A stretch of DNA of 64,000 nucleotides from Dehalococcoidia bacterium (GTDB lineage: Bacteria; Chloroflexota; Dehalococcoidia; GIF9; UBA5629). Shown one piece after another: positions 1-64,000 of this stretch. Made by a program: the position numbers and the translations under genes. Within the stretch, counting starts at the first letter, position 1. Every line of letters starts with the position of its first letter. The notes under the pieces are model-generated. The model saw only the letters and a list, made by a program, of their open reading frames with translations. It searched no databases and was not told where the DNA came from. The DNA lies in assembly GCA_003142375.1 (NCBI GenBank), contig PLME01000019.1, positions 88,709 through 152,708 on the forward strand, written 5' to 3'.

Positions 1-1118
<1,118 letters not shown>

Positions 1119-1166
1119 TTAACCTCTTTCCTCCTAAAAATATTGGTTCCTTAGATTCAAATGGGC

Positions 1167-1460
1167 CTATTTTTTCTTGGCAATGATGTCGGCTTCCCTG
1201 AGGATGATCAGCTCGTCATCGCCTTCCTTGTATTCCTGGCCTCCGTATTTGGCATAGATAACGATGTCGCCTACGGCCACGTCTATGGGCAGCCTCTTGC
1301 CTTCGTCGGTCATTTTGCCCGGCCCTACAGCCAGGACCTTGCCTTCCTGTGGTTTCTCTTTGGCAGTATCCGGCAGATAGATACCGCCCTTTGTCATCTC
1401 CTCTTTTTCAAGAGGTTTTACAACCACTCTGTCGCCCAAGGGTTGAATTTTTACAGCCAT
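1167..1460 (-). CDS. groES: Co-chaperonin GroES
   Basis: Ten-kDa lid of the GroEL chamber, 97 residues, normal length for the family. It begins MAVKIQPLGDRVVVKP, has the mobile-loop segment around KEEMTKGGIYLP, and ends in the usual DELIILREADIIA strand. The start is supported by an AGGAGG-type site directly upstream (GGAGGTAAGA on the minus strand). It is the first gene of a groES-groEL operon. A CIRCE inverted repeat lies in the leader, which implies repression by HrcA; hrcA itself is not in this window. Confidence 0.98.
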   Translation of the reverse strand: MAVKIQPLGDRVVVKPLEKEEMTKGGIYLPDTAKEKPQEGKVLAVGPGKMTDEGKRLPIDVAVGDIVIYAKYGGQEYKEGDDELIILREADIIAKKK

Positions 1461-1478
1461 TCTTACCTCCTAATAAAA

Positions 1479-1505
1479 TTAGCAATCTCTTTACGAGACT
1501 GCTAA
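1479..1505 (-). promoter_or_regulatory. CIRCE operator in the groES leader
   Basis: The plus strand reads TTAGCAATC, nine bases, GACTGCTAA. This is the CIRCE arrangement (TTAGCACTC-N9-GAGTGCTAA) with one mismatch in each arm. It lies between the putative groES -10 box and the ribosome site, the usual place for HrcA repression. A further copy of the right arm (GACTGCTAA, 1542-1550) lies upstream of the -35 box. Confidence 0.85.
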
Positions 1506-1507
1506 AT

Positions 1508-1536
1508 ATGGTAGCACAAAAAATTATCAATGGCAA
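1508..1536 (-). promoter_or_regulatory. Probable sigma-A promoter of groES-groEL
   Basis: On the minus strand TTGCCA is followed by 17 bases and TACCAT, just upstream of the CIRCE element. The match is moderate, but the spacing and the placement relative to the operator fit a vegetative promoter. Confidence 0.55.
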
Positions 1537-1571
1537 GGGTTGACTGCTAAAAAATGAGTGCGCTATAGGAG

Positions 1572-1877
1572 CTAAAAGTTGTAGCCGGCCTTCTTATAAT
1601 CGTCCATGGCCCTATCCTGCAGGCCGGACTTGTCGGCCAGTTCGGCCGCGTGGCTCCACATGCCCTGCGATTCGTAGTCCTGCAGCTTGTTTTCCAGGGA
1701 AGGTGAGTCAGCGGTTTCTACCGTGCAGGCTGAGAAGCGCGATATCACACGCCTGACTCCGTTCCCGCACCTGGGACAGCAGGTGATGGGGGCATCCGAC
1801 ATTTTTTGCAGGGTGTCGAAGCCCCGGGTGCAATAGCTGCACCCTTTCTCCGAAGGCCTGTATTCATAGATCGGCAT
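1572..1877 (-). CDS. FmdB-type small zinc-ribbon protein
   Basis: A 101-residue protein beginning MPIYEYRPSEKGCSYCTRGF, the FmdB/CxxC regulatory-protein pattern. CSYC near residues 13-16 and CPRC near 34-37 form a four-cysteine zinc ribbon. The tail is helical and acidic, without recognised motifs. Members of this family were linked to amide or nitrile regulation in one organism, but most have no known role. The gene stands alone downstream of the groES promoter region and is not obviously part of that operon. It may bind zinc and act as a small regulator; the function remains unassigned. Confidence 0.75.
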   Translation of the reverse strand: MPIYEYRPSEKGCSYCTRGFDTLQKMSDAPITCCPRCGNGVRRVISRFSACTVETADSPSLENKLQDYESQGMWSHAAELADKSGLQDRAMDDYKKAGYNF

Positions 1878-2141
1878 ATTTCCTCTGCGGATTTATTTTG
1901 CCACCGCCCGTGTCCGATGTCTAATTGGCACCTTGTGTTTGTCGATTAACTGAAGTAAAAATAACGCATGCTATTTCCCGGCCGTCTGTCGTATATTCTC
2001 AGGCCCCCCTGTACTCTCGGATGGCCAGCCGGGCTCATAGCCGGTAGCCTAACTCAGCGGGAACGACCGGGCCTCAGCCTATTACTAAGTGCCTATTGAT
2101 AAGTTCAAGGCTGTTGCTATAATAGCAGGCAGGGGTGAGTT

Positions 2142-2831
2142 ATGGATATTCAACTGACGAACGGAATAGTGGGTGTAACCTGCCTGGCATTCGCGGCCAT
2201 AGGCACATTCCTGCTGGTGCCGGACCGCGAGTTGACTGTGAGGGAAAGGATAGGGATTCATACCATCTTCTGGTCATTCATACTTTACGCCATGTGGATA
2301 ATCTACACGCTGGCTGGGAGAGAGCAAGGCTGGGACAAATACTTCCTTCTGGGCTTCCCTTTCCTGCTGGGCTTGTTGCTGAGCCTGCTTTCGGAATTGA
2401 ACTCCCGGCAACCCCCGTTTAACATCGCTGACCCGCGAATAAAAAAAATAGCACTGGATACGTGGAAGAGGCTGCCCAACAACGTGAAAAGGGGATTGCA
2501 AAAGACGGTCATGAATGTGCAGTCCATCCCCGAGTGGAGCGCCCTGGACCGGGAGGGCTTCAAGCCGGCAAAAATAACTGCCGCCAGATGGTTCCCCATC
2601 CTGCCATACCCGGCCAGAGGCATTATCCATATCTCTGCCGGCGATTGTCAGGGCCTGGCCGCATCCGTAATTACTGGTACGCTCGCCCATGAATTCGCCC
2701 AGGCTTACCAGTCGACGCGGACCCCTTTTGACAGCGAGGCGATCAACAGGGCGGGCGACGAGCTTCCGCTTAAGTGGGGCTTCAAAAAGGAAATCAAGGA
2801 ATTGATAGATCAGAGAAAGGCAGGTGCCTGA
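2142..2831 (+). CDS. Membrane-anchored protein with a degenerate metallopeptidase-like motif
   Basis: 229 residues, unrecognised. The N-terminal third holds two or three hydrophobic segments (about residues 8-25, 38-55 and 65-80) and the rest is soluble. Near residue 180 it reads GTLAHEFAQAYQST, followed about 15 residues later by EAINRAGDELPLKWGF. This resembles the HExxH helix and downstream E/D-rich helix of small zinc metallopeptidases, but the second histidine is glutamine (HEFAQ). The start ATG is preceded by GGGGTGAG at good spacing. It may be an inactive relative or a differently metallated enzyme. It stands alone. Confidence 0.6.
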   Translation: MDIQLTNGIVGVTCLAFAAIGTFLLVPDRELTVRERIGIHTIFWSFILYAMWIIYTLAGREQGWDKYFLLGFPFLLGLLLSLLSELNSRQPPFNIADPRIKKIALDTWKRLPNNVKRGLQKTVMNVQSIPEWSALDREGFKPAKITAARWFPILPYPARGIIHISAGDCQGLAASVITGTLAHEFAQAYQSTRTPFDSEAINRAGDELPLKWGFKKEIKELIDQRKAGA

Positions 2832-2926
2832 ATCATTATCCATTACGAATAGTCTATCATTTTTAAAATCCTCAGCCTTTGACAATGCTTGACAGCTAGA
2901 GTACCTTGAAACTATGGAGATATTGT

Positions 2927-3145
2927 ATGCCACGAGAGGTTGAACTAGATCGCTTCACAGTCAAGACTGATGAAGGCAAAGAATACACGATTATTGAATA
3001 CCAAGAGTATATTCAGGACAGGAATTCGGATGCAGAAAAAGTAGGTCTGAAAAGATGGACTACTTCCGAAGAATTGCATATCCACTACATCGATCCCAAG
3101 ACATTTAAGATATTCGAGACTGGTGAGATAGTTAGGAAAGTCTGA
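2927..3145 (+). CDS. Small conserved hypothetical protein
   Basis: 72 residues from the ATG at 2927 (MPREVELDRF), which has GGAG about nine bases upstream. The longer track start adds seven residues without a better ribosome site. It contains YTIIEYQEYI, a central LKRWTT and the terminal motif FKIFETGEIVRKV. I recall similar short proteins scattered across many bacteria, without an assigned role. There are no membrane segments, cysteines or nucleotide motifs. It lies upstream of the XRE gene but before that gene's own promoter, so it is probably separately expressed. Confidence 0.65.
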   Translation: MPREVELDRFTVKTDEGKEYTIIEYQEYIQDRNSDAEKVGLKRWTTSEELHIHYIDPKTFKIFETGEIVRKV

Positions 3146-3186
3146 GCGTCGAAATCCCAACTTACACGCTCCGAGTAAAATTCAAA

Positions 3187-3215
3187 TTGATAAAATACAC
3201 GTTAACGTGTAAAAT
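3187..3215 (+). promoter_or_regulatory. XRE promoter with 16-bp palindromic operator in the spacer
   Basis: TTGATA (3187-3192), a 17-base spacer and TAAAAT (3210-3215) form a near-consensus promoter. The perfect palindrome TACACGTTAACGTGTA (3196-3211) fills the spacer and touches the -10 box, an ideal repression site. Transcription would start around 3222, two bases before the ATG at 3224, implying a leaderless message. The same 16 bp recur at 3475-3490. Confidence 0.75.
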
Positions 3216-3223
3216 TGGGATAA

Positions 3224-3448
3224 ATGGCCAATTGTAAAGGTGGTGAAAGCTGGGACTCGCGGCGCATCAGGGCCCTGCGCAGGCATCTTAATCTTACTCA
3301 GATGGGGATGGCCGGTGAGCTGGGCACCAGGCAGCAGACCATCAGCGAATGGGAAAATGGGGAATACCAACCGCGGGGCGCCTCGGCCAGGCTGCTCTCC
3401 ATCATAGCCGACCGCTGCCATTTCGAATACCGGGCCGGGCCGAAGTAA
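3224..3448 (+). CDS. XRE-family helix-turn-helix regulator
   Basis: 74 residues, essentially one Cro/CI-type DNA-binding domain. The helices read RRIRALRRHLNLTQMGMAGE and LGTRQQTISEWENG, with Q-Q-T-I-S-E-W-E-N as the recognition helix. No effector domain is present. The promoter contains an identical palindrome to one placed before the next gene, so this protein probably represses itself and the DUF2851 gene. No ribosome site is visible, consistent with a leaderless transcript. The gene is 49 bases upstream of the DUF2851 gene and in the same direction. Confidence 0.85.
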   Translation: MANCKGGESWDSRRIRALRRHLNLTQMGMAGELGTRQQTISEWENGEYQPRGASARLLSIIADRCHFEYRAGPK

Positions 3449-3474
3449 ACCCTTATTATTTTTTTACCTGTTAT

Positions 3475-3494
3475 TACACGTTAACGTGTAGAAT
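3475..3494 (+). promoter_or_regulatory. Second copy of the TACACGTTAACGTGTA operator, before the DUF2851 gene
   Basis: The palindrome at 3475-3490 is identical to that at 3196-3211. It overlaps a TAGAAT -10-like hexamer (3489-3494) in exactly the same register as the first copy. The -35 region (ACCTGT) is weak. The ATG at 3498 is only three bases past the hexamer, so a start from this -10 would fall inside the gene. The site may instead block read-through or use a slightly different start point. Confidence 0.7.
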
Positions 3495-3497
3495 TCG

Positions 3498-4823
3498 ATG
3501 GAAAAGATCACCGAAAAGAACGTAGCGGGCTTGTGGAGGAGTGGCCTAATCTCAGGGCTGGAGGATGACCTGGGGAATGACATACAGGTTATCCATCCCG
3601 GAAGGGGCAGCACCGGGGTGGGATGCGACTTTCAGGATGCCGTTATAGAGATGAATGGGGAAAGGATCGTGGGCGATGTAGAGATACATGTGACATCCGA
3701 CCTCTGGCTCAAGCATGGGCATGGCGCCAACCCGCTTTATAACGGCATAATCCTGCACGCCGCTATGTGGCAGCGGGGTGGCCTGCCGGTGAAGCTGCAG
3801 AACGGCAGGACCATCCCCACCGTGATCTTGCACAAATATATACCCGGCGGTATGGAAGATATCTGCTTGGCCTCGAACATAACCGCCCCAGGCTGCCCTT
3901 ACAGCGAGCGGCGGGCAGTGCGGAATAAATTGCACCGTATACTGTCCCGGGCCGGCATGCAAAGGTTTAGTCAGAAAATGGACAGATTTTCCGCCTCTTT
4001 ACGCAACGATAATGCTTCGCAGGTGTTATATAAAGCCATTTGCAGGGCGTTGGGCTATTCCCGGAATACGGCACCCTTTGAAAGGCTGGCCGCGTTGCTG
4101 CCGCTTTCCCTGTTGGAGAAATACATCGCCGGCGATGTGCTTAAAAGGCGGGCCTGCCTCTTCGGCGTAGCAGGACTGCTGCCGTCGCAGAGGCCGGGAG
4201 CGGGCATTTTATCCGATGATGAAGCATGTATGATGGAAGAAAGATGGCAGGCGATCGGGCTGCCTTCCTCCCCGATAGCTTATTCTGCATGGAAAATTGC
4301 CTGCGTCAGGCCGGGCAACAGCCCGCTCAAAAGGCTGGCCGGCCTGAGTCACCTGCTGGCCAAGTTTGAGGATACGGGGTTATTGGCCGGGTTGTCCCTG
4401 CTGACCGGTGCGGCCCCGCTTAAACAGGCGTCCGGCATACTGGAAAACTCCATGATGGTCAAAGGTGAAGGCTACTGGACATGCCACTATGATTTCGGCC
4501 GTTCCCATGAGTGCGGCACGGCTTTGATCGGGAAGGGGCGTGCCCGGGATATAATTATTAATGCCGTCTTGCCTTTTTCCCTGGCCCGTGCACACGAAAA
4601 GGACGACGAAAAACTGAAGCGCAAAATATCGGCTATATACAGGAGCTGCAAGGCCTTGCCGGGCAACGAGCTGACCAGGTATATGCAGCACGAGCTGTCG
4701 ATCGAAAGCCGGGAGAGAATGACTGCCTGCCTGCAGCAGGGGTTGCTGCACATCTATCACTCGTGGTGCCGCGTCAAGGATTGCCGGAGTTGCCCGGTAG
4801 CTATAGGCCGAATGCCAGACTAG
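3498..4823 (+). CDS. DUF2851-family protein
   Basis: 441 residues. The N-terminal part matches the DUF2851 pattern: [26 protein letters not shown], then [18 protein letters not shown] and [14 protein letters not shown]. The D...GDVEIH strand with a following HGH is the most conserved part and recalls metal-dependent nuclease cores, but that is only a resemblance. The C terminus carries [16 protein letters not shown], a three-cysteine cluster typical of the family. The function is unknown. The gene is paired with an XRE regulator through a shared palindromic operator and overlaps the 3' end of tsaD by 23 bases, tail to tail. No ribosome site lies between the operator and the ATG. Confidence 0.8.
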
Positions 4824-5793
4824 GAATGACGTCCAGCCCGTCGTTATCGGCGGCCTGCCCCGACATCAGCCGGTAGTAGGCGCAGGAGCCGACCATACCG
4901 GCATTGTCCGTACATAGGATGGGAGGCGGTATCAGCACCGGCAGAGGAGAAGCGGCCAGCATACGGCTGCGCAGCGCACTGTTAGCGGCCACGCCTCCCG
5001 CCAGCAATATCCCTTTTACGCCGTGCCGTTTAGCGGCCTGTATGCTTTTGGTGACCAGCACGTCTACGATGGCGTCCTGAAAGGCGGCAGCCGCCTCCCG
5101 GGTCCATTTCTCGTCTCTGTCGTTTTGAGCCTCGGCCATGTGCAGCAGGGCTGTCTTTACCCCGCTGAAGCTAAAGTCATCGGTATCCTTCAGCCATGCG
5201 CGGGGCAAGGAAAGCGAGGTAGTCACTCCATTGGTGACTGCCTGGATGGCCGGCCCGCCGGGATAGGGCAGGCCCAGTATCCGGGCCCCCTTATCGAAGG
5301 CCTCGCCGGCGGCGTCGTCCCTGGTGCTGCCCAACTTCTGAAAGTGGCCGTGCTCCCGCATCAAGATCAGGTCGCTGTGTCCGCCCGAGACGATCAGACA
5401 CAGGCAGGGCAGCTCGGGTTGGACTGCTGTGAGCCAGTTGGCGTAGATATGTCCTTCAAGGTGGTTAATGCCTATCAGCGGCAGCTTGTTGGCCAGCGCC
5501 AGCGCCTTGGCGAAGTTGACTCCCACGATCAATGAACCGGCCAGCCCCGGCCCCTTGGTCACCGCCACGGCATCGAGCTGGCCCTGGTCGATGCCTGCCT
5601 CTTTGAAGGCCTGTTCGCTCACCGGCACGATGGTCAGCATGTGCTGGCGCGAGGCTACTTCCGGCACGATGCCGCCGTAGCGGGCATGGATTTCCACCTG
5701 CGAGGCGATCACATTGGAGAGGATATTGCGGCCGTCCTTTACGATGGCAACCGAGGTCTCGTCGCAGGATGTTTCAACTGCCAGGATAATCAC
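4801..5793 (-). CDS. tsaD: tRNA threonylcarbamoyladenosine transferase TsaD
   Basis: Transfers the threonylcarbamoyl group to A37 of ANN-decoding tRNAs in the cytosol, working with TsaB/TsaE/TsaC. 330 residues, normal length. ASKHA-fold signatures: [17 protein letters not shown] at the N terminus, the metal-binding [10 protein letters not shown] near residue 110, VSGGHSDLI, and the late [13 protein letters not shown] and CTDNAGMVG segments. Start is a GTG. It stands alone on this strand; its 3' end overlaps the DUF2851 gene by 23 bases. No tsaB or tsaE is seen nearby. Confidence 0.97.
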
Positions 5794-5841
5794 GGCAGGG
5801 ATTATAGCACAAAGCTAAATCCCGAAATCCGCTAATCGATT

Positions 5842-6717
5842 TTATAGCCAAGAAACCTCAGGGGGCTTCCTCTCTATCCATTTCTTAAATTCAAATTTGG
5901 GATAGCCTATGGCTAGACCACCGTAGACCTTATGGTTCTCGGGAAGGTTGATCAAACGACAGATTGACTTATCACGCTGACAGGCCGCCAAGATATATCC
6001 GGTGTAGAAGCTACCTAATCCCAATGAATAGGCCATTAAAGCTGCATTCTGAATGGCTAATTGAGCATTGATGTCCGCCATAGCAGACCGCTCATCCGCG
6101 TGGAATATTATCAAAGCCGGGGCGTTGCGCAAAATACGGTCCGTGCCACTTTTAACTAGAGCAACCAGTCTTTTCAGTTGAGGAATACTTTTAAAAAAAG
6201 CGCCAGAATGCTTCCCCAGACTCATTGAAATCAGTGGCTTCATCAATGGATTACGCGCCTTAGTCACCGAACCGGAGATTAGATTCGTAGTGGCCCGTAC
6301 CATTTCCTCTAATGTTTTCTTGTTCTGGACTACAATATATCTTGTCGTTTGCGTATTATGAGAGGTTGGGGCAAATCGTGCTGCATCTATTATCCGCTCA
6401 ATCTGCTGTTTTTCGACAAATTTGTCCTGAAAGGCTCGTGTCGATCTTCGAGTCCTTAATAGTTCCAATACCCCTTCCTGAGACGGCAAGTTCTTTTGAT
6501 TAACTGGTTGGATATAGCCCTGGGGAAATCCTGAGTGAACAATGGCATCTTTGGGGCAAATAGCTGCACAATGACCGCAAGAATTACAGAATTCTAAATC
6601 ATGAGCTTCAGGAAAGGAATCCTTGGATATTTGGATGAAAAGTTTACCCGGACACTCTTGAACACATATGGCGCATTTGGAACACAAATCCGCCTTTACG
6701 ATGATTGTCGGAATCAT
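5842..6717 (-). CDS. Nitroreductase-family protein with N-terminal 2[4Fe-4S] ferredoxin domain
   Basis: Predicted cytosolic flavin oxidoreductase. The first 60 residues hold two [4Fe-4S] motifs (CSKCAICVQECP and CNSCGHCAAICP), then an FMN-binding nitroreductase fold starts at LLRTRRSTRAFQDK, with the RIIDAARFAPTSHNTQTTRY signature and C-terminal LGLGSFYTGYI. I moved the start from the track ORF (6801) to the ATG at 6717 (MIPTIIVKADLC) because AGGAGG lies six bases before it; the extra 28 residues are upstream noise. This gives 291 residues. The substrate cannot be told. The architecture is common in strict anaerobes. It stands alone. Confidence 0.9.
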   Translation of the reverse strand: MIPTIIVKADLCSKCAICVQECPGKLFIQISKDSFPEAHDLEFCNSCGHCAAICPKDAIVHSGFPQGYIQPVNQKNLPSQEGVLELLRTRRSTRAFQDKFVEKQQIERIIDAARFAPTSHNTQTTRYIVVQNKKTLEEMVRATTNLISGSVTKARNPLMKPLISMSLGKHSGAFFKSIPQLKRLVALVKSGTDRILRNAPALIIFHADERSAMADINAQLAIQNAALMAYSLGLGSFYTGYILAACQRDKSICRLINLPENHKVYGGLAIGYPKFEFKKWIERKPPEVSWL

Positions 6718-6918
6718 TTCAATCCTCCTGCTGTTATTCGCTTCCTCTTCAGCACCGTAAGGCTCTCCGGTACATCGATGGCTGTGGATATTCAGAATCA
6801 ATCTTACGCATGGAATGATGTTTAATGGGATATACGTTACGCCGCGCTAAAAATCGAAGAGCAAAGGCATCTGTGAATTAACATCGATATGTATATTCCC
6901 CACTTGGCTGAAGTCAGC

Positions 6919-7440
6919 TTATAGGGACCCATCCAGTTCATCCGCTACCTGTCTTTTACAGGCCCTGCAACGTTGTGCACCCCTGAAAAGAGGGCTACCA
7001 CACGAAGGGCAGTGATATCGTTTACATTCTGAGCGTGCCCATTCTACGCTGCCTTCCTCATCACCATGCTCGGCCACTTTTGCCCGCCATATGGGAATGG
7101 TTCGTTTCATTACTTGCAGGCCAGTGGCTAAGAAGAAATTCTGAATCAGATCGCATGGCCAGTCGTGACATTGATGGCAAGAGTAGTACCCTTTTGATTT
7201 AACGCAATCCCTAATTTTGCATGTATTGCAGTAACTATAAAGCTTTTTGGCAGGATCAGGTTGCATACATCCAAGACATTCTGTTTCTTCAGGTTTTGTT
7301 TTATAAAGGTTCGCCATAACCGCCCTGAATTTTTCATTGCCGTCCCTTGTTGCGATGTAGACCCCGCAGCTACCGCAATATAACCCACACGGTGCCATCA
7401 AATCCCTGTTCTTGATTTCTTCATCTGCCCATCCTTTCAT
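6919..7440 (-). CDS. DUF3795-type cysteine-rich protein
   Basis: About 173 residues with many cysteines: MAPCGLYCGSCGVYIATRDG at the N terminus, then CLGC, YCNTCKIRDC, YYSCHQCHDWPC and a C-terminal zinc ribbon CPSCGSPLFRGAQRCRAC. The CGLYCGxC start and CxxCHxxPC pattern mark the DUF3795 family, of unknown function and frequent in anaerobes. The extra C-terminal ribbon is an add-on. The start is chosen at the ATG at 7440 (MKGWADEE), with GGGAG six bases upstream; the track ORF begins six codons earlier. It probably binds metal; no neighbour suggests a pathway. Confidence 0.75.
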   Translation of the reverse strand: MKGWADEEIKNRDLMAPCGLYCGSCGVYIATRDGNEKFRAVMANLYKTKPEETECLGCMQPDPAKKLYSYCNTCKIRDCVKSKGYYSCHQCHDWPCDLIQNFFLATGLQVMKRTIPIWRAKVAEHGDEEGSVEWARSECKRYHCPSCGSPLFRGAQRCRACKRQVADELDGSL

Positions 7441-7737
7441 GTGCATCTCCCATTTCATTAATATCTAGTGTATATTATGAATTGTTAGCCTGCTTCTGTC
7501 GAGGGGCTCATAGGTGGTGATCATGGCAAAATTCGTATGTATGTTAATCTATTATAAAAATCATAGGTCTGAAGTACCAATTATTGCAGCACTTTCATTC
7601 TAATATCGTACTTATTGAGCTCTCCTACATAGCTATTTATGCCATCCCTTATCGCAGATTAACCGATTGATGTTTTTTACCTGTGTTGCTACAATTAAAC
7701 CCCGGCCTTCAGGGCCGTTTAATAGTGAGGTTAGCAT

Positions 7738-8376
7738 ATGGATATTACCTGGTTTGGACATTCGTGTTTCCGCATAAAAGGCAAAGAGGCAGTCATATTG
7801 ACCGACCCCTGCCCGCCCGATACGGGCTACACCATAGGGAAAATCCAGGCTGATATGGTTACCGTCAGCCATGCCCATCCCGGCCACTCCTTCCTGGATA
7901 CCATCCAGGAAGGCTACCATTTGATCAAGGGGCCGGGAGAGTACGAGATCAAGGACACCTATATCACAGGCGTGGCCGCCTTTCATGACGACGAGCAGGG
8001 CAAGAGATTAGGTAAGAATACCGTCTTCGTAATTGAGATTGAGGGGGTGACTTTGTGTCATCTTGGCGACCTGGGGCACACCCTTTCTCCCGAGGTCATC
8101 GGCGAACTGGGCAGCGTCAACGTGCTCTTTCTGCCGGTGGGAGGCCATTCAACTATCGGTGCGTCCATGGCGGCCGACCTTGTAAGGAACCTGAACCCGG
8201 GTTATGTGGTTCCCATGCACTATAAAACGACGGACGAGAAGGGCGATGTCGAGTTTCCCGAAAAGTTCCTCAAGGAACTGGGCATCAAGGAGTTGGCCAC
8301 GCAGGCCAAACTGGTGGTCACGCGCAGCAATATACCCTCCAGCACCCAGGTCGTCATGCTGGATTACAAGCATTAA
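7738..8376 (+). CDS. Metallo-beta-lactamase-fold hydrolase, UlaG/YtkL-like
   Basis: 212 residues, beginning MDITWFGHSCFRIKGKEAVI, the typical opening of UlaG-like metal-dependent hydrolases. The metal motif reads SHAHPGH, with the HxHxxH histidines present but glycine where the usual aspartate sits. Later ligands appear in LCHLGDLGH and the terminal VVPMHYKT. The substrate is unknown. It is followed 48 bases later by the coiled-coil zinc-ribbon gene and the RNase P RNA. The family includes lactonases and many uncharacterised members, so no pathway is claimed. Confidence 0.85.
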   Translation: MDITWFGHSCFRIKGKEAVILTDPCPPDTGYTIGKIQADMVTVSHAHPGHSFLDTIQEGYHLIKGPGEYEIKDTYITGVAAFHDDEQGKRLGKNTVFVIEIEGVTLCHLGDLGHTLSPEVIGELGSVNVLFLPVGGHSTIGASMAADLVRNLNPGYVVPMHYKTTDEKGDVEFPEKFLKELGIKELATQAKLVVTRSNIPSSTQVVMLDYKH

Positions 8377-8424
8377 ATCCCTGCGTTTTGACATATAAAT
8401 TACTCTGCCGTAGAATTGCCTTCT

Positions 8425-9120
8425 ATGAGCCTTGCCAAACGCGTATTTGAATTTCAGCAGATCGAACAAGCCATTTTAAGCCGGCGCAATCAGGCCGATG
8501 AAATTGATTTGCGTCTGAACCACAATTCAGCTTACGAGAAAGCCAGGGAAGAGCTGTCCGTGGCCGAGCAGGGCAAAGAAGATCTCGAACGGCAATACAA
8601 GGAGCTCGACGCCGAAGCCGAACAACTTCGCAATAATATCCAGCGGATCAACGATAAGCTTTACGGCGGCAAGATCAAGAATCCCAAGGAGCTGATGAGT
8701 TTCGAGCAGGAAGCTACCATGCTGAAATCCAACCTTGTGCCCAAGGACGATCTGTTGCTGGCCATGATGGAGAGGCTCGAGTCCCGCAAGGCCGAAGTCC
8801 AGCGCCTGCAGGAGTCCTGCAAGACCATCGAAGCGGCCTGGCAGAAGGAGAAGCTGGACCTTAAGGTGCAGAAGGATAAAGTGATGGGCGAGCTGGCAGG
8901 GCTGGAAAAGAAAAGGCAGGAGATTGCCGCGGACATAGATAGATCGGCCCTGAGTACCTATGAAGGCATCAAGGGCAGGAAGAGCCAGGCTGTGGTGAAG
9001 GTGGAGCAGGGCAGGTGCATGGGCTGCCGTGTGACTCTATCCGTCAGCGAACTGCAGCGGGTACGCGGCATGGCTATCGTGACCTGCAGCAACTGCGGCC
9101 GCATCTTATACCTCAGCTAG
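8425..9120 (+). CDS. Coiled-coil protein with C4 zinc ribbon (CT398-like)
   Basis: About 231 residues. Roughly 1-180 is a long heptad-rich coiled coil (AKRVFEFQQIEQ onward, rich in E, K, Q and L). The C terminus is a zinc ribbon with CMGCRVTLS and CSNCGRILYL. This architecture matches the CT398/zf-RING_7 family. Its role is unresolved; links to flagella/secretion or nucleic acids have been proposed for relatives. I prefer the ATG at 8425 over the TTG at 8416 used by the track. The RNase P RNA gene begins 40 bases downstream and has its own promoter. Confidence 0.85.
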   Translation: MSLAKRVFEFQQIEQAILSRRNQADEIDLRLNHNSAYEKAREELSVAEQGKEDLERQYKELDAEAEQLRNNIQRINDKLYGGKIKNPKELMSFEQEATMLKSNLVPKDDLLLAMMERLESRKAEVQRLQESCKTIEAAWQKEKLDLKVQKDKVMGELAGLEKKRQEIAADIDRSALSTYEGIKGRKSQAVVKVEQGRCMGCRVTLSVSELQRVRGMAIVTCSNCGRILYLS

Positions 9121-9125
9121 ATCAT

Positions 9126-9154
9126 TTGACCTGTCAGCACACAAGTTGTAGAGT
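9126..9154 (+). promoter_or_regulatory. Promoter of RNase P RNA
   Basis: TTGACC, 17 bases, TAGAGT. Counting seven bases from the -10 box puts the start at 9161, exactly the first base of the P1 helix of the RNA. Confidence 0.8.
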
Positions 9155-9160
9155 AGTTTA

Positions 9161-9515
9161 GCCAAGCAGGCCGGACGGCCGCTGCGGTCTTGAAGATCGC
9201 AGAGGAAAGTCCGAACTCCACCAGGCAGGGTGCTGGGTAACGCCCAGGAGGGGTGACCCTACGGACAGTGCAACAGAAACATACCGCTCGTCGCAAGAGG
9301 AGTAAGGGTGAAATGGTGAGGCAAGAGCTCACCGGCGGTCGGGTGACCGGCCGGCCGTGCAAACCCCACCCGGAGCAAGACCTAATAGGGGGATATGGCA
9401 CGCCTGGGCCGACCCCGGGTTGGTCGCATGACTGCGATGGTAACATCGCAGCTAGATGGATGGCCGCCGCTCCGGTTTACCGGAGTACAGAAATCGGCTT
9501 ACAGGCCTGCTTGGC
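9161..9515 (+). ncRNA. rnpB: RNase P RNA (bacterial type A)
   Basis: Catalytic RNA that trims the 5' ends of pre-tRNAs. The first ten bases GCCAAGCAGG pair perfectly with the last ten CCTGCTTGGC (P1). The conserved core is readable: GAGGAAAGTCCGAACTCC (CR-I), CAGTGCAACAGAAACATACC, AGGGTGAAATGGTGAGGCAA, the GAGCAAGACC region, AGATGGATGGCCGCC and the terminal ACAGAAATCGGCTTACAG (CR-V). Length is 355 nt, normal for type A. The ORFs printed across it in the track (9117-9446 and 9253-9519) are artefacts. Confidence 0.97.
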
Positions 9516-9614
9516 GTAAATATTTCGACGCCATGTTTGAAAGAGCTATCATATTAGCTATATAATTTTAACCTTGTTGGCTGATTTCCATAATTCAGCA
9601 CTGGAGATAATTAA

Positions 9615-10811
9615 ATGACTTTTAAAAGAAATACCATCCTGAGCATCTTGCTGGCAGTAGCAGTGCTGATGATGAGCCTGCCCCTGGTTGGATGCGAATC
9701 CAAATGGACTCTCAGCGATGCCGACAATAGGACGCTGCAGGGGTTGCCCTCTCAGTTCAGCGAGATAAGCCAGGCATACCAGATCTTGCAGCAGTATTAT
9801 GTGGATAGACAGGGGCTCGATGCCACCAAGCTGCTGCAGGGCGCCCTCAAAGGCATGGTGGCTGCCGTGGGTGACAACTACACCGTGTATTTCCCTCCCC
9901 AGATCTATGAGTCAACCCAGATTGAATATACCGGCGTATACCAGGGCATCGGGGCCTACATCGGGAAGAAGGATAATCAGATAGTGATCATCGCCCCCAT
10001 CCCCGGTTCGCCGGCTGCGGCTGCCGGAATCAAGTCGGGCGACGTGATATTGAAGATAGACGGCCAGCCGACCGACCAGATGAGCTCGGATGAGGCTTCC
10101 CTTAAAATCCGGGGCCCGGCCGGCACCAAGGTCGCCCTGACCATCGGAAGGAAGGATGTTAAGGACCCCATCGAGCTCAGCATCACGCGTAGCGAGATAA
10201 CCGTAGCCTCAGTTACATCTGAGATGCACGATCAGATAGCCTACATAAGGATCACGCAATTCATCCTGCCCACGACCAATGATTTCAAGCAGGCTCTGCA
10301 GGACTCCATCGATAAGGGCGCCAAAGGCATCATACTGGACCTGCGCGACAACCCCGGCGGTATCCTCGACCAGGCCGTTGATGTGGCCAGCCAGTTTTTA
10401 CTGCGAGGCATAGTTGTGAAAGTCGTCGATAAAGATGGGAAGGAATCGGTGTTCAAGGTCAGGCCGGGAGGCCTCGCTTTGAATATGCCGCTGATCGTGC
10501 TGGTCAACGGTGGCAGCGCCAGCGCCAGCGAGATCGTCGCAGGTGCGCTGCAGGATAACGGACGGGCCAAGCTGGCCGGATCGCAGACTTTCGGCAAGGC
10601 CAGCGTGCAGAATATCATCAGGCTGGACGACGGGGGAGCCATCAAGGTGACGGTGGCCCATTACTATACGCCGGACGGCAAACTGATCAGCGGTACCGGG
10701 CTTACTCCCGATTATCCCTCGGATTTGAAGGACGATGAGCTGGTGAAGTGGGCAGAAGACTATCTCAACAAGATCATTGCCCAGCAGCCGGCGCCGGCCT
10801 TGGCTAAATAG
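9615..10811 (+). CDS. C-terminal processing peptidase (S41 family, CtpA-like), lipoprotein
   Basis: 398 residues. The N terminus has a signal peptide ending in the lipobox LVGC (Cys about 27), so it is probably anchored outside the membrane. A PDZ domain covers about residues 105-190 (GIGAYIGKKDNQIVI, then GSPAAAAGIKSGDVIL). The S41 core follows, with GIILDLRDNPGG, the nucleophile in GGSASASEIVAGALQD and the general-base lysine in QTFGKASVQ. It cleaves C-terminal tails of exported proteins. GGAG lies eight bases before the ATG. It stands alone between rnpB and the convergent pdxT. Confidence 0.93.
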   Translation: MTFKRNTILSILLAVAVLMMSLPLVGCESKWTLSDADNRTLQGLPSQFSEISQAYQILQQYYVDRQGLDATKLLQGALKGMVAAVGDNYTVYFPPQIYESTQIEYTGVYQGIGAYIGKKDNQIVIIAPIPGSPAAAAGIKSGDVILKIDGQPTDQMSSDEASLKIRGPAGTKVALTIGRKDVKDPIELSITRSEITVASVTSEMHDQIAYIRITQFILPTTNDFKQALQDSIDKGAKGIILDLRDNPGGILDQAVDVASQFLLRGIVVKVVDKDGKESVFKVRPGGLALNMPLIVLVNGGSASASEIVAGALQDNGRAKLAGSQTFGKASVQNIIRLDDGGAIKVTVAHYYTPDGKLISGTGLTPDYPSDLKDDELVKWAEDYLNKIIAQQPAPALAK

Positions 10812-10826
10812 TTAAATACAACAGGT

Positions 10827-11408
10827 TTAGCTCCTGCAGATCTCGAGGAAATATCCGTGGAACCGGCTGTCATCGGTCAGCTCCGGATGGAAGGAGGTCG
10901 CCAGCATTTTGCCCTGCCTGGCCGCCACAATTTCGCCATCAGCTAGTCGGGCCAGCACCTCCACACCCCGCCCAACCTTCTCAATATAAGGTGCGCGGAT
11001 GAACACGCCCGGGAAGGGACCGTCTGGCAGCCCCGCTATTTGCAGGCCAGTTTCAAAGCTATCCACCTGCCTGCCGAAGGCATTGCGCATAACGGTGATA
11101 TTCATCAGCCCCAGCGTCTCCATCTGCGTGGAGTCTGGATTGGAGACTTTTTGGGCCACGCATATCAGGCCCGCGCAGGTTCCCCAGATAGCCACCTGAT
11201 CCCCTGCCAGCTTTTTAATCGGCTCAATCAGGTCAAAGCTCTGCATCAGGTTCATCATGGTGGTGCTCTCGCCGCCCGGGATCAGCAGGCCGTCCAGGCC
11301 CTTCAACTGGCGCGGCAGCCTGATCTCAACCGCCTTTTGCCCCAGCTTTTCGAACATTTTAACGTGTTCGATGAAGGCGCCCTGCAAGGCCAGGACCCCG
11401 ATCTTCAT
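10827..11408 (-). CDS. pdxT: Pyridoxal 5'-phosphate synthase glutaminase subunit PdxT
   Basis: Supplies ammonia from glutamine to PdxS for ribose-5-phosphate-dependent PLP synthesis. 193 residues, full length. Begins MKIGVLALQGAFIEHVKMFE. The oxyanion motif is GLLIPGGESTTM, the nucleophile sits in IWGTCAGLICVA, and the His-Glu pair in TSFHPELTDD. The usual partner pdxS is not in the window, so the two genes are probably split. It lies downstream of the alpha-type glnA, separated by a hairpin. Confidence 0.96.
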   Translation of the reverse strand: MKIGVLALQGAFIEHVKMFEKLGQKAVEIRLPRQLKGLDGLLIPGGESTTMMNLMQSFDLIEPIKKLAGDQVAIWGTCAGLICVAQKVSNPDSTQMETLGLMNITVMRNAFGRQVDSFETGLQIAGLPDGPFPGVFIRAPYIEKVGRGVEVLARLADGEIVAARQGKMLATSFHPELTDDSRFHGYFLEICRS

Positions 11409-11488
11409 GCTATTTCACCCGGCATATTCGTAATAAACATTTCTTCCGACCAAGTATATCCTTCCGGACGTATTATGATTAAATTGAT

Positions 11489-11517
11489 TTGCGTCACCTG
11501 CCCAACAGGTGACGCAA
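11489..11517 (-). terminator. Hairpin between alpha-type glnA and pdxT
   Basis: TTGCGTCACCTG and CAGGTGACGCAA form a perfect 12-bp stem with a five-base loop. On the minus strand it is followed by an A/T-rich tract (ATCAATTTAATC) rather than a clean T run, so it is a moderate terminator for glnA. Confidence 0.6.
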
Positions 11518-11548
11518 TCTATCCGAATCTATTTCAGCTACCGTAAGA

Positions 11549-12889
11549 TTACAGGATGGGCAGGTATTTTTTCAGCTCCCACTCTGTAACCTGAACCCGG
11601 TACTGATCACATTCCACTTTTTTGTTCTGTATAAAGGCGTTGAAGAGGTGGTCGCCCAGCGCCTTCTTGACCAGGGAGCTTTTCTCCGTAAGGGCTATGG
11701 CATCGTCCAGGCTGCCGGGCAGCGTCTTGATGCCGCGCTTCTTTCTCTGCTCAGCGCTCATCTCGTAGACGTTCTCCTCGACGGGCGCAGGCGGCTCCAG
11801 TCCCTTTTCGATGCCGTCCAGGCCGGCGGCCAGCATTACGCTGAAAACCAGGTAGGGGTTGCAGGCCGGGTCGGGAGAGCGGTATTCGATGCGCGTGGCA
11901 GTTTCCCGGCCGGGTTTGTATTCGGGCACCCTTACCAGGTCGGCGCGGTTGCGCCTGGCCCACGATACGTAAACGGGCGCCTCGTAGCCGGGAACCAGGC
12001 GTTTGTAGGAGTTGATCCACTGGCTGGTCACCGCGGTGATATCGGGGGCATGCTTGAGAATGCCTGCTATATAGCTCCGGGCGATTTTGGACAGGTGGAA
12101 GGGGTCGCTCTTATCGAAGAAGGCATTGCGTTCGCCTTTGAATAACGATTGATGCACGTGCATGCCGCTGCCGTTTTCCCCGAAGATGGGCTTGGGCATG
12201 AAGGTGGCGTAGACGTTGTTCTCCATGGCGACCTGCTTGACCACCAGCCGGTAGGTCATGACGCTATCGGCCATGGTGAGGGCGTCGGTATAACGCATAT
12301 CGATTTCATGCTGGCTGGGCGCAACCTCATGATGCGAATATTCAATGCCTATGCCCATTTCTTCCAGCGCCAGTACCGACTGACGCCTGAGGTCGACTGC
12401 CATATCCAGCGGCACCAGGTCGAAATAGCCGCCTGAATCCAGGGTTTCCGTGCCCTTGTTATTCTTGAAATAAAAATACTCCAGCTCCGGGCCGACATAG
12501 AAGGTATAGCCGAGATCGGAGGAGCGTTTCAGGTTCTTCTTGAGGATAAACCTGGGGTCGCCCTCGAAGGGCTGGCCGCCCGGCATATAGATATCGCAGA
12601 ACATGCGTCCCACCGACTGTTCTTTGGGCCTCCATGGAAGCAGTTGGAAGGTGTCGGGGTCCGGCAGCGCGATCATGTCGCTCTCATCGATACGGGCGTA
12701 GCCCTCGATGGACGAGCCGTCGAAACCCATGCCTTCTTCCAGGGCTTTTTCCAGTTCCTCGATAGTGATGGAGAAGCTTTTCAGGAAGCCGAGGATATCC
12801 GTAAACCACAGGTTCACGAATTTTACATCGTGTTCCCTGGCCATTTTGAGAACGTATTCTACCGCATCTGCCCTATCTTTGGTCACCAT
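11549..12889 (-). CDS. glnA: Glutamine synthetase type I, alpha subtype
   Basis: ATP-dependent glutamine synthesis from glutamate and ammonia, a cytosolic dodecamer. 446 residues, the short GSI-alpha length. Beta-grasp N terminus (FVNLWFTDILGFLKSF) followed by MGFDGSSIEGYARI, the metal-ligand stretch [29 protein letters not shown] and the substrate loop [19 protein letters not shown]. No adenylylation tyrosine segment is recognisable, as expected for this subtype, which elsewhere is feedback-inhibited or controlled by regulators. It has its own promoter (12923-12951) without an evident GlnR-like box, unlike the neighbouring paralogue. Confidence 0.95.
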   Translation of the reverse strand: MVTKDRADAVEYVLKMAREHDVKFVNLWFTDILGFLKSFSITIEELEKALEEGMGFDGSSIEGYARIDESDMIALPDPDTFQLLPWRPKEQSVGRMFCDIYMPGGQPFEGDPRFILKKNLKRSSDLGYTFYVGPELEYFYFKNNKGTETLDSGGYFDLVPLDMAVDLRRQSVLALEEMGIGIEYSHHEVAPSQHEIDMRYTDALTMADSVMTYRLVVKQVAMENNVYATFMPKPIFGENGSGMHVHQSLFKGERNAFFDKSDPFHLSKIARSYIAGILKHAPDITAVTSQWINSYKRLVPGYEAPVYVSWARRNRADLVRVPEYKPGRETATRIEYRSPDPACNPYLVFSVMLAAGLDGIEKGLEPPAPVEENVYEMSAEQRKKRGIKTLPGSLDDAIALTEKSSLVKKALGDHLFNAFIQNKKVECDQYRVQVTEWELKKYLPIL

Positions 12890-12922
12890 AATACCTCCTT
12901 ACGCAGTGTTTGTGTTTGGCTA

Positions 12923-12951
12923 ATCAAAACACAATTTACAGGCAAAGTCAA
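12923..12951 (-). promoter_or_regulatory. Promoter of alpha-type glnA
   Basis: Minus strand TTGACT, 17 bases, TTTGAT. AAGGAGGT lies five bases before the ATG. No 11-bp-periodic GTAAC/GAAAC box was found here. Confidence 0.65.
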
Positions 12952-12981
12952 AATACCCGCTTTACCTTAAATTATATGAAA

Positions 12982-13016
12982 CAGGGCGGCACCGGTGAAG
13001 GAACCGTGCCGCCCTG
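12982..13016 (-). terminator. Terminator of beta-type glnA
   Basis: CAGGGCGGCAC pairs with GTGCCGCCCTG (11 bp, extended by GGT/ACC inside). On the minus strand it is followed by TTTCATATAATTT. It separates the two glutamine synthetase genes into different transcripts. Confidence 0.75.
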
Positions 13017-13038
13017 AAAGCAAAGCCGTGATTACAGT

Positions 13039-14493
13039 CTAGATATCGAAGTACAGGTAGAACTCGTGGGGATGAGGCCTTAGCCTGACCTCGTCAATTT
13101 CCTTGGTTCGCTTGTAATTGATCCATGTGTCAATCAGGTCCTGGGTGAATACGCCGCCCTTCAGCAGGAACTTGTGGTCCTTTTCCAGGGCGTTGATGGC
13201 CTGTTCCAGCGACCCCGGAACGGTCTTCAATTTCTTTGCTTCTTTGGCACTGAGAGTATAGGTGTCCTTGTCGAACGGCAGTCCCGGATCGATCTTGTTT
13301 TCGATGCCGTCCAGTCCGGCCATCAGCAGAGCGGACAGGGCCAGGTAGCCGTTGCAGGTTGAATCCGGGGGCCTGAATTCAATTCTCTTGGCCTTGGGGT
13401 TCTCGGAGTACATGGGGATGCGGACGGCTGCGCTGCGGTTACGGGCCGAGTATACCAGGTTGACGGGAGCTTCAAAGCCGGGCACCAGCCTCTTGTAGGA
13501 GTTTGTCGAAGGGGAGCAAATGGCGCAGAGCGCCTCAGCATGTTTAAGAAGGCCGCCGATGTAATATTTAGCAGTCTGACTGATCAGGGCATAGCCTTTG
13601 GGATCGAAGAACACATTTTTGCCGTCTTTGAAAAGGCTCTGGTGAACGTGCATGCCGGAGCCGTTATCCTGGAACAGCGGTTTCGGCATGAAAGTCGCCA
13701 CCCTGTTATGTTTGCGGCAGACGTTCTTGATGACATATTTGAACCACAACATCTGGTCCGCCATCTTGAGCAGGTCCTTGTACTTCATGTCGATCTCGCA
13801 CTGGCCTGCAGTAGCAACCTCGTGATGATGCACTTCAATTTCAAGGCCAACTGAAGCCATGACCTGAACGATCTCGGACCTGAGGTCCTGCAGTGAATCG
13901 GTCGGCGGCACAGGGAAATAGCCTTCCTTGTACCTGGGCTTGTACGCCAGGTTCGGCTTCTCGTCTTTGCCCGAGTTCCAATCTGCTTCAACAGAGTCTA
14001 CGAAATAATAGCCGCTCTTATGGTCCTGGTCGAAGCGGACATCATCGAAAATAAAGAACTCTGCTTCGGGGCCGCAGTAGCAGGTATCGGCGATGCCCGT
14101 GGATTTCAAATACTGGGCCGCCTTTTTAGCTATGTATCTCGGGTCCCTGGTATAGGGTTGCTTGGCGACCGGGTCGAAAACGTCGCAGATGATGCTAAGA
14201 GTGGGGTGTTCGCAGATAGGATCGATGATGGCGGTTTCCGGGTCGAGCTTAAGGATCATGTCGCTTTCCTGGATCTCCTGGAAGCCGCGAATGCTGGAGC
14301 CGTCGAAGCCTATGCCCTCGGTCCAGATTCCCCCTTTCGCCCCATCAGGATCGTCTATCCCAATTTCGCCTGGGGTAATGGTGAAATGCTGCCACAGACC
14401 GGGCAGATCGAGGAACTTCAGGTCGATGAACTTGATGTTTTCATCCTTGACCTTTTTAAGAATTTTTTCGGGTGTCATTTTTTCGGGTGCCAA
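13039..14493 (-). CDS. glnA: Glutamine synthetase type I, beta-like subtype
   Basis: Second glutamine synthetase, 484 residues. Signatures: [34 protein letters not shown] (GSI-beta type), [39 protein letters not shown]. The C-terminal region has [18 protein letters not shown], where the tyrosine aligns with the adenylylation site of enterobacterial GlnA; no adenylyltransferase gene is visible, so that control is only possible. The start ATG follows a GGAGGAAAC site. A GlnR-like box and a TATAAA -10 lie upstream. It is the first of two glnA genes ending the amtB-glnK-amtB cluster. Confidence 0.94.
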
Positions 14494-14575
14494 TAGTTTC
14501 CTCCTTTATTTTTCTAAGCTAAACAGATTCGAGTGCGGGAACTCCGGGAGGAGATTCACAGAACCTATCTGTTTA

Positions 14576-14619
14576 TTTATAAAGGTCAATTTAGCGCCGA
14601 AATGTTACAAACAGATTAA
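14576..14619 (-). promoter_or_regulatory. GlnR-like box and -10 of beta-type glnA
   Basis: Minus strand TTAAT-N6-GTAAC (14619-14604), then exactly 22 bases, then TATAAA (14581-14576). The -35 region is poor, as expected for an activator-dependent promoter. The 22-base distance is identical to that in front of the upstream amtB (17741-17806). Confidence 0.5.
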
Positions 14620-14667
14620 ATAATGTCGAAAATTTCAAAAATCAGGACGAAAAATATAAAAATTGGA

Positions 14668-14695
14668 GGGGATGGCCGCCGTTTTGGTCATCCCC
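14668..14695 (-). terminator. Terminator of the downstream amtB
   Basis: Minus strand GGGGATG...CATCCCC hairpin with inner CC/GG pairs, followed by TCCAATTTTTATATTTTT. It ends the amtB transcript before the glnA promoter. Confidence 0.75.
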
Positions 14696-14736
14696 ACCCC
14701 CGGTTTTCAAGGATTTTCCATAAATTTAACGGCGTT

Positions 14737-15966
14737 TTATGAAAGCCCGCCGTAAGCCCTTTCGCCGTGCTGCGATATATCCAGGCCGACCATCTCCTCT
14801 TCGTTCCTGACGCGCAGGCCGAAGGTGGCGTCCACCACCTTGGCGATAACCCAGGTGAAACCGAAAGAGTAGCCGGCGGTGACTGCTATGGCCAACATTT
14901 GTATCAGAACCTGCATGCCGTTGCCGTCGATGAGGCCTGACTTGCCGCCAATGGCGGCGGTTGCCAGAATTCCCGTAGCCAGCATGCCGACCGTACCGCC
15001 TATGCCGTGGCAGGCAAATACGTCCAGGGACTCGTCTATCTTGTTGGACCTGCTCCTCCAGAGCATCACATAGTACGAGATAACGGCAGTTACGATGCCG
15101 ATGGGTATGGCAGCCATGGGATGAATGAAGCCGGAGGCCGGCGTTACGGTTGCGAGGCCTACCACCGCTCCGGTAGCAACACCCAGCACAGAAGGCCTGC
15201 GGTGTATCCAGCCCAGGATAAGCCAGGTTATGGCGGCTGAGGCGGCTGCAAAGTTGGTGGAGGCGAAGGCGCTGGCTGCCAAGCCGCCGGCGCTGAGTGC
15301 GCTGCCGGCGTTAAACCCGAACCAGCCGAACCACAGCAGGGCCGTGCCCAGCACTACGTAGGGAATGCTGTTGGGCTCCATGGTCTCCCTCTCCTCAAAA
15401 CCCCTTCTGGGGCCCAGCACCATGGCGATGGCCAGGGCTGCGAAGCCGGCGTTGATGTGAACCACCGAGCCGCCTGCGAAGTCCAGCACGCCCAGGTTTG
15501 CCAGCCAGCCGCCGCTGCCCCATACCCAGTGGGCGATCGGGCAGTAGACCACCGTAAACCATATGGCGGAGAAAATCAGCAAAGCGCTGAACCTTATGCG
15601 CTCCACAACGCCGCCCGTAATAAGCGCCACCGTAATGATGGCAAAGGTAGCCTGGAACATCATGAAGAGGAAATGTGGAATGGTTGTTGCGTAAATATCG
15701 GAGGGGGCCATGCCCACATTCATCAGCCCTGCCCACTGCAGCCCGCCGAAGAGTCCTTTAAAATCGGGCCCGAAGCTAACACTGTAACCGTAGAAGGCCC
15801 AGAGGATGGAGATCAAGCCCAGCATTACGAAGCTCATCATGAGGGTGGAGAGAAGATTTTTCTGGCGGACCATGCCGCCGTAGAAGAAGGCCAGGCCGGG
15901 GGTCATCAGCATCACCATTGCCGTGGCTACCAGCATCCATGCCGTATCGCCTGAGTTAATCTGCAC
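14737..15966 (-). CDS. amtB: Ammonium transporter Amt (copy 1)
   Basis: Polytopic inner-membrane ammonium channel, 409 residues, about 11 membrane helices. It opens INSGDTAWMLVATAMVMLMT and contains PGLAFFYGGMVRQKN, the WGSGGWLANLGVLDFAGGSV pore region, WFGWFGFNAGSAL and the late CHGIGGTVGMLATGI. Start is a GTG with AGGAGG five bases upstream; an out-of-frame ATG overlaps it. The C terminus (VGLDISQHGERAYGGLS) is nearly identical to that of copy 2, showing recent paralogy. It lies downstream of the P-II gene behind a hairpin and has its own leader, so P-II probably gates both transporters. Confidence 0.96.
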   Translation of the reverse strand: MQINSGDTAWMLVATAMVMLMTPGLAFFYGGMVRQKNLLSTLMMSFVMLGLISILWAFYGYSVSFGPDFKGLFGGLQWAGLMNVGMAPSDIYATTIPHFLFMMFQATFAIITVALITGGVVERIRFSALLIFSAIWFTVVYCPIAHWVWGSGGWLANLGVLDFAGGSVVHINAGFAALAIAMVLGPRRGFEERETMEPNSIPYVVLGTALLWFGWFGFNAGSALSAGGLAASAFASTNFAAASAAITWLILGWIHRRPSVLGVATGAVVGLATVTPASGFIHPMAAIPIGIVTAVISYYVMLWRSRSNKIDESLDVFACHGIGGTVGMLATGILATAAIGGKSGLIDGNGMQVLIQMLAIAVTAGYSFGFTWVIAKVVDATFGLRVRNEEEMVGLDISQHGERAYGGLS

Positions 15967-16075
15967 ATTAACCTCCTATTCAGTTTATAAAACCAAATAA
16001 GAAGCTAATCTGCACATCAGCTTCCTTTCAGTTCCTTGAAATTAATATAGCGGCTAATTGTTACAAATAAATTAC
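15967..16075 (-). promoter_or_regulatory. Leader of amtB copy 1: GlnR-like half boxes and a duplicated start region
   Basis: On the minus strand GTAAT-N6-GTAAC (16075-16060) gives two 5-bp sites at 11-bp spacing. A TATATT -10 (16049-16044) lies 10 bases from the nearer site and 21 from the farther. Closer to the gene the string TGTGCAGATTA occurs twice: at the real start, and about 50 bases upstream, where it opens an 11-codon ORF (GTG CAG ATT AGC...TGA) that ends just before the real ribosome site. This looks like a small duplication of the start region. Confidence 0.4.
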
Positions 16076-16104
16076 GTTATAATTCACCGATAGGGAATAG
16101 AGAG

Positions 16105-16130
16105 GGGATGCCCGGTGCAGCGGGCATCCC
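16105..16130 (-). terminator. Strong hairpin after the P-II gene
   Basis: GGGATGCCCG and CGGGCATCCC form a perfect 10-bp stem with a six-base loop. No T run follows on the minus strand (CTCTCTATTCCC), so it may attenuate or stabilise RNA rather than terminate fully. Confidence 0.55.
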
Positions 16131-16149
16131 GACCCAGGATGGCAGCGCG

Positions 16150-16497
16150 CTATTTAGCGTTTAAGCAAGCTTCGCCAGCGTCGCTGGTCCTGACCCTGTA
16201 AGCATTTTCGACCGGCAGGACAAAGATCATACCGTCGCCCTCCCTGCCTGTCTTGGCCGCCTGGCATATAATACCGATAGCCAGCTGGCATTCTTCATCG
16301 GACAGCACAAGCTCGATCTTGACCTTGGGCAGGAAATCCACTCGGTACTCGCCGGCACGCCATTGAAGTGCGATTCCCTTTTGCCTGCCGCGTCCGTTGA
16401 CATTGGTTACCGTCATGCCCAGCATTCCGTGATCAGCCAGGGCGTCCTTGACTGCGGCCAGTTTTTCAGGACGGATAATAGCTTCGATTTTTTTCAT
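16150..16497 (-). CDS. glnK: Nitrogen regulatory protein P-II
   Basis: Trimeric sensor of 2-oxoglutarate and ATP/ADP that blocks Amt channels. 115 residues, MKKIEAIIRPEKLAAVKDAL at the start, GMTVTNVNGRGRQKG before the T-loop and GREGDGMIFVLPVENAYRVRT at the end, as in the family. The T-loop reads LQWRAGEYRVDFLPK: the uridylylation Tyr51 equivalent is kept, while Tyr46 is tryptophan. The gene overlaps the stop of the upstream amtB by one base (TAATG), the standard amtB-glnK coupling, so it is most likely GlnK-like. No glnD is visible. Confidence 0.95.
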   Translation of the reverse strand: MKKIEAIIRPEKLAAVKDALADHGMLGMTVTNVNGRGRQKGIALQWRAGEYRVDFLPKVKIELVLSDEECQLAIGIICQAAKTGREGDGMIFVLPVENAYRVRTSDAGEACLNAK

Positions 16498-17723
16498 TAT
16501 GAGACACCTCCATAAGCGTTTTCGCCATGCTGAGATATATCAAGCCCGACGGACTCCTCTTCCTCTTTGACCCTTAGGCCCATGGTGGCCTTGAGGGCTT
16601 TGGCCAGCAGCCAGGATACGACGAAGGAATAGGACATGACGGCTGCAATAGCAGCTAATTGTATAAGGACCTGTTTCCAGTTGCCGTCGATCAGGCCGGA
16701 GCCGGCGGCATTGACGGAAGCCGTGGCGAATATCCCGGTGGCCAGTGCGCCCCACGCCCCGCCCATGCCGTGGCAGGCAAAGACGTCCAGTGATTCATCC
16801 ACCCTGTTGGCCTTTGATCTCCAGACCATAACGTAGTAGGAGATGATCGAGCCTATGGCGCCAATAGGGATGGCAGCCCAGGGCTGCACGAAGCCGGCGG
16901 CCGGTGTAATAGCTACCAGGCCTACTACCGCACCCGTGGCAGCGCCCAGCACCGACGGCCTGCGATGTACCCATCCCAGAATCATCCAGGTGAAGCCTGC
17001 CGAAGCTGCTGCAGTATTGGTGGTGACAAAGGCGCTGGACGCAAGTCCACCCGCCGTTAAAGCGCTGCCGGCGTTGAACCCGAACCAGCCGAACCAGAGT
17101 AAAGCAGCTCCCAGCACTACATAGGGTATATTGTTGGGCTCCATGGACTCGCCCTCTTTAAAACCCTGGCGGGGTCCCAGCACCCAGGCTAGAGCCAGGG
17201 CCGAGATACCTGCGTTGACGTGAACAACCGTGCCGCCGGCGAAATCGAGGGCGCCAAGCTGCGCCAACCAGCCGCCGCTGCCCCATACCCAGTGTGCGAT
17301 CGGACAATAGACCAGCGTAAACCACAGTGCGGCAAAGGCCAGCAGTGCGCCGAACTTGATGCGTTCTACTACGGCGCCTGTCCACAAAGCCACAGTGATG
17401 ATGGCAAAGGCGCCCTGAAAGGCCATGAAAGCCAGGTGCGGCACAGTAACGGCATAGATTGTGGAGGCGGCCTGTCCCACTCCCATCAGCCCGAACCATG
17501 CAAAGTTACCGGTCAGGCCTTTAACATCCGGCCCGAAAGCCATCGTATAGCCGTAAATTACCCAGAGCACGGAAATCATGCAGAGGATAGCGAAACTCAT
17601 CATTATGGTCGAAAGAAGGTTCTTTTTTCTGACCATCCCGCCGTAAAAGAAGGCGAGGCCGGGCGTCATAAGGATCACAAGCGCTGTGGAAATGAGTAAC
17701 CAGGCAGTATCGCCCGAATTCAT
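16497..17723 (-). CDS. amtB: Ammonium transporter Amt (copy 2)
   Basis: Second Amt, 408 residues, closely related to copy 1 along its whole length. MNSGDTAWLLISTALVILMT, PGLAFFYGGMVRKKN, WGSGGWLAQLGALDFAGG, WFGWFGFNAGSAL and CHGMGGAWGALATG are seen. It is translationally coupled to the P-II gene. AAGGAGGTG lies six bases before the ATG. Its upstream region holds the best GlnR-like operator of the window (four 5-bp sites with 11-bp period), which implies induction under nitrogen limitation. Confidence 0.96.
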   Translation of the reverse strand: MNSGDTAWLLISTALVILMTPGLAFFYGGMVRKKNLLSTIMMSFAILCMISVLWVIYGYTMAFGPDVKGLTGNFAWFGLMGVGQAASTIYAVTVPHLAFMAFQGAFAIITVALWTGAVVERIKFGALLAFAALWFTLVYCPIAHWVWGSGGWLAQLGALDFAGGTVVHVNAGISALALAWVLGPRQGFKEGESMEPNNIPYVVLGAALLWFGWFGFNAGSALTAGGLASSAFVTTNTAAASAGFTWMILGWVHRRPSVLGAATGAVVGLVAITPAAGFVQPWAAIPIGAIGSIISYYVMVWRSKANRVDESLDVFACHGMGGAWGALATGIFATASVNAAGSGLIDGNWKQVLIQLAAIAAVMSYSFVVSWLLAKALKATMGLRVKEEEESVGLDISQHGENAYGGVS

Positions 17724-17740
17724 AGTACACCTCCTTGAAG

Positions 17741-17806
17741 TTTATACGAGGAAGTTTAAAGGAGGCCTGTTTCGGGATTATTACGGGGATGTTAACTTTG
17801 TGTTAC
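17741..17806 (-). promoter_or_regulatory. Four-site GlnR-like operator and promoter of amtB-glnK
   Basis: The minus strand reads GTAAC-N6-TTAAC-N6-GTAAT-N6-GAAAC (17806-17769). This is the a-b-a-b layout of the actinobacterial GlnR box (gTnAC-n6-GaAAC repeated). After 22 bases comes TATAAA (17746-17741) and then the ribosome site. The -35 hexamer is missing, typical of an activated promoter. It lies directly downstream of the GlnR-like gene. Confidence 0.65.
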
Positions 17807-17815
17807 AGGATGGGG

Positions 17816-18502
17816 TTAACTTTTGGTGGGGGAATCTTTGAACTTGTAGCCTATATTCCTGACGGTATCAACGAAGGCATGCTCCGGGTCTTCTATCTTG
17901 CTGCGCAGCCTGCGGATGTGGACGTCCACCGTGCGGTCGCCGCCGTAGTAATCGTAGCCCCAGATTTCGTTGAGCAGCGCTTCACGCGTAAAGACCTTTC
18001 CCTTGTTGGTGGCCAGCAATTTCAGCAGCTCATATTCTTTGAAGGTCAGCGCCAGCAGCCTGCCCCCCAGCTCCACTTCACACCTGATGGGGTCGATGGT
18101 CAGGTCCCCTACCTTTATTATAGTCGCTTCGTTTTCTCTGTTGACCCTGCTGACCAGCCTGCGTATCCTGGTGGAGAGCTCATCCAGGTTCCAGGGTTTC
18201 ATGATGAAATCATCCAGACCCTGCTCGCCGACGACCGTGTGCAGGGTTGGAGTGGAGATAAGTGCGATCACAGGGAGCAGCCGCCTCAATTTGAGCTTCC
18301 TGAACCATTTCCAGGCCGAATCGCCGTGGGCCGAGATGGCGGATACGTCGACCAGGGCAATATTGAAGAATTGGCGCTGGTCCTGCTCGATCACGTCATC
18401 GGCATAGACGCAGGCGGTGCAGGAAAAGCCCAGCCGGCTGAGGCCTGCGCTCAGGTCCTTCACCCGGTCCATCTCGTTGGTAACTAATAAAATGTTGTAC
18501 AT
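17816..18502 (-). CDS. Atypical OmpR-family regulator resembling GlnR
   Basis: 228 residues from the ATG at 18502 (MYNILLVTNEMDRV); the track start adds 22 residues lying in the upstream gap and nrpR end. Receiver domain about 1-120: the acidic pair normally after beta-1 is Thr8-Asn9, while Asp52 (ALVDVSA) and Lys102 (FIMKPW) remain, so ordinary phosphorylation is doubtful. A winged helix covers about 130-225 (LTFKEYELLKLLATNKGKVF, then YYGGDRTVDVHIRRLRSK). Opening LLVTN, the GLDDF motif and the wing match actinobacterial GlnR, the orphan nitrogen regulator. It is 14 bases downstream of nrpR and next to amtB-glnK with GlnR-like boxes. No histidine kinase is adjacent. Confidence 0.8.
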   Translation of the reverse strand: MYNILLVTNEMDRVKDLSAGLSRLGFSCTACVYADDVIEQDQRQFFNIALVDVSAISAHGDSAWKWFRKLKLRRLLPVIALISTPTLHTVVGEQGLDDFIMKPWNLDELSTRIRRLVSRVNRENEATIIKVGDLTIDPIRCEVELGGRLLALTFKEYELLKLLATNKGKVFTREALLNEIWGYDYYGGDRTVDVHIRRLRSKIEDPEHAFVDTVRNIGYKFKDSPTKS

Positions 18503-18516
18503 AAATAAAGGTTTTA

Positions 18517-19518
18517 TTATATCAGTTCGTTGAATGGACGCAGCCTGGTTACATCCATCACTCCGCACATAGCCCGGTTGCTTACATGGATACCTGCTTC
18601 GGCTGCCGCAGCCGCAGGATTCAGGCCGCTAAGCGTAATCAGCCCGGCCTTTTCAGGATTATAGGGTATCTCGCATATCTTATCGCCGGGCCTGGCCAGC
18701 ACGGCGAAGCTGATCAGGCCGCTGCTCTTCAAACGCTGAAGCAGTTCGTCTGCTTTGCCGACCGAGAGCATGGGTATTTCATGATAGCCCGCCAGCACTT
18801 TGCCATCGCCGCTGGCAGCCGCATGTATCACATCTGTCATATTTCCGGCTATGAATATATCGGACGGGTCTATGGTGGAACCCGAGAATTCGATGAGGTC
18901 GATAAACCTGAAGGGCTGGCCCTCTCTGATCTGAAGCAGTCCGCCGAAGCGTGCGTGGGCAGGGATGCCCGCTTTCAGCAGGCAGCCGTTGACAGCTACG
19001 CTGCAAACAGTGGCGAAACCTATCTTGCCCGCCGGCACGAGGGTATCTCCCAGGTTGTTGCCTTCGGCGGCTACGGCTACCATGCCGGACGAGCAAAGCC
19101 CGGACTCGAAGACGCCTTTCATGGCCTTCAAGGCCTTCGAGTAATCTTCCCTGGCGATGAGCCAGGCGTCTATGGGTATCCTGCCGGTGGATGAGCGCAA
19201 GCCCACGTTGGTCTGGTAAGCCAGCCGCTCAATCTTGGTTCCCACGAATCCTATCTTGTCGGTTACCAGGCAGTTCCTCAATTCCTCCAGCCCTGCCACC
19301 GTGATCGTGCGTCCGTCCTTGCGGCCCACGGTGCGCGTCAACCCGCGTCCGTCCATAATTTTCAGGTGATAGCGCACAGCCCTTTCACCCAGGGATATGC
19401 CCTGCTCTTCCAGAAGGGTGGAAATATTCCGGCTGCCCAGTGGACCGGGCGAGTCGCTGAGGATTTTGAGAATGGCGGTGGTCTTCCTGTCTACTTCACG
19501 CGTTTCCTGTCCTAGCAT
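18517..19518 (-). CDS. nrpR: NrpR-family nitrogen regulator (HTH plus DUF128 domain)
   Basis: 333 residues. Residues about 8-75 form a winged helix (TTAILKILSDSPGPLGSRNI, then GERAVRYHLKIMDGRGL). Residues about 85-330 form one NrpR/DUF128 domain (GFVGTKIERLAYQTNVGLRS, GLCSSGMVAVAAEGN, GKIGFATVCSVAVNGCLLKAG, LIEFSGSTIDPSDIF). In methanogens NrpR represses nif, glnA and amt genes and is released by 2-oxoglutarate. This copy has the one-HTH, one-domain form. It is co-directional with hisF (24-base gap) and the GlnR-like gene (14 bases). No GGAA-N6-TTCC operator was found by eye near the nitrogen genes. Confidence 0.85.
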   Translation of the reverse strand: MLGQETREVDRKTTAILKILSDSPGPLGSRNISTLLEEQGISLGERAVRYHLKIMDGRGLTRTVGRKDGRTITVAGLEELRNCLVTDKIGFVGTKIERLAYQTNVGLRSSTGRIPIDAWLIAREDYSKALKAMKGVFESGLCSSGMVAVAAEGNNLGDTLVPAGKIGFATVCSVAVNGCLLKAGIPAHARFGGLLQIREGQPFRFIDLIEFSGSTIDPSDIFIAGNMTDVIHAAASGDGKVLAGYHEIPMLSVGKADELLQRLKSSGLISFAVLARPGDKICEIPYNPEKAGLITLSGLNPAAAAAEAGIHVSNRAMCGVMDVTRLRPFNELI

Positions 19519-19542
19519 CGTTCCTCCGGAGTCTTCCCTGCG

Positions 19543-20310
19543 CTAACTGCGGATGGGGATACCCCTCCCGGCCAGATATTCTTTTACCTGTTTAATCGAG
19601 TATTCCCGGTAGTGGAAGATACTGGCGGCGAGCACGGCATCTGCTTTGCCGACGGCCAGCGCTTCGTAGAGATGCTCCAGCGTGCCTGCTCCGCCGGAGG
19701 CGATGACCGGGACATTGACCATCTCACTGACCGCACGGTTCAACTCGTTGTCGTAGCCTGCCTGGTGCCCGTCGGCATCCCAGCTTGTCAGCAAAATCTC
19801 GCCGGCGCCCATTTCGACCGCCTGTTTAATCCACTCCAGAGCGTCGATGCCGGTCGGCCTGCGTCCGCCGTGGGTGCAGACTTCCCATCCCGCTTTGTCT
19901 TTTCCGCGTATGCGTTTGGCGTCCACGGCCAGCACCATGCACTGCCGGCCGAAGATGGCCGCGCCTTCCTTCAGCAGCTCGGGCTTATGCACCGCAGCCG
20001 TATTTATCGAGACCTTATCGGCTCCCGCCAGCAGCATGCGGCGCATATCGCTGATCGAGCGCAGGCCCCCGCCCACACACAGCGGGACAAATACCTGTTT
20101 GGAAACCTTCCGGACGACTTCGACCATGGTATCGCGTGCCTCCGGTGTGGCGCCGATGTCCAGGAACACCAACTCGTCGGCGCCTTCCTGGTAGTAGAAG
20201 GCCGCCTGTTCCACCGGATCGCCGGCGTCGCGCAAATTAGTGAAGCTGGTGCCCTTGACCACGCGTCCGGCCGTCACATCCAGGCAGGGTATGATTCGCT
20301 TGGTTAACAT
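19543..20310 (-). CDS. hisF: Imidazole glycerol phosphate synthase cyclase subunit HisF
   Basis: Cyclase half of IGP synthase; uses ammonia delivered by HisH to turn PRFAR into imidazole glycerol phosphate and AICAR. 255 residues, complete beta/alpha barrel: [20 protein letters not shown] with catalytic Asp11, [38 protein letters not shown] with the second catalytic Asp, and [12 protein letters not shown]. It follows hisH by 26 bases and is followed by nrpR, so the N regulators may be read from the same message. Confidence 0.97.
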
Positions 20311-20336
20311 CTCATATACCTTTATTTATTATCCTG

Positions 20337-20963
20337 TTACAACGAGGCGATTTTCAAAAAGTTGGAATACATCTTCAGGCCGGGCTCGCCGCTTTTCTCC
20401 GGGTGAAACTGGGTGGCGAAAAGGTTGTCCCTGATTATCATGCTGCAAAACTCCAGCCCGTACTCCGTAACGCCGGCCACTACTGACTTGTCCGTTGGAT
20501 GCGCGTAGTAGCTATGGACGAAATAAAAGTTGGTGTTATCCGGTATGTCCGTGAAAACCGGGTGCGACATCACCTGCTTAACCTGGTTCCATCCCATGTG
20601 GGGTATCTTTAATCCGGCGGGCAATTTCTTGACCTCGCCGGGTATGATGTCCAGGCACGGATAGTGGCCGCCTTCCTCGGTGCTGGAAAGTAGGACCTGC
20701 AGCCCGACGCAGATAGCGAAGAGGGGCCTTCTATACGCCACCAGTTTTTTAACTGCGTCGGCCATGCCTATAGCCTCTAATCCCTTCATGGTGTCGCCCG
20801 CCGCACCCACTCCGGGAAGGAAAACGGCATCCGCCTTGAGCACCTCAAATACTGAATCGGTTACCAGCGGTTGATATCCCAGCCTATTGAGCGCGTTTAC
20901 CACGCTGCCGAGGTTGCCGGCTCCATAGTTTATGACGGCAATTTTCTTCTGATCTTTACGCAT
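20337..20963 (-). CDS. hisH: Imidazole glycerol phosphate synthase glutaminase subunit HisH
   Basis: Glutaminase half of IGP synthase. About 208 residues from the ATG at 20963 (MRKDQKKIAVINYGAGNLGS); the track start at 20996 is a GTG that adds 11 residues with no better ribosome site. Class I amidotransferase motifs: VFLPGVGAAGD, the nucleophile in FAICVGLQVLLSS, and TQFHPEKSGEPG with the His-Glu pair. It is the first gene of hisH-hisF-nrpR-(glnR-like). The rest of the histidine genes seen here are near 35-40 kb, so the pathway is split. Confidence 0.96.
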   Translation of the reverse strand: MRKDQKKIAVINYGAGNLGSVVNALNRLGYQPLVTDSVFEVLKADAVFLPGVGAAGDTMKGLEAIGMADAVKKLVAYRRPLFAICVGLQVLLSSTEEGGHYPCLDIIPGEVKKLPAGLKIPHMGWNQVKQVMSHPVFTDIPDNTNFYFVHSYYAHPTDKSVVAGVTEYGLEFCSMIIRDNLFATQFHPEKSGEPGLKMYSNFLKIASL

Positions 20964-21233
20964 GCAATACCATTCCCGGTCCGATTGGACCTTCACAGGG
21001 TGCGAGCTTTGTTACAAACATTAAACCGTCTCGATCAGCTATCGCTTATAAATTCGTGGTATACGGAAACCTTTTACCGTAATTAGCATGGTAGCATACA
21101 CGTATATCACTGTCAAAAGCCTTTATCCGGGCGGAAATGTTTTCCGCATTGTCGTGGTAATGGGGAAAGGCCTGACCGATTTAAGTGTAGCATAGAAGCC
21201 ATTACTACTGGCAATGGGAGTTAAGGAGCCCCG

Positions 21234-21932
21234 CTAGGGATGGTCCTTATTTTCCGGGAACTGTGGGTCTTTCTTGCGCAGTGTGGGCTCGACGAGCTCG
21301 AATAGAACGAGCGTGAAAAGCGTGATCAGCAGCAGCAGCAGCAAGGTCTCGAGGAATTCTTTATGTACCAGGAACATGATGATGAATATCTCGAGCATCA
21401 GCACGGCCGTCTCGATGATCCTATGCCTTACCATATTATCAACGATGAAGGAGAACATAATGACCTCAACCCAGCCTTCGGCAATTACGCCGATGGTAAT
21501 GATCTCCCAGGTCAGTGTGCCCGGCGGTAGAACTCCCGACATATACTGAAGGAATCCGAAGGTGAAGAGCGACTCCGGTATATAGGACAGGTTAATGGCC
21601 AGGTAGGTCGGCATGCGGCCTCTCAGCAGCCCGCAAAAAAGGCCGGTCAGGGATTTGCCGAATATGATGGCCAGGCCGTAAACGGGGCCATAGATACCGA
21701 AAACCCCAAAGTGGAAATAGGGGTAAATCGAGGTCAGTGCGGCGGCCAGCCAGCCGTACCAGGGGCCGAAAGTGATGGCGATTGCGAAGGTAGCCAGGTG
21801 TGAAAAATCGAAGATAACCTGCGGGCTAAAGGAGGTGAGCTGGCTGGAGAGAAAAGACAGCAGGTTGCCCAGCACGGCGGCGGCCAGGGTGATTAAAAGC
21901 TTTCGCGTCCTTTCTCCCATAAATATACGCAT
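21234..21932 (-). CDS. Integral membrane protein resembling ECF transporter S component
   Basis: 232 residues with six or seven hydrophobic segments. The region HLATFAIAITFGPWYGWLAA followed by ALTSIYPYFHFG and GPVYGLAIIFGKSLTGLFCG resembles the membrane core of ECF-type substrate-binding (S) subunits. The C terminus adds a long hydrophobic helix (LLLLLLITLFTLVLFEL) and a charged tail. No ECF ATPase or T subunit is adjacent, so it may use a shared module or do something else. The gene stands alone with a 237-base upstream gap to hisH; I see no clear promoter in that gap. Confidence 0.5.
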   Translation of the reverse strand: MRIFMGERTRKLLITLAAAVLGNLLSFLSSQLTSFSPQVIFDFSHLATFAIAITFGPWYGWLAAALTSIYPYFHFGVFGIYGPVYGLAIIFGKSLTGLFCGLLRGRMPTYLAINLSYIPESLFTFGFLQYMSGVLPPGTLTWEIITIGVIAEGWVEVIMFSFIVDNMVRHRIIETAVLMLEIFIIMFLVHKEFLETLLLLLLITLFTLVLFELVEPTLRKKDPQFPENKDHP

Positions 21933-21981
21933 ATCTTTCCGTCGTTAAGGGATGGGCCGTGCTTCAAAGTATAACATTTTT

Positions 21982-22443
21982 TTATCCGTATAATCCGCGT
22001 TTGCGGTTTTCTTCCAGTATACGATGGTACTCACGGTCGACATCTATGCCGCTGTCACGCAGCACACGCTCCATCATTTCGACCGAATGGTAAAGGTCCA
22101 GAAAACGGTTCAGCCAGGCCTGGGGATGGTCGGGATCCTTGGAGAAGTCAGTTGCCAGTTGATTGTATTCCTCTGTAACCTTGGCGAACTCCAGCCGGGG
22201 TTCGAATTTTCCCTTGATGCGGGGGAATTTGAAAAGCTGTTTGACCTTGCCGAAATGGCGCTGGAATATATATTTGTCGACGTACCAGAATACGCAGGCC
22301 AGCAAAAGCTGGTTGAGCAGGAAAGCCGGGAAATCCGGGATGCCCAGCCGTTCCCTCAACAGAACCTGTAATATGGCGCCGGCTATGCCCGACAGCAGAA
22401 TCCAGCGGCCGAAAACGTAGATGAACCATTCCCTGGAAAACAT
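21982..22443 (-). CDS. Two-helix membrane protein, unknown
   Basis: 153 residues. Two hydrophobic segments near the N terminus (about 10-28 and 40-56: FGRWILLSGIAGAILQVLL, LLNQLLLACVFWYVDKYIF) are followed by a charged cytosolic domain of about 95 residues, mostly helical (EYNQLATDF, LNRFLDLYHSVEMMERVLRD). No recognised family. It is upstream of the ECF-S-like gene with a 49-base gap and the same strand, so the two may be co-expressed. Start supported by the hydrophobic onset; no strong ribosome site is visible. Confidence 0.55.
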   Translation of the reverse strand: MFSREWFIYVFGRWILLSGIAGAILQVLLRERLGIPDFPAFLLNQLLLACVFWYVDKYIFQRHFGKVKQLFKFPRIKGKFEPRLEFAKVTEEYNQLATDFSKDPDHPQAWLNRFLDLYHSVEMMERVLRDSGIDVDREYHRILEENRKRGLYG

Positions 22444-22602
22444 GGCGACCCCCTGCGATTTTTTTCTTAAAATTTTGATTTAATACTATCATCGCACCTG
22501 AGGGCTGTCTATATAATTTATCGGGCTGAGCCTGCAACACAATGTTATAATTGAGCTTAGTGTAGCTGCCTGATCCGGCATTGGCTGTACAGGAGGTTTG
22601 CG

Positions 22603-23349
22603 ATGAAAGTGGTCTACCATGAACGTTTCACCCAGGTATACGAAAATGACCCCGCAGCCGCGCCGGGGCGCATGGAGGCCATTATTCAGAAGCTCAAAGG
22701 TTTCGACATCATCGCGCCTGAGCCGGCGGACATCGAAGATATCCAGTTATGCCATACCGAATACCATATCAACTACGTGCAGCGCTACGGCTCCGTATTT
22801 GACATGGCCCTGCTGGCGGCCGGTGGTGCGGTGAAGGCGGCCGATCTGGCATTCGAGGGGGAGCCGGCCTTCGGTTTGATACGTCCCCCGGGGCACCATG
22901 CCAGCGCCGACAGTTGCTGGGGTTTTTGCTTCTTTAATAACATGGCTATAGCCATAGCCGGGCTGAAAAGTCAGGGGAGAATTAAAACGGCCCTTATCCT
23001 GGATTTCGACCTGCACTATGGGGACGGGACCGCCAACATTTTTGAGGGTGACTCGACTGTAACTTATTTCCATCCGGAAGACAGCCACAGGCAGGATTTC
23101 GTCGACCATGTTGCCCGGGTTTTGGATCAAAGTGAAGCCGACATAATCGCTGTCTCGGCCGGGTTTGACCGCCATATAGAGGACTGGGGCGGGCTGTTGA
23201 CTACCGAAGACTACCGGACCATAGGGCAGGAAGTTAAGAAGTTTGCTCTCAAGAACTGCGAGGGCAGGCGCTTCGGTGTGCTGGAGGGCGGCTACAACCA
23301 CACCGTGCTCGGGGATAACGTCAAGGCCTTCCTTGAGGGCATGGCCTGA
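22603..23349 (+). CDS. Histone deacetylase-family hydrolase
   Basis: 248 residues, zinc amidohydrolase of the arginase/deacetylase fold. The catalytic histidine pair lies in LIRPPGHHASADS, the zinc ligands in LILDFDLHYGDGTANI (D-x-H), and a further aspartate in AVSAGFDRHIEDWGGLLTT. The transition-state tyrosine region is GVLEGGYNH. Bacterial members remove acyl groups from lysines or polyamines; the substrate here is unknown. AGGAGG lies seven bases before the ATG. It is shorter than and divergent from the AcuC-like enzyme at 33130-34260. Confidence 0.92.
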   Translation: MKVVYHERFTQVYENDPAAAPGRMEAIIQKLKGFDIIAPEPADIEDIQLCHTEYHINYVQRYGSVFDMALLAAGGAVKAADLAFEGEPAFGLIRPPGHHASADSCWGFCFFNNMAIAIAGLKSQGRIKTALILDFDLHYGDGTANIFEGDSTVTYFHPEDSHRQDFVDHVARVLDQSEADIIAVSAGFDRHIEDWGGLLTTEDYRTIGQEVKKFALKNCEGRRFGVLEGGYNHTVLGDNVKAFLEGMA

Positions 23350-23392
23350 CCGGGTCGTATCACCTAAACATTAATATATATAAGTATTTTCA

Positions 23393-23893
23393 TTACTGGC
23401 TGGTCACCGGCGCTGAAGGTGCCTGCGGCATCCAGGCCTGTGTGGGGCCGCCCGAGAAGACGCCCTGTTCATTGCCGGCTACAAATGGTCCGGCGCGTTG
23501 CCAGCAGCTGGTACAGCCCTGCCACCATCCGGTGCGCCAGCCGTTGCCCCAACCGTAGTTCACGCCGTCGTTATAGCCTTTGGTGTAGCCTATCTGCTGA
23601 CCCTGCGCCTGCCCTTGAGCCTGTCCCTGTGCCTGGCCCTTGGTCAGCCCCGTTGAATATCCTTTGTTATAACCGTCTGTTTCGCCATCCTGTTTGCCCT
23701 GCTTATAGCCCGCATCCTGGCCCTTGTTATAGCCGTCCTGCGTGCCCTTGGCATAGCCGTCGGCGTTGCCCTTGGCATACCCTGATTTATATCCGGCATC
23801 GCTTCCCAACTGATAGCCGCTGAAGCCGGCTATGGCAAGCCCGGCAATGAATAGAATAACTATACCTATGATCGTGCCCGTCCCTAGTTTCAT
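23393..23893 (-). CDS. Single-span membrane protein with Gly/Tyr tetrapeptide repeats
   Basis: 166 residues. A hydrophobic segment (about 8-26, IIGIVILFIAGLAIAGFSGY) is followed by about 90 residues of four-residue repeats in which every fourth position is glycine (GYKSGYAKGNADGYAKGTQD type), a GQAQGQAQGQAQ run and then aromatic WGNGWRTGWWQGC. The C terminus is Pro/Ala-rich. The pattern recalls the GxxxG-rich repeats of Yae1-like proteins but is longer. The repeat part may form a glycine-faced helix or an extended surface structure. It is convergent with the HDAC gene. I do not recognise a function. Confidence 0.6.
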   Translation of the reverse strand: MKLGTGTIIGIVILFIAGLAIAGFSGYQLGSDAGYKSGYAKGNADGYAKGTQDGYNKGQDAGYKQGKQDGETDGYNKGYSTGLTKGQAQGQAQGQAQGQQIGYTKGYNDGVNYGWGNGWRTGWWQGCTSCWQRAGPFVAGNEQGVFSGGPTQAWMPQAPSAPVTSQ

Positions 23894-24353
23894 CCGATGC
23901 CTCCTCGTTGCCAGCTTAATTATGTTTTGAGCCCTGAGACTTTTTGAGGATTATGCCCATCCATCCCTGCGTCCAATAGAGTGTAACCCCGTGATCATTC
24001 AAAACTAGCATACCGCGTAACTATTTTCAAGGCCGTGTATGGATAATTGACATCTGATATGTTAATATTTCGAAACCATAGGGTATTGCTCTTCGAGTTA
24101 GACGCCTAAACCGCCGCGGCATGACGTCTAACCGGCAGGCCGAAAGGCCTCGAGGGTGCAGGCAGAAATGGCTGCGCCTCCCATTTTGGAAAGGAGGGTA
24201 AAATGGCCAGTTGATACATTCTATTTTTGGGGGTTTATTCCCATTGCAGCCTGATTGTTACCTGGCAGGCCTCGCAATTTGAGAGCTCCCGTTCTTCTGT
24301 TTCACAAGCCGCTCTTGTTGCAACTTTAAAATTTAAACACCGGGAGAAATTGA
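23894..24353 (+). other. Long leader region between repeat-protein gene and tupA
   Basis: This 460-base gap holds no convincing gene. It contains the divergent start regions of the repeat protein and of tupA, a TTGACA hexamer (about 24048) without a clear -10, and the structured RNA described separately. A four-codon ORF with a strong ribosome site lies at 24203-24214. Bases 24215-24340 show nothing further apart from the tupA ribosome site near 24341-24346. Confidence 0.6.
24085..24205 (+). ncRNA. Probable Moco/Tuco-type riboswitch in the tupA leader
   Basis: Conserved-looking elements in order: an 8-bp stem GTTAGACG/CGTCTAAC, then AACCGGCAGGCCGAAAGGCCTCGAGGG with a GAAA tetraloop hairpin, a GCAG/CTGC stem, the string GCGCCTCCCA and GGAAAGGAGGG. 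CCTCCC can pair with GGAGGG, while CCATTTT can pair with AAAATGG; these pairings cross, so they are mutually exclusive or a pseudoknot. GGAGGG is also the ribosome site of a tiny ORF (ATG GCC AGT TGA). Placement before a tungstate importer supports the Moco/Tuco class, which I recall as having such CCTCCCA and GGAAA parts. Not verified by covariance. Confidence 0.6.
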
Positions 24354-25310
24354 ATGAAAAACTTTAAGCAATTTGCATTTCTGGCTGTCACGATTCTGAT
24401 GCTGATGTCCGTCTTTGCGGGTTGTACGCCGGCCGGCCAGGCTACGGACAATAAATCCGCACAGGCACAGTCGTACGCCACGCGTTTCAAAATAGCTACC
24501 ACTACCAGCCTCAATGACACCGGGTTATGGGACTATTTGAAGCCCGTATTTGAGAAAAAATTCAGCACGGCTCTGGATGTGGTGGCTGCCGGCACCGGCG
24601 CGGCGCTGGATTACGGTAAGCGTGGCGATGTGGATGCTGTAACCGTGCATGATCCGGCCGCCGAGGCCCAGTTTATCTCCGATGGCTACGGCATTAACAA
24701 ACGCTCCTTCGCCTTTAACTATTTTATCGTTGTCGGGCCGGCCGCTGATCCAGCCGGCATCAAGGGCCTGTCGCCGGAAGACGCCTTCAAGAAAATATAT
24801 GCGGGTGGCATGGCCGATGCAACCAAGGTGAAGTTCGTTTCACGCGGCGATAATTCGGGCACTTATGCCAAGGAGAAGCTGATCTGGCAGGCCGCCGGGT
24901 TCACCTACACCACTGTTGAAAAGTCCGGAAAATGGTATGTGGAGGCCGGCAAGGGTATGGGACCTTCACTGGTTATGGCCAGCGAGCAGGGCGCCTACAT
25001 TCTTACCGACGTTTCCACCTTCCTGGCTTACGGGAGTAAATTGAATCTTGTGCCGGTTGTGGAAAGCGGGCAGATATTCCTCAATGTTTACGATGCCATA
25101 GCCATTAACCCGGCTAAGGTCGCGACTGCTAAAATGTTGCCGATGGCCAACAATTTCATCAACTGGTTGATTTCCGACGATGTGCAGAACCTGATCGCCA
25201 CCTATGGTGTGGACAAATACGGCAAACCCCTGTTCAATCCCATGAAAGGCGGCGGCTGCAAGGATCCCGGCTGTCCCAAAGTGGAAGATTATACCGTGCC
25301 GGTTAAATAA
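24354..25310 (+). CDS. tupA: Tungstate ABC transporter substrate-binding lipoprotein TupA
   Basis: Extracellular anion-binding lipoprotein, 318 residues. Signal peptide with lipobox VFAGC (Cys about 23). The TupA signature FKIATTTSLNDTGLWDYLKP follows, then VVAAGTGAALDYGKRGDVDAV, HDPAAEAQFISDGYG and VSRGDNSGTYAKE. The C terminus holds two extra cysteines (GGGCKDPGCP). The TTTS motif and GTGxAL loop separate TupA from ModA. GGGAG lies eight bases before the ATG. First gene of tupABC, preceded by the putative riboswitch; tungsten would feed the molybdopterin-type cofactor genes that converge on this operon. Confidence 0.93.
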   Translation: MKNFKQFAFLAVTILMLMSVFAGCTPAGQATDNKSAQAQSYATRFKIATTTSLNDTGLWDYLKPVFEKKFSTALDVVAAGTGAALDYGKRGDVDAVTVHDPAAEAQFISDGYGINKRSFAFNYFIVVGPAADPAGIKGLSPEDAFKKIYAGGMADATKVKFVSRGDNSGTYAKEKLIWQAAGFTYTTVEKSGKWYVEAGKGMGPSLVMASEQGAYILTDVSTFLAYGSKLNLVPVVESGQIFLNVYDAIAINPAKVATAKMLPMANNFINWLISDDVQNLIATYGVDKYGKPLFNPMKGGGCKDPGCPKVEDYTVPVK

Positions 25311-25320
25311 TTGAGTCAAA

Positions 25321-26010
25321 ATGCAGGAGTTGTGGGAAGGCCTGGTACAGGCGGTTAAACTCGTAGTTAGCCTGGACCCGGAAGTAATCGAGATTTCAGT
25401 GCGGTCGCTGTATGTTTCAGCGGCCGCCATCCTCATTGCCGCCGCCATATGCATACCCGTCGGCGGCCTGATAAATTTTCACGACTTCAGGGGCAAACGC
25501 GTATTAATTAATGTAATACAGACTTTTTACAGCCTGCCCACTGTGGTGGTGGGGCTGTTTGTGTTCCTCTTTATATCAAGGGCCGGGCCGTTGGGTGGAA
25601 TGAACCTGTTGTTTACACCGGGGGCGATTATCGTGGGGCAGGTCATACTGATCATGCCCATTTTGACCGGCATGACCATATCGGCGCTGAGCGGTGTGGA
25701 CCGCTCGATCAGAGATACCGCACTGGGTGCGGGCGCCAGCCAGTCGCAGGCTATATGGACCATCATCCGGGAGGCGCGCTTTGCAGTAGTTGGGGCGGTG
25801 ATCCTGGGCTTCGGCCGCGCTATATCTGAGGTTGGAGCAGCCATGATGCTGGGCGGGAATATACGCGGCTATACACGTGTCCTGACCACCGCCATCTCGC
25901 TGTACACGCAGGAAGGGGAGCTTGTGCTCTCCCTGGCCCTGGGGATCATCCTTATCGGGATAGCCACCGTCATAAGTGTGGTGGTGAATATTCTTCTGCA
26001 GAGGTATTGA
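25321..26010 (+). CDS. tupB: Tungstate ABC transporter permease TupB
   Basis: 229 residues, five or six membrane helices. The permease EAA-type loop is recognisable in DTALGAGASQSQAIWTIIRE followed by ARFAVVGAVILGFGRAISEVG. It begins 10 bases after tupA and its stop overlaps the tupC start (TGATG), so translation is coupled. The ribosome site is weak. It forms the membrane channel for tungstate import with TupC. Confidence 0.93.
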   Translation: MQELWEGLVQAVKLVVSLDPEVIEISVRSLYVSAAAILIAAAICIPVGGLINFHDFRGKRVLINVIQTFYSLPTVVVGLFVFLFISRAGPLGGMNLLFTPGAIIVGQVILIMPILTGMTISALSGVDRSIRDTALGAGASQSQAIWTIIREARFAVVGAVILGFGRAISEVGAAMMLGGNIRGYTRVLTTAISLYTQEGELVLSLALGIILIGIATVISVVVNILLQRY

Positions 26011-27089
26011 TGGCCTTCTTAAAGCTGGTTAATCTGGAACAGCGCGCCGGTGACAAATTCCTGCTTCGAAACATCAACCTTGAAATAGAAAAGGGCGAGC
26101 TGTTCGTGATCATCGGCCCCACCGGCTCGGGGAAAACCACCCTGCTGAGGTTGATCGACTTGCTGGACCATCCCTATTCAGGGGATATCTATATCGACGG
26201 ATTGAATATCACGTCTGTGAAGGGGGACAGAATCGATTTGAGACGGAAAATGGCCATCGTATTTCAGAAGCCGGTGGTTTTTAACGGGACGGTCTTTGAA
26301 AACATTGCTTACCCTTTAAAAATGCGCGGGATTAGAAGCAGGGAGATCGCGCCCCGGGTTAAAAGTTTGCTGGATACAATCGGCTTAAGCGGGTATGGCA
26401 AGAGGAAGGCCAGGACTTTATCAGGAGGCGAGGCTCAAAGGGTGGCGCTGGCGCGTGCCGTGATAGCGGACCCGGAGCTGTTGCTGCTGGACGAACCTAC
26501 GGCCAACCTCGATCCGCACAGCGTAAAGCTCATCGAGGAACTGGTAATAAAGTTCAATAAATCCAGGGGCGTTACAGTTGTGATGGCTACCCATGATATG
26601 CACCAGGGCCAGAGATTGGCAGGCCGCGCCGGTGTATTGATGCAGGGAGAGTTGGTGCAGGTGGGGAGCCCGGCATCGATATTCCAGTCCCCCGACAGCG
26701 CCAGAGTTGCCGGTTTCGTGGGCATGCAAAACGTCTACCGGGGCCGCATCGTAGCGAACGAAAGCGGCCTCGCCCGGGTACAGATCGACGGAAGCGTTAT
26801 CGACGTAGTGTCGGAATTAGAGGTGGGCAAAGCCGTCGACGTATTTGTAAGGCCTGAGGACATAGTGCTGTCGTTATCGGGTTCTATCAGCAGCGCCAGG
26901 AATAACCTGAAGGGTGTCATAACGGCAATTCATATTACGGGTCCCTTGAGCATGGTTATAGTGGACTGCGGTATTGTTCTCGAGGTTTTGGTAACCATCA
27001 AGTCAGTCGAGGAGATGGGATTGAGGATGGGGCTGAACATCTTCTGCTCGTTCAAAGCTGCGGCCGTGAAGGTTTTGCCCGTGAAATAA
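26010..27089 (+). CDS. tupC: Tungstate ABC transporter ATPase TupC
   Basis: 359 residues from the ATG at 26010; the track uses the TTG one codon earlier. Walker A GPTGSGKTTLLRLID, Q-loop FQKPVVFNGTVFENI, signature LSGGEAQRVALARA, Walker B LLLLDEPTANLD, switch ATHDMHQ. A C-terminal TOBE-like regulatory region (about 245-355, VFVRPEDIVLSLSGS, ITGPLSMVIVDCGIVLEVLVT) may bind oxyanion. AGAGG precedes the start. Completes the tup operon. Confidence 0.94.
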   Translation: MAFLKLVNLEQRAGDKFLLRNINLEIEKGELFVIIGPTGSGKTTLLRLIDLLDHPYSGDIYIDGLNITSVKGDRIDLRRKMAIVFQKPVVFNGTVFENIAYPLKMRGIRSREIAPRVKSLLDTIGLSGYGKRKARTLSGGEAQRVALARAVIADPELLLLDEPTANLDPHSVKLIEELVIKFNKSRGVTVVMATHDMHQGQRLAGRAGVLMQGELVQVGSPASIFQSPDSARVAGFVGMQNVYRGRIVANESGLARVQIDGSVIDVVSELEVGKAVDVFVRPEDIVLSLSGSISSARNNLKGVITAIHITGPLSMVIVDCGIVLEVLVTIKSVEEMGLRMGLNIFCSFKAAAVKVLPVK

Positions 27090-27105
27090 GTCTGCCCGGC
27101 GACCA

Positions 27106-27558
27106 TCAGGCTGTATAGGTGCCGCTCTTGCCGCCGGTCTTTTTCATCAGGTAGAGGTCGGTGACCCGCATGCCCTTATCCAGCATTTTACACATATCGT
27201 AGATGGTCAGGGCCGCAATGGCGGCTGCCGTCAGGGCTTCCATTTCAAACCCGGTCTTCCCATTGCCCTTGACCGTAGCTGTAATTTCAATAGCCGTATC
27301 CCTGTTGTCCAGGGTGAAATCTATGGCAACGCTATTAAGCAGCAGGGGATGGCACAGGGGTATCAGGCCGGGCGTCTGTTTGGCCGCCATGATGCCGGCT
27401 GCCTGCGCCACCGCCAGCACGTCGCCCTTGGGAACCTTATTTTTCTTAACAAGGTAAAACGTATCGCGGTTCATTTTCAGGCGGGCCCTGGCAATGGCCA
27501 GCCTGCTGGTCTCTCGCTTGGCGCTGACGTCTATCATGCGGGTTTCGGGACGCTCCAT
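27106..27558 (-). CDS. moaC: Cyclic pyranopterin monophosphate synthase MoaC
   Basis: Second step of molybdopterin synthesis, converting the MoaA product to cPMP. 150 residues. MIDVSAKRETSRLAIARARL, KKNKVPKGDVLAVAQAAGIMAAKQT, LIPLCHPLLL, KGNGKTGFEMEALTAAAIAALTIYDMCK, and the terminal KTGGKSG are all family hallmarks, with the catalytic His in CHP and Lys in KGM/KTGGKSG. It overlaps or abuts moaA (3-base gap) as the last gene of the operon, tail to tail with tupC. Confidence 0.97.
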   Translation of the reverse strand: MERPETRMIDVSAKRETSRLAIARARLKMNRDTFYLVKKNKVPKGDVLAVAQAAGIMAAKQTPGLIPLCHPLLLNSVAIDFTLDNRDTAIEITATVKGNGKTGFEMEALTAAAIAALTIYDMCKMLDKGMRVTDLYLMKKTGGKSGTYTA

Positions 27559-27561
27559 CTG

Positions 27562-28530
27562 CTATCCCCCTATGCTGGACATATTTTTATCTGCCGTATC
27601 GTGTGAATTCAGGTGATGTTTCTTGGGCTTGGCGCTAATGGCCGCAGTTATAAGGCTCTTCAAATCTTCAGTGGATGCGCCCTGACGAATGGGCGTCTTA
27701 ATATCCACGCCCTCAGAGGAAAAGAGACAGGGCAGAAGCAAGCCGGTAGAGGATAAGCGCAGCCTGTTGCACTCTTCGCAGAAAGGTTCCGACACGGGGC
27801 TGATGAAGCCAAGGGTACCTTTGGCCGACGGCAAACGAAAATAGCGCGCCGCCCCGTTGCCTGCTATGCCTCGAAAAGGTTCCAGCGGCCCCAGAGACTC
27901 GATCTTCTTTCGCAATACCCCGGACGGGACAAACTCGGCCGTGCGGTTCATCGGCATAAGCTCGATGAAGCGGACATGCCAGCCGGCCTCAATGGTCATC
28001 ATGGCGAAATCTATGATCTCGTCATCGTTAAATCCCTGCATGGGGACCATGTTTATCTTTACCGGGTTAAGGCCCGCCTGCATGGCAGCCTGAATTCCCT
28101 TCAGGGCATCCGACAGGTCTCCCGTGCGGGTGATCTGTTTGAAGCGGTCGTATTTAAGGGTGTCGAGGCTGATATTGATGCGATGCAGTCCTGCGTCCAC
28201 CAGACCCTTGACCTGTTCCGCCAGCAGCGTTCCGTTGGTCGTCATCGAGATATCCTTGATGCCCTCCACAGCCGAGATCATGCGCACCAGGTCAACGACG
28301 CCCAGCCTGACAAGAGGTTCCCCGCCCGTTATGCGCACTTTATTTATACCGAGATCACAGGCCGTCTTGACCACCACCATAATCTCTTCGAAGGTCATTA
28401 TCTCCTTATGGGGGACCAGTGGTACGCCTTCCGGTGGCATGCAGTAAACGCACCTGAGGTTGCAGCGGTCAGTGACTGATATCCTCAGGTAGCTTATGCC
28501 TCTCTGGAAGCTATCGCATATACCGGCCAT
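27562..28530 (-). CDS. moaA: GTP 3',8-cyclase MoaA (radical SAM)
   Basis: Radical SAM enzyme that starts molybdopterin synthesis from GTP. 322 residues. N-terminal cluster SVTDRCNLRCVYCMP (CxxxCxxC), RITGGEPLVR, the C-terminal FeS cluster in EPFCEECNRLRLSSTGLLLPCLFS. The family-typical GG dipeptide is at the very end (SSIGG), needed for radical chemistry. Standard length. Lies between mog and moaC with 12- and 3-base gaps. Confidence 0.97.
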   Translation of the reverse strand: MAGICDSFQRGISYLRISVTDRCNLRCVYCMPPEGVPLVPHKEIMTFEEIMVVVKTACDLGINKVRITGGEPLVRLGVVDLVRMISAVEGIKDISMTTNGTLLAEQVKGLVDAGLHRINISLDTLKYDRFKQITRTGDLSDALKGIQAAMQAGLNPVKINMVPMQGFNDDEIIDFAMMTIEAGWHVRFIELMPMNRTAEFVPSGVLRKKIESLGPLEPFRGIAGNGAARYFRLPSAKGTLGFISPVSEPFCEECNRLRLSSTGLLLPCLFSSEGVDIKTPIRQGASTEDLKSLITAAISAKPKKHHLNSHDTADKNMSSIGG

Positions 28531-28542
28531 AGTAAATCCTTT

Positions 28543-29028
28543 TTAAGGATGGTCTCCCATCCGGCCCTGCAGGGTCTCGATGGCATGAGGGATCACCGGC
28601 ATTAACAGTTCTAGATATTCCTCGACGGCCCTGGGATTGCCCGGCAGGTTAATTATAAGGCAATTCCCGCGAACGCCGGCAATAGCGCGGCTTAATATGG
28701 CTGTTGGCGTTTTACTGTACCCATCGGCCCTCATAAGCTCGGTAATGCCCGGTATCTCCTTGTCCAGAACAGACTTGGTAGCTTCCGGTGTAACGTCACG
28801 AGGGCTGATGCCGGTGCCTCCTGTGGTTACTATGAAGTCCACTTCGCCGCTATCCGCCCAGAGGGAGAGCATTTTGGCTATGGCCGGCTCCTCATCGGCC
28901 ACTATCTCATATTTGGCAACATCTATATCTAGCTCGCGGAAAAACTTGACGATATAATCACCGCTGCTGTCGATACGCTGGCCGCTGGAACCTTTATCGC
29001 TGATGGTCAGGACGCCGGCATTATACAT
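28543..29028 (-). CDS. mog: Molybdopterin adenylyltransferase, MogA/MoaB family
   Basis: Adenylylates molybdopterin before metal insertion by MoeA. 161 residues: MYNAGVLTISDKGSSGQRID, FIVTTGGTGISPRDVTPEAT with the MPT-binding TTGGTG loop, and LIINLPGNPRAVEEYL. Length and motifs fit MogA/MoaB; which of the two names applies cannot be settled from sequence. Spaced 12 bases before moaA. Confidence 0.93.
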   Translation of the reverse strand: MYNAGVLTISDKGSSGQRIDSSGDYIVKFFRELDIDVAKYEIVADEEPAIAKMLSLWADSGEVDFIVTTGGTGISPRDVTPEATKSVLDKEIPGITELMRADGYSKTPTAILSRAIAGVRGNCLIINLPGNPRAVEEYLELLMPVIPHAIETLQGRMGDHP

Positions 29029-29058
29029 ATAGCTGTTTCCTATATAGAGCGGGCATAT

Positions 29059-29715
29059 CTACTCCTTATTTCTTATGGATATAATAACACTTCTTATAAT
29101 GCCCACGGTCTTCAAGGAACTTAGCATGGCGATGATGGAGCTGCCGATGATGTTTTTGACAAAGGGCTTCATGAAAATCTTCTTGCCGTTCACCACGACT
29201 TCGATATCGGAAGGCGCTTTACCTATTATTTCCTTCTCGATAAAATCGGCGATTCCCCCGATATCACTAGGGCGGAATTGGGGGATTTTAATAGGTAGTT
29301 TTGAATCGGATATCGCGGCGGACAGGTCGGATTCAGGGCAGGCCATACCCTTGGCATCCGTCCCCCTGTACACCTCTATCCTGGGCGCCTTGCTCTTTTT
29401 AAATCCTTCCATCAGCACGAGATCATAGCCTTCGCCTATGGACATCAGGGTTTCTTCGAGAGAGGGATCGTGGTCGATGCTTTTAAAGATGGTTATTTTC
29501 GCTGGCGAGCTTATAACCGTAGTCGGGCTGCCGGCCTGTGAAAAACGCCAGGTATCTTTGCCCGGCGGGTCCAGGTCGATCGTTTCTCCGGCGTGCTTGA
29601 CGGCCGCCAGGCGGTAGCCGCGGGCCTTAAGCTCCACGATGAGCTTCTCGACAATTGTTGTTTTACCGGACCCGGAATTGCCCACTATAGCTACTACTGG
29701 TAACATCTTGCTCAC
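29059..29715 (-). CDS. mobB: Molybdopterin-guanine dinucleotide biosynthesis protein MobB with C-terminal extension
   Basis: P-loop GTPase that assists MobA or supplies nucleotide. 218 residues. Walker A IVGNSGSGKTTIVEKLI, then AAVKHAGETIDLDPPGKDTWR, LVLMEGFKKSKAPRIEVYR. After about residue 165 a further 50 residues (VVVNGKKIFMKPFVKNIIGS) follow that are not part of the minimal MobB domain and resemble small ferredoxin-like or DUF add-ons. mobA is not in the window. The moeA stop is one base upstream of its start, so the genes are coupled. Confidence 0.9.
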   Translation of the reverse strand: MSKMLPVVAIVGNSGSGKTTIVEKLIVELKARGYRLAAVKHAGETIDLDPPGKDTWRFSQAGSPTTVISSPAKITIFKSIDHDPSLEETLMSIGEGYDLVLMEGFKKSKAPRIEVYRGTDAKGMACPESDLSAAISDSKLPIKIPQFRPSDIGGIADFIEKEIIGKAPSDIEVVVNGKKIFMKPFVKNIIGSSIIAMLSSLKTVGIIRSVIISIRNKE

Positions 29716-29716
29716 T

Positions 29717-30985
29717 CTACCATATGCTTTCGCTGCCTTCCAGCAACTGGACCTTCACCTTTTCGCCCGCCCTGACCAGCGGGCAGTCCTCCGGGACGAT
29801 GGCCAGTCCGTTGGCTGCCGACATCGATGTAAGTATCCCCGAACCCTGTGGACCCGTCAATGAAGCGTGCCAGCCTTCCCGGTCCCTGGTCAGGCGAACA
29901 CGCGCGAAAATGCGCCGGCCGTCATTATTTTTTATGGGCTGATCGAGTGTGGCTGTAATAGTCGGCCTGGCGAAGTCGTCTTTTCCCATCATTTTCAGGA
30001 TGGCAGGCCTGGCAAACTGCTCGAACGTTATCATCGAGCTTACCGGGTTGCCGGGCAGCCCGAGGTGAGGTACTTCTCTCATCACTTTGCCTTTTTGTTT
30101 TCTGATCTGGCCGAAAGCCAGCGGCTTACCGGGTTTCATGCGCACGGTCCAGAAGTCGATCTGGCCCATCTGCGACAGCACGTCTTTAACGATGTCATAG
30201 TCTCCCATCGAAACGCCGCCCGAGGTAATCAGCATATCAGCATCAGCCCCATGGCTGATTTGAGCTTTCAACGGGCGTATCGAGTCGCGGGCGATATCCA
30301 GCAATTTAGGTATGCCGCCGCACTTTAAAACACTGGCGGCGATAGCATAGGAATTGCTGTCATAGATCTTGCCCGGCGACAAGGGTTGATTGACTTTACA
30401 TAATTCATCTCCTGTGGAAAGGATAGACACGATGGGACGGCGTATGACCCTAGCTCGCGATTTACCCAGCGAAGCCAGCACGCCTATTTCCGCCGGCCTG
30501 AGCAAGGTCCCTCTCTTCAGGACGATTGTGCCGCTTTGAATGTCCTCTCCCCTGGAGCGGATATTCTGTCCTTTCTCCGCAGCTACGAAAATACCGATTT
30601 TGGCGCGGCGTTTACTATCATCTTTATGTTCGAGCTCGTCGCTATCTTCGAACCTCACTACCGCGTCGGCGCCGCCGGGCCGGGGTGCGCCCGTCATAAT
30701 GCGCATGGCCGTGCCTTCCGCTACATTTTTAGTGGAGACATGGCCTGCGGCTACCTCATCTATAACATCCAGATATACCGGCCGCCCTTTAGCAGCGCCG
30801 CCTATATCCTTTGACCTTACGGCGTAGCCGTCCATGGCTGCATTATCAAGGGGAGGTATATCGAATCCCGCATAAACATCCTCGTCAAGCACCTGGTCCA
30901 GGCATTCGAGGATGGGCTTCTCCTCCGGCTCCAGCCTGCTCACGGCGGCCAATATCTTTTCCAGGGCTTCTTCAACTGAAATCAT
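29717..30985 (-). CDS. moeA: Molybdopterin molybdenumtransferase MoeA
   Basis: Inserts Mo or W into adenylylated molybdopterin. 422 residues, full length. Domains: MoeA_N (ISVEEALEKILAAV onward, PPLDNAAMDGYAVRS), central MPT-binding (GDELCKVNQPLSPGKIYDSN and MLITSGGVSMGDYDIVKD), and C-terminal domain IV (LTGPQGSGILTSMSAANGLAI). First gene of moeA-mobB-mog-moaA-moaC with a good promoter upstream. Given the convergent tungstate importer, the metal inserted may be tungsten as much as molybdenum. Confidence 0.96.
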   Translation of the reverse strand: MISVEEALEKILAAVSRLEPEEKPILECLDQVLDEDVYAGFDIPPLDNAAMDGYAVRSKDIGGAAKGRPVYLDVIDEVAAGHVSTKNVAEGTAMRIMTGAPRPGGADAVVRFEDSDELEHKDDSKRRAKIGIFVAAEKGQNIRSRGEDIQSGTIVLKRGTLLRPAEIGVLASLGKSRARVIRRPIVSILSTGDELCKVNQPLSPGKIYDSNSYAIAASVLKCGGIPKLLDIARDSIRPLKAQISHGADADMLITSGGVSMGDYDIVKDVLSQMGQIDFWTVRMKPGKPLAFGQIRKQKGKVMREVPHLGLPGNPVSSMITFEQFARPAILKMMGKDDFARPTITATLDQPIKNNDGRRIFARVRLTRDREGWHASLTGPQGSGILTSMSAANGLAIVPEDCPLVRAGEKVKVQLLEGSESIW

Positions 30986-31014
30986 AGGGAATTCACACGT
31001 ACGAACTGGTAAGT

Positions 31015-31043
31015 ATTATGTTGTCAGCCATTATAAATGTCAA
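31015..31043 (-). promoter_or_regulatory. Promoter of the moeA operon
   Basis: Minus strand TTGACA, 17 bases, CATAAT, about 30 bases before the moeA ATG. The upstream side is shared with the divergent biotin-carrier gene. Confidence 0.7.
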
Positions 31044-31141
31044 GAGAAAACAAATCTGTAAATATATTACAATGTTAGGCGGCACAGCCGCGCCAGCCCA
31101 TTTACTGTGCCATCGCCAATGATCGGAGGTAGCCAGTCATA

Positions 31142-31360
31142 ATGATAAATATATTGGAGAGCCCTATGCAGGGCATCATAAACAGCGTATACGTAAAGGT
31201 GGGTGACGAAGTGAAGGAGGGCGACCTCCTTTGCCTGCTGGAGGCCATGAAAATGCTGACACCCCTGGAATCTCCCGTGAACGGCAAGATCGCCGCCGTC
31301 CACGTGGCGGAAAAACAGCCGGTGGCCCGCGGCGAAAAGCTAATAGAGATCGAATATTAA
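31142..31360 (+). CDS. Free-standing biotin/lipoyl carrier protein
   Basis: 72 residues, essentially one biotinyl domain. The biotinylation motif is LLEAMKMLTPLESP with the modified lysine in AMKM; MQGIINSVYVKVGDEVKEGD forms the preceding hammerhead strands. GGAGG lies about 12 bases before the ATG. No carboxylase or carboxyltransferase subunits are adjacent, so the partner is unknown. The window's BirA (43857-44630) is the likely modifying enzyme. It is tail to tail with the acyl-CoA ligase. Confidence 0.9.
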   Translation: MINILESPMQGIINSVYVKVGDEVKEGDLLCLLEAMKMLTPLESPVNGKIAAVHVAEKQPVARGEKLIEIEY

Positions 31361-31377
31361 TTCAGGTTATCAAAGGC

Positions 31378-32991
31378 TTAAGCTGACTGCTGCTTCTCCA
31401 TTTTGCGCAGCTCTGCCCTTAATAGTTTCCCCAACAGGTTCTTGGGAAGGGCATCGACTAGCTGGACGGCCTTGGGGACCTTAAATGTGGGGAGCTTTTG
31501 CCGGCAGAAGGCGATTATCTCTTCACTATTGACCGTCTCGTCTTTTTTGATAACGCAGAAGGCCTTTATTTCCTCGCCGTAAACCTTATCGGGGATGCCG
31601 ATCACACCCACATCCAGAATTTGGGGCATTTGTAACAGGACTTCTTCGACTTCACGCGGCGATACATTCTCGCCGCCTCTGATGATGATATCCTTCTTGC
31701 GGTCCGTAATGTAGAAGTAGCCTTCGTCGTCCATATAACCCACGTCTCCAGTGTGCATCCAGCCGTTGCGCAGAGCCGCTTCAGTTTCCCCGGGCAGGTT
31801 CCAGTATCCCTTCATAATAGTGGGGCCTTTAATGACCAGCTCACCTATTTTGCCGGGAGCAAGCTCATGGTCCTCATCATCGAAAACTGTCATGGTGTCC
31901 ACTTTGATCATGCATTTACCGATGGAACCGTATTTGGGAGGGACGCTTGGCAAATTTCCGCAGGTAGTGGCCCCGGTCTCGGTCATGCCCCATCCTTCGA
32001 GGATATCCGTCCCGGTTTTTTCTCTCCACAGCTTGCCGACGTCGGGAGGCAGGGGAGCTGCACCGCACGAGCATTCGCGCAGGGAGCTTAAATCGTATTT
32101 ATCGAAATCGGGCTGGCTCAGCATCATGATGTACATGGCAGGAACACCGGCGAAATTGGTAACCCGGAATTCCTGTATTAGCTTTAAGGCCTGCTCGGGA
32201 TTGAACCATTTCATGATGATGCCACGGCCCGCAATCATAGTGCCCATAAGCGAAACTGCCAGGCCGTAGGAGTGCGAGAGCGGCAGCACGAAGAGGCCGA
32301 GGATATTGCGGTCCGACCCTGTCACCCTCTGGCGCACGTCCGTCACTTGGTGCGTACGGGCATTCGTATACTGCATGCTGGTCTCCAGGGTAGCGCTCAA
32401 ATAGCGCGAAACGAATTCAGTATAACCCAGCGCAGTCATATACAGGCTGAAATGCGTGTGCATCACGCCTTTGTTGGGGCCGGTGGTGCCGGCCGTGTGA
32501 ATCAGGGCTGCCAGGTCATCATTATCCGTCTGCTCCATTTGGAGTTCTTCAGACTTGTCCGGCACCAGTTTGTCATAGCCGATGGTGCCCGGTATATCGT
32601 TCTTTTCCGTAACGATAACGTGTTTCAGATCGGGGGCCTCTTTTTGCGCTGCCTGTATCCAGGGGATGTATTCAGGACTGGTAATTACGGCTTTGGCACC
32701 GCAATTTTTGAAGATATATGCTGACTGGTCCGGCCTGAGCAGGGGATTCATTGGAACAGCCACGGCCCCAATCTTGTAAATAGCTGGAAACGACCATAGA
32801 ACAACCGGGTTGTTGGGCATTTGAATGACTACGCGGTCGCCTTTTTGAATCCCCAGTGACTTTAAGGCATTTCCTAGCCGGTTGGACTCGACATGCATCT
32901 CTACATTGTTATACCATCTCCCCTCATAATAGATGCTGTCATATTTACCGAACTTCTGGATGTTATCTTCGCCAAGGCTGCCCAGATTCAT
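31378..32991 (-). CDS. AMP-forming acyl-CoA ligase
   Basis: 537 residues, ANL superfamily: activates a carboxylic acid to acyl-AMP and then acyl-CoA. Core motifs: LIHTAGTTGPNKGVMHTH (P-loop; Ala-Gly replaces the usual Ser/Tyr-Gly), GWGMTETGATTCGNLPS, WMHTGDVGYMDDEGYFYITD, RKKDIIIRGGENVSPREVEE and the C-terminal catalytic lysine in PKNLLGKLLRAEL. The chain length of its substrate cannot be read off. An AcuC-like deacetylase gene lies upstream on the same strand; acylation of that C-terminal lysine is the classic control of such ligases. Confidence 0.92.
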   Translation of the reverse strand: MNLGSLGEDNIQKFGKYDSIYYEGRWYNNVEMHVESNRLGNALKSLGIQKGDRVVIQMPNNPVVLWSFPAIYKIGAVAVPMNPLLRPDQSAYIFKNCGAKAVITSPEYIPWIQAAQKEAPDLKHVIVTEKNDIPGTIGYDKLVPDKSEELQMEQTDNDDLAALIHTAGTTGPNKGVMHTHFSLYMTALGYTEFVSRYLSATLETSMQYTNARTHQVTDVRQRVTGSDRNILGLFVLPLSHSYGLAVSLMGTMIAGRGIIMKWFNPEQALKLIQEFRVTNFAGVPAMYIMMLSQPDFDKYDLSSLRECSCGAAPLPPDVGKLWREKTGTDILEGWGMTETGATTCGNLPSVPPKYGSIGKCMIKVDTMTVFDDEDHELAPGKIGELVIKGPTIMKGYWNLPGETEAALRNGWMHTGDVGYMDDEGYFYITDRKKDIIIRGGENVSPREVEEVLLQMPQILDVGVIGIPDKVYGEEIKAFCVIKKDETVNSEEIIAFCRQKLPTFKVPKAVQLVDALPKNLLGKLLRAELRKMEKQQSA

Positions 32992-33029
32992 ATCAACCTC
33001 CCTGCCAAATATATTTGTGGTTTCGAGCC

Positions 33030-33058
33030 ATTATAACAAAATATCGGGGGCATATTAA
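33030..33058 (-). promoter_or_regulatory. Promoter of the acyl-CoA ligase gene
   Basis: Minus strand TTAATA, 17 bases, TATAAT in the gap after the AcuC-like gene. The ligase may therefore be transcribed separately from its upstream neighbour. Confidence 0.5.
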
Positions 33059-33129
33059 TAATCCGTTACCTAGATGGAGACTTCGCACCCATGTTCGCGG
33101 TAAAAACTGCATCCGCCCGGTCCATTGCT

Positions 33130-34260
33130 TTAGAACTGTATAGGATTGGGGAGTTGAAAGCATTTCCAGTAGGGCCGAAGGTTGCTTTTGATCTCCGCTT
33201 CAACCAGCTTGGTCTCGGCATAAGCCGGGTCCTTGTGGAATTTCCTGGTGACCGGTTCGGGTTCCTCCACCTCTATGTTCCACCCGGCCAGCCCGGCTAT
33301 GAGGGCCAGCCAGGCGTAGGGCAGGACCCCCTTATTGTAGCCCGAGGCGATCAAATCCAGCTCTCTGCCCTGGCAGACTTGATCGGCTAGATGCCTGACC
33401 CTCTCTCCGATCATGTGGAAGCCGCGAACAGGCAGGCCGAGATCGGTGAGGCCGTCGTCGGGATGGGGATCGGACCCGCCGTTGCGGATAATCATCTGAG
33501 GTTTAAACTCCCGGACTAGCGGCTCAACGATTTCGCAAAATACTCTGTAATACGAATCATAGCCGGCATTGGGAGGCATGGGTATATTGACTTTGAAACC
33601 CTTACCTTTGCCGTCCCCGATATCTTTGGCAAAGCCGGTGCCCGGGTAAAGTGTGCGCGGGTCCTGGTGAAGGTCGATCAAAAGCACATGGGGGTCATCG
33701 TAAAAATAATCGTAAGTTCCGTTAGCTGCATGTGCATCGGTGTCCAGGATCAAGACGCGTTCCAGCTTGTAATTATTGATGAGGTACCTGGCTGCGAAAG
33801 CCACATCGTTGTATATGCAGAATCCTTCGCCGAAGTTAGTCTTGGCGTGATGCATGCCTCCGCCGATGGAAACGGCCTTTTGATAGGTGCCTTTCTGTAC
33901 CAGGTCGCATCCGAGCTTGGCCTGGCCTATGATCAGCCTGGCGGCTTCCTCAATATTGCCGGGCGTCTCGAATGGCATATTATCCATGCTCTGATAAAGG
34001 CCGAACTTGATGTGGTCGAGCTGACCGGCATGGGCAGCCTTATAGTAATCATGCGTGAATTGGATGTATTCTTTGCTGCAAATGGTGAGAAGGTCTTCTT
34101 CGGTAGCTGGGTCGGCTTTCACAAAACGGTAATTGTCGTCCTGCGGAACCCTTTCCTTTAAAAATCTGGGGAAGATCTCATAGCGGTCTCCGCGAAAGGG
34201 ATGCCCCGGCCCGAAATCATATTCCAGGAGTTCCTCGCGGTACAGTATTGCAATAGCCAA
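33130..34260 (-). CDS. AcuC-like deacetylase (class I HDAC family)
   Basis: 376 residues. Begins MAIAILYREELLEYDFGPGHPFRGDRY, close to AcuC. Active-site parts: SIGGGMHHAKTNFGEGFCIYND (His pair), VLILDTDAHAANGTYDYF (zinc ligands D and H), and IIRNGGSDPHPDDGLTDLGL (third ligand Asp). The usual HHGDG after the D-x-D-x-H is AANGT, a deviation. In Bacillus, AcuC deacetylates and activates acetyl-CoA synthetase; here an acyl-CoA ligase gene follows 138 bases downstream, so a similar role is a fair inference. Confidence 0.88.
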   Translation of the reverse strand: MAIAILYREELLEYDFGPGHPFRGDRYEIFPRFLKERVPQDDNYRFVKADPATEEDLLTICSKEYIQFTHDYYKAAHAGQLDHIKFGLYQSMDNMPFETPGNIEEAARLIIGQAKLGCDLVQKGTYQKAVSIGGGMHHAKTNFGEGFCIYNDVAFAARYLINNYKLERVLILDTDAHAANGTYDYFYDDPHVLLIDLHQDPRTLYPGTGFAKDIGDGKGKGFKVNIPMPPNAGYDSYYRVFCEIVEPLVREFKPQMIIRNGGSDPHPDDGLTDLGLPVRGFHMIGERVRHLADQVCQGRELDLIASGYNKGVLPYAWLALIAGLAGWNIEVEEPEPVTRKFHKDPAYAETKLVEAEIKSNLRPYWKCFQLPNPIQF

Positions 34261-34438
34261 GGTTTCCTCGTTGCCAGTTAAATGAAAATTTGAATATTAA
34301 TGAAATATTACACCTCCGTTCAAAGATAGACAAGGACTATTAAGGCTCCGTTCCGGTTTTCATATCAAACGCTTGTTTTTTGGATACCCGTAAGATAATA
34401 TGAAAACACTGATTTTTACGCGGTTGAGAGGTAAAGCA

Positions 34439-34843
34439 ATGAAAGAGGACAAAAGCAGACTTATCGCCTCACTGGAGATTGTGACCGGTGTGGGTATCTT
34501 GCTGTTCTGGATCGCGTTCTTCACGGTCGGAACAGCCCCTGAAAACGCCGGCCCCGCCTATTTTGCGTATGAATATAACTTCGTTGCGGCGGATATACTG
34601 GTGATAATCTTGCTGATAGTGGCTGGCATACTGCTGATGAAAGGCAGGAGGCTGGGGATAGTTTTATCCCTGGCAGCCGCCGGCGCGCTCATCTACCTGG
34701 GTCTGGTGGATATGGCCTACAACTTGCGCAACGGTGTTTACCTGGCTTCAAGTGTCGACCTGGTGGTCAATGCCGCCATCAACCTGTGGTGCGTCGGGTT
34801 CGGCATTGCGGTCATAATTATCAGCCGAAAATTCGATTATTAG
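34439..34843 (+). CDS. Small four-helix membrane protein
   Basis: 134 residues from the ATG at 34439 (MKEDKSRLIASLEI), which has GAGAGG about eight bases upstream; the track start at 34400 lacks one. Four hydrophobic segments: IVTGVGILLFWIAFFTVG, ADILVIILLIVAGILLMKG, LGIVLSLAAAGALIYLGL and DLVVNAAINLWCVGFGIAVI. No charged or catalytic motifs. Stands alone, convergent with hisB. Function unknown. Confidence 0.65.
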   Translation: MKEDKSRLIASLEIVTGVGILLFWIAFFTVGTAPENAGPAYFAYEYNFVAADILVIILLIVAGILLMKGRRLGIVLSLAAAGALIYLGLVDMAYNLRNGVYLASSVDLVVNAAINLWCVGFGIAVIIISRKFDY

Positions 34844-34977
34844 CGATTTTACGGTCATTTCCCCGTATCTATGGTTGCAACAGGGTTGCACGTCAATTTA
34901 AATAGGATTTTAAGTCTGCCTGCACCCATGTTGCATAACCATAAAAACCTGACTGATGATTGAGGTGCCGGCGAAAA

Positions 34978-35571
34978 TCAGTCTATGCTGTCCTTGGTGC
35001 TGGGGATGCTGTCCGGGATGCGCGGATCGATGCGCGTGGCCGAATCAAGTGCCCGCGCCAGCGCCTTGAAGAGCGCTTCAGCCTTGTGGTGATCGTTGGT
35101 GCCCCGCATAACCTGCGCGTGAATATTGATCCTTGCTTCAGAAGCAAAGGATACGAAGAAGTGGTTGATGAGGTCGGAGTGCATCTCGCTGATAAATGCC
35201 TCTTTGATCGAGTCTTCGATTACCGCTTGCCCGCGGCCGCTGATATCCAGTGCCACCATGGCCAGGGCGTCATCCATGGGCACGATGGCATGGGCCATCC
35301 TCTGGATACCCTGCTTATCGCCCAGCGCCTGGCTGAAGGCTCTGCCCAGCGTTATGGCTACATCTTCAACTACGTGATGCTGGTCGGCGCCGTTGGCTGA
35401 AATCTTAAGATCGAAAATGCCATGCTGCGCCAGCTGGCACAGCATGTGGTCGAAGAAACGGATGCCAGTAGTGACCTCGTATTTGCTGCCGCCGTCGAGA
35501 TTGATCTCTACCTTGATCGATGTCTCCTTGGTGCGGCGCGTTACCGTGGCTTTTCGTTCGGCCATTTTCAA
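34978..35571 (-). CDS. hisB: Imidazoleglycerol-phosphate dehydratase HisB
   Basis: Mn-dependent dehydratase of histidine synthesis. 197 residues, monofunctional form. FFDHMLCQLAQHGIFDLKI, the metal motif DQHHVVEDVAITLGRAF, and the repeat HFFVSFASEARINIH...NDHHKAEALFKALARAL are seen. Last gene of hisZ-hisG-hisD-hisC-hisB; 31 bases after hisC. Confidence 0.96.
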   Translation of the reverse strand: MKMAERKATVTRRTKETSIKVEINLDGGSKYEVTTGIRFFDHMLCQLAQHGIFDLKISANGADQHHVVEDVAITLGRAFSQALGDKQGIQRMAHAIVPMDDALAMVALDISGRGQAVIEDSIKEAFISEMHSDLINHFFVSFASEARINIHAQVMRGTNDHHKAEALFKALARALDSATRIDPRIPDSIPSTKDSID

Positions 35572-35602
35572 CCTCTTATATCTAAATTCAAGGCCAAGGG
35601 TA

Positions 35603-36694
35603 TCACATATCCTTCAGTGCGGCAATGATCCTGGGAGTGTCTTCCGGCTTGCCCACGCTGATGCGGATGTAATCTTTTAATTCGGGCGTTTCGAAGTAGC
35701 GTATGAAGATGCCCTTTTTCTGCATGCCCAGGTAAACAGTTTTGGCGCTGCGGTCCCTCACGGCGCACAGTATAAAATTGGCCGCGGACGGATAGGGTTT
35801 CAACCATTTGATTTTGCTTAGAGCCTGATAGAGCCGGTCCCGTTCCTTAACCATGGCTTTCACCGTGCTCTGCAAGTAGTCGACGTCCTTCAACGATTCA
35901 AGAATGGCTACATGTGCCGCCAGGTTTATGTTATAGGGTTGTTTTATTTTGAGCAGATACGGGACTATATTAGTGGGGCAGATACCGTAACCGGCGCGCA
36001 ACCCCGCTATGCCCGCCCATTTGCTGAAGGTGCGAAGCACTATCAGGTTGGCATAGCGCGGCACCATTTTTATCAGTGATTTGCCGCTGAATTCAACGTA
36101 GGCCTCGTCCACAACCGTGATCAGGTTCATGGCCAGCAGCTCTTTTATTTCAGCTTCGTCTGCCTGGTTTCCGGTTGGGTTATTGGGCGACGCGATGAAA
36201 ATAAGCTTGGTTTTTTTGTCCGCTACCTTCTTAATTGCGGGTATATCCAGAGAGAAGTCTTTTCTGCGTGGAACTTTTACAACCTTGCCTCCGGCGATCT
36301 CCGTGCAAAACGGGTACATACCGAAAGTCGGCGGGCAGTTAATGACCTTCTCCCCCGGCTGGATGAACAGCCGCAGGATGATATCTATCAGGTCGTCGCT
36401 GCCTGCGCCCGCCACGATAGATCCGGCTTTCATGCCGGTATATTTGGCCAGCGCCCTTCGGACCTCACGCTGGTCGGGATCGGGATAGCGGTTGTACTCC
36501 CTGTATTTCGCCAGGGCCTTCTGGACTCGAGGCGAGCATCCGTAGGGGTTCTCATTGCCGTCCAGTTTAAGGGTCTGGCGGGCAGACACTTCCGATCGCT
36601 GCGTCAGCACCTCAGCCGGGTCCACCGGGGTGTAGGCCCCCATGGCCTTCAGGCCGCTGCGAATCATGTTTTCAACTTCTTTCTTATTTAGCAT
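35603..36694 (-). CDS. hisC: Histidinol-phosphate aminotransferase HisC
   Basis: PLP-dependent class I/II aminotransferase, 363 residues. LDGNENPYGCSPRV substrate segment, GAGSDDLIDII, FIASPNNPTGNQ, VVDEAYVEFSG, and the PLP lysine in LRTFSKWAGIAGLRAGYG. It overlaps hisD by 11 bases. Related to other aminotransferases, but the operon context fixes the role. Confidence 0.95.
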   Translation of the reverse strand: MLNKKEVENMIRSGLKAMGAYTPVDPAEVLTQRSEVSARQTLKLDGNENPYGCSPRVQKALAKYREYNRYPDPDQREVRRALAKYTGMKAGSIVAGAGSDDLIDIILRLFIQPGEKVINCPPTFGMYPFCTEIAGGKVVKVPRRKDFSLDIPAIKKVADKKTKLIFIASPNNPTGNQADEAEIKELLAMNLITVVDEAYVEFSGKSLIKMVPRYANLIVLRTFSKWAGIAGLRAGYGICPTNIVPYLLKIKQPYNINLAAHVAILESLKDVDYLQSTVKAMVKERDRLYQALSKIKWLKPYPSAANFILCAVRDRSAKTVYLGMQKKGIFIRYFETPELKDYIRISVGKPEDTPRIIAALKDM

Positions 36695-37985
36695 TTCGTT
36701 TCTTCTTATTTAATCTGATCTTGATAGCATTGGCGTGTCCCGTCAAACCTTCGTTTTCTGCCAACAGCAAGGCTGGCGGTCCCAGCTTTTCAAATTCAGT
36801 ATCATTCAGCGCTATAACACTGCTGATTTTGAGGAAATCCTGCACGACCAGGGGCGAGCTGAAACGGGCGCTGCCACCGGTGGGCAGAGCATGGCTGGGA
36901 CCAGCCACATAGTCGCCCAGAACAACCGGAGAATACTGCCCGGCGCAGATACAACCCGCATTCTTCAGCCGATTCAGGTATTTCGCCGGGTCTTTAATCA
37001 TCAGGGACAAATGTTCCGGGGCGTATATGTTGGCCAGTTCGACCGCCTCGCCCAGGGTTTTTACTATCACTACTTTGCCGTTGGCATTGAGGGCCCTGGC
37101 GGCAATGGCGTTGCGTTTTAACTTCGCCAGTTGTTTCTTGATCTCAGCCTGCACCCGGGTTGCCAGCAATTCCGAATTGGTGATGAACACGGAGCTGGCC
37201 ATGGAGTCATGTTCCGACTGCGCTATCAGGTCGGCCGCACAGAACGAGGGGTCAGCCGAGCTGTCCGCAATAACCACAACTTCGCTGGGCCCCTGGAGCG
37301 CGTCGATATCCACTACTCCGTATACCAGCTTTTTAGCTGTCATAACATATATATTGCCGGGGCCGCATATCTTGTCCACGCGTGGAACGGTTTTGGTACC
37401 GAAGGCCAGCGCGGCCACGGCCTGTGCGCCCCCTATTTTAAAAATCCTGTCCACGCCGGCGATATCGGCTGCCGCCAGCGTATTGGCTGGCACTTTGCCG
37501 TCCTTGCCGCAGGGAGTCACCATGATGATCTCACGCACTCCCGCCACCCGCGCTGGTATGGCCGTCATCAACACGGTCGAAGGGTAGGCTGCTGTGCCGC
37601 CCGGCACGTAGATTCCTACACGGTCCAGCGGAATTATCCGCTGCCCGAGGCCGTCCTTGAAGAAACCTTTGCCGTATTTCTGCATACAGGACCTGTGGAA
37701 TTTGCTTATACGGTCTGCCGCAAAGCCGAGCGCGTTCAAGAGATAAGGGTCAACCCCCTCCAATCTGGCGGTTGCCCTCTCCCGAGCGGTCACTTCCAGC
37801 GATTTCAACGTGGCTCCGTCGAAGCGTAACGTATATGCCAGGAGTGCTTTATCGCCCTCCTTCTTTACCTTTTCAATAATCTCTCTAACGGAGGCTTCAG
37901 TTCTGCTATCTTCAATGGTCATTTCGTAGGGAAGCGAGCGGTCCAGCAGCTTCCTGGCCTGTTCAAAACCTTTGATTGTTTTCAT
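36684..37985 (-). CDS. hisD: Histidinol dehydrogenase HisD
   Basis: NAD-dependent, zinc-containing oxidation of histidinol to histidine, 433 residues. RVGIYVPGGTAAYPSTVLMTAIPARVAG, KICGPGNIYVMTAKK, DLIAQSEHDSMASS, NAGCICAGQYSPVVLGDYVAGPSHALPTGGSARFSS are the standard segments including the zinc-binding His/Asp. Overlaps hisG by 4 bases and hisC by 11. Confidence 0.97.
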   Translation of the reverse strand: MKTIKGFEQARKLLDRSLPYEMTIEDSRTEASVREIIEKVKKEGDKALLAYTLRFDGATLKSLEVTARERATARLEGVDPYLLNALGFAADRISKFHRSCMQKYGKGFFKDGLGQRIIPLDRVGIYVPGGTAAYPSTVLMTAIPARVAGVREIIMVTPCGKDGKVPANTLAAADIAGVDRIFKIGGAQAVAALAFGTKTVPRVDKICGPGNIYVMTAKKLVYGVVDIDALQGPSEVVVIADSSADPSFCAADLIAQSEHDSMASSVFITNSELLATRVQAEIKKQLAKLKRNAIAARALNANGKVVIVKTLGEAVELANIYAPEHLSLMIKDPAKYLNRLKNAGCICAGQYSPVVLGDYVAGPSHALPTGGSARFSSPLVVQDFLKISSVIALNDTEFEKLGPPALLLAENEGLTGHANAIKIRLNKKKRNAK

Positions 37986-39451
37986 CTTGTTCCCGCTGCC
38001 TCCCGGAAGATATTTACCAGCCTGGCAATTTTAGCCTTCTTGCCGGCCTGAGCAAGGCTCTGCTTATTGCCGATAAGGCAGGCTGTCGACTCGAAAAGCG
38101 TATCTATTATCTTGAGCTTGTGCCTGGCAAGCGTCTGACCCGTCTCGGTATTCTCGATAAGCATGTCCGCATCCTCGGGTAGGTAGACTTCCGTCGCTCC
38201 CCAGGTAGGTATAACGCGGTAGCGCGCCACGTGTTTGTCACGCAGGTATTTATCCGCGATGTTGACATACTCGGTAGCTATGCGCAAAGGTGTCATTTTA
38301 CCCTTTTCAATTATCCTCTTGAGGCCTTCTATGGAATCGGCAGGCACGTCTTCGCAGACAACCGCCACGACTTTGACCCAGCCGAAGCCGAGGTTAACCA
38401 GTTCCGCAACCGGGCTAGAGGGAAATTGATAGAGATGGTCGACCAGCCAATCGCGTCCCGTTATGGCCAGGTCGAAATTGCCGTTGGCTACCTGCTGCGG
38501 CATATCCTGCGGACGTACGACTTTAAAGTTGACCCAGTCGAGGTCGCAGGAAGGCCGGCGGAGCAGGTTGTCTGCGGAGTAGCCTTTCATATTGACCCCG
38601 GTTTTTCCCAGGAAAGCGGCGGTGTGTACCTGCTGGTGGCCGTCGGCCAGGGCCAGCCAGATGCTGTCCTTTTTGGCCTTAAAATCAATATCGTTGGGTA
38701 TATCCGATTTAACCGCTTCACGCTGTTGCCAGAGTTTTGTCTTCAGCTTGAAGCCCGAAGTCAAGCGCTTTAACAGGTCGCTGAAGTTTCCTTTCTGCAG
38801 GCTGTCGCTGTTGGCTATGATGCAGGCGTTGCTGTCGCACAGCTTGCTTACAGGGGTCAGGTTCATTGATCGCAGGACCTTTTCATCACCGGCCCGCAGG
38901 ACAGCCAGTTCGGCATTCTCCGGCGGGTAGGCCTCGGCCGAGCCCCACAGCGGGTAAATGCGAAACTTTTTAAGCCTCATTTTATAGGCGGCTGCTTCGG
39001 CCAGAGCGGGATACTCGGTTACAATGCGCCACATAACACCGCTTTTTGAAAGGTCTTTGCGTGAGATCCCGGAGCTGGTCGAACCGGCCAGGAAGATGCC
39101 CGCCTCTTCAAAGCCCAGGTCGGCAATTTTAAAGACCCGGCTAGCGGGGTATCTGGCCTGAAGTTCCTGCAGCCAGTCAGAAGTGCAGATGCCGAAGTCG
39201 TAGTTTCCGATGGCTACCTGAACCGGGATATCCCTTTCATTGAGCATCTTGGCCGACAGCGACGGCATGGTTTTGGAATACATGCGGTATATGCGCGTGT
39301 TCGAGTTGTAGGCGTCGAATCCAAGACCGATCGCATCCAGGAGTTCGGCAGTGCGGGCCAGCATCCTGCCCTTCGGCAGGGCCAGCCTGGTTATAGCTCC
39401 CGCTCTATTTGCCAACTTTCCCGAAGCCCCCGATGAAATTGATGACATCAT
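37982..39451 (-). CDS. hisG: Tandem double-domain ATP phosphoribosyltransferase HisG
   Basis: First enzyme of histidine synthesis (ATP plus PRPP). The normal short HisG is about 210 residues; this ORF is more than twice that and contains two homologous copies. Half 1 has ITRLALPKGRMLARTAELL, GNYDFGICTSDWLQEL and LWGSAEAYPPENAELAVLRAGDEKVL. Half 2 has IWLALADGHQQVHTAAFL, GNFDLAITGRDWLVDH and TWGATEVYLPEDADMLIENT...ETGQTL. Half 1 keeps the ALPKGR motif, half 2 keeps the GxDxL and PRPP-binding ETGxTL motifs. No HisG-long regulatory domain is seen. The start is uncertain: I chose an ATG at 39451; a TTG at 39415 would cut the overlap with hisZ to 11 bases; the track start is 39529. Confidence 0.85.
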   Translation of the reverse strand: MMSSISSGASGKLANRAGAITRLALPKGRMLARTAELLDAIGLGFDAYNSNTRIYRMYSKTMPSLSAKMLNERDIPVQVAIGNYDFGICTSDWLQELQARYPASRVFKIADLGFEEAGIFLAGSTSSGISRKDLSKSGVMWRIVTEYPALAEAAAYKMRLKKFRIYPLWGSAEAYPPENAELAVLRAGDEKVLRSMNLTPVSKLCDSNACIIANSDSLQKGNFSDLLKRLTSGFKLKTKLWQQREAVKSDIPNDIDFKAKKDSIWLALADGHQQVHTAAFLGKTGVNMKGYSADNLLRRPSCDLDWVNFKVVRPQDMPQQVANGNFDLAITGRDWLVDHLYQFPSSPVAELVNLGFGWVKVVAVVCEDVPADSIEGLKRIIEKGKMTPLRIATEYVNIADKYLRDKHVARYRVIPTWGATEVYLPEDADMLIENTETGQTLARHKLKIIDTLFESTACLIGNKQSLAQAGKKAKIARLVNIFREAAGTR

Positions 39452-40655
39452 TTGCCGATTTGACCTTCTTTTGAACACCTTTGCTCTGGTCTTCGATAAC
39501 GAAGGCACCGGGTTTGTCCTGTACCGCAACCTTCCAGCGGGCCGTCATCTGGCTACCGCAGAAGGCGAATTCGGCCACCAGCCCGGCGCGGCGCAGGGCG
39601 CCCGCCAGTTCAAAGGAGGCTTTTATCGAGGCGGCATTTTCACGGGCTGTCCGGATAAGCACGGTCTTATCCGCTTTCTGCCGGGACCAGGGCTTTACAA
39701 GTTGCACAAGCTCATCCAGCAAGAAAGCAAATCCGCAGGCAGGGGTCTTTTTACCTCCCACCAGTCCCACCAGGTTGTCATACCTGCCGCCGCTGCAAAT
39801 CTTTCTGTTGCCCGAAACTATCTTAAAGCATAGGCCGGTATAGTATTCAAACCCTTTTATCGATGTGAAATCAATGGAGTAGCTATAGCCAAGCGTGTCC
39901 AGCAGACCGCTGACGGAAGCGAACTTATCTATCTCATTTTTCAAGTTGCGTGAAATAGATGGCAGGGATTTAAGGTTGGCCAGAAAACCGCTGGACTTGC
40001 CTTTCAGCTTCATCAAAGCCGCAACGGCTGCAGCAAAATCTTTATTGCTGCTCTTAACTCCGGCCAGGGCCTGCCAGTTGCCGTCCAGGATCTCGTCCAG
40101 CAGGGCTTCCTTGGCCTCGGCGCTCAGCTTCAGTTCTTCGATAAGAGCTTTGAGTATGCCGGCATGGGATAGCTTCAACTCAACCCGGGATATACCCAGC
40201 GATTTAACTATCTCCAGTGCCAGGGCAATGATCTCAGCGTCGGAAGTTGGGTTCGAATCTCCCAGCAATTCCACCCCACATTGCCATTTTTCCCTGTTCT
40301 CCTTGCCGGTCTCCTCGAAGGCGAAGATATTGGTGATATAGCAAAGGCGGCTGATCTTCTGGTCGGCCATATTTTCGTTATATAGGCGCACGGCGGGGAT
40401 GGTGCCGTCGGGGCGCAGCACTATACGCTCTCCGCCCCAGCCGTCCCAATCCAGGAATGAATAGACGCGTCCGAGCATGGCCGGCGTGAGGGTGCCTGCC
40501 TGTGTGAACAGGTGTATGTATTCGAGAGTGGGGGTCTTGATCTCACGGTAGCCCCAGTTAAGGCATGAGTTCAGGAAGGCCTCTTCCACCTGGCGGAATT
40601 TTTCCATATCCTGGGGAAGAAGATCGCGTGCCCCTTTACATTTTTGTGTTTCCAT
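39405..40655 (-). CDS. hisZ: HisRS-like protein, probable ATP-PRT regulatory subunit HisZ
   Basis: 416 residues, class II aminoacyl-tRNA synthetase fold. GARDLLPQDMEKFRQVEEAF, ERIVLRPDGTIPAVRLY (motif 2 strand), FEETGKENREKWQCGVELLG, and SGGRYDNLVGL are seen. The histidyl-adenylate motif that in HisRS reads RG(L/D)xYY is KGFEYYTG here, losing the catalytic arginine, which favours HisZ. A HisRS-like anticodon-binding domain (about 325-405) is retained, unusual for HisZ. It heads the his operon directly before hisG. A true HisRS cannot be fully excluded. Confidence 0.75.
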   Translation of the reverse strand: METQKCKGARDLLPQDMEKFRQVEEAFLNSCLNWGYREIKTPTLEYIHLFTQAGTLTPAMLGRVYSFLDWDGWGGERIVLRPDGTIPAVRLYNENMADQKISRLCYITNIFAFEETGKENREKWQCGVELLGDSNPTSDAEIIALALEIVKSLGISRVELKLSHAGILKALIEELKLSAEAKEALLDEILDGNWQALAGVKSSNKDFAAAVAALMKLKGKSSGFLANLKSLPSISRNLKNEIDKFASVSGLLDTLGYSYSIDFTSIKGFEYYTGLCFKIVSGNRKICSGGRYDNLVGLVGGKKTPACGFAFLLDELVQLVKPWSRQKADKTVLIRTARENAASIKASFELAGALRRAGLVAEFAFCGSQMTARWKVAVQDKPGAFVIEDQSKGVQKKVKSANDVINFIGGFGKVGK

Positions 40656-40739
40656 CTTGATTTAAGTCCCCTTAGAGCCGGATTATTCTACACTAATAGT
40701 AACATAGCTACAATTACACTACGAAAAAAGCGGATGGCC

Positions 40740-40770
40740 TTGACTCTCCTCTAACTGTAGACTTTATACT
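40740..40770 (+). promoter_or_regulatory. MerR-type promoter with 19-bp spacer
   Basis: TTGACT, 19 bases, TATACT, with the spacer CTCCTCTAACTGTAGACTT. The long spacer is the hallmark of MerR-activated promoters, so the following gene is probably autoregulated. Confidence 0.75.
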
Positions 40771-40802
40771 GTGGATATAGGATTATTCCAGGAAAGGACA
40801 AA

Positions 40803-41615
40803 ATGCTCAAGATCGGCGAGTTTTCTAAACGCAGCCGCGTGTCAGTGAAGACACTGCGTTACTATGATGAGATAGGCCTGCTGAAGCCTATTACGGTGGA
40901 TAAGTATAGCCGTTACCGTTATTACTCCGAGGATCAGTTGACGGTCCTGAACCGTATAATTGTTCTAAAAAACCTTGGTCTTACCCTGCAGGAAGTAGCA
41001 AAACTGCTGATCAATAATATGCCGGACGACCGTCTTGTTGAACTGCTGAATATCAAACGAGCTGAGATAGGTCAGCGACTGCACGATTACAGGTTACGTC
41101 TGGAATTGGTCGAGGAATGGGTCAGACAAATCTCCAAGGAGGATTCTATGGCCAGCAGGATTGTGGTTAAGAAACTGGATAAGCAAACGGTAGCCTTCAT
41201 ACGCCGCAAGCTGTCCAGCTATGAGGAAGTTCCCGCCGTTTTTATTGAGATCTACAATTATCTTTCGAAGCAGAAAGCCCGCATAGTCGGGCCGCCGCTG
41301 GCATTGTTCCACGATATGGAATATAAACTAAAAGATGTTGATGTCGAAGCGGCCGTGCCTATTACAGGACCTCTGCATCAGACAGGATCGGTCAAGGTCA
41401 GAGAAATACCTGAAGTAGAAAAGGCAGCCTGCTTGGTACATAAAGGGCCGTATGAAACTTCTATGACGGCGTACAGGTCATTGATTGGGTGGCTGTTTAC
41501 CAGTGGATATCAGCTCGCTGCTGCCAATCGTGAGATTTATATTAAAGGGCCGCACGATACCACAGACCCCAGAAATTACATTACAGAGCTGCAATTCCCC
41601 ATCATTGGATGGTAA
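40803..41615 (+). CDS. MerR-family regulator with GyrI-like effector domain
   Basis: 270 residues. N-terminal MerR winged helix LKIGEFSKRSRVSVKTLRYY then DEIGLLKP, a dimerisation helix up to about 110, and a C-terminal GyrI/BmrR-type ligand domain from about 120 (VVKKLDKQTVAFIRRKLSSY, then IPEVEKAACLVHKGPYETSM). Such proteins sense lipophilic or drug-like molecules. AGGAAAGGA precedes the ATG. No efflux pump gene is adjacent; the target may be only itself or a distant gene. Divergent from hisZ. Confidence 0.92.
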   Translation: MLKIGEFSKRSRVSVKTLRYYDEIGLLKPITVDKYSRYRYYSEDQLTVLNRIIVLKNLGLTLQEVAKLLINNMPDDRLVELLNIKRAEIGQRLHDYRLRLELVEEWVRQISKEDSMASRIVVKKLDKQTVAFIRRKLSSYEEVPAVFIEIYNYLSKQKARIVGPPLALFHDMEYKLKDVDVEAAVPITGPLHQTGSVKVREIPEVEKAACLVHKGPYETSMTAYRSLIGWLFTSGYQLAAANREIYIKGPHDTTDPRNYITELQFPIIGW

Positions 41616-41713
41616 CACCATCGCTTATCAAGGTTAGTGTCACCGGTATTTACTCCGCGGTAATTTAGTGAAATTCCGCCATCACTCTATTTCTGTTATA
41701 CAATATAGAGGCA

Positions 41714-43024
41714 GTGTCCAAACAGGTCTTCAGGTTTTTTTATATTGGCCTTTTCCTGCTGGGTCTGGCGCTTTCGATAGGTGGAGGAAATGCCCATGCC
41801 GACGGAGGCGATGTCCATGTCCTCACTGTTAAAGGCACCATTGTGCCGGTGGTGGCCGACTATATCAACCGGGGCTTAAGTGAAGCTGAGGACAGCGGCA
41901 GCACAGCCTGCATTATAGAGCTGGATACGCCCGGGGGCCTGCTGGAATCAGCTCAAGTAATTGTCACACGCATCCTAAACGCCCGGATACCGGTCGTAGT
42001 CTACGTCGCTCCCCAGGGAGCCTGGGCCGCCTCGGCGGGCACCTTTATAACCTTGTCTGCTCATGTCACAGCCATGGCGCCTGCTACCAGTATCGGCGCG
42101 GCTCACCCTGTAAGCGCCCAGGGTCAAAATCTCTCGGATGTAGAACAGCAAAAAGCTACGGAATATACTTCCGCATGGATTAAGAGTATAGCGGAGAAAC
42201 GCGGTCGCGATCCCTTGCTCATGGAAGGGACGGTGCGGGAAAGCAAGTCTTATACAGCAAGCGAGGCGGTAGATCTGAAGCTGGTGGACTTTACAGCCGA
42301 TGACATCCAAGGCGTACTGAAGCAGGTAAACGGCAGGCAGGTTACGCTGGCCGACGGGCGACAGGTAACCATAAATACCAGCGGCGCCAGCCTGACTTAC
42401 GATGATATGACCGGGCTGGAAAAATTCCTGCTAATGATAAGCAATCCCAATTTAGCCTATATGTTGCTATCGCTGGCTTCCATCGGTTTGATTACGGAGA
42501 TTTCCAACCCCGGGTTGATCTTCCCCGGTGTGGTCGGCGGCCTTTGCCTATTTTTAGCCTTTTACTCCCTGGGCGTGTTGAATGCTTACTGGGCGGGCGT
42601 GCTGCTCATCATCCTGGCCTTCGGACTGTTTACCACTGAGATTTTTGTACATGCCTATGGTATACTGACTTCGGGTGGAATCATCTGTCTTATATTCGGT
42701 TCGCTGATTCTTTTCAGCGGAAGCGAAGTTTCCATGGAATTCAATACAGGACTTATTGCTGTGGTTGCCATAGTTATGGCCATATTTGTCGGCCTTCTGG
42801 TCTGGGCGGCTATCAGGGGGCAGATGCGAAAGGTGGCTACCGGCCATGAAGGGATGATCGGCCAGACTGCAATCGTGAAAACCCCGTTAACACCCAAAGG
42901 TATGGTCCTGGTAGAAGGGGAGTTGTGGACGGCGGAATTGGATAGCGGGACCGCCACGCCCGGAGAAGAATTAGTTATTCAGAAGGTGGATAACCTTAAG
43001 CTATACGTGACTAAAAAGAAATGA
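41714..43024 (+). CDS. NfeD-family membrane-bound serine protease
   Basis: 436 residues. Signal peptide, then a ClpP-like protease domain (about 32-220): IIELDTPGGLLESAQVIV, APQGAWAASAGTFITLSA with the nucleophile serine, and SIGAAHPVSAQ. Four or five membrane helices (about 245-375) and a C-terminal OB-fold NfeD domain (GMIGQTAIVKTPLTPKGMVL). The start is a GTG with GAGG close before it. It is followed by a slipin gene 10 bases downstream; the archaeal homologue cleaves stomatin, so the pair probably acts in membrane quality control. Confidence 0.93.
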   Translation: MSKQVFRFFYIGLFLLGLALSIGGGNAHADGGDVHVLTVKGTIVPVVADYINRGLSEAEDSGSTACIIELDTPGGLLESAQVIVTRILNARIPVVVYVAPQGAWAASAGTFITLSAHVTAMAPATSIGAAHPVSAQGQNLSDVEQQKATEYTSAWIKSIAEKRGRDPLLMEGTVRESKSYTASEAVDLKLVDFTADDIQGVLKQVNGRQVTLADGRQVTINTSGASLTYDDMTGLEKFLLMISNPNLAYMLLSLASIGLITEISNPGLIFPGVVGGLCLFLAFYSLGVLNAYWAGVLLIILAFGLFTTEIFVHAYGILTSGGIICLIFGSLILFSGSEVSMEFNTGLIAVVAIVMAIFVGLLVWAAIRGQMRKVATGHEGMIGQTAIVKTPLTPKGMVLVEGELWTAELDSGTATPGEELVIQKVDNLKLYVTKKK

Positions 43025-43034
43025 GGGGTGAAGA

Positions 43035-43796
43035 ATGGTTCCAGTGATCATAGTTTTAGCAGTTTTCCTTTTTATCATAATCCTGGCAGCGGTCAGAATT
43101 GTCAACGAGTACGAGAGAGGCGTGGTCTTCCGCCTGGGCAGATACGTGGGCGTCAGGGGTCCGGGCCTCATCCTGCTTATCCCATTTATAGAGCGCATGG
43201 TGAAAGTCGAACTGCGCGTGGTGACCATGGACGTGCCGCAACAGGAATGCATTACCATGGATACCGTAACCGTCAAAGTTGATGCCGTAGTCTATTTCCG
43301 CGTCATGAAGCCGGAATCGGCCATACTGAATGTCGAGCAATATATCCGGGCCACTTCGCTGCTCTGCCAGACTACCCTGCGCAACGTGGTGGGTCAGAGC
43401 ACACTTGAAGACTTGCTGGGCCACAGGGACAAGGTAAATGAGAAATTGCAGGTGCTTATCGATGAAGGCACCGAGCCCTGGGGCATCAAGGTGAGCATGG
43501 TAGAAGTAAGGGATGTCCAGCTTCCTGAGACAATGCAGAGGGCTATGGCAGCGCAGGCGGAGGCCGAGCGGGAACGCCGGGCCAAGATCGTCCATGCCGA
43601 CGGTGAAGCACAGGCGGCCGAAAAGCTGTCCGAAGCCGCTAAAATTATGTCGATATACCCGGCGGCCATGCAGTTACGCTACCTGCAGACTCTGGTTACA
43701 ATTTCAACTGAGAAAACCAATACCATAGTATTCCCGCTACCCATGGATCTTATCATGCCGATGCTGGACAGGGCGGGTGGGCAACAGAAAAAATAG
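43035..43796 (+). CDS. Slipin (stomatin/prohibitin, SPFH family)
   Basis: 253 residues. One N-terminal membrane helix ([20 protein letters not shown]), then the SPFH domain ([55 protein letters not shown]), a helical region [15 protein letters not shown] and a hydrophobic C-terminal patch ([13 protein letters not shown]) that the NfeD protease is known to target in relatives. Oligomeric membrane scaffold. GAGGGG precedes the ATG. Ends at a strong terminator. Confidence 0.94.
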
Positions 43797-43821
43797 TCCC
43801 GGTTAGGGAATTTCGAATATT

Positions 43822-43852
43822 AAAGGCGGGTTACTTATAACCCGCCTTTTTT
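43822..43852 (+). terminator. Intrinsic terminator after the slipin gene
   Basis: AAAGGCGGGTTA, four bases, TAACCCGCCTTT then TTTAATT. A clean stem with a T run on the plus strand; on the minus strand it also offers a weaker stop for birA. Confidence 0.9.
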
Positions 43853-43856
43853 AATT

Positions 43857-44630
43857 CTATTGATCTCTTACGTGAGTTACGTCTCCGGCTGTTATTTCCT
43901 GGATTGAACCATCGTCGAGGCGTATCAGAAGGTTGCCGGAATCGTTCACCTCGGTCGCAGTGCCTTCGATTGTCCGGCTGCCCAGGCTCACCCTGACGCG
44001 TTTGCCCAGGGTCTCCATATGGCTGGCCCACTCCCTGATAAGGTCGTTCCCATCTCCAATTCTCTCATACAGCTTTTCAATCTCGCTGTAAAGCTGCACT
44101 GCAACCTCTTCCACCGGCACATCTTTCCCCATTTCCATTGAAAGGCTGGTAGCTATACCGGCTATTTCCGGAAAGGCGGAGGTGTCGAAATTTACGTTGA
44201 TGCCTATTCCAATTACAGTATAGTTAAGGTCTACCTTGCTGAAGCCGTTTTCGATCAATATGCCGCAGACTTTTTTCCCGGTTATAAGAACGTCGTTGGG
44301 CCATTTAATATGCGCTTTCAGATCCATATTATAGAGGGCATGGACGACTGCCAGGGAGGAGATGGCGGGTATCAGCCGTATTTTTTTTGCAGGAGGACGC
44401 AGAATGATCGAAGTTGCCAGCCCTCCTACAGGTGACAGCCAGGACCTGCCCAGCCTGCCGCGGCCGACATTCTGTTTTCCGGCTATAACGACGGTCCCTT
44501 CCGGAGCGTGCTTTTCCGCCAGGTCTCTGGCGATGTCCATGGTGGATCCGGTGACCTCGAAATAGTGAAGCCGCTTGCCGATGCAGTGTGTTTTGAGATT
44601 TTGCTTTAAAAAGGAAGCTATGTTCTCCAT
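43857..44630 (-). CDS. birA: Biotin-[acetyl-CoA carboxylase] ligase BirA, no N-terminal HTH
   Basis: 257 residues, monofunctional biotin-protein ligase. HYFEVTGSTMDIARDLAEK, the biotinyl-AMP loop NVGRGRLGRSWLSPVGGLA, HIKWPNDVLITGKKVCGILIE, GIGINVNFD, and a C-terminal SH3-like domain (RVRVSLGSRTIEGTATEVN). It lacks the DNA-binding domain, so it does not repress biotin genes. The free-standing carrier protein at 31142-31360 is a likely substrate. Confidence 0.94.
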   Translation of the reverse strand: MENIASFLKQNLKTHCIGKRLHYFEVTGSTMDIARDLAEKHAPEGTVVIAGKQNVGRGRLGRSWLSPVGGLATSIILRPPAKKIRLIPAISSLAVVHALYNMDLKAHIKWPNDVLITGKKVCGILIENGFSKVDLNYTVIGIGINVNFDTSAFPEIAGIATSLSMEMGKDVPVEEVAVQLYSEIEKLYERIGDGNDLIREWASHMETLGKRVRVSLGSRTIEGTATEVNDSGNLLIRLDDGSIQEITAGDVTHVRDQ

Positions 44631-44717
44631 TGCCCCTCTTACTATAATATAACAGACGTATTTAAACCGTGTATAATTTATTATTGCCGCCGGTCAATCG
44701 CATACAGGAAGCCGACA

Positions 44718-45500
44718 ATGAACGATGACGATGTTGAAAACAAGGCTGAACGGATAGCCGAATTGATTGTCAATGCCCAACACACCATCGTTTTTACTGG
44801 TGCGGGCATCAGCACCGAGTCGGGGATACCCGATTTCAGGGGAAAGGACGGGATCTGGACCAAGGTCGACCCTGAGGACTTTACCATACAGAGGTTTGTG
44901 GCCAAACCGGAAGTAAGGAAGATGCACTGGAAAACGGTGTCCGAGGGCGGTATGGTCAAGGATGCCAAACCTAATGCCGCACACTACGCTATTGCCGAGC
45001 TGGAAAAGCTGGGCAAGCTGGACTGCGTGGTGACACAAAATATAGATAATCTTCACCAGGCAGCAGGAAATAGTCCCGAGATTGTTTTTGAGCTGCACGG
45101 CAATGTGCAGTATGTACGATGTTTAAACTGTCATAAGCGCTTTCCTATAGCCGAGATCATTGCCCGCCTGGCCACAGAGGAAATACCTGAATGTGAGTTC
45201 TGCAAAGGGATGTTGAAGCCGGATGCCGTGTTTTTCGGTGAGGCTTTACCTCAACTCGTATTACACGAGGCTGCCAAACGGGCCAATCAGTGCGACCTTT
45301 GCATTGTGATAGGTTCTACGCTTATCGTATATCCGGCGGCCTATATACCGCTGTATGCCCGCGACGCAGGGGCCAAGATCGTGATAATTAACATAGGTGA
45401 CACGCCCATGGACTCTACGGCAGCCGTTCGTGTCGAGGCCAAAGCGGGAGAAACCATGACCAGGGTAATGCATCACGTTAGAGCGAAAATGGGAAAATAA
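44718..45500 (+). CDS. Sir2-type NAD-dependent protein deacylase
   Basis: 260 residues. Rossmann motifs TIVFTGAGISTESGIPDFRG, VTQNIDNLHQAAG, the catalytic His in FELHGNVQYVRC, a C4 zinc ribbon CLNCHKRF...CEFCKG and VIGSTLIVYPAA, then VIINIGDTPMDSTA. Removes acyl groups from lysines in the cytosol. It is the third protein-deacylase-type gene in the window besides two HDAC-family genes. Divergent from birA. Confidence 0.95.
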   Translation: MNDDDVENKAERIAELIVNAQHTIVFTGAGISTESGIPDFRGKDGIWTKVDPEDFTIQRFVAKPEVRKMHWKTVSEGGMVKDAKPNAAHYAIAELEKLGKLDCVVTQNIDNLHQAAGNSPEIVFELHGNVQYVRCLNCHKRFPIAEIIARLATEEIPECEFCKGMLKPDAVFFGEALPQLVLHEAAKRANQCDLCIVIGSTLIVYPAAYIPLYARDAGAKIVIINIGDTPMDSTAAVRVEAKAGETMTRVMHHVRAKMGK

Positions 45501-45505
45501 ATCTA

Positions 45506-45534
45506 TTGACAAGCTTTAAATACAATGTTAGATT
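45506..45534 (+). promoter_or_regulatory. Promoter of the first lipoprotein gene
   Basis: TTGACA, 17 bases, TAGATT, close to consensus, starting six bases after the sirtuin stop. A GGAGG ribosome site precedes the TTG start at 45567. Confidence 0.75.
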
Positions 45535-45566
45535 GTGATTAACATGTTGTTAGTGGAGGCACAGAT

Positions 45567-46745
45567 TTGAAATACGTGGCTATATCCATGCTGATTCTTG
45601 CAGCATTATTTGTGGGTTGTGCCAGGCCGGCTATTGATACAAGGATCCCTCCTGTGGCAATTATCGATTCCGTTTCCCCTTCTCAGGTATATGATGGGGA
45701 CACTGTAAAATTCACAGGGCACGGCGTTTCAACGACCGGGCAGATTATAGGCTATAACTGGCGGTCAAGCATCAACGGGGATTTAAGTAAGCAGGCCACA
45801 TTTGATATAGCGACTTTGTCCGCCGGTGCCCATACGGTTTGGTTTAGCGTTCAGGATAACTACGGCAACTGGTCAAAGGAAATCGCGACCAATGTGATAG
45901 TGTTGGCCCGGGGTGGGCCCGCCACGATGGCGGTCAAAGTCTTTAGCGCCTCTCCTCCAACCATTAGCGAGGGAGACTGGTCCACCTTAACCTGGGAGGT
46001 TTCCGGTGACGGTACGGTCAGGATAGACCCTGACGTCGGCAATGTTGCTTACGAGGGCACCAGGTCCGTTCAGCCCATGCAGAATACCACTTACACGCTG
46101 TTTGCCACCAACGATGCAGGCATAACCACGGCGACCGCTCAAGTAGTTGTTGCTCCTGTTCCGCTTCACAAAGTAGTGTTGTACTCGGTATCTTCTGAAG
46201 ACGGTACAATCATGATAAACAGCGGGGTCCTCAACACAGGTCAGGTGCTGGTAGGCGAGGATAAAAACCAGGCACAGATGCAGGGGGTCCTCAGCTTCGA
46301 TATCTCGTCGATACCCTATAACGCCATTATCAAGTCAGTACAGCTCGATCTATCTAAGTCATTGATATACAACTACCCCTTCCCATGGCAGGGCGACCTT
46401 TTCATATACAACCTCAAATATGGCCTGGCGTTCAATGATGTTAACCAATTGACCTTTATATCTTCGGGCTATATCTTCCGCTGGGGCACCAATTCACAAA
46501 TTACCCAGATGCCGACTGCGCCCTTCACCTCGATAGATTTTGTCAGTGCTGTACAGAGGCAAATTGATTCACGCAACAGCCGGTTCCAGGTGCGCATGCA
46601 ATTAGAAAAATATTACCACTACAATTTCTGGAATCTTTCCAGCACCACCAACCAGAAACTTAGTCAACCCAGCGGAGAGGCCGGCAATTATATTGACGTA
46701 AGTGCTGGCAACCCCACTTTAATCGTAGGTTACGTACTACCCTAA
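45567..46745 (+). CDS. Surface lipoprotein with PKD-like, Ig-like and DNRLRE-like domains
   Basis: 392 residues. Signal peptide with lipobox LFVGC (Cys about 18). Two beta-sandwich regions follow: a PKD-like domain (PPVAIIDSVSPSQVYDGDTV, then HTVWFSVQDNYGNWS, about 28-110) and an Ig-like domain (VFSASPPTISEGDWSTLTWE, about 120-195). The C-terminal 190 residues (GVLSFDISSIPYNAIIKSVQ) look like the DNRLRE/carbohydrate-binding jelly-roll type seen in cell-surface proteins. Start is a TTG with GGAGG upstream. The following lipoprotein shares the C-terminal domain type. Probably extracellular; ligand unknown. Confidence 0.75.
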   Translation: MKYVAISMLILAALFVGCARPAIDTRIPPVAIIDSVSPSQVYDGDTVKFTGHGVSTTGQIIGYNWRSSINGDLSKQATFDIATLSAGAHTVWFSVQDNYGNWSKEIATNVIVLARGGPATMAVKVFSASPPTISEGDWSTLTWEVSGDGTVRIDPDVGNVAYEGTRSVQPMQNTTYTLFATNDAGITTATAQVVVAPVPLHKVVLYSVSSEDGTIMINSGVLNTGQVLVGEDKNQAQMQGVLSFDISSIPYNAIIKSVQLDLSKSLIYNYPFPWQGDLFIYNLKYGLAFNDVNQLTFISSGYIFRWGTNSQITQMPTAPFTSIDFVSAVQRQIDSRNSRFQVRMQLEKYYHYNFWNLSSTTNQKLSQPSGEAGNYIDVSAGNPTLIVGYVLP

Positions 46746-46870
46746 TAGTCCGGGTCCCGGTCTGCCATCTAAACAAATCTGCCCTTTTCCCGTTACTTAT
46801 AGTTGAGGGGAGGTTGAGGACATTTTCGTGGACGGGCTGAAAGAAATCTTTATGAAGTGGAGCGAATACT

Positions 46871-47590
46871 GTGCATAAGATAATTTTGGTATTACTGGCA
46901 ATTTGTATGGCAATGACCGGCTGCATTATCGTCTATACGGATAAACCCGTACTGAACGATAATAAGACCGCGGACAGACCGGGCCAAAGCCCTGACGGAA
47001 CAGGTTATGTCCAGGATTTACCGGTCCAATCGCAATCGGAGCAAACGGCGACCCTCAATATGCTCTCAGGTGAAAGCGGCTCGCTGGTCAAGAGCGCTGC
47101 AACTTATATGAAATCGAATATGGCCTGCACCGGCGATACGGATGCCAACTTCGCCAGCAGGGCCTTCCTCAGTTTTGATATAACATCCTTGCCCAAATCT
47201 GCGCTCGTGAGCGAAGCCATCCTGTACTTGGGCAACTTCACTGTTATCGGGTCCCCGACCTACAGCAAATCCAACTGGGGTAACATGGGTGCATTGGAGT
47301 TATATCAGGTGCAATACGGCTCCTCCGGCGACATCGGAAGGGTTGATTATGAGTCAACTGCCCCCCTGGTAAGCTCCGTTAAACTTGCAAATTTTACAGG
47401 TATGCCGCTTAGGATAGATGTCACGCAGGATAATAGCGGAAATAATGTTATCCAGCAGTTGCTGTCCCAGGGGGTGGCCAGGTGCCAATTCCGGGCTCAA
47501 TTCTTTACCTCGACCAACTGGGATTCCAAAGCCGACCTGATATGCCTGGACGGCATGGTATTAAAAATCAAATATACGATGCCGAAATAG
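46871..47590 (+). CDS. Second lipoprotein with DNRLRE-like domain
   Basis: 239 residues from a GTG with GGAG eight bases upstream. Lipobox MTGC (Cys about 18). Linker rich in Ser/Gln/Thr, then a domain reading RAFLSFDITSLPKSALVSEA, parallel to the previous protein's GVLSFDISSIPYNAIIKSVQ, ending in CLDGMVLKIKYTMPK. The two are probably paralogues, this one without the Ig-like front part. The 125-base gap between them shows no terminator. Extracellular, function unknown. Confidence 0.7.
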   Translation: MHKIILVLLAICMAMTGCIIVYTDKPVLNDNKTADRPGQSPDGTGYVQDLPVQSQSEQTATLNMLSGESGSLVKSAATYMKSNMACTGDTDANFASRAFLSFDITSLPKSALVSEAILYLGNFTVIGSPTYSKSNWGNMGALELYQVQYGSSGDIGRVDYESTAPLVSSVKLANFTGMPLRIDVTQDNSGNNVIQQLLSQGVARCQFRAQFFTSTNWDSKADLICLDGMVLKIKYTMPK

Positions 47591-47596
47591 CGGCTG

Positions 47597-47854
47597 TCAG
47601 GCGGACTTGATCTCCTCCAGCTCGAACCGGAACTTCTCTATAACGGGGTTGGCCAGAAGCTTGTTGCACATATCCTGTACCTGGCTGCTGGCCCTGTGTA
47701 AATCATTTCCTTCAACTTTGATTTCCAGGTATTTACCTGCCCGTACTTCCTGCACGGCTCCGAAGCCCAGTGTATGAAGCGCGCCCTTGATGGTCAGGCC
47801 CTGGGGATCATTTACCGTCGGCTTCAGCGTTACATATACTTTAGCTAAAAACAT
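47597..47854 (-). CDS. purS: Phosphoribosylformylglycinamidine synthase subunit PurS
   Basis: Small subunit that bridges PurL and PurQ in FGAM synthetase. 85 residues: AKVYVTLKPTVNDPQGLTIK, TLGFGAVQEVRAGKYLEIKV, and CNKLLANPVIEKFRFELEE, all standard. Overlaps purC by 14 bases as the last gene of the pur operon. PurL and PurQ are not in the window. Confidence 0.95.
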   Translation of the reverse strand: MFLAKVYVTLKPTVNDPQGLTIKGALHTLGFGAVQEVRAGKYLEIKVEGNDLHRASSQVQDMCNKLLANPVIEKFRFELEEIKSA

Positions 47855-48752
47855 TTTTCAGCTTCCTCCCGGTCAAGAGCATATAAGCATCCCGGTAACG
47901 CTCGGCGGTTGCCTCAACGATATCCGACGGCAGCTCCGGCGCAGGTGCCTTCATATTCCAGCCAGATGCGATCAACCAATCACGTACAAACTGTTTATCG
48001 TAGCTTGGTTGCGAATGTCCGGGCCTGTACTCGCTGGCATCCCAGAACCGGCTGGAATCGGGCGTAAGGACTTCGTCGATCAGAATCAGCTCGCGGTCGT
48101 GATAACCGAATTCGAACTTGGTGTCGGCAATAATGATGTCCCGTTGGATGGCATAATCGCGGGCAAATGTATAAAGCATAATGCTCTTTTCTTCTAAAGC
48201 ACGCGCAGTATCACTTCCAACCAGGTTGGCCAGAGCTTTCTGGCTTAATGGCACATCATGGCCGGCATCGGCTTTGGTAGTGGGCGTGAAAATGGGTTCA
48301 GGCAGTTCCTGGCTTTCTTTCAGTTTGGCAGGCGCCTTCTTTTTATTGATCGTTCCGTATTTTTTATATTCGATCCAGGCCGAGCCGCTGATGTAACCGC
48401 GCACCACGCACTCTACAGGTATCCTTTCGGCTTTTAAGACAACCATTGAGCGGCCGAAAAGATAATCGGGCAGCGGCCTTTTGCCCGGCGCATATTTCAG
48501 CAGGGCACGGCGGCTTTCCACAGATTCTATCATGTGATTGTTGATCAGGTGGAAGGTTTTAGCGAACCAGAAAGCGGATATCTGGTTCAATACTATCCCT
48601 TTATCCGGTATGCCGGTGGGCAGCACGACATCGAAGGCCGAGATGCGGTCGGTGGCGATGATGAGCAACTTATCACCGACTTGGTAGGTGTCCCTTACCT
48701 TGCCCTTGCCGAAAAGCGGCAGTTTTAAAGAAGTTTCAAGTACAATAGCCAA
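47841..48752 (-). CDS. purC: SAICAR synthetase PurC
   Basis: Joins aspartate to CAIR. 303 residues, the longer PurC form. GKGKVRDTYQVGDKLLIIATD, SAFDVVLPTGIPDKG, ECVVRGYISGSAWIEYKKYG, IIIADTKFEFGYHDRELILIDE and DSSRFWDASEY are classic. Follows purB by 10 bases. Confidence 0.97.
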   Translation of the reverse strand: MAIVLETSLKLPLFGKGKVRDTYQVGDKLLIIATDRISAFDVVLPTGIPDKGIVLNQISAFWFAKTFHLINNHMIESVESRRALLKYAPGKRPLPDYLFGRSMVVLKAERIPVECVVRGYISGSAWIEYKKYGTINKKKAPAKLKESQELPEPIFTPTTKADAGHDVPLSQKALANLVGSDTARALEEKSIMLYTFARDYAIQRDIIIADTKFEFGYHDRELILIDEVLTPDSSRFWDASEYRPGHSQPSYDKQFVRDWLIASGWNMKAPAPELPSDIVEATAERYRDAYMLLTGRKLKNVFS

Positions 48753-48762
48753 TCTATTACTC

Positions 48763-50085
48763 CTATCTTTTACTTAAAGACTTGCGTCTTTTATTTAACA
48801 ATCCGAGGCGCACGAAAACATCGTCAACATATTTAAGAAAGCGCCGGTAATCGAAAATCGCCTGCAATTCCTTGGCGTTGAGATGCTCCATCACATCCTT
48901 ATCCTCTTTCAGCAGTTTGATAAAGGGGGTTTTGGTTTTCCAGGCCTTCATGGCGTTTCGCTGGGTCACCTCGTAAGCCTTTTGCCGGCTGAGCCCTTTC
49001 CCCACCAGCGCCAGCATCACGTTTTGTGAGAAGACCAGGCCCTGGGTAAGCTCGAGGTTGCGTCTCATATTATCGGGATAGACCTGTAAACCGCGCATTA
49101 CGCCGGTGAAAATATCCAAAATATAATCCAGCGCCAGGCAGGCGTCCGGTAAAATAATGCGCTCGTTGGAAGAATGGCTGATATCGCGTTCATGCCACAG
49201 GGCCACATTTTCCAGGGAAGTAAGGGCGTTTCCCCTGATGAGCCGTGCCAGTCCGCATACACGCTCGCAAAGCTCCGGGTTGCGTTTGTGCGGCATGGCG
49301 GAGGAGCCGGTTTGTCCGGCCGAAAAAGGCTCCTCAGCCTCCAGTATCTCGGTTCTCTGGAGCGCCCTGATCTCGGTGGCGAATTTTTCAAGGGAACTGG
49401 CTACGATGGCCAAGGTGGTGACAAACTGCGCATGGCGATCTCGCTGGATGATCTGGTTGGAGATCGGGGCAGGGGACAGCCCCAGCCTGGCGCAGGTCTT
49501 CTCTTCGATATCAGGGGAAACCGTGGCATAGGTTCCTACGGCGCCGGAGATTTTGCCTACGCTGATTATTTTCCTGGCTTCCTGGAGCCTGTTGTGATTG
49601 CGTTTCATTTCCTGTGACCACAATGCCATCTTCAGGCCGAAAGTTATAGGCTCGGCATGCACGCCGTGCGTGCGCCCAATCATGAGCGTGTCCTTATTGG
49701 AAATCGCCCTGTCTTCCAGAACTTTTATCAGAGCATCTACTCCTTCTATCAGAAGGTCGGCGGCATCTCTCAACTGCAGGGCAAGCGCGGTGTCCATAAC
49801 GTCTGATGATGTCAATCCCAGGTGAATGAAACGCGATTCATCGCCGATGGTTTCGCCGACGGCATTCAAGAAAGCGGTAACATCATGATGGGTTATCTTT
49901 AGCAGCTCGCCCATGCGCTCGAAGTTCAGCGTGGCTTTTTTAATGCGCGGGATGGCCGCTTTGGGTATGCGGCCCACGTCCGCCCATGCCTCGCAGACAG
50001 CTATCTCAACCTGCAGCCATTTATCGAACTTGTTCTTGTCCGACCAGATTTTTTTCATTTTGGGTCGCGAATAGCGGTCAATCAT
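48763..50085 (-). CDS. purB: Adenylosuccinate lyase PurB
   Basis: Acts twice in purine synthesis (SAICAR and adenylosuccinate cleavage). 440 residues. MIDRYSRPKMKKIWSDKNKF, HHDVTAFLNAVGETIG, GLTSSDVMDTALALQL, GRTHGVHAEPITFGLK with the catalytic His, and the signature GSSAMPHKRNPELCE. Sits between purE and purC with gaps of about 10 bases. Confidence 0.97.
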   Translation of the reverse strand: MIDRYSRPKMKKIWSDKNKFDKWLQVEIAVCEAWADVGRIPKAAIPRIKKATLNFERMGELLKITHHDVTAFLNAVGETIGDESRFIHLGLTSSDVMDTALALQLRDAADLLIEGVDALIKVLEDRAISNKDTLMIGRTHGVHAEPITFGLKMALWSQEMKRNHNRLQEARKIISVGKISGAVGTYATVSPDIEEKTCARLGLSPAPISNQIIQRDRHAQFVTTLAIVASSLEKFATEIRALQRTEILEAEEPFSAGQTGSSAMPHKRNPELCERVCGLARLIRGNALTSLENVALWHERDISHSSNERIILPDACLALDYILDIFTGVMRGLQVYPDNMRRNLELTQGLVFSQNVMLALVGKGLSRQKAYEVTQRNAMKAWKTKTPFIKLLKEDKDVMEHLNAKELQAIFDYRRFLKYVDDVFVRLGLLNKRRKSLSKR

Positions 50086-50096
50086 ATTCTTTATCC

Positions 50097-50555
50097 TTAA
50101 GACTCGGCCTGCTTCCGTTTATAGGCTTCGAAGGCTTTGCGGATGTTGTCGTATTTAAGGCCCAGTATCTGGCAGGCCAGCAGTGCCGCATTTTTAGCTC
50201 CGGCAGCGCCTATGCCTACACAGGCAACCGGGACGCCTCCCGGCATCTGCACGATAGAATAAAGGGAGTCGATGCCCTTCAAGTCGCTGGTTGGCAGCGG
50301 CACACCTATTACCGGCATAGTGGTCCATGAGGCGACCACGCCGGGGAGATGTGCGGCCGAACCCGCCGCTGCAATTATAACTTCAAATCCCTTCGAGCCG
50401 GCTTCGGTTGCATACTGGCGGACCTTGTCGGGCTTGCGATGCGCCGAAAGTATCGCCAGCTCATAGTCGACCTTGAACTCCTTGAGGACGTCGACCGCCG
50501 GCTGGATGAACTGCTCATCTGTTTTACTGCCTATTACAATACCCACCAGAGCCAT
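50097..50555 (-). CDS. purE: N5-carboxyaminoimidazole ribonucleotide mutase PurE (class I)
   Basis: 152 residues. VGIVIGSKTDEQFIQPAVDV, SAHRKPDKV, IAAAGSAAHLPGVVASWTTM, and VACVGIGAAGAKNAALLACQ. The length and SAHR motif fit the class I mutase, which needs PurK for CAIR formation; purK is not adjacent. The start overlaps the purD stop by one base. Confidence 0.96.
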   Translation of the reverse strand: MALVGIVIGSKTDEQFIQPAVDVLKEFKVDYELAILSAHRKPDKVRQYATEAGSKGFEVIIAAAGSAAHLPGVVASWTTMPVIGVPLPTSDLKGIDSLYSIVQMPGGVPVACVGIGAAGAKNAALLACQILGLKYDNIRKAFEAYKRKQAES

Positions 50556-51820
50556 CAGCTCACCTCCCTTGCTGCGATATCTTTACGGTGATGGCAACCT
50601 TCAAAATTTACATGTTGGATATTGCGGTATACCTTATCCCTGGCGTCTTCCATGGTACTGCCGGTGGCTGTAACGGTCAGGACACGTCCGCCGTCGGTCA
50701 CAATCCGGCCTCCATTACGCATTTTTGCGCCGGCATAAAATATATTGATATCTTTATCAATCTTATCAGAAATGGTAATGGGAAATCCTGTGCGGTACTC
50801 ACCGGGGTAACCTCCGGACGACATCACCACGCCCACGCAGGGGTTGCTATTCCACTCTATCTTGATTTTGTCCAGCTTGCCGTTGACCACCGCCAGCATG
50901 ATATCCACCAGATCGGTCTTGAGCCTGGGCAGTATGGCCTGGGTTTCGGGATCGCCGAAGCGGGCGTTAAACTCCAGCACCATGGGACCCTTGGCGGTCA
51001 ATATCAACCCCGTGTAAAGCACACCTTTATACGGCGTGCCGGCTTCCGCCATGGCCGCTATAGTGGGTTTAATAACCGATTCCAGTACCTGCCGGATCAT
51101 CTCCTCGCCGAAGAAACCGGGCGGACTGTAGCTACCCATCCCTCCCGTATTGGGGCCTTTATCATTGTCGAAAACACGCTTGTAATCGCAGGCCGGGACC
51201 ATGGGCACTGCCGTCTTGCCGTCGCTGAAGGCCAGCAGGCTGACCTCCTTCCCGACCAGGCATTCTTCTATAATTACGCGCTCACCGGCCGCGCCGAATA
51301 TCCTATCCTGCAGCATAGAGTTCAGTGCGTTGACCGCTTCATCGGTTGTGGTGGCGATGATCACTCCCTTGCCGGCCGCCAGGCCGTCGGCCTTCACAAC
51401 TACGGGAACGGTGCGGTTTTCCAGATACCGGGTGGCTTCACTGCAGGTGGAGAAGCACTGCCCGGAGGCACAGGGGATGCCTGTTTTGTTCATCAAATCG
51501 CGGGCGAATACCTTGCTGGATTCCAATTGAGCTGCCTTCTGCGAGGGGCCGAAAACGGGGATGCCTGCAGCTTCCATCCGGTCCACCAGCCCGGCTGCCA
51601 GGGGAGCTTCCGGGCCGACGACAACCAGGTCGGCTTTAAGTTGAGCGGCTTTGTTAACGATGGAATTGATGTCGGAAACGGATATGTTGATATTCTCAGC
51701 AATACCGGCTGTGCCTGCATTTCCCGGAAGAGCAAAGATTTTCTTGACGCGTTGGCTCTGCGCTATCTTCCATACCAGTGCATGTTCACGCGCACCATTG
51801 CCGATAACCAGTATTTTCAA
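50555..51820 (-). CDS. purD: Phosphoribosylamine-glycine ligase PurD
   Basis: ATP-grasp ligase of the second purine step. 421 residues, complete. MKILVIGNGAREHALVWKIA, VVGPEAPLAAGLVDRM, VVKADGLAAGKGVIIATTTD, YKRVFDNDKGPNTGGMGSYS, LEFNARFGDPETQAILPRLK. It follows the 30-residue peptide gene by 20 bases in the same direction. Confidence 0.97.
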   Translation of the reverse strand: MKILVIGNGAREHALVWKIAQSQRVKKIFALPGNAGTAGIAENINISVSDINSIVNKAAQLKADLVVVGPEAPLAAGLVDRMEAAGIPVFGPSQKAAQLESSKVFARDLMNKTGIPCASGQCFSTCSEATRYLENRTVPVVVKADGLAAGKGVIIATTTDEAVNALNSMLQDRIFGAAGERVIIEECLVGKEVSLLAFSDGKTAVPMVPACDYKRVFDNDKGPNTGGMGSYSPPGFFGEEMIRQVLESVIKPTIAAMAEAGTPYKGVLYTGLILTAKGPMVLEFNARFGDPETQAILPRLKTDLVDIMLAVVNGKLDKIKIEWNSNPCVGVVMSSGGYPGEYRTGFPITISDKIDKDINIFYAGAKMRNGGRIVTDGGRVLTVTATGSTMEDARDKVYRNIQHVNFEGCHHRKDIAAREVS

Positions 51821-51840
51821 GCTGGTATCTCCAACCTTAA

Positions 51841-51933
51841 CTAAGCAGTTATCTTTTTTACTATGTTGCGCTTACTGCTCTTGGTTTTTCCGCGGTTTTT
51901 CTTGGCTGCTTTGAGCTTGGGTTTGTGTGCCAT
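51841..51933 (-). CDS. 30-residue basic peptide upstream of purD
   Basis: Not in the track. The minus-strand ATG at 51933 opens MAHKPKLKAAKKNRGKTKSS followed by KRNIVKKITA and a stop. Thirteen of 30 residues are Lys or Arg. AAGG lies about ten bases before the ATG. It sits six bases after the ferritin-like gene and 20 before purD, in a clear operon. The composition is like a tiny ribosome-associated or nucleic-acid-binding peptide, for example the small basic proteins annotated in some 30S subunits, but I recognise no family. Confidence 0.6.
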   Translation of the reverse strand: MAHKPKLKAAKKNRGKTKSSKRNIVKKITA

Positions 51934-51939
51934 TTTAAT

Positions 51940-52197
51940 CTACCTTAATTCTTTATCAAATTTTTCCGCTTGAACTGGGTCAAGCAATTTCAATAATCTT
52001 ATCAACTTGGCTACATGTACCTTTTTGTCTTCAAGGATTTGCTCAATAGCATCGGCTGCATCTTCGCTATCGAGCATCTCAACCTGTGCTTCGTACTCGT
52101 TTATCGATTTAAGTTCGGCGATCAGGTCGTCCCTGATCATTTCCAGGTCCATCGAACCTTCGACTTCTTCTTCTTTTTCAAATGGGTTGTAGGCCAT
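51940..52197 (-). CDS. Short ferritin-like/rubrerythrin-like helical protein
   Basis: 85 residues, two predicted helices: LEMIRDDLIAELKSINEYEA and EDAADAIEQILEDKKVHVAK followed by LIRLLKLLDPVQAEKFDKEL. The AELxAINxYE...ExKVHVxxL pattern matches half-ferritin proteins (rubrerythrin or encapsulated ferritin type), which dimerise to make a di-iron site. The usual ExxH is shifted to EDKKVH, so metal binding is uncertain. GGAGG lies upstream but at longer than usual spacing. It heads the operon containing the basic peptide and purDEBCS. Confidence 0.65.
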   Translation of the reverse strand: MAYNPFEKEEEVEGSMDLEMIRDDLIAELKSINEYEAQVEMLDSEDAADAIEQILEDKKVHVAKLIRLLKLLDPVQAEKFDKELR

Positions 52198-52539
52198 TAA
52201 AGACTCCGGGGGAACCTCCTGGAAGCACTATAAATGGGAATCCAACATATTGCCTTCTAGGAATCGCTTAGAAGTATATAGTTTCAGGCCTTTAAAATCA
52301 AGGAAAAAGGCCTGCGGCGGGTATGCTTGAGGGTAAATTTTCTACTCAGGGCTTCAGGTAATTGCGGTGCCAGGGTTCCCTTGTTAAAAGCCAGGTAGTC
52401 CCTCAAGGCTGCTTTTAGTGCATCCACGGCCAGTTTAGGCATGCTATCCCCATCGGGCATAACATAAAATGTAAAGAGCGGAAAGATCCATATAGTGGCC
52501 AGCTTAGCTTGATCACCTTCCAAATGCCAGTGTTGCTGG
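52198..52539. other. Stretch without a confident gene
   Basis: About 340 bases between the ferritin-like gene and the 3' end of the histidine kinase. It holds the leader of the pur operon, including a small hairpin CTTCTA/TAGAAG (52252-52273). A minus-strand ORF continues from inside the kinase gene to 52284. The part outside the kinase (about 58 codons from an ATG at 52460) reads ALKAALRDYLAFNKGTLAPQ and could be a small gene or a decayed fragment, but it has no ribosome site. Confidence 0.4.
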
Positions 52540-53913
52540 CTACCTGCACGGAAGGATGACAGAGAAAGTGGTACCTTTACCAACCTCGCTTTCAGCTTCC
52601 ATCCTGCCGCCGTGAGCTTCAGCGATGCTTTTAGCGATTGACAAACCCAGGCCGGTTCCTGTGTCACCACGGGAATGCGTTTGATCTACACGATAGAAAC
52701 GTTCAAAGATATGCGGCAAATGTTCGGGAGGGATGCCGATGCCTGTATCACTTATAGCTACTATTGCCATTCCATCCTTCTCGATAACTGATAGTGATAC
52801 GCTGCCCCCGCTCGGAGTGTAGTGGACAGCGTTTTCTAAAATGCTGATAAATAATTGCCTCAGCTTTAAACGGTCTGCTCTTAGAGTTAGATTTCTCCGT
52901 GGTCCGAGTTCGAATTGGAGCCCCTTTTCACTGGCTAATAGTTTTACGTCAGCTGATACTTCAGCTAAGAGTTCGTCAAGATTAACCTTATCCAGGTTTA
53001 AAGAGTCTTTCCCGGCATCACTCCGAGCCAAAGACAATATTCTGTCTATTGCAGATGACATATAGGCTGACTCCTGGGCGACCAGCTCAAGAGACTCCTG
53101 GTATTCGGCTTCGGTTCTTTCCTTGTTGAGAGCCAAAGTGGTCTCAGCTTGAATAACTGCTAGAGGTGTACGCAATTCATGCGAAACATCAGCGACAAAT
53201 TGCCGATAGCGATTAAATGACCCTTCAAGACGTTCAAACATCCTGTTCAGGGTTGAAGCCAACCTTCCAAGCTCATCCCCACCGTATATATTTATCCTGC
53301 GGCTAAGATCACTATATTCTATATCCTGAGCTATTCTGGTTATCTGTTCTACCGGCTTGAGCGCCCGGTTAGCTAATAAGAACCCGCCAACTCCAGCCAG
53401 CACGAGAACGGCCAGCCCGGACAAACCGAGGATATCCTTGAAGGTCGCCATGACATCCCCTATCCAGGCTACCGGACGACCAACGACTATGATTGTGGGG
53501 CTATTATCAGGGCTAACCGATAGCGAGGAAGCGTAGAACCTTATCTCTTGCCCATTTCCGACGGCCGAAGTAAAAAACGTGCTCTGACCATCTGAAGCTT
53601 GCTTAATGACGCTGTCCATACCAGGTAATTCGACATTGGCGCCATATCGCTTGAGTAGTGTCCCATCGGCCTTGTAAATCAATATTAATTCGTTTAGCTC
53701 TTCTACTACCTTTTCCTCGGCAAGATCATTTTCTCCGGCGTTAAGCCTGGTCTGTACCGCTGTTGCCAGGTTCGTCAGATTGTAGTCGAGGTTATGATGC
53801 AGGTTATTATATAGCAGGGTATAGGCTACGCCGCTAAATATGAAAAGCAGGGTAACAATGACAGCTAAATGCCAGATGATAAGACGGAATTTAATTGTCT
53901 GGAAGAATCTCAT
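52540..53913 (-). CDS. Sensor histidine kinase (EnvZ/BaeS-like layout)
   Basis: 457 residues. Membrane helix about 12-34, an extracellular sensor region of about 130 residues, second helix about 165-185 (SGLAVLVLAGVGGFLLANRA), HAMP (ALKPVEQITRIAQDIEYSDL), HisKA with phosphoacceptor in FVADVSHELRTPLAVIQAET, and HATPase motifs SILENAVHYTPSGG, AISDTGIGIPPEHL and GTGLGLSIAKSIAE. Overlaps the response regulator by four bases. The sensor part has no recognised domain. Probably senses an envelope or nutrient signal. Confidence 0.95.
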   Translation of the reverse strand: MRFFQTIKFRLIIWHLAVIVTLLFIFSGVAYTLLYNNLHHNLDYNLTNLATAVQTRLNAGENDLAEEKVVEELNELILIYKADGTLLKRYGANVELPGMDSVIKQASDGQSTFFTSAVGNGQEIRFYASSLSVSPDNSPTIIVVGRPVAWIGDVMATFKDILGLSGLAVLVLAGVGGFLLANRALKPVEQITRIAQDIEYSDLSRRINIYGGDELGRLASTLNRMFERLEGSFNRYRQFVADVSHELRTPLAVIQAETTLALNKERTEAEYQESLELVAQESAYMSSAIDRILSLARSDAGKDSLNLDKVNLDELLAEVSADVKLLASEKGLQFELGPRRNLTLRADRLKLRQLFISILENAVHYTPSGGSVSLSVIEKDGMAIVAISDTGIGIPPEHLPHIFERFYRVDQTHSRGDTGTGLGLSIAKSIAEAHGGRMEAESEVGKGTTFSVILPCR

Positions 53914-54581
53914 ACTAAAGCTAGCCGATATCCGGCCCCTCTCAATGTTTGAATCAGGCTGTCCTTTCCTTCATCATCAATTTTGCTGCGGAGCCTTCGA
54001 ATATACACATCCACGATATTGGACAGGCTGTCGAAATCGTAGTTCCAGGCCCCCTCTTCAAGCATTGTCCTAGTAACGACCATATTGGGATGGCGCATGA
54101 AGTATTCCAGTATAGAGTACTCTTTCGCGGTAAGCTCTACCTTTCTCTCTCCTTTCCGCACCTCTCTCGTCAGTGTATCCATCACCAGGTCTCCGACCTG
54201 CAGTTTGGGTGTTTTGAATAGCATGTCTCGGCGCATCAACGCGCGAACCCGAGCCAGTAGTTCGCTAAAAGCAAAAGGCTTGGTCAGATAGTCGTCAGCA
54301 CCGGAATCGAGTCCCGTAACTCTATCCTGAATACTATCCTTGGCGGTAAGCATCAAGATGGGCATACTAACCTTACTTGCCCGCAGTTCCTGACAAACTA
54401 CAATTCCGTCTTTCTTTGGCAGCATAATATCGAGAACAATAAGGTCGTAGGGCGTGGTTTCTGCCATGTATTGGGCCTCCTCGCCGTCAAAGACACAGTC
54501 AATGGAGTATCCTTCTTCCACAAGACCTCGCTTGATAACGGCGGAAAGACGCTTATCATCCTCGACCACTAAAATCCGCAT
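53910..54581 (-). CDS. OmpR/PhoB-family response regulator
   Basis: 223 residues. Intact receiver: acidic pair in MRILVVEDDKRLSAVIKRGL, phosphoacceptor in IVLDIMLPKKDGIVV, switch Thr in LMLTAKDS and Lys in DDYLTKPFAFSELLARVRAL. Winged-helix domain from about 125 (LTRE, ELTAKEYSILEYFMRHPNMV, VVDVYIRRLRSKIDDEGKDS). First gene of the RR-HK operon. TTCAT direct repeats at 11-bp spacing precede this operon and two promoters to the right; it is the natural candidate to bind them. Confidence 0.95.
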   Translation of the reverse strand: MRILVVEDDKRLSAVIKRGLVEEGYSIDCVFDGEEAQYMAETTPYDLIVLDIMLPKKDGIVVCQELRASKVSMPILMLTAKDSIQDRVTGLDSGADDYLTKPFAFSELLARVRALMRRDMLFKTPKLQVGDLVMDTLTREVRKGERKVELTAKEYSILEYFMRHPNMVVTRTMLEEGAWNYDFDSLSNIVDVYIRRLRSKIDDEGKDSLIQTLRGAGYRLALV

Positions 54582-54626
54582 TATGCCTCCTTACGCAGGA
54601 CATTACCCATATTTTATATTCTCTCT

Positions 54627-54658
54627 ATTATATTAAAACAAGATGAACAGAAGATGAA
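54627..54658 (-). promoter_or_regulatory. TTCAT box A and promoter of the RR-HK operon
   Basis: Minus strand TTCAT-N6-TTCAT (54658-54643), ten bases, then TATAAT (54632-54627). The repeat replaces the -35 box, as at PhoB/PhoP-type class II promoters. Same 10-base distance as boxes B and C. Confidence 0.7.
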
Positions 54659-54697
54659 AGGAGGTGCAATCTGAAGATCTAAACTATTAATGCGGCC

Positions 54698-54740
54698 TTC
54701 ATTTTCTATTCATCACCGGTTCATACAGTAGTGTTAAACT
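54698..54740 (+). promoter_or_regulatory. TTCAT box B promoter, before the small membrane gene
   Basis: TTCAT-TTTCTA-TTCAT-CACCGG-TTCAT, ten bases, then TAAACT. Three perfect pentamers with an 11-bp period. The similarity to box C continues past the -10 (GTTCAAAGAATT and AGTTAAG), making a direct repeat of about 65 bases. Confidence 0.75.
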
Positions 54741-54780
54741 GCGTTCAAAGAATTAAGTTAAGAAAACAAGAGGTATATAA

Positions 54781-54933
54781 ATGCAGAAGAAAGAAATGAA
54801 CAGCTTAATAAATGGAAGGGTTAAAATCACAATATTTAACGACGGATACCTGGTGTCTTTGTTGTTGGGCATGATTGTGTGTGGTATTGCCCTTGTATTT
54901 CTGCTGGTAACCATAGGTATTACATATATATAA
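54781..54933 (+). CDS. 50-residue single-span membrane protein
   Basis: Not in the track. ATG at 54781 preceded by AGAGGT seven bases upstream. About 22 polar residues (MQKKEMNSLINGRVKITIFN) are followed by one membrane helix (LVSLLLGMIVCGIALVFLLV and TIGITYI) to the end. Directly downstream of the box B promoter and 55 bases before the HtrA-like remnant, so probably co-transcribed. No family recognised; small membrane peptides under two-component control often modulate the kinase or a protease. Confidence 0.7.
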   Translation: MQKKEMNSLINGRVKITIFNDGYLVSLLLGMIVCGIALVFLLVTIGITYI

Positions 54934-54988
54934 CCGGTAGCGTAGAAAGCAATGCTACAGGTACTGAAAGAAGGGAGGAGCACATAAA

Positions 54989-55514
54989 ATGAAGAATTTT
55001 CAGACAATTGCTGTAATCAAAGAGGCTGTCATGTTCGTCGCCACAATAGTGTCAGTGATAGGTTTCGGCTTTACACTCGCAGTTCATACCACTAACGCGG
55101 CCCCAGCCCCATATGGCCAGGCTGCTGGCGCCTCAATCTATGACAACATAACCCCGGAGGTCGTAGTGATCGAGGTGACCCGACAAGATTCCAATCTCTA
55201 CGATCTCACGTTTCCCCAGGAGGAAATAGGATATGGCTTTCTCGTAGATAAACAGGGTCTTATCCTCACTAATAATCATGTCGTCGATGGAGCATCGAAT
55301 GTCCAGGTTGTGTTGAAGAGCGGTAACACCGTTGATGCAAAAGTGGTCAGCACCGACCCGGTTGACGATCTGGCCCTGATCAGCATCGATGCCACATCTG
55401 TACCCGGAATAACTGCACTTCAGCTTGGTGATTCCGGCGCGGCGAAGCCCGGACAGATGGCTATGGCTTGGGCAACCCGGACTCCATAATCACCGCTACC
55501 CTCACCCGGTCGTA
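54989..55514 (+). pseudogene. Truncated HtrA/DegP-like serine protease
   Basis: ORF of 166 residues ending at 55489. Signal/anchor segment about 14-33, then trypsin-like HtrA start: GYGFLVDKQGLILTNNHVVD (catalytic His), VVSTDPVDDLALISID (Asp), LQLGDSGAAKPGQMAMA. Here the frame reads WATRTP and stops. One base out of frame the sequence continues LGNPDSIITATLTRS to a stop at 55514, exactly what HtrA proteins have at this point. So a single-base deletion followed by loss of the rest (the GNSGGP serine and PDZ domain) has destroyed the enzyme. It sits between the two direct-repeat promoters B and C. Confidence 0.85.
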
Positions 55515-55557
55515 GGGCAACAGCCGACTCCCGGTATATAGAATTATTAATCTTATG

Positions 55558-55600
55558 TTCATGTTCTGTTCATCACCGGTTCATATGTGCGTGTTAAACT
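55558..55600 (+). promoter_or_regulatory. TTCAT box C promoter, before the three-gene small-protein cassette
   Basis: TTCAT-GTTCTG-TTCAT-CACCGG-TTCAT, ten bases, then TAAACT. The pentamers, second spacer and -10 are identical to box B. Confidence 0.75.
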
Positions 55601-55667
55601 CTGTTCAAAGAATTTGAGTTAAGGCAAAGGATGGTTCTTTTACATCAAAACAGGAGAATTATGGCAA

Positions 55668-55937
55668 ATGGCAAGAATTGAGTATAGGTCCAAGGAATTT
55701 CCCGAGCTGGCTAAGCTCAGAATGCAAGCCAGGGGACTGGCATTAGTTCAGGGTAAGACAATGTATCAAGTATTTACCGAGGCTTTACAACTTTGGATGC
55801 AGCATAACTGTGGCGAAGGAATGAACCAATGGTATCAATTTATGGAGACGGCGGACGTGCAAAGCGTGAAAAGCCGAAGAGCAGCAGCTAACCCTACCTT
55901 GAAAAATACAATAAACAAGGGCCTTCAGGCCCGATAA
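55668..55937 (+). CDS. 89-residue protein, possibly ribbon-helix-helix-like
   Basis: First gene after box C. The middle reads PELAKLRMQARGLALVQGKT then MYQVFTEALQLWMQHN, which resembles the strand-helix-helix of RHH DNA-binding or antitoxin proteins (helix, G-K-T turn, helix ending in AL-LW). The C terminus is basic. The AGGAG ribosome site is best placed for an ATG at 55661 that opens only MANGKN-stop; the gene's own ATG at 55668 is 11 bases from the AGGAG and overlaps that mini-ORF, so starting may be reduced or coupled. No known family. Confidence 0.55.
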   Translation: MARIEYRSKEFPELAKLRMQARGLALVQGKTMYQVFTEALQLWMQHNCGEGMNQWYQFMETADVQSVKSRRAAANPTLKNTINKGLQAR

Positions 55938-55950
55938 TATCGAGAGGAAG

Positions 55951-56055
55951 ATGGATCACTATTTTCAGGCAGTCAAAACATATATTATCTACCTCCTCGT
56001 GGTCGTAGCTGTACAAAGTTTGACACTTGCTTTAAATTTTATACGTAGTCTTTAG
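55951..56055 (+). CDS. 34-residue membrane peptide
   Basis: Not in the track. ATG at 55951 with GAGAGGAAG directly upstream. MDHYFQAVKTYIIYLLVVVA then VQSLTLALNFIRSL: a short polar start and one membrane helix. Located 13 bases after the 89-residue gene and 13 before the next, so part of the box C operon. Function unknown. Confidence 0.65.
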   Translation: MDHYFQAVKTYIIYLLVVVAVQSLTLALNFIRSL

Positions 56056-56068
56056 AGAGGTTGAGGGG

Positions 56069-56335
56069 ATGTTCAGCACACAGGTATCTCAAAAATTCAA
56101 AGTGGGTCAATGTGTGCGTATTTTTTCAGCCAAAGATTGCAACGGCAAGCCCAAATATCCGGCATGGGAGCAATACGTCGATCTGGAAGGTATAATAATC
56201 GATTCATATCATGCCCGGTATGGGCCATTGTTTGTGGATGGCGTCATAGGCTGCGACGATATCTATTTCTATGATATCGTTTTCGACGGCAATTTTACGG
56301 TCAGTGTGCCTGAGGAAATGTTGGAAGCCGCGTGA
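56069..56335 (+). CDS. 88-residue protein, beta-rich, unknown
   Basis: Last gene of the cassette. TTGAGGGG precedes the ATG. It begins with QKFKVGQCVRIFSAKDCNGK, a KOW/SH3-barrel-like opening (KVGxxVRI), then VDLEGIIIDSYHARYGPLFV and IYFYDIVFDGNFTVSVPEEM. Two cysteines near residues 15 and 23. A small beta-barrel is plausible; no family is recognised. Convergent with mrp, 59 bases apart. Confidence 0.6.
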   Translation: MFSTQVSQKFKVGQCVRIFSAKDCNGKPKYPAWEQYVDLEGIIIDSYHARYGPLFVDGVIGCDDIYFYDIVFDGNFTVSVPEEMLEAA

Positions 56336-56394
56336 ATTTTCAAGATAGCACGCCCTAAAACTATAGGTACGGACGAAGCGTTTTTCCATGTAGG

Positions 56395-57399
56395 CTACTT
56401 TTTAAGGGAGGATACTATTTTCTCCAGCGCACCGGCATAGGACTGCAGTATCTCGCCGTCGTAGCGCTCGATATGGCCTTCATCGCACAGTGCGGCCAGC
56501 TTGGGGTCTATGGGTATCCTGGCCAGCAAAGGCGCATCGGCAGACCGTGACATCTCGTCGCCCTTGCTCTTGCCGAAGATCTCAATCTTCTTCTTAAGTT
56601 CGGGAACGTACAGGTAGCTCATATTTTCCACCACGCCCAGCACCTTTTTATCCAGTTGTTGCGCCATTTTAACCGTTTTCTTAACGATCATGGTGCTCAG
56701 GTCCTGCGGCGTGAAAACGATGATCGCCCCGTTCACAGGCAATACCTGAAGGGCTGTCAGGGGTGCGTCCGAGGTACCGGGCGGAAGGTCGACAATCAGG
56801 AAATCCAGCGATCCCCACAGCACATCCTCCCAGAACTGGGTAATGGCTTTCCCTATCAGCGGACCCCTCCAGATGACGGCGTCATCCGTGCTGGAGAGGA
56901 AGAGGTTGATGGAGATGATCTCGATCCCGTTGGCCGACTTCACAGGGAGAATACCGCTGTCGCTGCCCTGCGGGCGCAGGTTGGTGCCGAACATCTTGGG
57001 GATGCTGGGCCCTGTTATATCCGCATCCAGAATGCCCACATCGTAGCCCTGTTTGTTAAGAAGTATGGCGGTCAGGCCGGCCACCAGCGATTTGCCCACG
57101 CCGCCTTTCCCGCTCATGATGGCTATGACATTCTTGATCTTATTTAATTCAACCGGCCTCTTTTCCACGAAAGTCACTTCAACTTCCGCTTTAGCGTCCA
57201 GGCTTTTCACTGCGCTAACGGTTTTTTCATGTACCCAGCTCTGCGCATTTTCATCCAGGGCTGTCGAGGCCAGCGAAATACTGACCTTTTGACCGTCGAT
57301 CTGCGCTCCCTGAACCAGGTTCATGCTTGCCAGGTCCCTCTGGATGCCGGGCACAAGTACCTCTCCCAGGGCCGCCAGTATATTTTTTTCAGTCAGCAC
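56395..57399 (-). CDS. Mrp/ApbC-type P-loop ATPase without the CxxC motif
   Basis: 334 residues. N-terminal DUF59/MIP18 domain (about 1-85), then the deviant Walker A VIAMSGKGGVGKSLVAGLTA, LDADITGPSIPKMFG, LIVDLPPGTSDAPL and VVENMSYLYVPELKKKIEIF. In Mrp/NBP35 proteins the last segment normally has CPxC, which holds a bridging [4Fe-4S] cluster; here it is YVPELKK, so no such cluster can form. It may act as a chaperone ATPase for something else or transfer clusters differently. Stands alone. Confidence 0.88.
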   Translation of the reverse strand: MLTEKNILAALGEVLVPGIQRDLASMNLVQGAQIDGQKVSISLASTALDENAQSWVHEKTVSAVKSLDAKAEVEVTFVEKRPVELNKIKNVIAIMSGKGGVGKSLVAGLTAILLNKQGYDVGILDADITGPSIPKMFGTNLRPQGSDSGILPVKSANGIEIISINLFLSSTDDAVIWRGPLIGKAITQFWEDVLWGSLDFLIVDLPPGTSDAPLTALQVLPVNGAIIVFTPQDLSTMIVKKTVKMAQQLDKKVLGVVENMSYLYVPELKKKIEIFGKSKGDEMSRSADAPLLARIPIDPKLAALCDEGHIERYDGEILQSYAGALEKIVSSLKK

Positions 57400-57469
57400 A
57401 ATATTCCTCCATGAAATAAGGGTTCCAAGCTAAATAATAACGGCAAACCGGATTGGGGGCTAATCTATT

Positions 57470-58168
57470 CTAAATTGAGACACGCGTCTCGTACTGCTCT
57501 TCTTCAATCAGGGCGCCGCAGTTCACACAATACTTATAGGTAGACTTATTGACTGTGCCACATGCTTTGCAAGCGGTGTTATTTTCAGTTTGCGGGACCA
57601 GGCAGACCCCGCAGGCCGGGCAGAATTTGGCGCTTCGCACACAGACATTCCCGCAGGACGTACAGCGTGTGCCTTCACCCTGACTGCTCATCGTGTTTTG
57701 CATGATTTTCTCCGCCGTCCAGTCAGCGATCGGCCGGCCGCTGGAGTACAGCGTTGTGATCAGCGTGATGAGCGGCCACAGGGCGATAATAAAGAATATA
57801 AGCGGATATGACCAGCCAAACTGGAACATCAACGGCCTGACTGCGGCCTCAAACATGGAATAAGCCGTGATTATGATGCCCAGGATAATGGCCGATGAAG
57901 CGATGGTTGCCGCCTGCGGGAAACTGCAGAAATACCGGCGCAGCATGGGGACGAAATCCAGCCTGAAACCCAGCAGAATACCAATAATTATGGCGCCTAT
58001 CACTACTGAAATGACTGCTGGTATGGTAATCGGAGATCCCGGTATGGTTATGGCTTTCAGCATGGGCAGCCCGATCAGGATCAGGTTGATAGCTAACAGT
58101 ATGAGGACCTGAACGATCAGCCGTACCAGAAGGGTAAAAAGGCCGCGGCCATCGGGCAGCATGTTCAT
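57470..58168 (-). CDS. Membrane protein with C-terminal double zinc ribbon
   Basis: 232 residues. Four membrane helices (about 14-34, 42-66, 82-105, 115-142) and a C-terminal cytosolic part with two zinc ribbons: CTSCGNVCVRSAKFCPACG and CKACGTVNKSTYKYCVNCG. This zinc-ribbon-tail layout is common in uncharacterised bacterial membrane proteins. It is 25 bases upstream of the PRC-barrel gene's stop on the same strand, so the two may be co-expressed. Function unknown. Confidence 0.7.
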   Translation of the reverse strand: MNMLPDGRGLFTLLVRLIVQVLILLAINLILIGLPMLKAITIPGSPITIPAVISVVIGAIIIGILLGFRLDFVPMLRRYFCSFPQAATIASSAIILGIIITAYSMFEAAVRPLMFQFGWSYPLIFFIIALWPLITLITTLYSSGRPIADWTAEKIMQNTMSSQGEGTRCTSCGNVCVRSAKFCPACGVCLVPQTENNTACKACGTVNKSTYKYCVNCGALIEEEQYETRVSI

Positions 58169-58193
58169 TTAACAGGCCCGCCTTGAAAGCAGT

Positions 58194-58430
58194 CTATTTG
58201 GATTTTTGCGAGGACTTTTTAAGATCTTCTTCATTGAAACGTATGATAACCGTGTCACCCACGGTTACTATATCATCCATCTTAATCTTATATTTAGTAC
58301 CGAAGCCTGCGCTGATCACGGCGTACTTGACCCGGGCCGACACCACATCGATGTCGAAATCCGAGATTTTCCCGATTTTATCGCCGTGAGATCCGATGAC
58401 CTCTTTGCCTATTATCTTTTTAACCAGCAT
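58194..58430 (-). CDS. PRC-barrel domain protein
   Basis: 78 residues: KKIIGKEVIGSHGDKIGKIS, then DFDIDVVSARVKYAVISAGF and a basic tail. The VxGxxVxxxxGxxIGKIxD pattern is the PRC-barrel, found in photosynthetic reaction centre H subunits, RimM and small free-standing proteins. GGAGG lies upstream. Probably a small adaptor; no partner is evident. Confidence 0.85.
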   Translation of the reverse strand: MLVKKIIGKEVIGSHGDKIGKISDFDIDVVSARVKYAVISAGFGTKYKIKMDDIVTVGDTVIIRFNEEDLKKSSQKSK

Positions 58431-58530
58431 TTTACCTCCACTTCAGCCAGGATGCGGTACTGTATTTCCGTACATTATTATACAATTATAGGCGGTTTAT
58501 AAAAAAATAGACGCTATATACCGGAGAAAG

Positions 58531-59538
58531 ATGTTCTACATTATATACGGAGATGATAACTACCGCTGCCACGAGGCGCTGAAAGGCATCAAGGCGCAAT
58601 TGGGCGGCGGCGACTTGAACGAGATCAACACCACCGTGCTGAACGGCAGACGGCTATCCGCCAGAGAGCTGAGCGAAGTCTGCGATGCCGTGCCTTTTAT
58701 GTCTTCCAGCCGGCTGGTTATAGTAGAAGGCCTGCTGAAGCGGTTCCAGGCCGGGGAAAAACAGTCCCGTTCCAATAACAACGGTGACGAGAACGGGGGA
58801 GCACTCAAGGAATGGCAGGTAATGGCTGAATATATAAAGGGTATGCCCGGGACCACTATGCTGGTCTTGTTCGAGACGGATATGGACCCCAAAGCCAGTA
58901 ACCCGCTTTTAAAAGCGCTCAGCCCGCTGGCGGATGAAGTGTTCCATCTCAATGAGCTTAAAGGAAAGGAGCTGACCGCCTGGATAAAGGAATGCACGGT
59001 CAAGAATAAAGGCAAGATCTCCGCTTCGGCCGTCAGCCTGCTGGCCGATTATATCGGCGGAGACCTCTGGCTCTTGACCGGTGAGCTGAACAAATTGATA
59101 ACCTACAGCGGCGACCGTGAGATAAGCGATAAGGACGTGAGGGAGATAACCAGCTTTGCACGCGAGGATAATATCTTCGCGCTGGTGGACTCCATCATGG
59201 AAAGCAGGACCAAAGAGGCGCAGATCATGCTGCACAGGATGCTGGGATACGGCACGGCCGCACAGCAAATCCTGGTTATGATCGAGCGCCAACTGTCAAT
59301 TATCCTGCGGCTCAAGGATATGGGGCCAAATGTGAATCAGCAGGAAATGAAGCAACGCCTGGGCCTACACCCGCGTTATCCCCTGGAAAAAACCCTGCGC
59401 CAGTCCAAAGCCTTTCCCCTCCCCCGCCTGCGCAAAGCATTTCACTGCCTCCTCGATACGGACATAGCCATTAAAACGGGCAAATATGAGGACGACCTGG
59501 CGCTGGACCTTATGATTTTGGAACTATGCAAGAACTGA
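58531..59538 (+). CDS. holA: DNA polymerase III delta subunit HolA
   Basis: Clamp-loader subunit that opens the beta clamp. 335 residues. MFYIIYGDDNYRCHEALKGI, FMSSSRLVIVEGLLKRF, LVLFETDMDPKASNPLLKAL, FHLNELKGKELTAWIKECTV, YIGGDLWLLTGELNKLITYS and REDNIFALVDSIMESRTKEA fit HolA. GGAGAAAG precedes the ATG. Stands alone, convergent with kdpE. Confidence 0.9.
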   Translation: MFYIIYGDDNYRCHEALKGIKAQLGGGDLNEINTTVLNGRRLSARELSEVCDAVPFMSSSRLVIVEGLLKRFQAGEKQSRSNNNGDENGGALKEWQVMAEYIKGMPGTTMLVLFETDMDPKASNPLLKALSPLADEVFHLNELKGKELTAWIKECTVKNKGKISASAVSLLADYIGGDLWLLTGELNKLITYSGDREISDKDVREITSFAREDNIFALVDSIMESRTKEAQIMLHRMLGYGTAAQQILVMIERQLSIILRLKDMGPNVNQQEMKQRLGLHPRYPLEKTLRQSKAFPLPRLRKAFHCLLDTDIAIKTGKYEDDLALDLMILELCKN

Positions 59539-59547
59539 GGGCTTGCT

Positions 59548-60237
59548 TTACTGTAATTTAAGCCGGTAGCCGACTCCCGGCTCAGTGATGATGAACTGGG
59601 GTCGTGAAGGGTCGGGTTCAATCTTGCGGCGCAGGTTGCTGACGTTTACGTGCAATATGTGGAATTCCTGCTCATAGCCGGTCCCCCAAACCTCTCGCAA
59701 CAGGTGATTATGCGTCAGCACTTTACCGGCATGTGTGACCAGCATCTTGAGCAAATCATATTCTGTAGGGGTTAACTGCACCTCGCGGCCCGATACTGTT
59801 ACCAGCCTCTTCTCAAGGTCCACCGTCAGGTCGCCGCTGGTAAAAATAAGCTCCGGTTCGGGCTGCGTAGAGCGCCGCAGGTTGGCGCGCAGCCTGGCCA
59901 GCAGCTCTCCCACCCCGAAGGGCTTGGTAAGGTAGTCATCAGCGCCGGCATCCAGAGCGGCGATCTTGTCGTTTTCGGAGCCGCGTACGGACAAAACGAT
60001 AATGGGAATCTTCGATACCTGCCGGATCAGCTTTGTAACATCGACACCATCGATATCCGGCAGTCCCAGGTCCAGAATAATGATATCCGGCCTGTAGTTG
60101 GCGGCGGTTGTCAAAGCCTCCAGGCCGGAGCTTGCTTCAAATACCTCGTACCCTTGCGACGTAAGCGCCACGTTCAGGAAGCGCCTTATAGCCTGCTCGT
60201 CGTCTATAACCAGCACACGGGGTCCGTTATCGCCCAT
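59548..60237 (-). CDS. kdpE: KDP operon response regulator KdpE
   Basis: OmpR-type regulator of the high-affinity potassium pump. 229 residues. VLVIDDEQAIRRFLNVALTS, IIILDLGLPDIDGVDVTKLI, IVLSVRGSENDKIAALDAGA, DDYLTKPFGVGELLARLRAN, and a winged helix (LTPTEYDLLKMLVTHAGKVL, HNHLLREVWGTGYEQEFHIL). Intact phosphorylation residues. Follows kdpD by seven bases. Confidence 0.95.
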   Translation of the reverse strand: MGDNGPRVLVIDDEQAIRRFLNVALTSQGYEVFEASSGLEALTTAANYRPDIIILDLGLPDIDGVDVTKLIRQVSKIPIIVLSVRGSENDKIAALDAGADDYLTKPFGVGELLARLRANLRRSTQPEPELIFTSGDLTVDLEKRLVTVSGREVQLTPTEYDLLKMLVTHAGKVLTHNHLLREVWGTGYEQEFHILHVNVSNLRRKIEPDPSRPQFIITEPGVGYRLKLQ

Positions 60238-60244
60238 TATCTCA

Positions 60245-62923
60245 TCATGCTCCTGCCGCCTTTGCCAAAGGCAAGCTGAGGCGGATCACGGTCCCTCCGC
60301 CCGCCCGGTTTTCTGCCGCTATGGTTCCGCCGTGCGCTTCGATAATTCCCTTGCAGATGGACAGGCCCAATCCCGTCCCGGCCACATTGTCGGGGCTTTG
60401 CACCCTGTAGAATTTATCGAAAACCCGCAGCAGGTCTTGATTCGGGATGCCTATACCCCGGTCGGACACGGCAATTTGAATATGATCATCCAGCCGTGAG
60501 GCGGTCAGGTCGACCGTCGATTCCGGCCTTGAATATTTGGCGGCATTATCCAGAACGTTTATCAGCACCTGTACCATAAGGCTGAAGTCTACCGGAACGA
60601 GTGGTAACCCTTCGGCAACGTTGACATCAACCTTTCTGTTGCTATAGTGGCTGTTTATGTGCTCCAATGCCGCACCGATAACATCCTGTATATCGGATGG
60701 GCGTAGATTCAGTTTCAGGGCGCCCGCTTCAATTTTGGATACATCCAGCAGGTTGGTTATCAGGTGGTTCAGCCTTTCGGCCTCCTCGCAGGCAACCTGG
60801 ACAAGATTTATTTTGGCTGCATCATCGAGATGCACGTTCTTTTCCTGGAAGCTGGTTAGCACACCGATAATGGAGACCAGAGGTGTACGCAGGTCGTGTG
60901 ATATTGAATTCAGCAGCGCCGTCTGCAGCCTTTGAGAGGCTTCAAGTATTTTTACACTATTAGCTGCTTCGGCTAGCTGAGCACGTTCAATGGCCATGGC
61001 CGCCAGGTCGGCGAAGGCCTTTATCAGCCTGTCCTGCTGGATGGTTAAGCGGCCTTCATCTTCGGATGGCCATAAGCTCAACACGCCTATTATTCCGTTG
61101 GCTGTTATCAATGGCAGGTAAAGCGCTTTGGCGTAGGGTAGGGTATCGGTGCCATAGCCGGCAGGCTTTTGATTCTGATAAGACCATGCTGCCACGGCAA
61201 CTTCATTTTCTTCCGGGGCAGGGGCGGCGCTGTTGGAATAGTGTTTAAGCCTGTTGCCATTTTGCTTATCCGGTAAAAAGACCATTGCATTCTGCCTGAA
61301 TTTATCGCCGGCACTCTCAATGACCGCATCGAGAGTAGCATCCAGGCCGGTGCTCACCGATAGACGTTTGCTGAGCGAATACAACGTAGCGGTCTCGTTT
61401 TCGCGGAGCTGCGCAGCCTCCGATTGTACGCGGGTCCTGGAAGTGAGGTAGCTGATCACCACACCCACTCCCAGCAGAACCGCAAAGGTAAATAAATAAT
61501 GTAACTGCGATACGGCGAAGGTGAAGTAGGGCGGGACGAAGAAAAAATCGAAGGCCAGCAGGCTTAATATTGAGGCCGTTATCGACGGTCCGAAGCCGAA
61601 GTAGACTGCCGCTACAACGATGCAGAGTAAATACAGGATTATTATATCTACAGGTGGGAAAAACTGTTGAAAGCTAAATCCGATCAACGTGGCTATCAGC
61701 ACCATGCCCAGGCTGACCAGGTAGCTCCACCAGCGGAACGACGGTTGCCCGATCGTTAAAGAAGTTTTTTCCAGCTGTTGGCCTTTTCCGCTGACGATGT
61801 AGACATCGATATATTTGCTGTGCCGCACGATTTGATTGGCCACCGACCTGCTCAACAGGTTGCGCAGGTGCACATCGCGCGGTTTGCCCAGGACGATTTT
61901 GGTGATGTTATTCTGGTAGGCATATTCCAGTATCCTGGCGGAAACCGATATGCCTTGAAGTATCTCCACTCCGGCGCCCAGCTTTTCGGCCTGCCTCATG
62001 AGGTTGGTTAATTGTTCCTGCTCCTCAGCCGAGAGGCTGGCGGAGCCCGGCGTCTCTACGTAAATGGCCGTCCACACCGCGTTCAATTGCGAGGCGAGCC
62101 TGCGGGTGGTGTGCAGCAGTCGGTTGCCCCAGCGGCCGGGGGTGATGCAGACCAGCAGCCTCTCGGTAGTTTGCCAGGGGCCGCTGATGGTATGCGACGT
62201 CCTGTAGTCCTGGACCTGGTTATCGACGCTATCGGCGGCGATCCTCATGCTGAATTCGCGCAGGGCCGAGAGGTTGCCCTTACGGAAAAAGTTGGAGACG
62301 GCCTGACCGATCTGCTCCGTAATATAGACCTTGCCTTCCTGCAGTCTCTGCAGCAGGTCGTCGGGAGGAAGGTCAACCAGCTCGATTTCCGCTGCCTCGT
62401 CGATCACCGAGTCGGGCACCGTTTCACGCACCCATACGCTGGTTATCTGGGCCACCGAATCCCGCAGGCTTTCCAGGTGCTGTATGTTGAGCGTGGTATA
62501 AACGTCGATGCCCGCTTGCAGAATTTCCTCGATGTCCTGATAACGTTTGGGATGTCGGGACCCGGGGGCGTTGGTGTGCGCCAGCTCATCCACCAGCGCA
62601 AGTTTGGGCCTGCGTGCTATCACGGCATCCAGGTCCATCTCGGGGATCATCAGGCCGCGGTATTCGACCTGCTTGCGCGGGATTTGTTCCAAACCATTTA
62701 GCAGTGCATCGGTTTCGGCACGGCCGTGAGTTTCGACATAGGCGACCACCAGGTCGGTGCTGTTCTTCTGACGCTGTGCAGCCTCCAGCATGGCATAGGT
62801 CTTGCCCACGCCGGCAGCGTAGCCCAGAAAGATCTTCAGCTTGCCGCGCCGGCTCTTCGCTTCGTCCGACTGTATCCGGGCCAGAAGCCTGTCAGGGCTG
62901 GGGCGGATTAGCCTGTCGTCCAT
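60245..62923 (-). CDS. kdpD: KDP sensor histidine kinase KdpD
   Basis: 892 residues, full multi-domain KdpD. N-terminal KdpD domain with Walker A LGYAAGVGKTYAMLEAAQRQ and ALVDELAHTNAPGSRHPKRY, a Usp-like domain (about 250-375, VCITPGRWGNRLLHTTRRLA), four membrane helices (about 400-500), a GAF-like region (about 520-650), HisKA NSISHDLRTPLVSIIGVLTS and HATPase (NVLDNAAKYSRPES, DRGIGIPNQDLLRVF, GTGLGLSICKGII). Senses potassium limitation and turgor. Directly follows kdpC. Confidence 0.97.
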   Translation of the reverse strand: MDDRLIRPSPDRLLARIQSDEAKSRRGKLKIFLGYAAGVGKTYAMLEAAQRQKNSTDLVVAYVETHGRAETDALLNGLEQIPRKQVEYRGLMIPEMDLDAVIARRPKLALVDELAHTNAPGSRHPKRYQDIEEILQAGIDVYTTLNIQHLESLRDSVAQITSVWVRETVPDSVIDEAAEIELVDLPPDDLLQRLQEGKVYITEQIGQAVSNFFRKGNLSALREFSMRIAADSVDNQVQDYRTSHTISGPWQTTERLLVCITPGRWGNRLLHTTRRLASQLNAVWTAIYVETPGSASLSAEEQEQLTNLMRQAEKLGAGVEILQGISVSARILEYAYQNNITKIVLGKPRDVHLRNLLSRSVANQIVRHSKYIDVYIVSGKGQQLEKTSLTIGQPSFRWWSYLVSLGMVLIATLIGFSFQQFFPPVDIIILYLLCIVVAAVYFGFGPSITASILSLLAFDFFFVPPYFTFAVSQLHYLFTFAVLLGVGVVISYLTSRTRVQSEAAQLRENETATLYSLSKRLSVSTGLDATLDAVIESAGDKFRQNAMVFLPDKQNGNRLKHYSNSAAPAPEENEVAVAAWSYQNQKPAGYGTDTLPYAKALYLPLITANGIIGVLSLWPSEDEGRLTIQQDRLIKAFADLAAMAIERAQLAEAANSVKILEASQRLQTALLNSISHDLRTPLVSIIGVLTSFQEKNVHLDDAAKINLVQVACEEAERLNHLITNLLDVSKIEAGALKLNLRPSDIQDVIGAALEHINSHYSNRKVDVNVAEGLPLVPVDFSLMVQVLINVLDNAAKYSRPESTVDLTASRLDDHIQIAVSDRGIGIPNQDLLRVFDKFYRVQSPDNVAGTGLGLSICKGIIEAHGGTIAAENRAGGGTVIRLSLPLAKAAGA

Positions 62924-62959
62924 TCTAAATCTACCTGATCACATTCTACTACTTCTAGT

Positions 62960-63535
62960 TTAGCGGTTGGTCTGGTCCAGGGCCATGTTGAGCAGCAGGA
63001 CGTTCACACGTGGTTCGCCCAGGATGCCGAACTGCCTGCCCTCCGTATAGTGAATCACCAGTGACTTTACCGAGTCCTCGCTCATGCTGCGGTATCTTGC
63101 CACGCGCCGTAACTGGTACTCGGCGGCGGCCAGGCTGATATGAGGGTCGAGTCCGCTGCCGGACGAGGTAACCAGGTCCACGGGTATCGGTCCGGCATTG
63201 GAGGGGTCAACCGCCTTGAGCGCCCTGATCCTCGAATTAATGTTGTCCAGCAACGCCGGGTTGGAGGGGCTCAGGTTCGACCCGGACGATGAAGACGCGT
63301 TATAGGGGACGGGGGACGTTGCCGACAGCCTTCCCCAGAAATAGCGGGGGTCGCTGAAAGGCTGTCCTATCAGTTCGGAGCCGTAGCTTTTGCCGTCTTT
63401 GACTATCAGACTGCCGTTGGCCTGATGGTTAAAAACAAGCTGGGCGATGCCGGTCACCACCAGTGGATAGATGATGCCCGTGATGAGCACAAACAGTCCC
63501 AGGACTATCAGCGATATCTTCAGTTGACGGACCAT
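62960..63535 (-). CDS. kdpC: Potassium-transporting ATPase subunit KdpC
   Basis: 191 residues, single N-terminal membrane helix ([20 protein letters not shown]) and an extracytosolic domain with [55 protein letters not shown] and the final [10 protein letters not shown]. Standard KdpC. 26 bases after kdpB. Confidence 0.97.
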
Positions 63536-63561
63536 TTACATTTCCTCGTTTAAATCTCTCA

Positions 63562-64000
63562 TCAGGCCAGCTTCAAAGCTACCAGCAGCATATCTATCAA
63601 TTTAATGCCGATAAAAGGGGCGACCAGTCCTCCCAATCCATAGGTAAACAGGTTGTTGCGCAGAAGCGTGGCCGCCCCCACCGGCGTATAGGGCACACCC
63701 CTCAGCGCTATAGGTATGAGGATAATAATTATCAGCGCATTGAATATCACGGCCGACATGACCGCGCTCTGGGGCGTGGCCAGCGCCATGAAATTCAGTG
63801 CCTGCAAGGCCGGGTAGGTGCCGGCGAAAGCCGCCGGGATGATGGCGAAATATTTGGATACGTCGTTGGCTATGCTGAAGGTGGTCAGCGACCCGCGTGT
63901 CATCAGCAGTTGCTTGCCTATCTCCACGATTTCGATCAGCTTGGTAGGGTTGCTGTCCAGGTCGATCATATTGGCGGCCTCACGGGCCGGCTGCGTACCC
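63562..64000 (-). CDS. kdpB: Potassium-transporting ATPase subunit KdpB, C-terminal part
   Basis: P-type ATPase subunit, cut by the right edge; the coding frame continues past the track start to base 64000. Visible residues begin [40 protein letters not shown], then membrane helices [20 protein letters not shown] and [20 protein letters not shown]. These are the conserved KdpB C-terminal hinge and transmembrane segments. kdpA is expected further right. Confidence 0.96.

Follow-up and report, generated by a model that had tools for sequence, protein, structure and literature searches.

What is an orphan regulator of the OmpR family doing among genes for ammonium transport and glutamine synthesis in a Dehalococcoidia bacterium; does it control them, and is it a GlnR? 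Descriptions of GlnR present it as the nitrogen regulator of Actinobacteria (soil and tubercle-type bacteria), and the locus considered here lies in a Chloroflexota genome of 2.14 Mb, on contig C2, to which the window (the whole 64,000-nucleotide stretch of DNA that was analysed) belongs. We propose, with a probability of roughly 0.86, that the product of the gene at 17816-18502 is a Chloroflexota GlnR, which controls amt1-glnK, amt2 and glnA through boxes phased at 11 bp. In the direction of transcription, the minus-strand gene order is hisH, hisF, an NrpR-like gene, the regulator, amt1, glnK, amt2, glnA and a second glnA (Table 1), and glnK is the only PII gene detected in the genome. The regulator is an orphan in that a cognate histidine kinase is not adjacent, its neighbours being the NrpR-like gene, hisF and the amt genes. 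A first-pass annotation of this DNA had recognized the amtB-glnK pair, glnA and the second amtB near the regulator but had omitted the NrpR-like gene.

Table 1. Coordinates of genes, boxes and promoter elements (window positions unless a locus is named)
Feature	Position	Strand	Details
NrpR-like gene, winged helix and NRD domains (NRD1/2)	18517-19518	-	PF01995 230 bits, PF08461 69 bits
GlnR-type orphan OmpR-family regulator, 228 aa	17816-18502	-	ATG at 18502; Trans_reg_C 94.8 bits
Four-site GlnR-type box of amt1-glnK	17769-17806	-	GTAAC 17806-17802, TTAAC 17795-17791, GTAAT 17784-17780, GAAAC 17773-17769; 11 bp apart
Probable -10 element of amt1, TAAACT	17753-17758	-	10 nt past last pentamer
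TATAAA at amt1, earlier -10 proposal, probably not the -10	17741-17746	-	22 nt past last pentamer; unconserved
Ammonium transporter amt1	16497-17723	-	PF00909 438 bits; TIGR00836
PII protein glnK	16150-16497	-	PF00543 102 bits; operon with amt1
Two-site box of amt2, GTAAT-N6-GTAAC	16060-16075	-	GTAAT 16075-16071, GTAAC 16064-16060; conserved in L032, L034
Probable -10 element of amt2, TATATT	16044-16049	-	10 nt past last pentamer
Ammonium transporter amt2	14737-15966	-	PF00909 421 bits
Two-site box of glnA, TTAAT-N6-GTAAC	14604-14619	-	TTAAT 14619-14615, GTAAC 14608-14604; identical in L032, L044
Probable -10 element of glnA, TAAATT	14588-14593	-	10 nt past last pentamer
TATAAA at glnA	14581-14576	-	22 nt past last pentamer
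Type I glutamine synthetase glnA	13039-14493	-	TIGR00653 654 bits
Second glutamine synthetase, downstream	11549-12889	-	TIGR00653 540 bits
Boxes before the paralogue/mod/nif operon and before nifB in G088	L148 9399-9368, L149 12962-12931	-	

Identity of the regulator

The acidic pair of the receiver is replaced by T8-N9, as the first-pass annotation had read it, and D52 and K102 are retained. The loss extends through the class: the pair is not intact in nearly all orthologues, of which some lack D52 itself, whereas the sampled paralogues keep the pair almost without exception. In GlnR, Asp-50 is held by Arg-52 and Thr-9 in the unphosphorylated homodimer (PMC10704036); the regulator has T8 and D52, with a Ser where GlnR has Arg-52. 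The Pfam model GlnR_1st (PF21695), which was built on actinobacterial receivers, scores the window protein at 15.4 bits, under its 27-bit cut-off, and matches 18 of 23 relatives at E values up to 1, the best being 8.9e-6.

The likeness to actinobacterial GlnR that had been suggested for this protein is borne out by a search of PDB sequences, in which GlnR heads the ranking whether the query is the single sequence (8hig, E 2.6e-36) or the profile (7e-47), the best matches being 8hig and 8hih; the DNA-binding domain is 54% identical to 8hig in the Foldseek alignment. The signature GG-RTVDVH, in the recognition-helix region, is present in 46/46 orthologues, in all six GlnRs and in one of 47 other rows, the exception being a mislabelled duplicate orthologue.

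Could the protein nonetheless be an ordinary response regulator of the PhoB, RegX3 or MtrA type that lies beside nitrogen genes by chance and receives its phosphate from a histidine kinase encoded elsewhere? It does have weak matches to many NCBIfam models for ordinary response regulators, RegX3 takes third place when PDB chains are ranked by profile, and Foldseek, which compares folds, fails to tell GlnR from other members of the OmpR family (the AlphaFold model has a mean pLDDT of 81 and a pTM of 0.54, with the domain arrangement unsure). We consider this explanation very unlikely in view of the class-wide loss of the acidic pair, the NCBIfam scores, which are all far under cut-off, and the trees, which set the regulator apart from the PhoB-, RegX3- and MtrA-type groups. 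In the full-length tree, all regulator orthologues and six actinobacterial GlnRs fall on one side of a split with an SH-aLRT of 100, and MtrA, RegX3, PrrA and the paralogues (dozens of OmpR-type regulators; PhoP was left out of the trees) fall outside it. A tree of the DNA-binding domain only, which avoids attraction between degenerate receivers, recovers the exact same split (98/85). As for the reference sequences, the M. tuberculosis MtrA is identical to its PDB chain over 228 residues and the GlnR is identical except for the first residue; four additional actinobacterial GlnR sequences were taken from plasmid-collection records. The regulator thus groups with GlnR and not with ordinary phosphorylated OmpR-type proteins, which was one of the two points on which the first-pass annotation had staked its proposal.

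In a profile search of 301 Chloroflexota genomes, clear orthologues (those over 185 bits) are confined to the class Dehalococcoidia. The next best matches score no more than 178 bits, and among them are ordinary response regulators, such as that of L127, which has the acidic pair. At many orthologue loci, the regulator lies together with amt, glnK and glnA, frequently also with hisF/hisH; at one (L152, 5716-10004) archaeal-type glutamate synthase genes immediately precede the regulator and an asparagine synthase gene follows it. In some deeper-branching genomes, for instance at L142, L143, L145 and L146, no amt, glnA or box was found near the regulator. As a separate observation, a regulator that is 40% identical is encoded on a contig titled Desulfurellaceae (L048, 4446-5156), which ends before any target gene; this may reflect transfer, contamination or a wider distribution.

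Boxes and promoter geometry

At amt1, the four sites occupy the gap from the regulator stop codon to the amt1 start. All four pentamers that had been proposed for amtB-glnK, with their 11-bp period, are in place on the minus strand, as are the pairs reported at glnA and at the second amtB. The same box is known from the GlnR literature, in which a promoter with four sites is occupied by four DNA-binding domains arranged head to tail (PMC10704036). Similar 11-bp repeats are also bound by MtrA and PhoP-type proteins (PMC6988585), and so the motif alone cannot name the protein. In this genome, pattern searches find KTAAY-N6-GTAACA three times, with two of the matches here, and the box followed at 10 nt by TANANT has three zero-mismatch matches, namely amt1, amt2 and glnA only. 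This second pattern was devised after comparative alignment of these promoters, such that its rarity is an illustration and not an independent test; the independent support is conservation in relatives. When one mismatch is allowed, five extra places appear, versus eight for the reversed control, and we therefore claim no further regulon member in this genome; around the one such match whose surroundings were inspected (L094), no nitrogen gene is close by.

Conservation of the boxes in orthologous promoters was the other point named beforehand as decisive. A box with a -10 element precedes amt in 37/37 genes across the class, compared with 0.02 expected from shuffles that preserve single-base composition only, the promoter counts being made on a non-redundant set from which near-duplicates were removed. 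The frequencies are five of eight for glnA and 11/24 for the second glnA, which has no box of its own here although the orthologous gene is preceded by one in several relatives. No box with a -10 element was found upstream of glnK (0/30), which lies inside the operon, nor upstream of nrpR (0/18), hisF (0/34), hisH (0/24) or the regulator genes (0/51). In close relatives, nearly every pentamer base of the amt1 box is kept while the spacers vary. Dehalococcoidia boxes mostly have T as the last base of the penultimate pentamer, and for this reason exact matches to the published GlnR consensus are few (3-5 of 48). One relaxed box match, in L128 at 3502, falls within an NAD-synthetase-like ORF and was taken as chance. 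Additionally, in a genome of the same genus (G001), the amt1 orthologue (L032 6779-8463, L151 8524-10208) reads as two overlapping pieces, one of about 362 aa at 77% and the other of 202 aa at 97%, which reflect either fusion or duplication of amt or a fault in the assembly.

The distance to the promoter is also fixed, at a value other than the one first given. The first-pass annotation had placed a TATAAA -10 box 22 nt past the last pentamer at amt1 and glnA; the hexamer does occur there in both promoters, but it is present in only 4/54 sites and was rejected as the -10. When sites were picked independently of any -10 element and TANNNT was then tallied at each offset, it was found at offset 10 in 48 of the 54, with every other offset at seven or fewer. 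With the last pentamer 10 nt from the -10 element, the array covers the -35 position, where, as had been noted from the sequence, there is no good -35 hexamer.

An array that lies over the -35 region and ends 10 nt before the -10 has the class II activation geometry of PhoB-family proteins. We infer the following mechanism. The regulator, a winged-helix protein of the OmpR family that has a degenerate receiver and probably needs no aspartyl phosphorylation, would place its subunits head to tail on the 11-bp-spaced pentamers (GTAAC, GTAAT, GAAAC or TTAAT), and the bound protein would recruit RNA polymerase to promoters lacking a good -35 hexamer, turning on amt1-glnK, amt2 and glnA, presumably under nitrogen limitation. 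It is even less likely than the ordinary response regulator considered above that the protein binds these boxes mainly to repress, as MtrA does at GlnR boxes in Streptomyces; arrays that replace the -35 and stop 10 nt before the -10 argue for activation, and in the tree the regulator clusters with the activator GlnR rather than with MtrA.

What of the genomes in which no clear orthologue was found? In first scans, only five of 26 such Dehalococcoidia genomes have amt, and two of these five (G137 and G238) carry a divergent orthologue adjoining glnA. In G025, the orthologue is split over two frames (L175 1939-2564, minus strand) beside an intact box, owing to either a frameshift or a sequencing error, and in G246 the box is on a short contig without a regulator. 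An unexplained exception is G160 (97% complete), in which a four-phase pentamer array precedes amt (L216 around 7221, minus strand) with no TANNNT at offset 10 and no recognizable regulator orthologue. Within the same order, 20 genomes gave no clear orthologue hit; of these, only G025 has amt, and no box with a -10 element precedes the second glnA where this gene was found.

The NrpR-like neighbour and nitrogen fixation genes

The gene that the first-pass annotation had passed over lies directly upstream of the regulator, with which it is probably co-transcribed. It adjoins the regulator in most of family f1, and NrpR is found in most relatives, often in this adjoining position; the present genome has three PF01995 genes. 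The NrpR of methanogens is a regulator of nif, glnA and amtB-glnK, and one might ask whether the boxes belong to the NrpR-like protein, as an archaeal-type 2-oxoglutarate-responsive repressor, with the OmpR-type protein having another role. Adjacency and the shared targets in archaea notwithstanding, this is the least likely of the alternatives, since the sites are head-to-tail repeats and not the inverted repeat expected for NrpR, and since the box is independent of NrpR: G028 (96% complete) and G033 (95%), in which NrpR is absent genome-wide, keep the box and -10 before amt, and G001, in which the neighbouring NrpR is missing, keeps its boxes.

Our preferred reading of the regulator as a GlnR may extend to nitrogen fixation, a prediction that rests on one genome, G088, a single Dehalococcoides-sized contig of 1,469,720 bp. 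Here, molybdate-transporter-like and nifH/nifD-type genes follow a divergent regulator paralogue, the first gene of the apparent operon, and upstream of this operon is a box of three sites, with TATCAT as the -10 at offset 10. A nifB-type radical-SAM gene (named by its sequence and nif neighbours, not by family search) has an array of four sites ahead of it, the hexamer at offset 10 being TATAGT. These two are the only matches to the relaxed box and -10 in the 36 kb read. We regard it as possible, rather than likely, that Dehalococcoidia operate a two-protein circuit, in which a GlnR-type activator acts on direct repeats alongside an archaeal-type NrpR repressor, and that in nitrogen-fixing Dehalococcoides GlnR and the mod-nif paralogue activate nitrogen fixation.

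Significance and relation to known systems

Members of the Dehalococcoides group degrade chlorinated solvents, and their growth in bioremediation depends on the supply of ammonium. The present analysis offers a concrete candidate regulator for nitrogen control in these organisms, a GlnR that, judged from its sites and gene linkage, probably switches on ammonium uptake and glutamine synthesis and perhaps nitrogen fixation. A review reports a response to nitrogen status for the nif, ammonium transporter and PII genes of Dehalococcoides mccartyi 195 (PMC3462421), and these nitrogen-responsive gene kinds are the kinds that have boxes here. Together, box conservation and the regulator tree support the first-pass suggestion of a GlnR-like nitrogen regulon outside Actinobacteria, and in the open-licence literature that we searched we found no report of such a GlnR (in Chloroflexi, in Dehalococcoides or with NrpR). 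Finding this protein clade with its box and targets across one class of Chloroflexota implies a greater age or mobility of the GlnR system than has been assumed. Divergent GlnRs, in which the receiver lysine is kept or the aspartate is lost, should also help in asking how nitrogen can be sensed free of phosphorylation.

How does this system compare with those already characterized? With actinobacterial GlnR (M. tuberculosis 8hih, Saccharopolyspora erythraea 8hig), it shares the DNA-binding domain with the GG-RTVDVH and RN-GYK signatures, the loss of the acidic pair, orphan status, the 11-bp-phased GTnAC/GAAAC sites in four-site arrays and, by prediction, the amtB-glnK and glnA targets. It differs in its Chloroflexota host, in a diverged receiver that falls under the GlnR_1st cut-off, keeps K102 and is missing Arg-52, in the T that mostly ends the penultimate pentamer, and in its frequent association with NrpR and proximity to his or glutamate synthase genes. 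Actinobacterial MtrA and PhoP have the same OmpR-family fold and bind 11-bp direct repeats, with MtrA competing for GlnR boxes, but theirs are canonical phosphorylated receivers, and MtrA lies outside the GlnR clade in our trees. NrpR of methanogenic archaea, a homologue of which is encoded beside the regulator, has comparable target genes in archaea; however, it is an unrelated protein, a repressor with an inverted-repeat operator, and the box is retained without it. The GlnR of Bacillus, a member of the MerR family, shares only the name and targets, its protein family and operator being different. In other words, the clade, box and targets are those of known GlnR, whereas the phylum, the details of the receiver and the partnership with NrpR set the Dehalococcoidia system apart.
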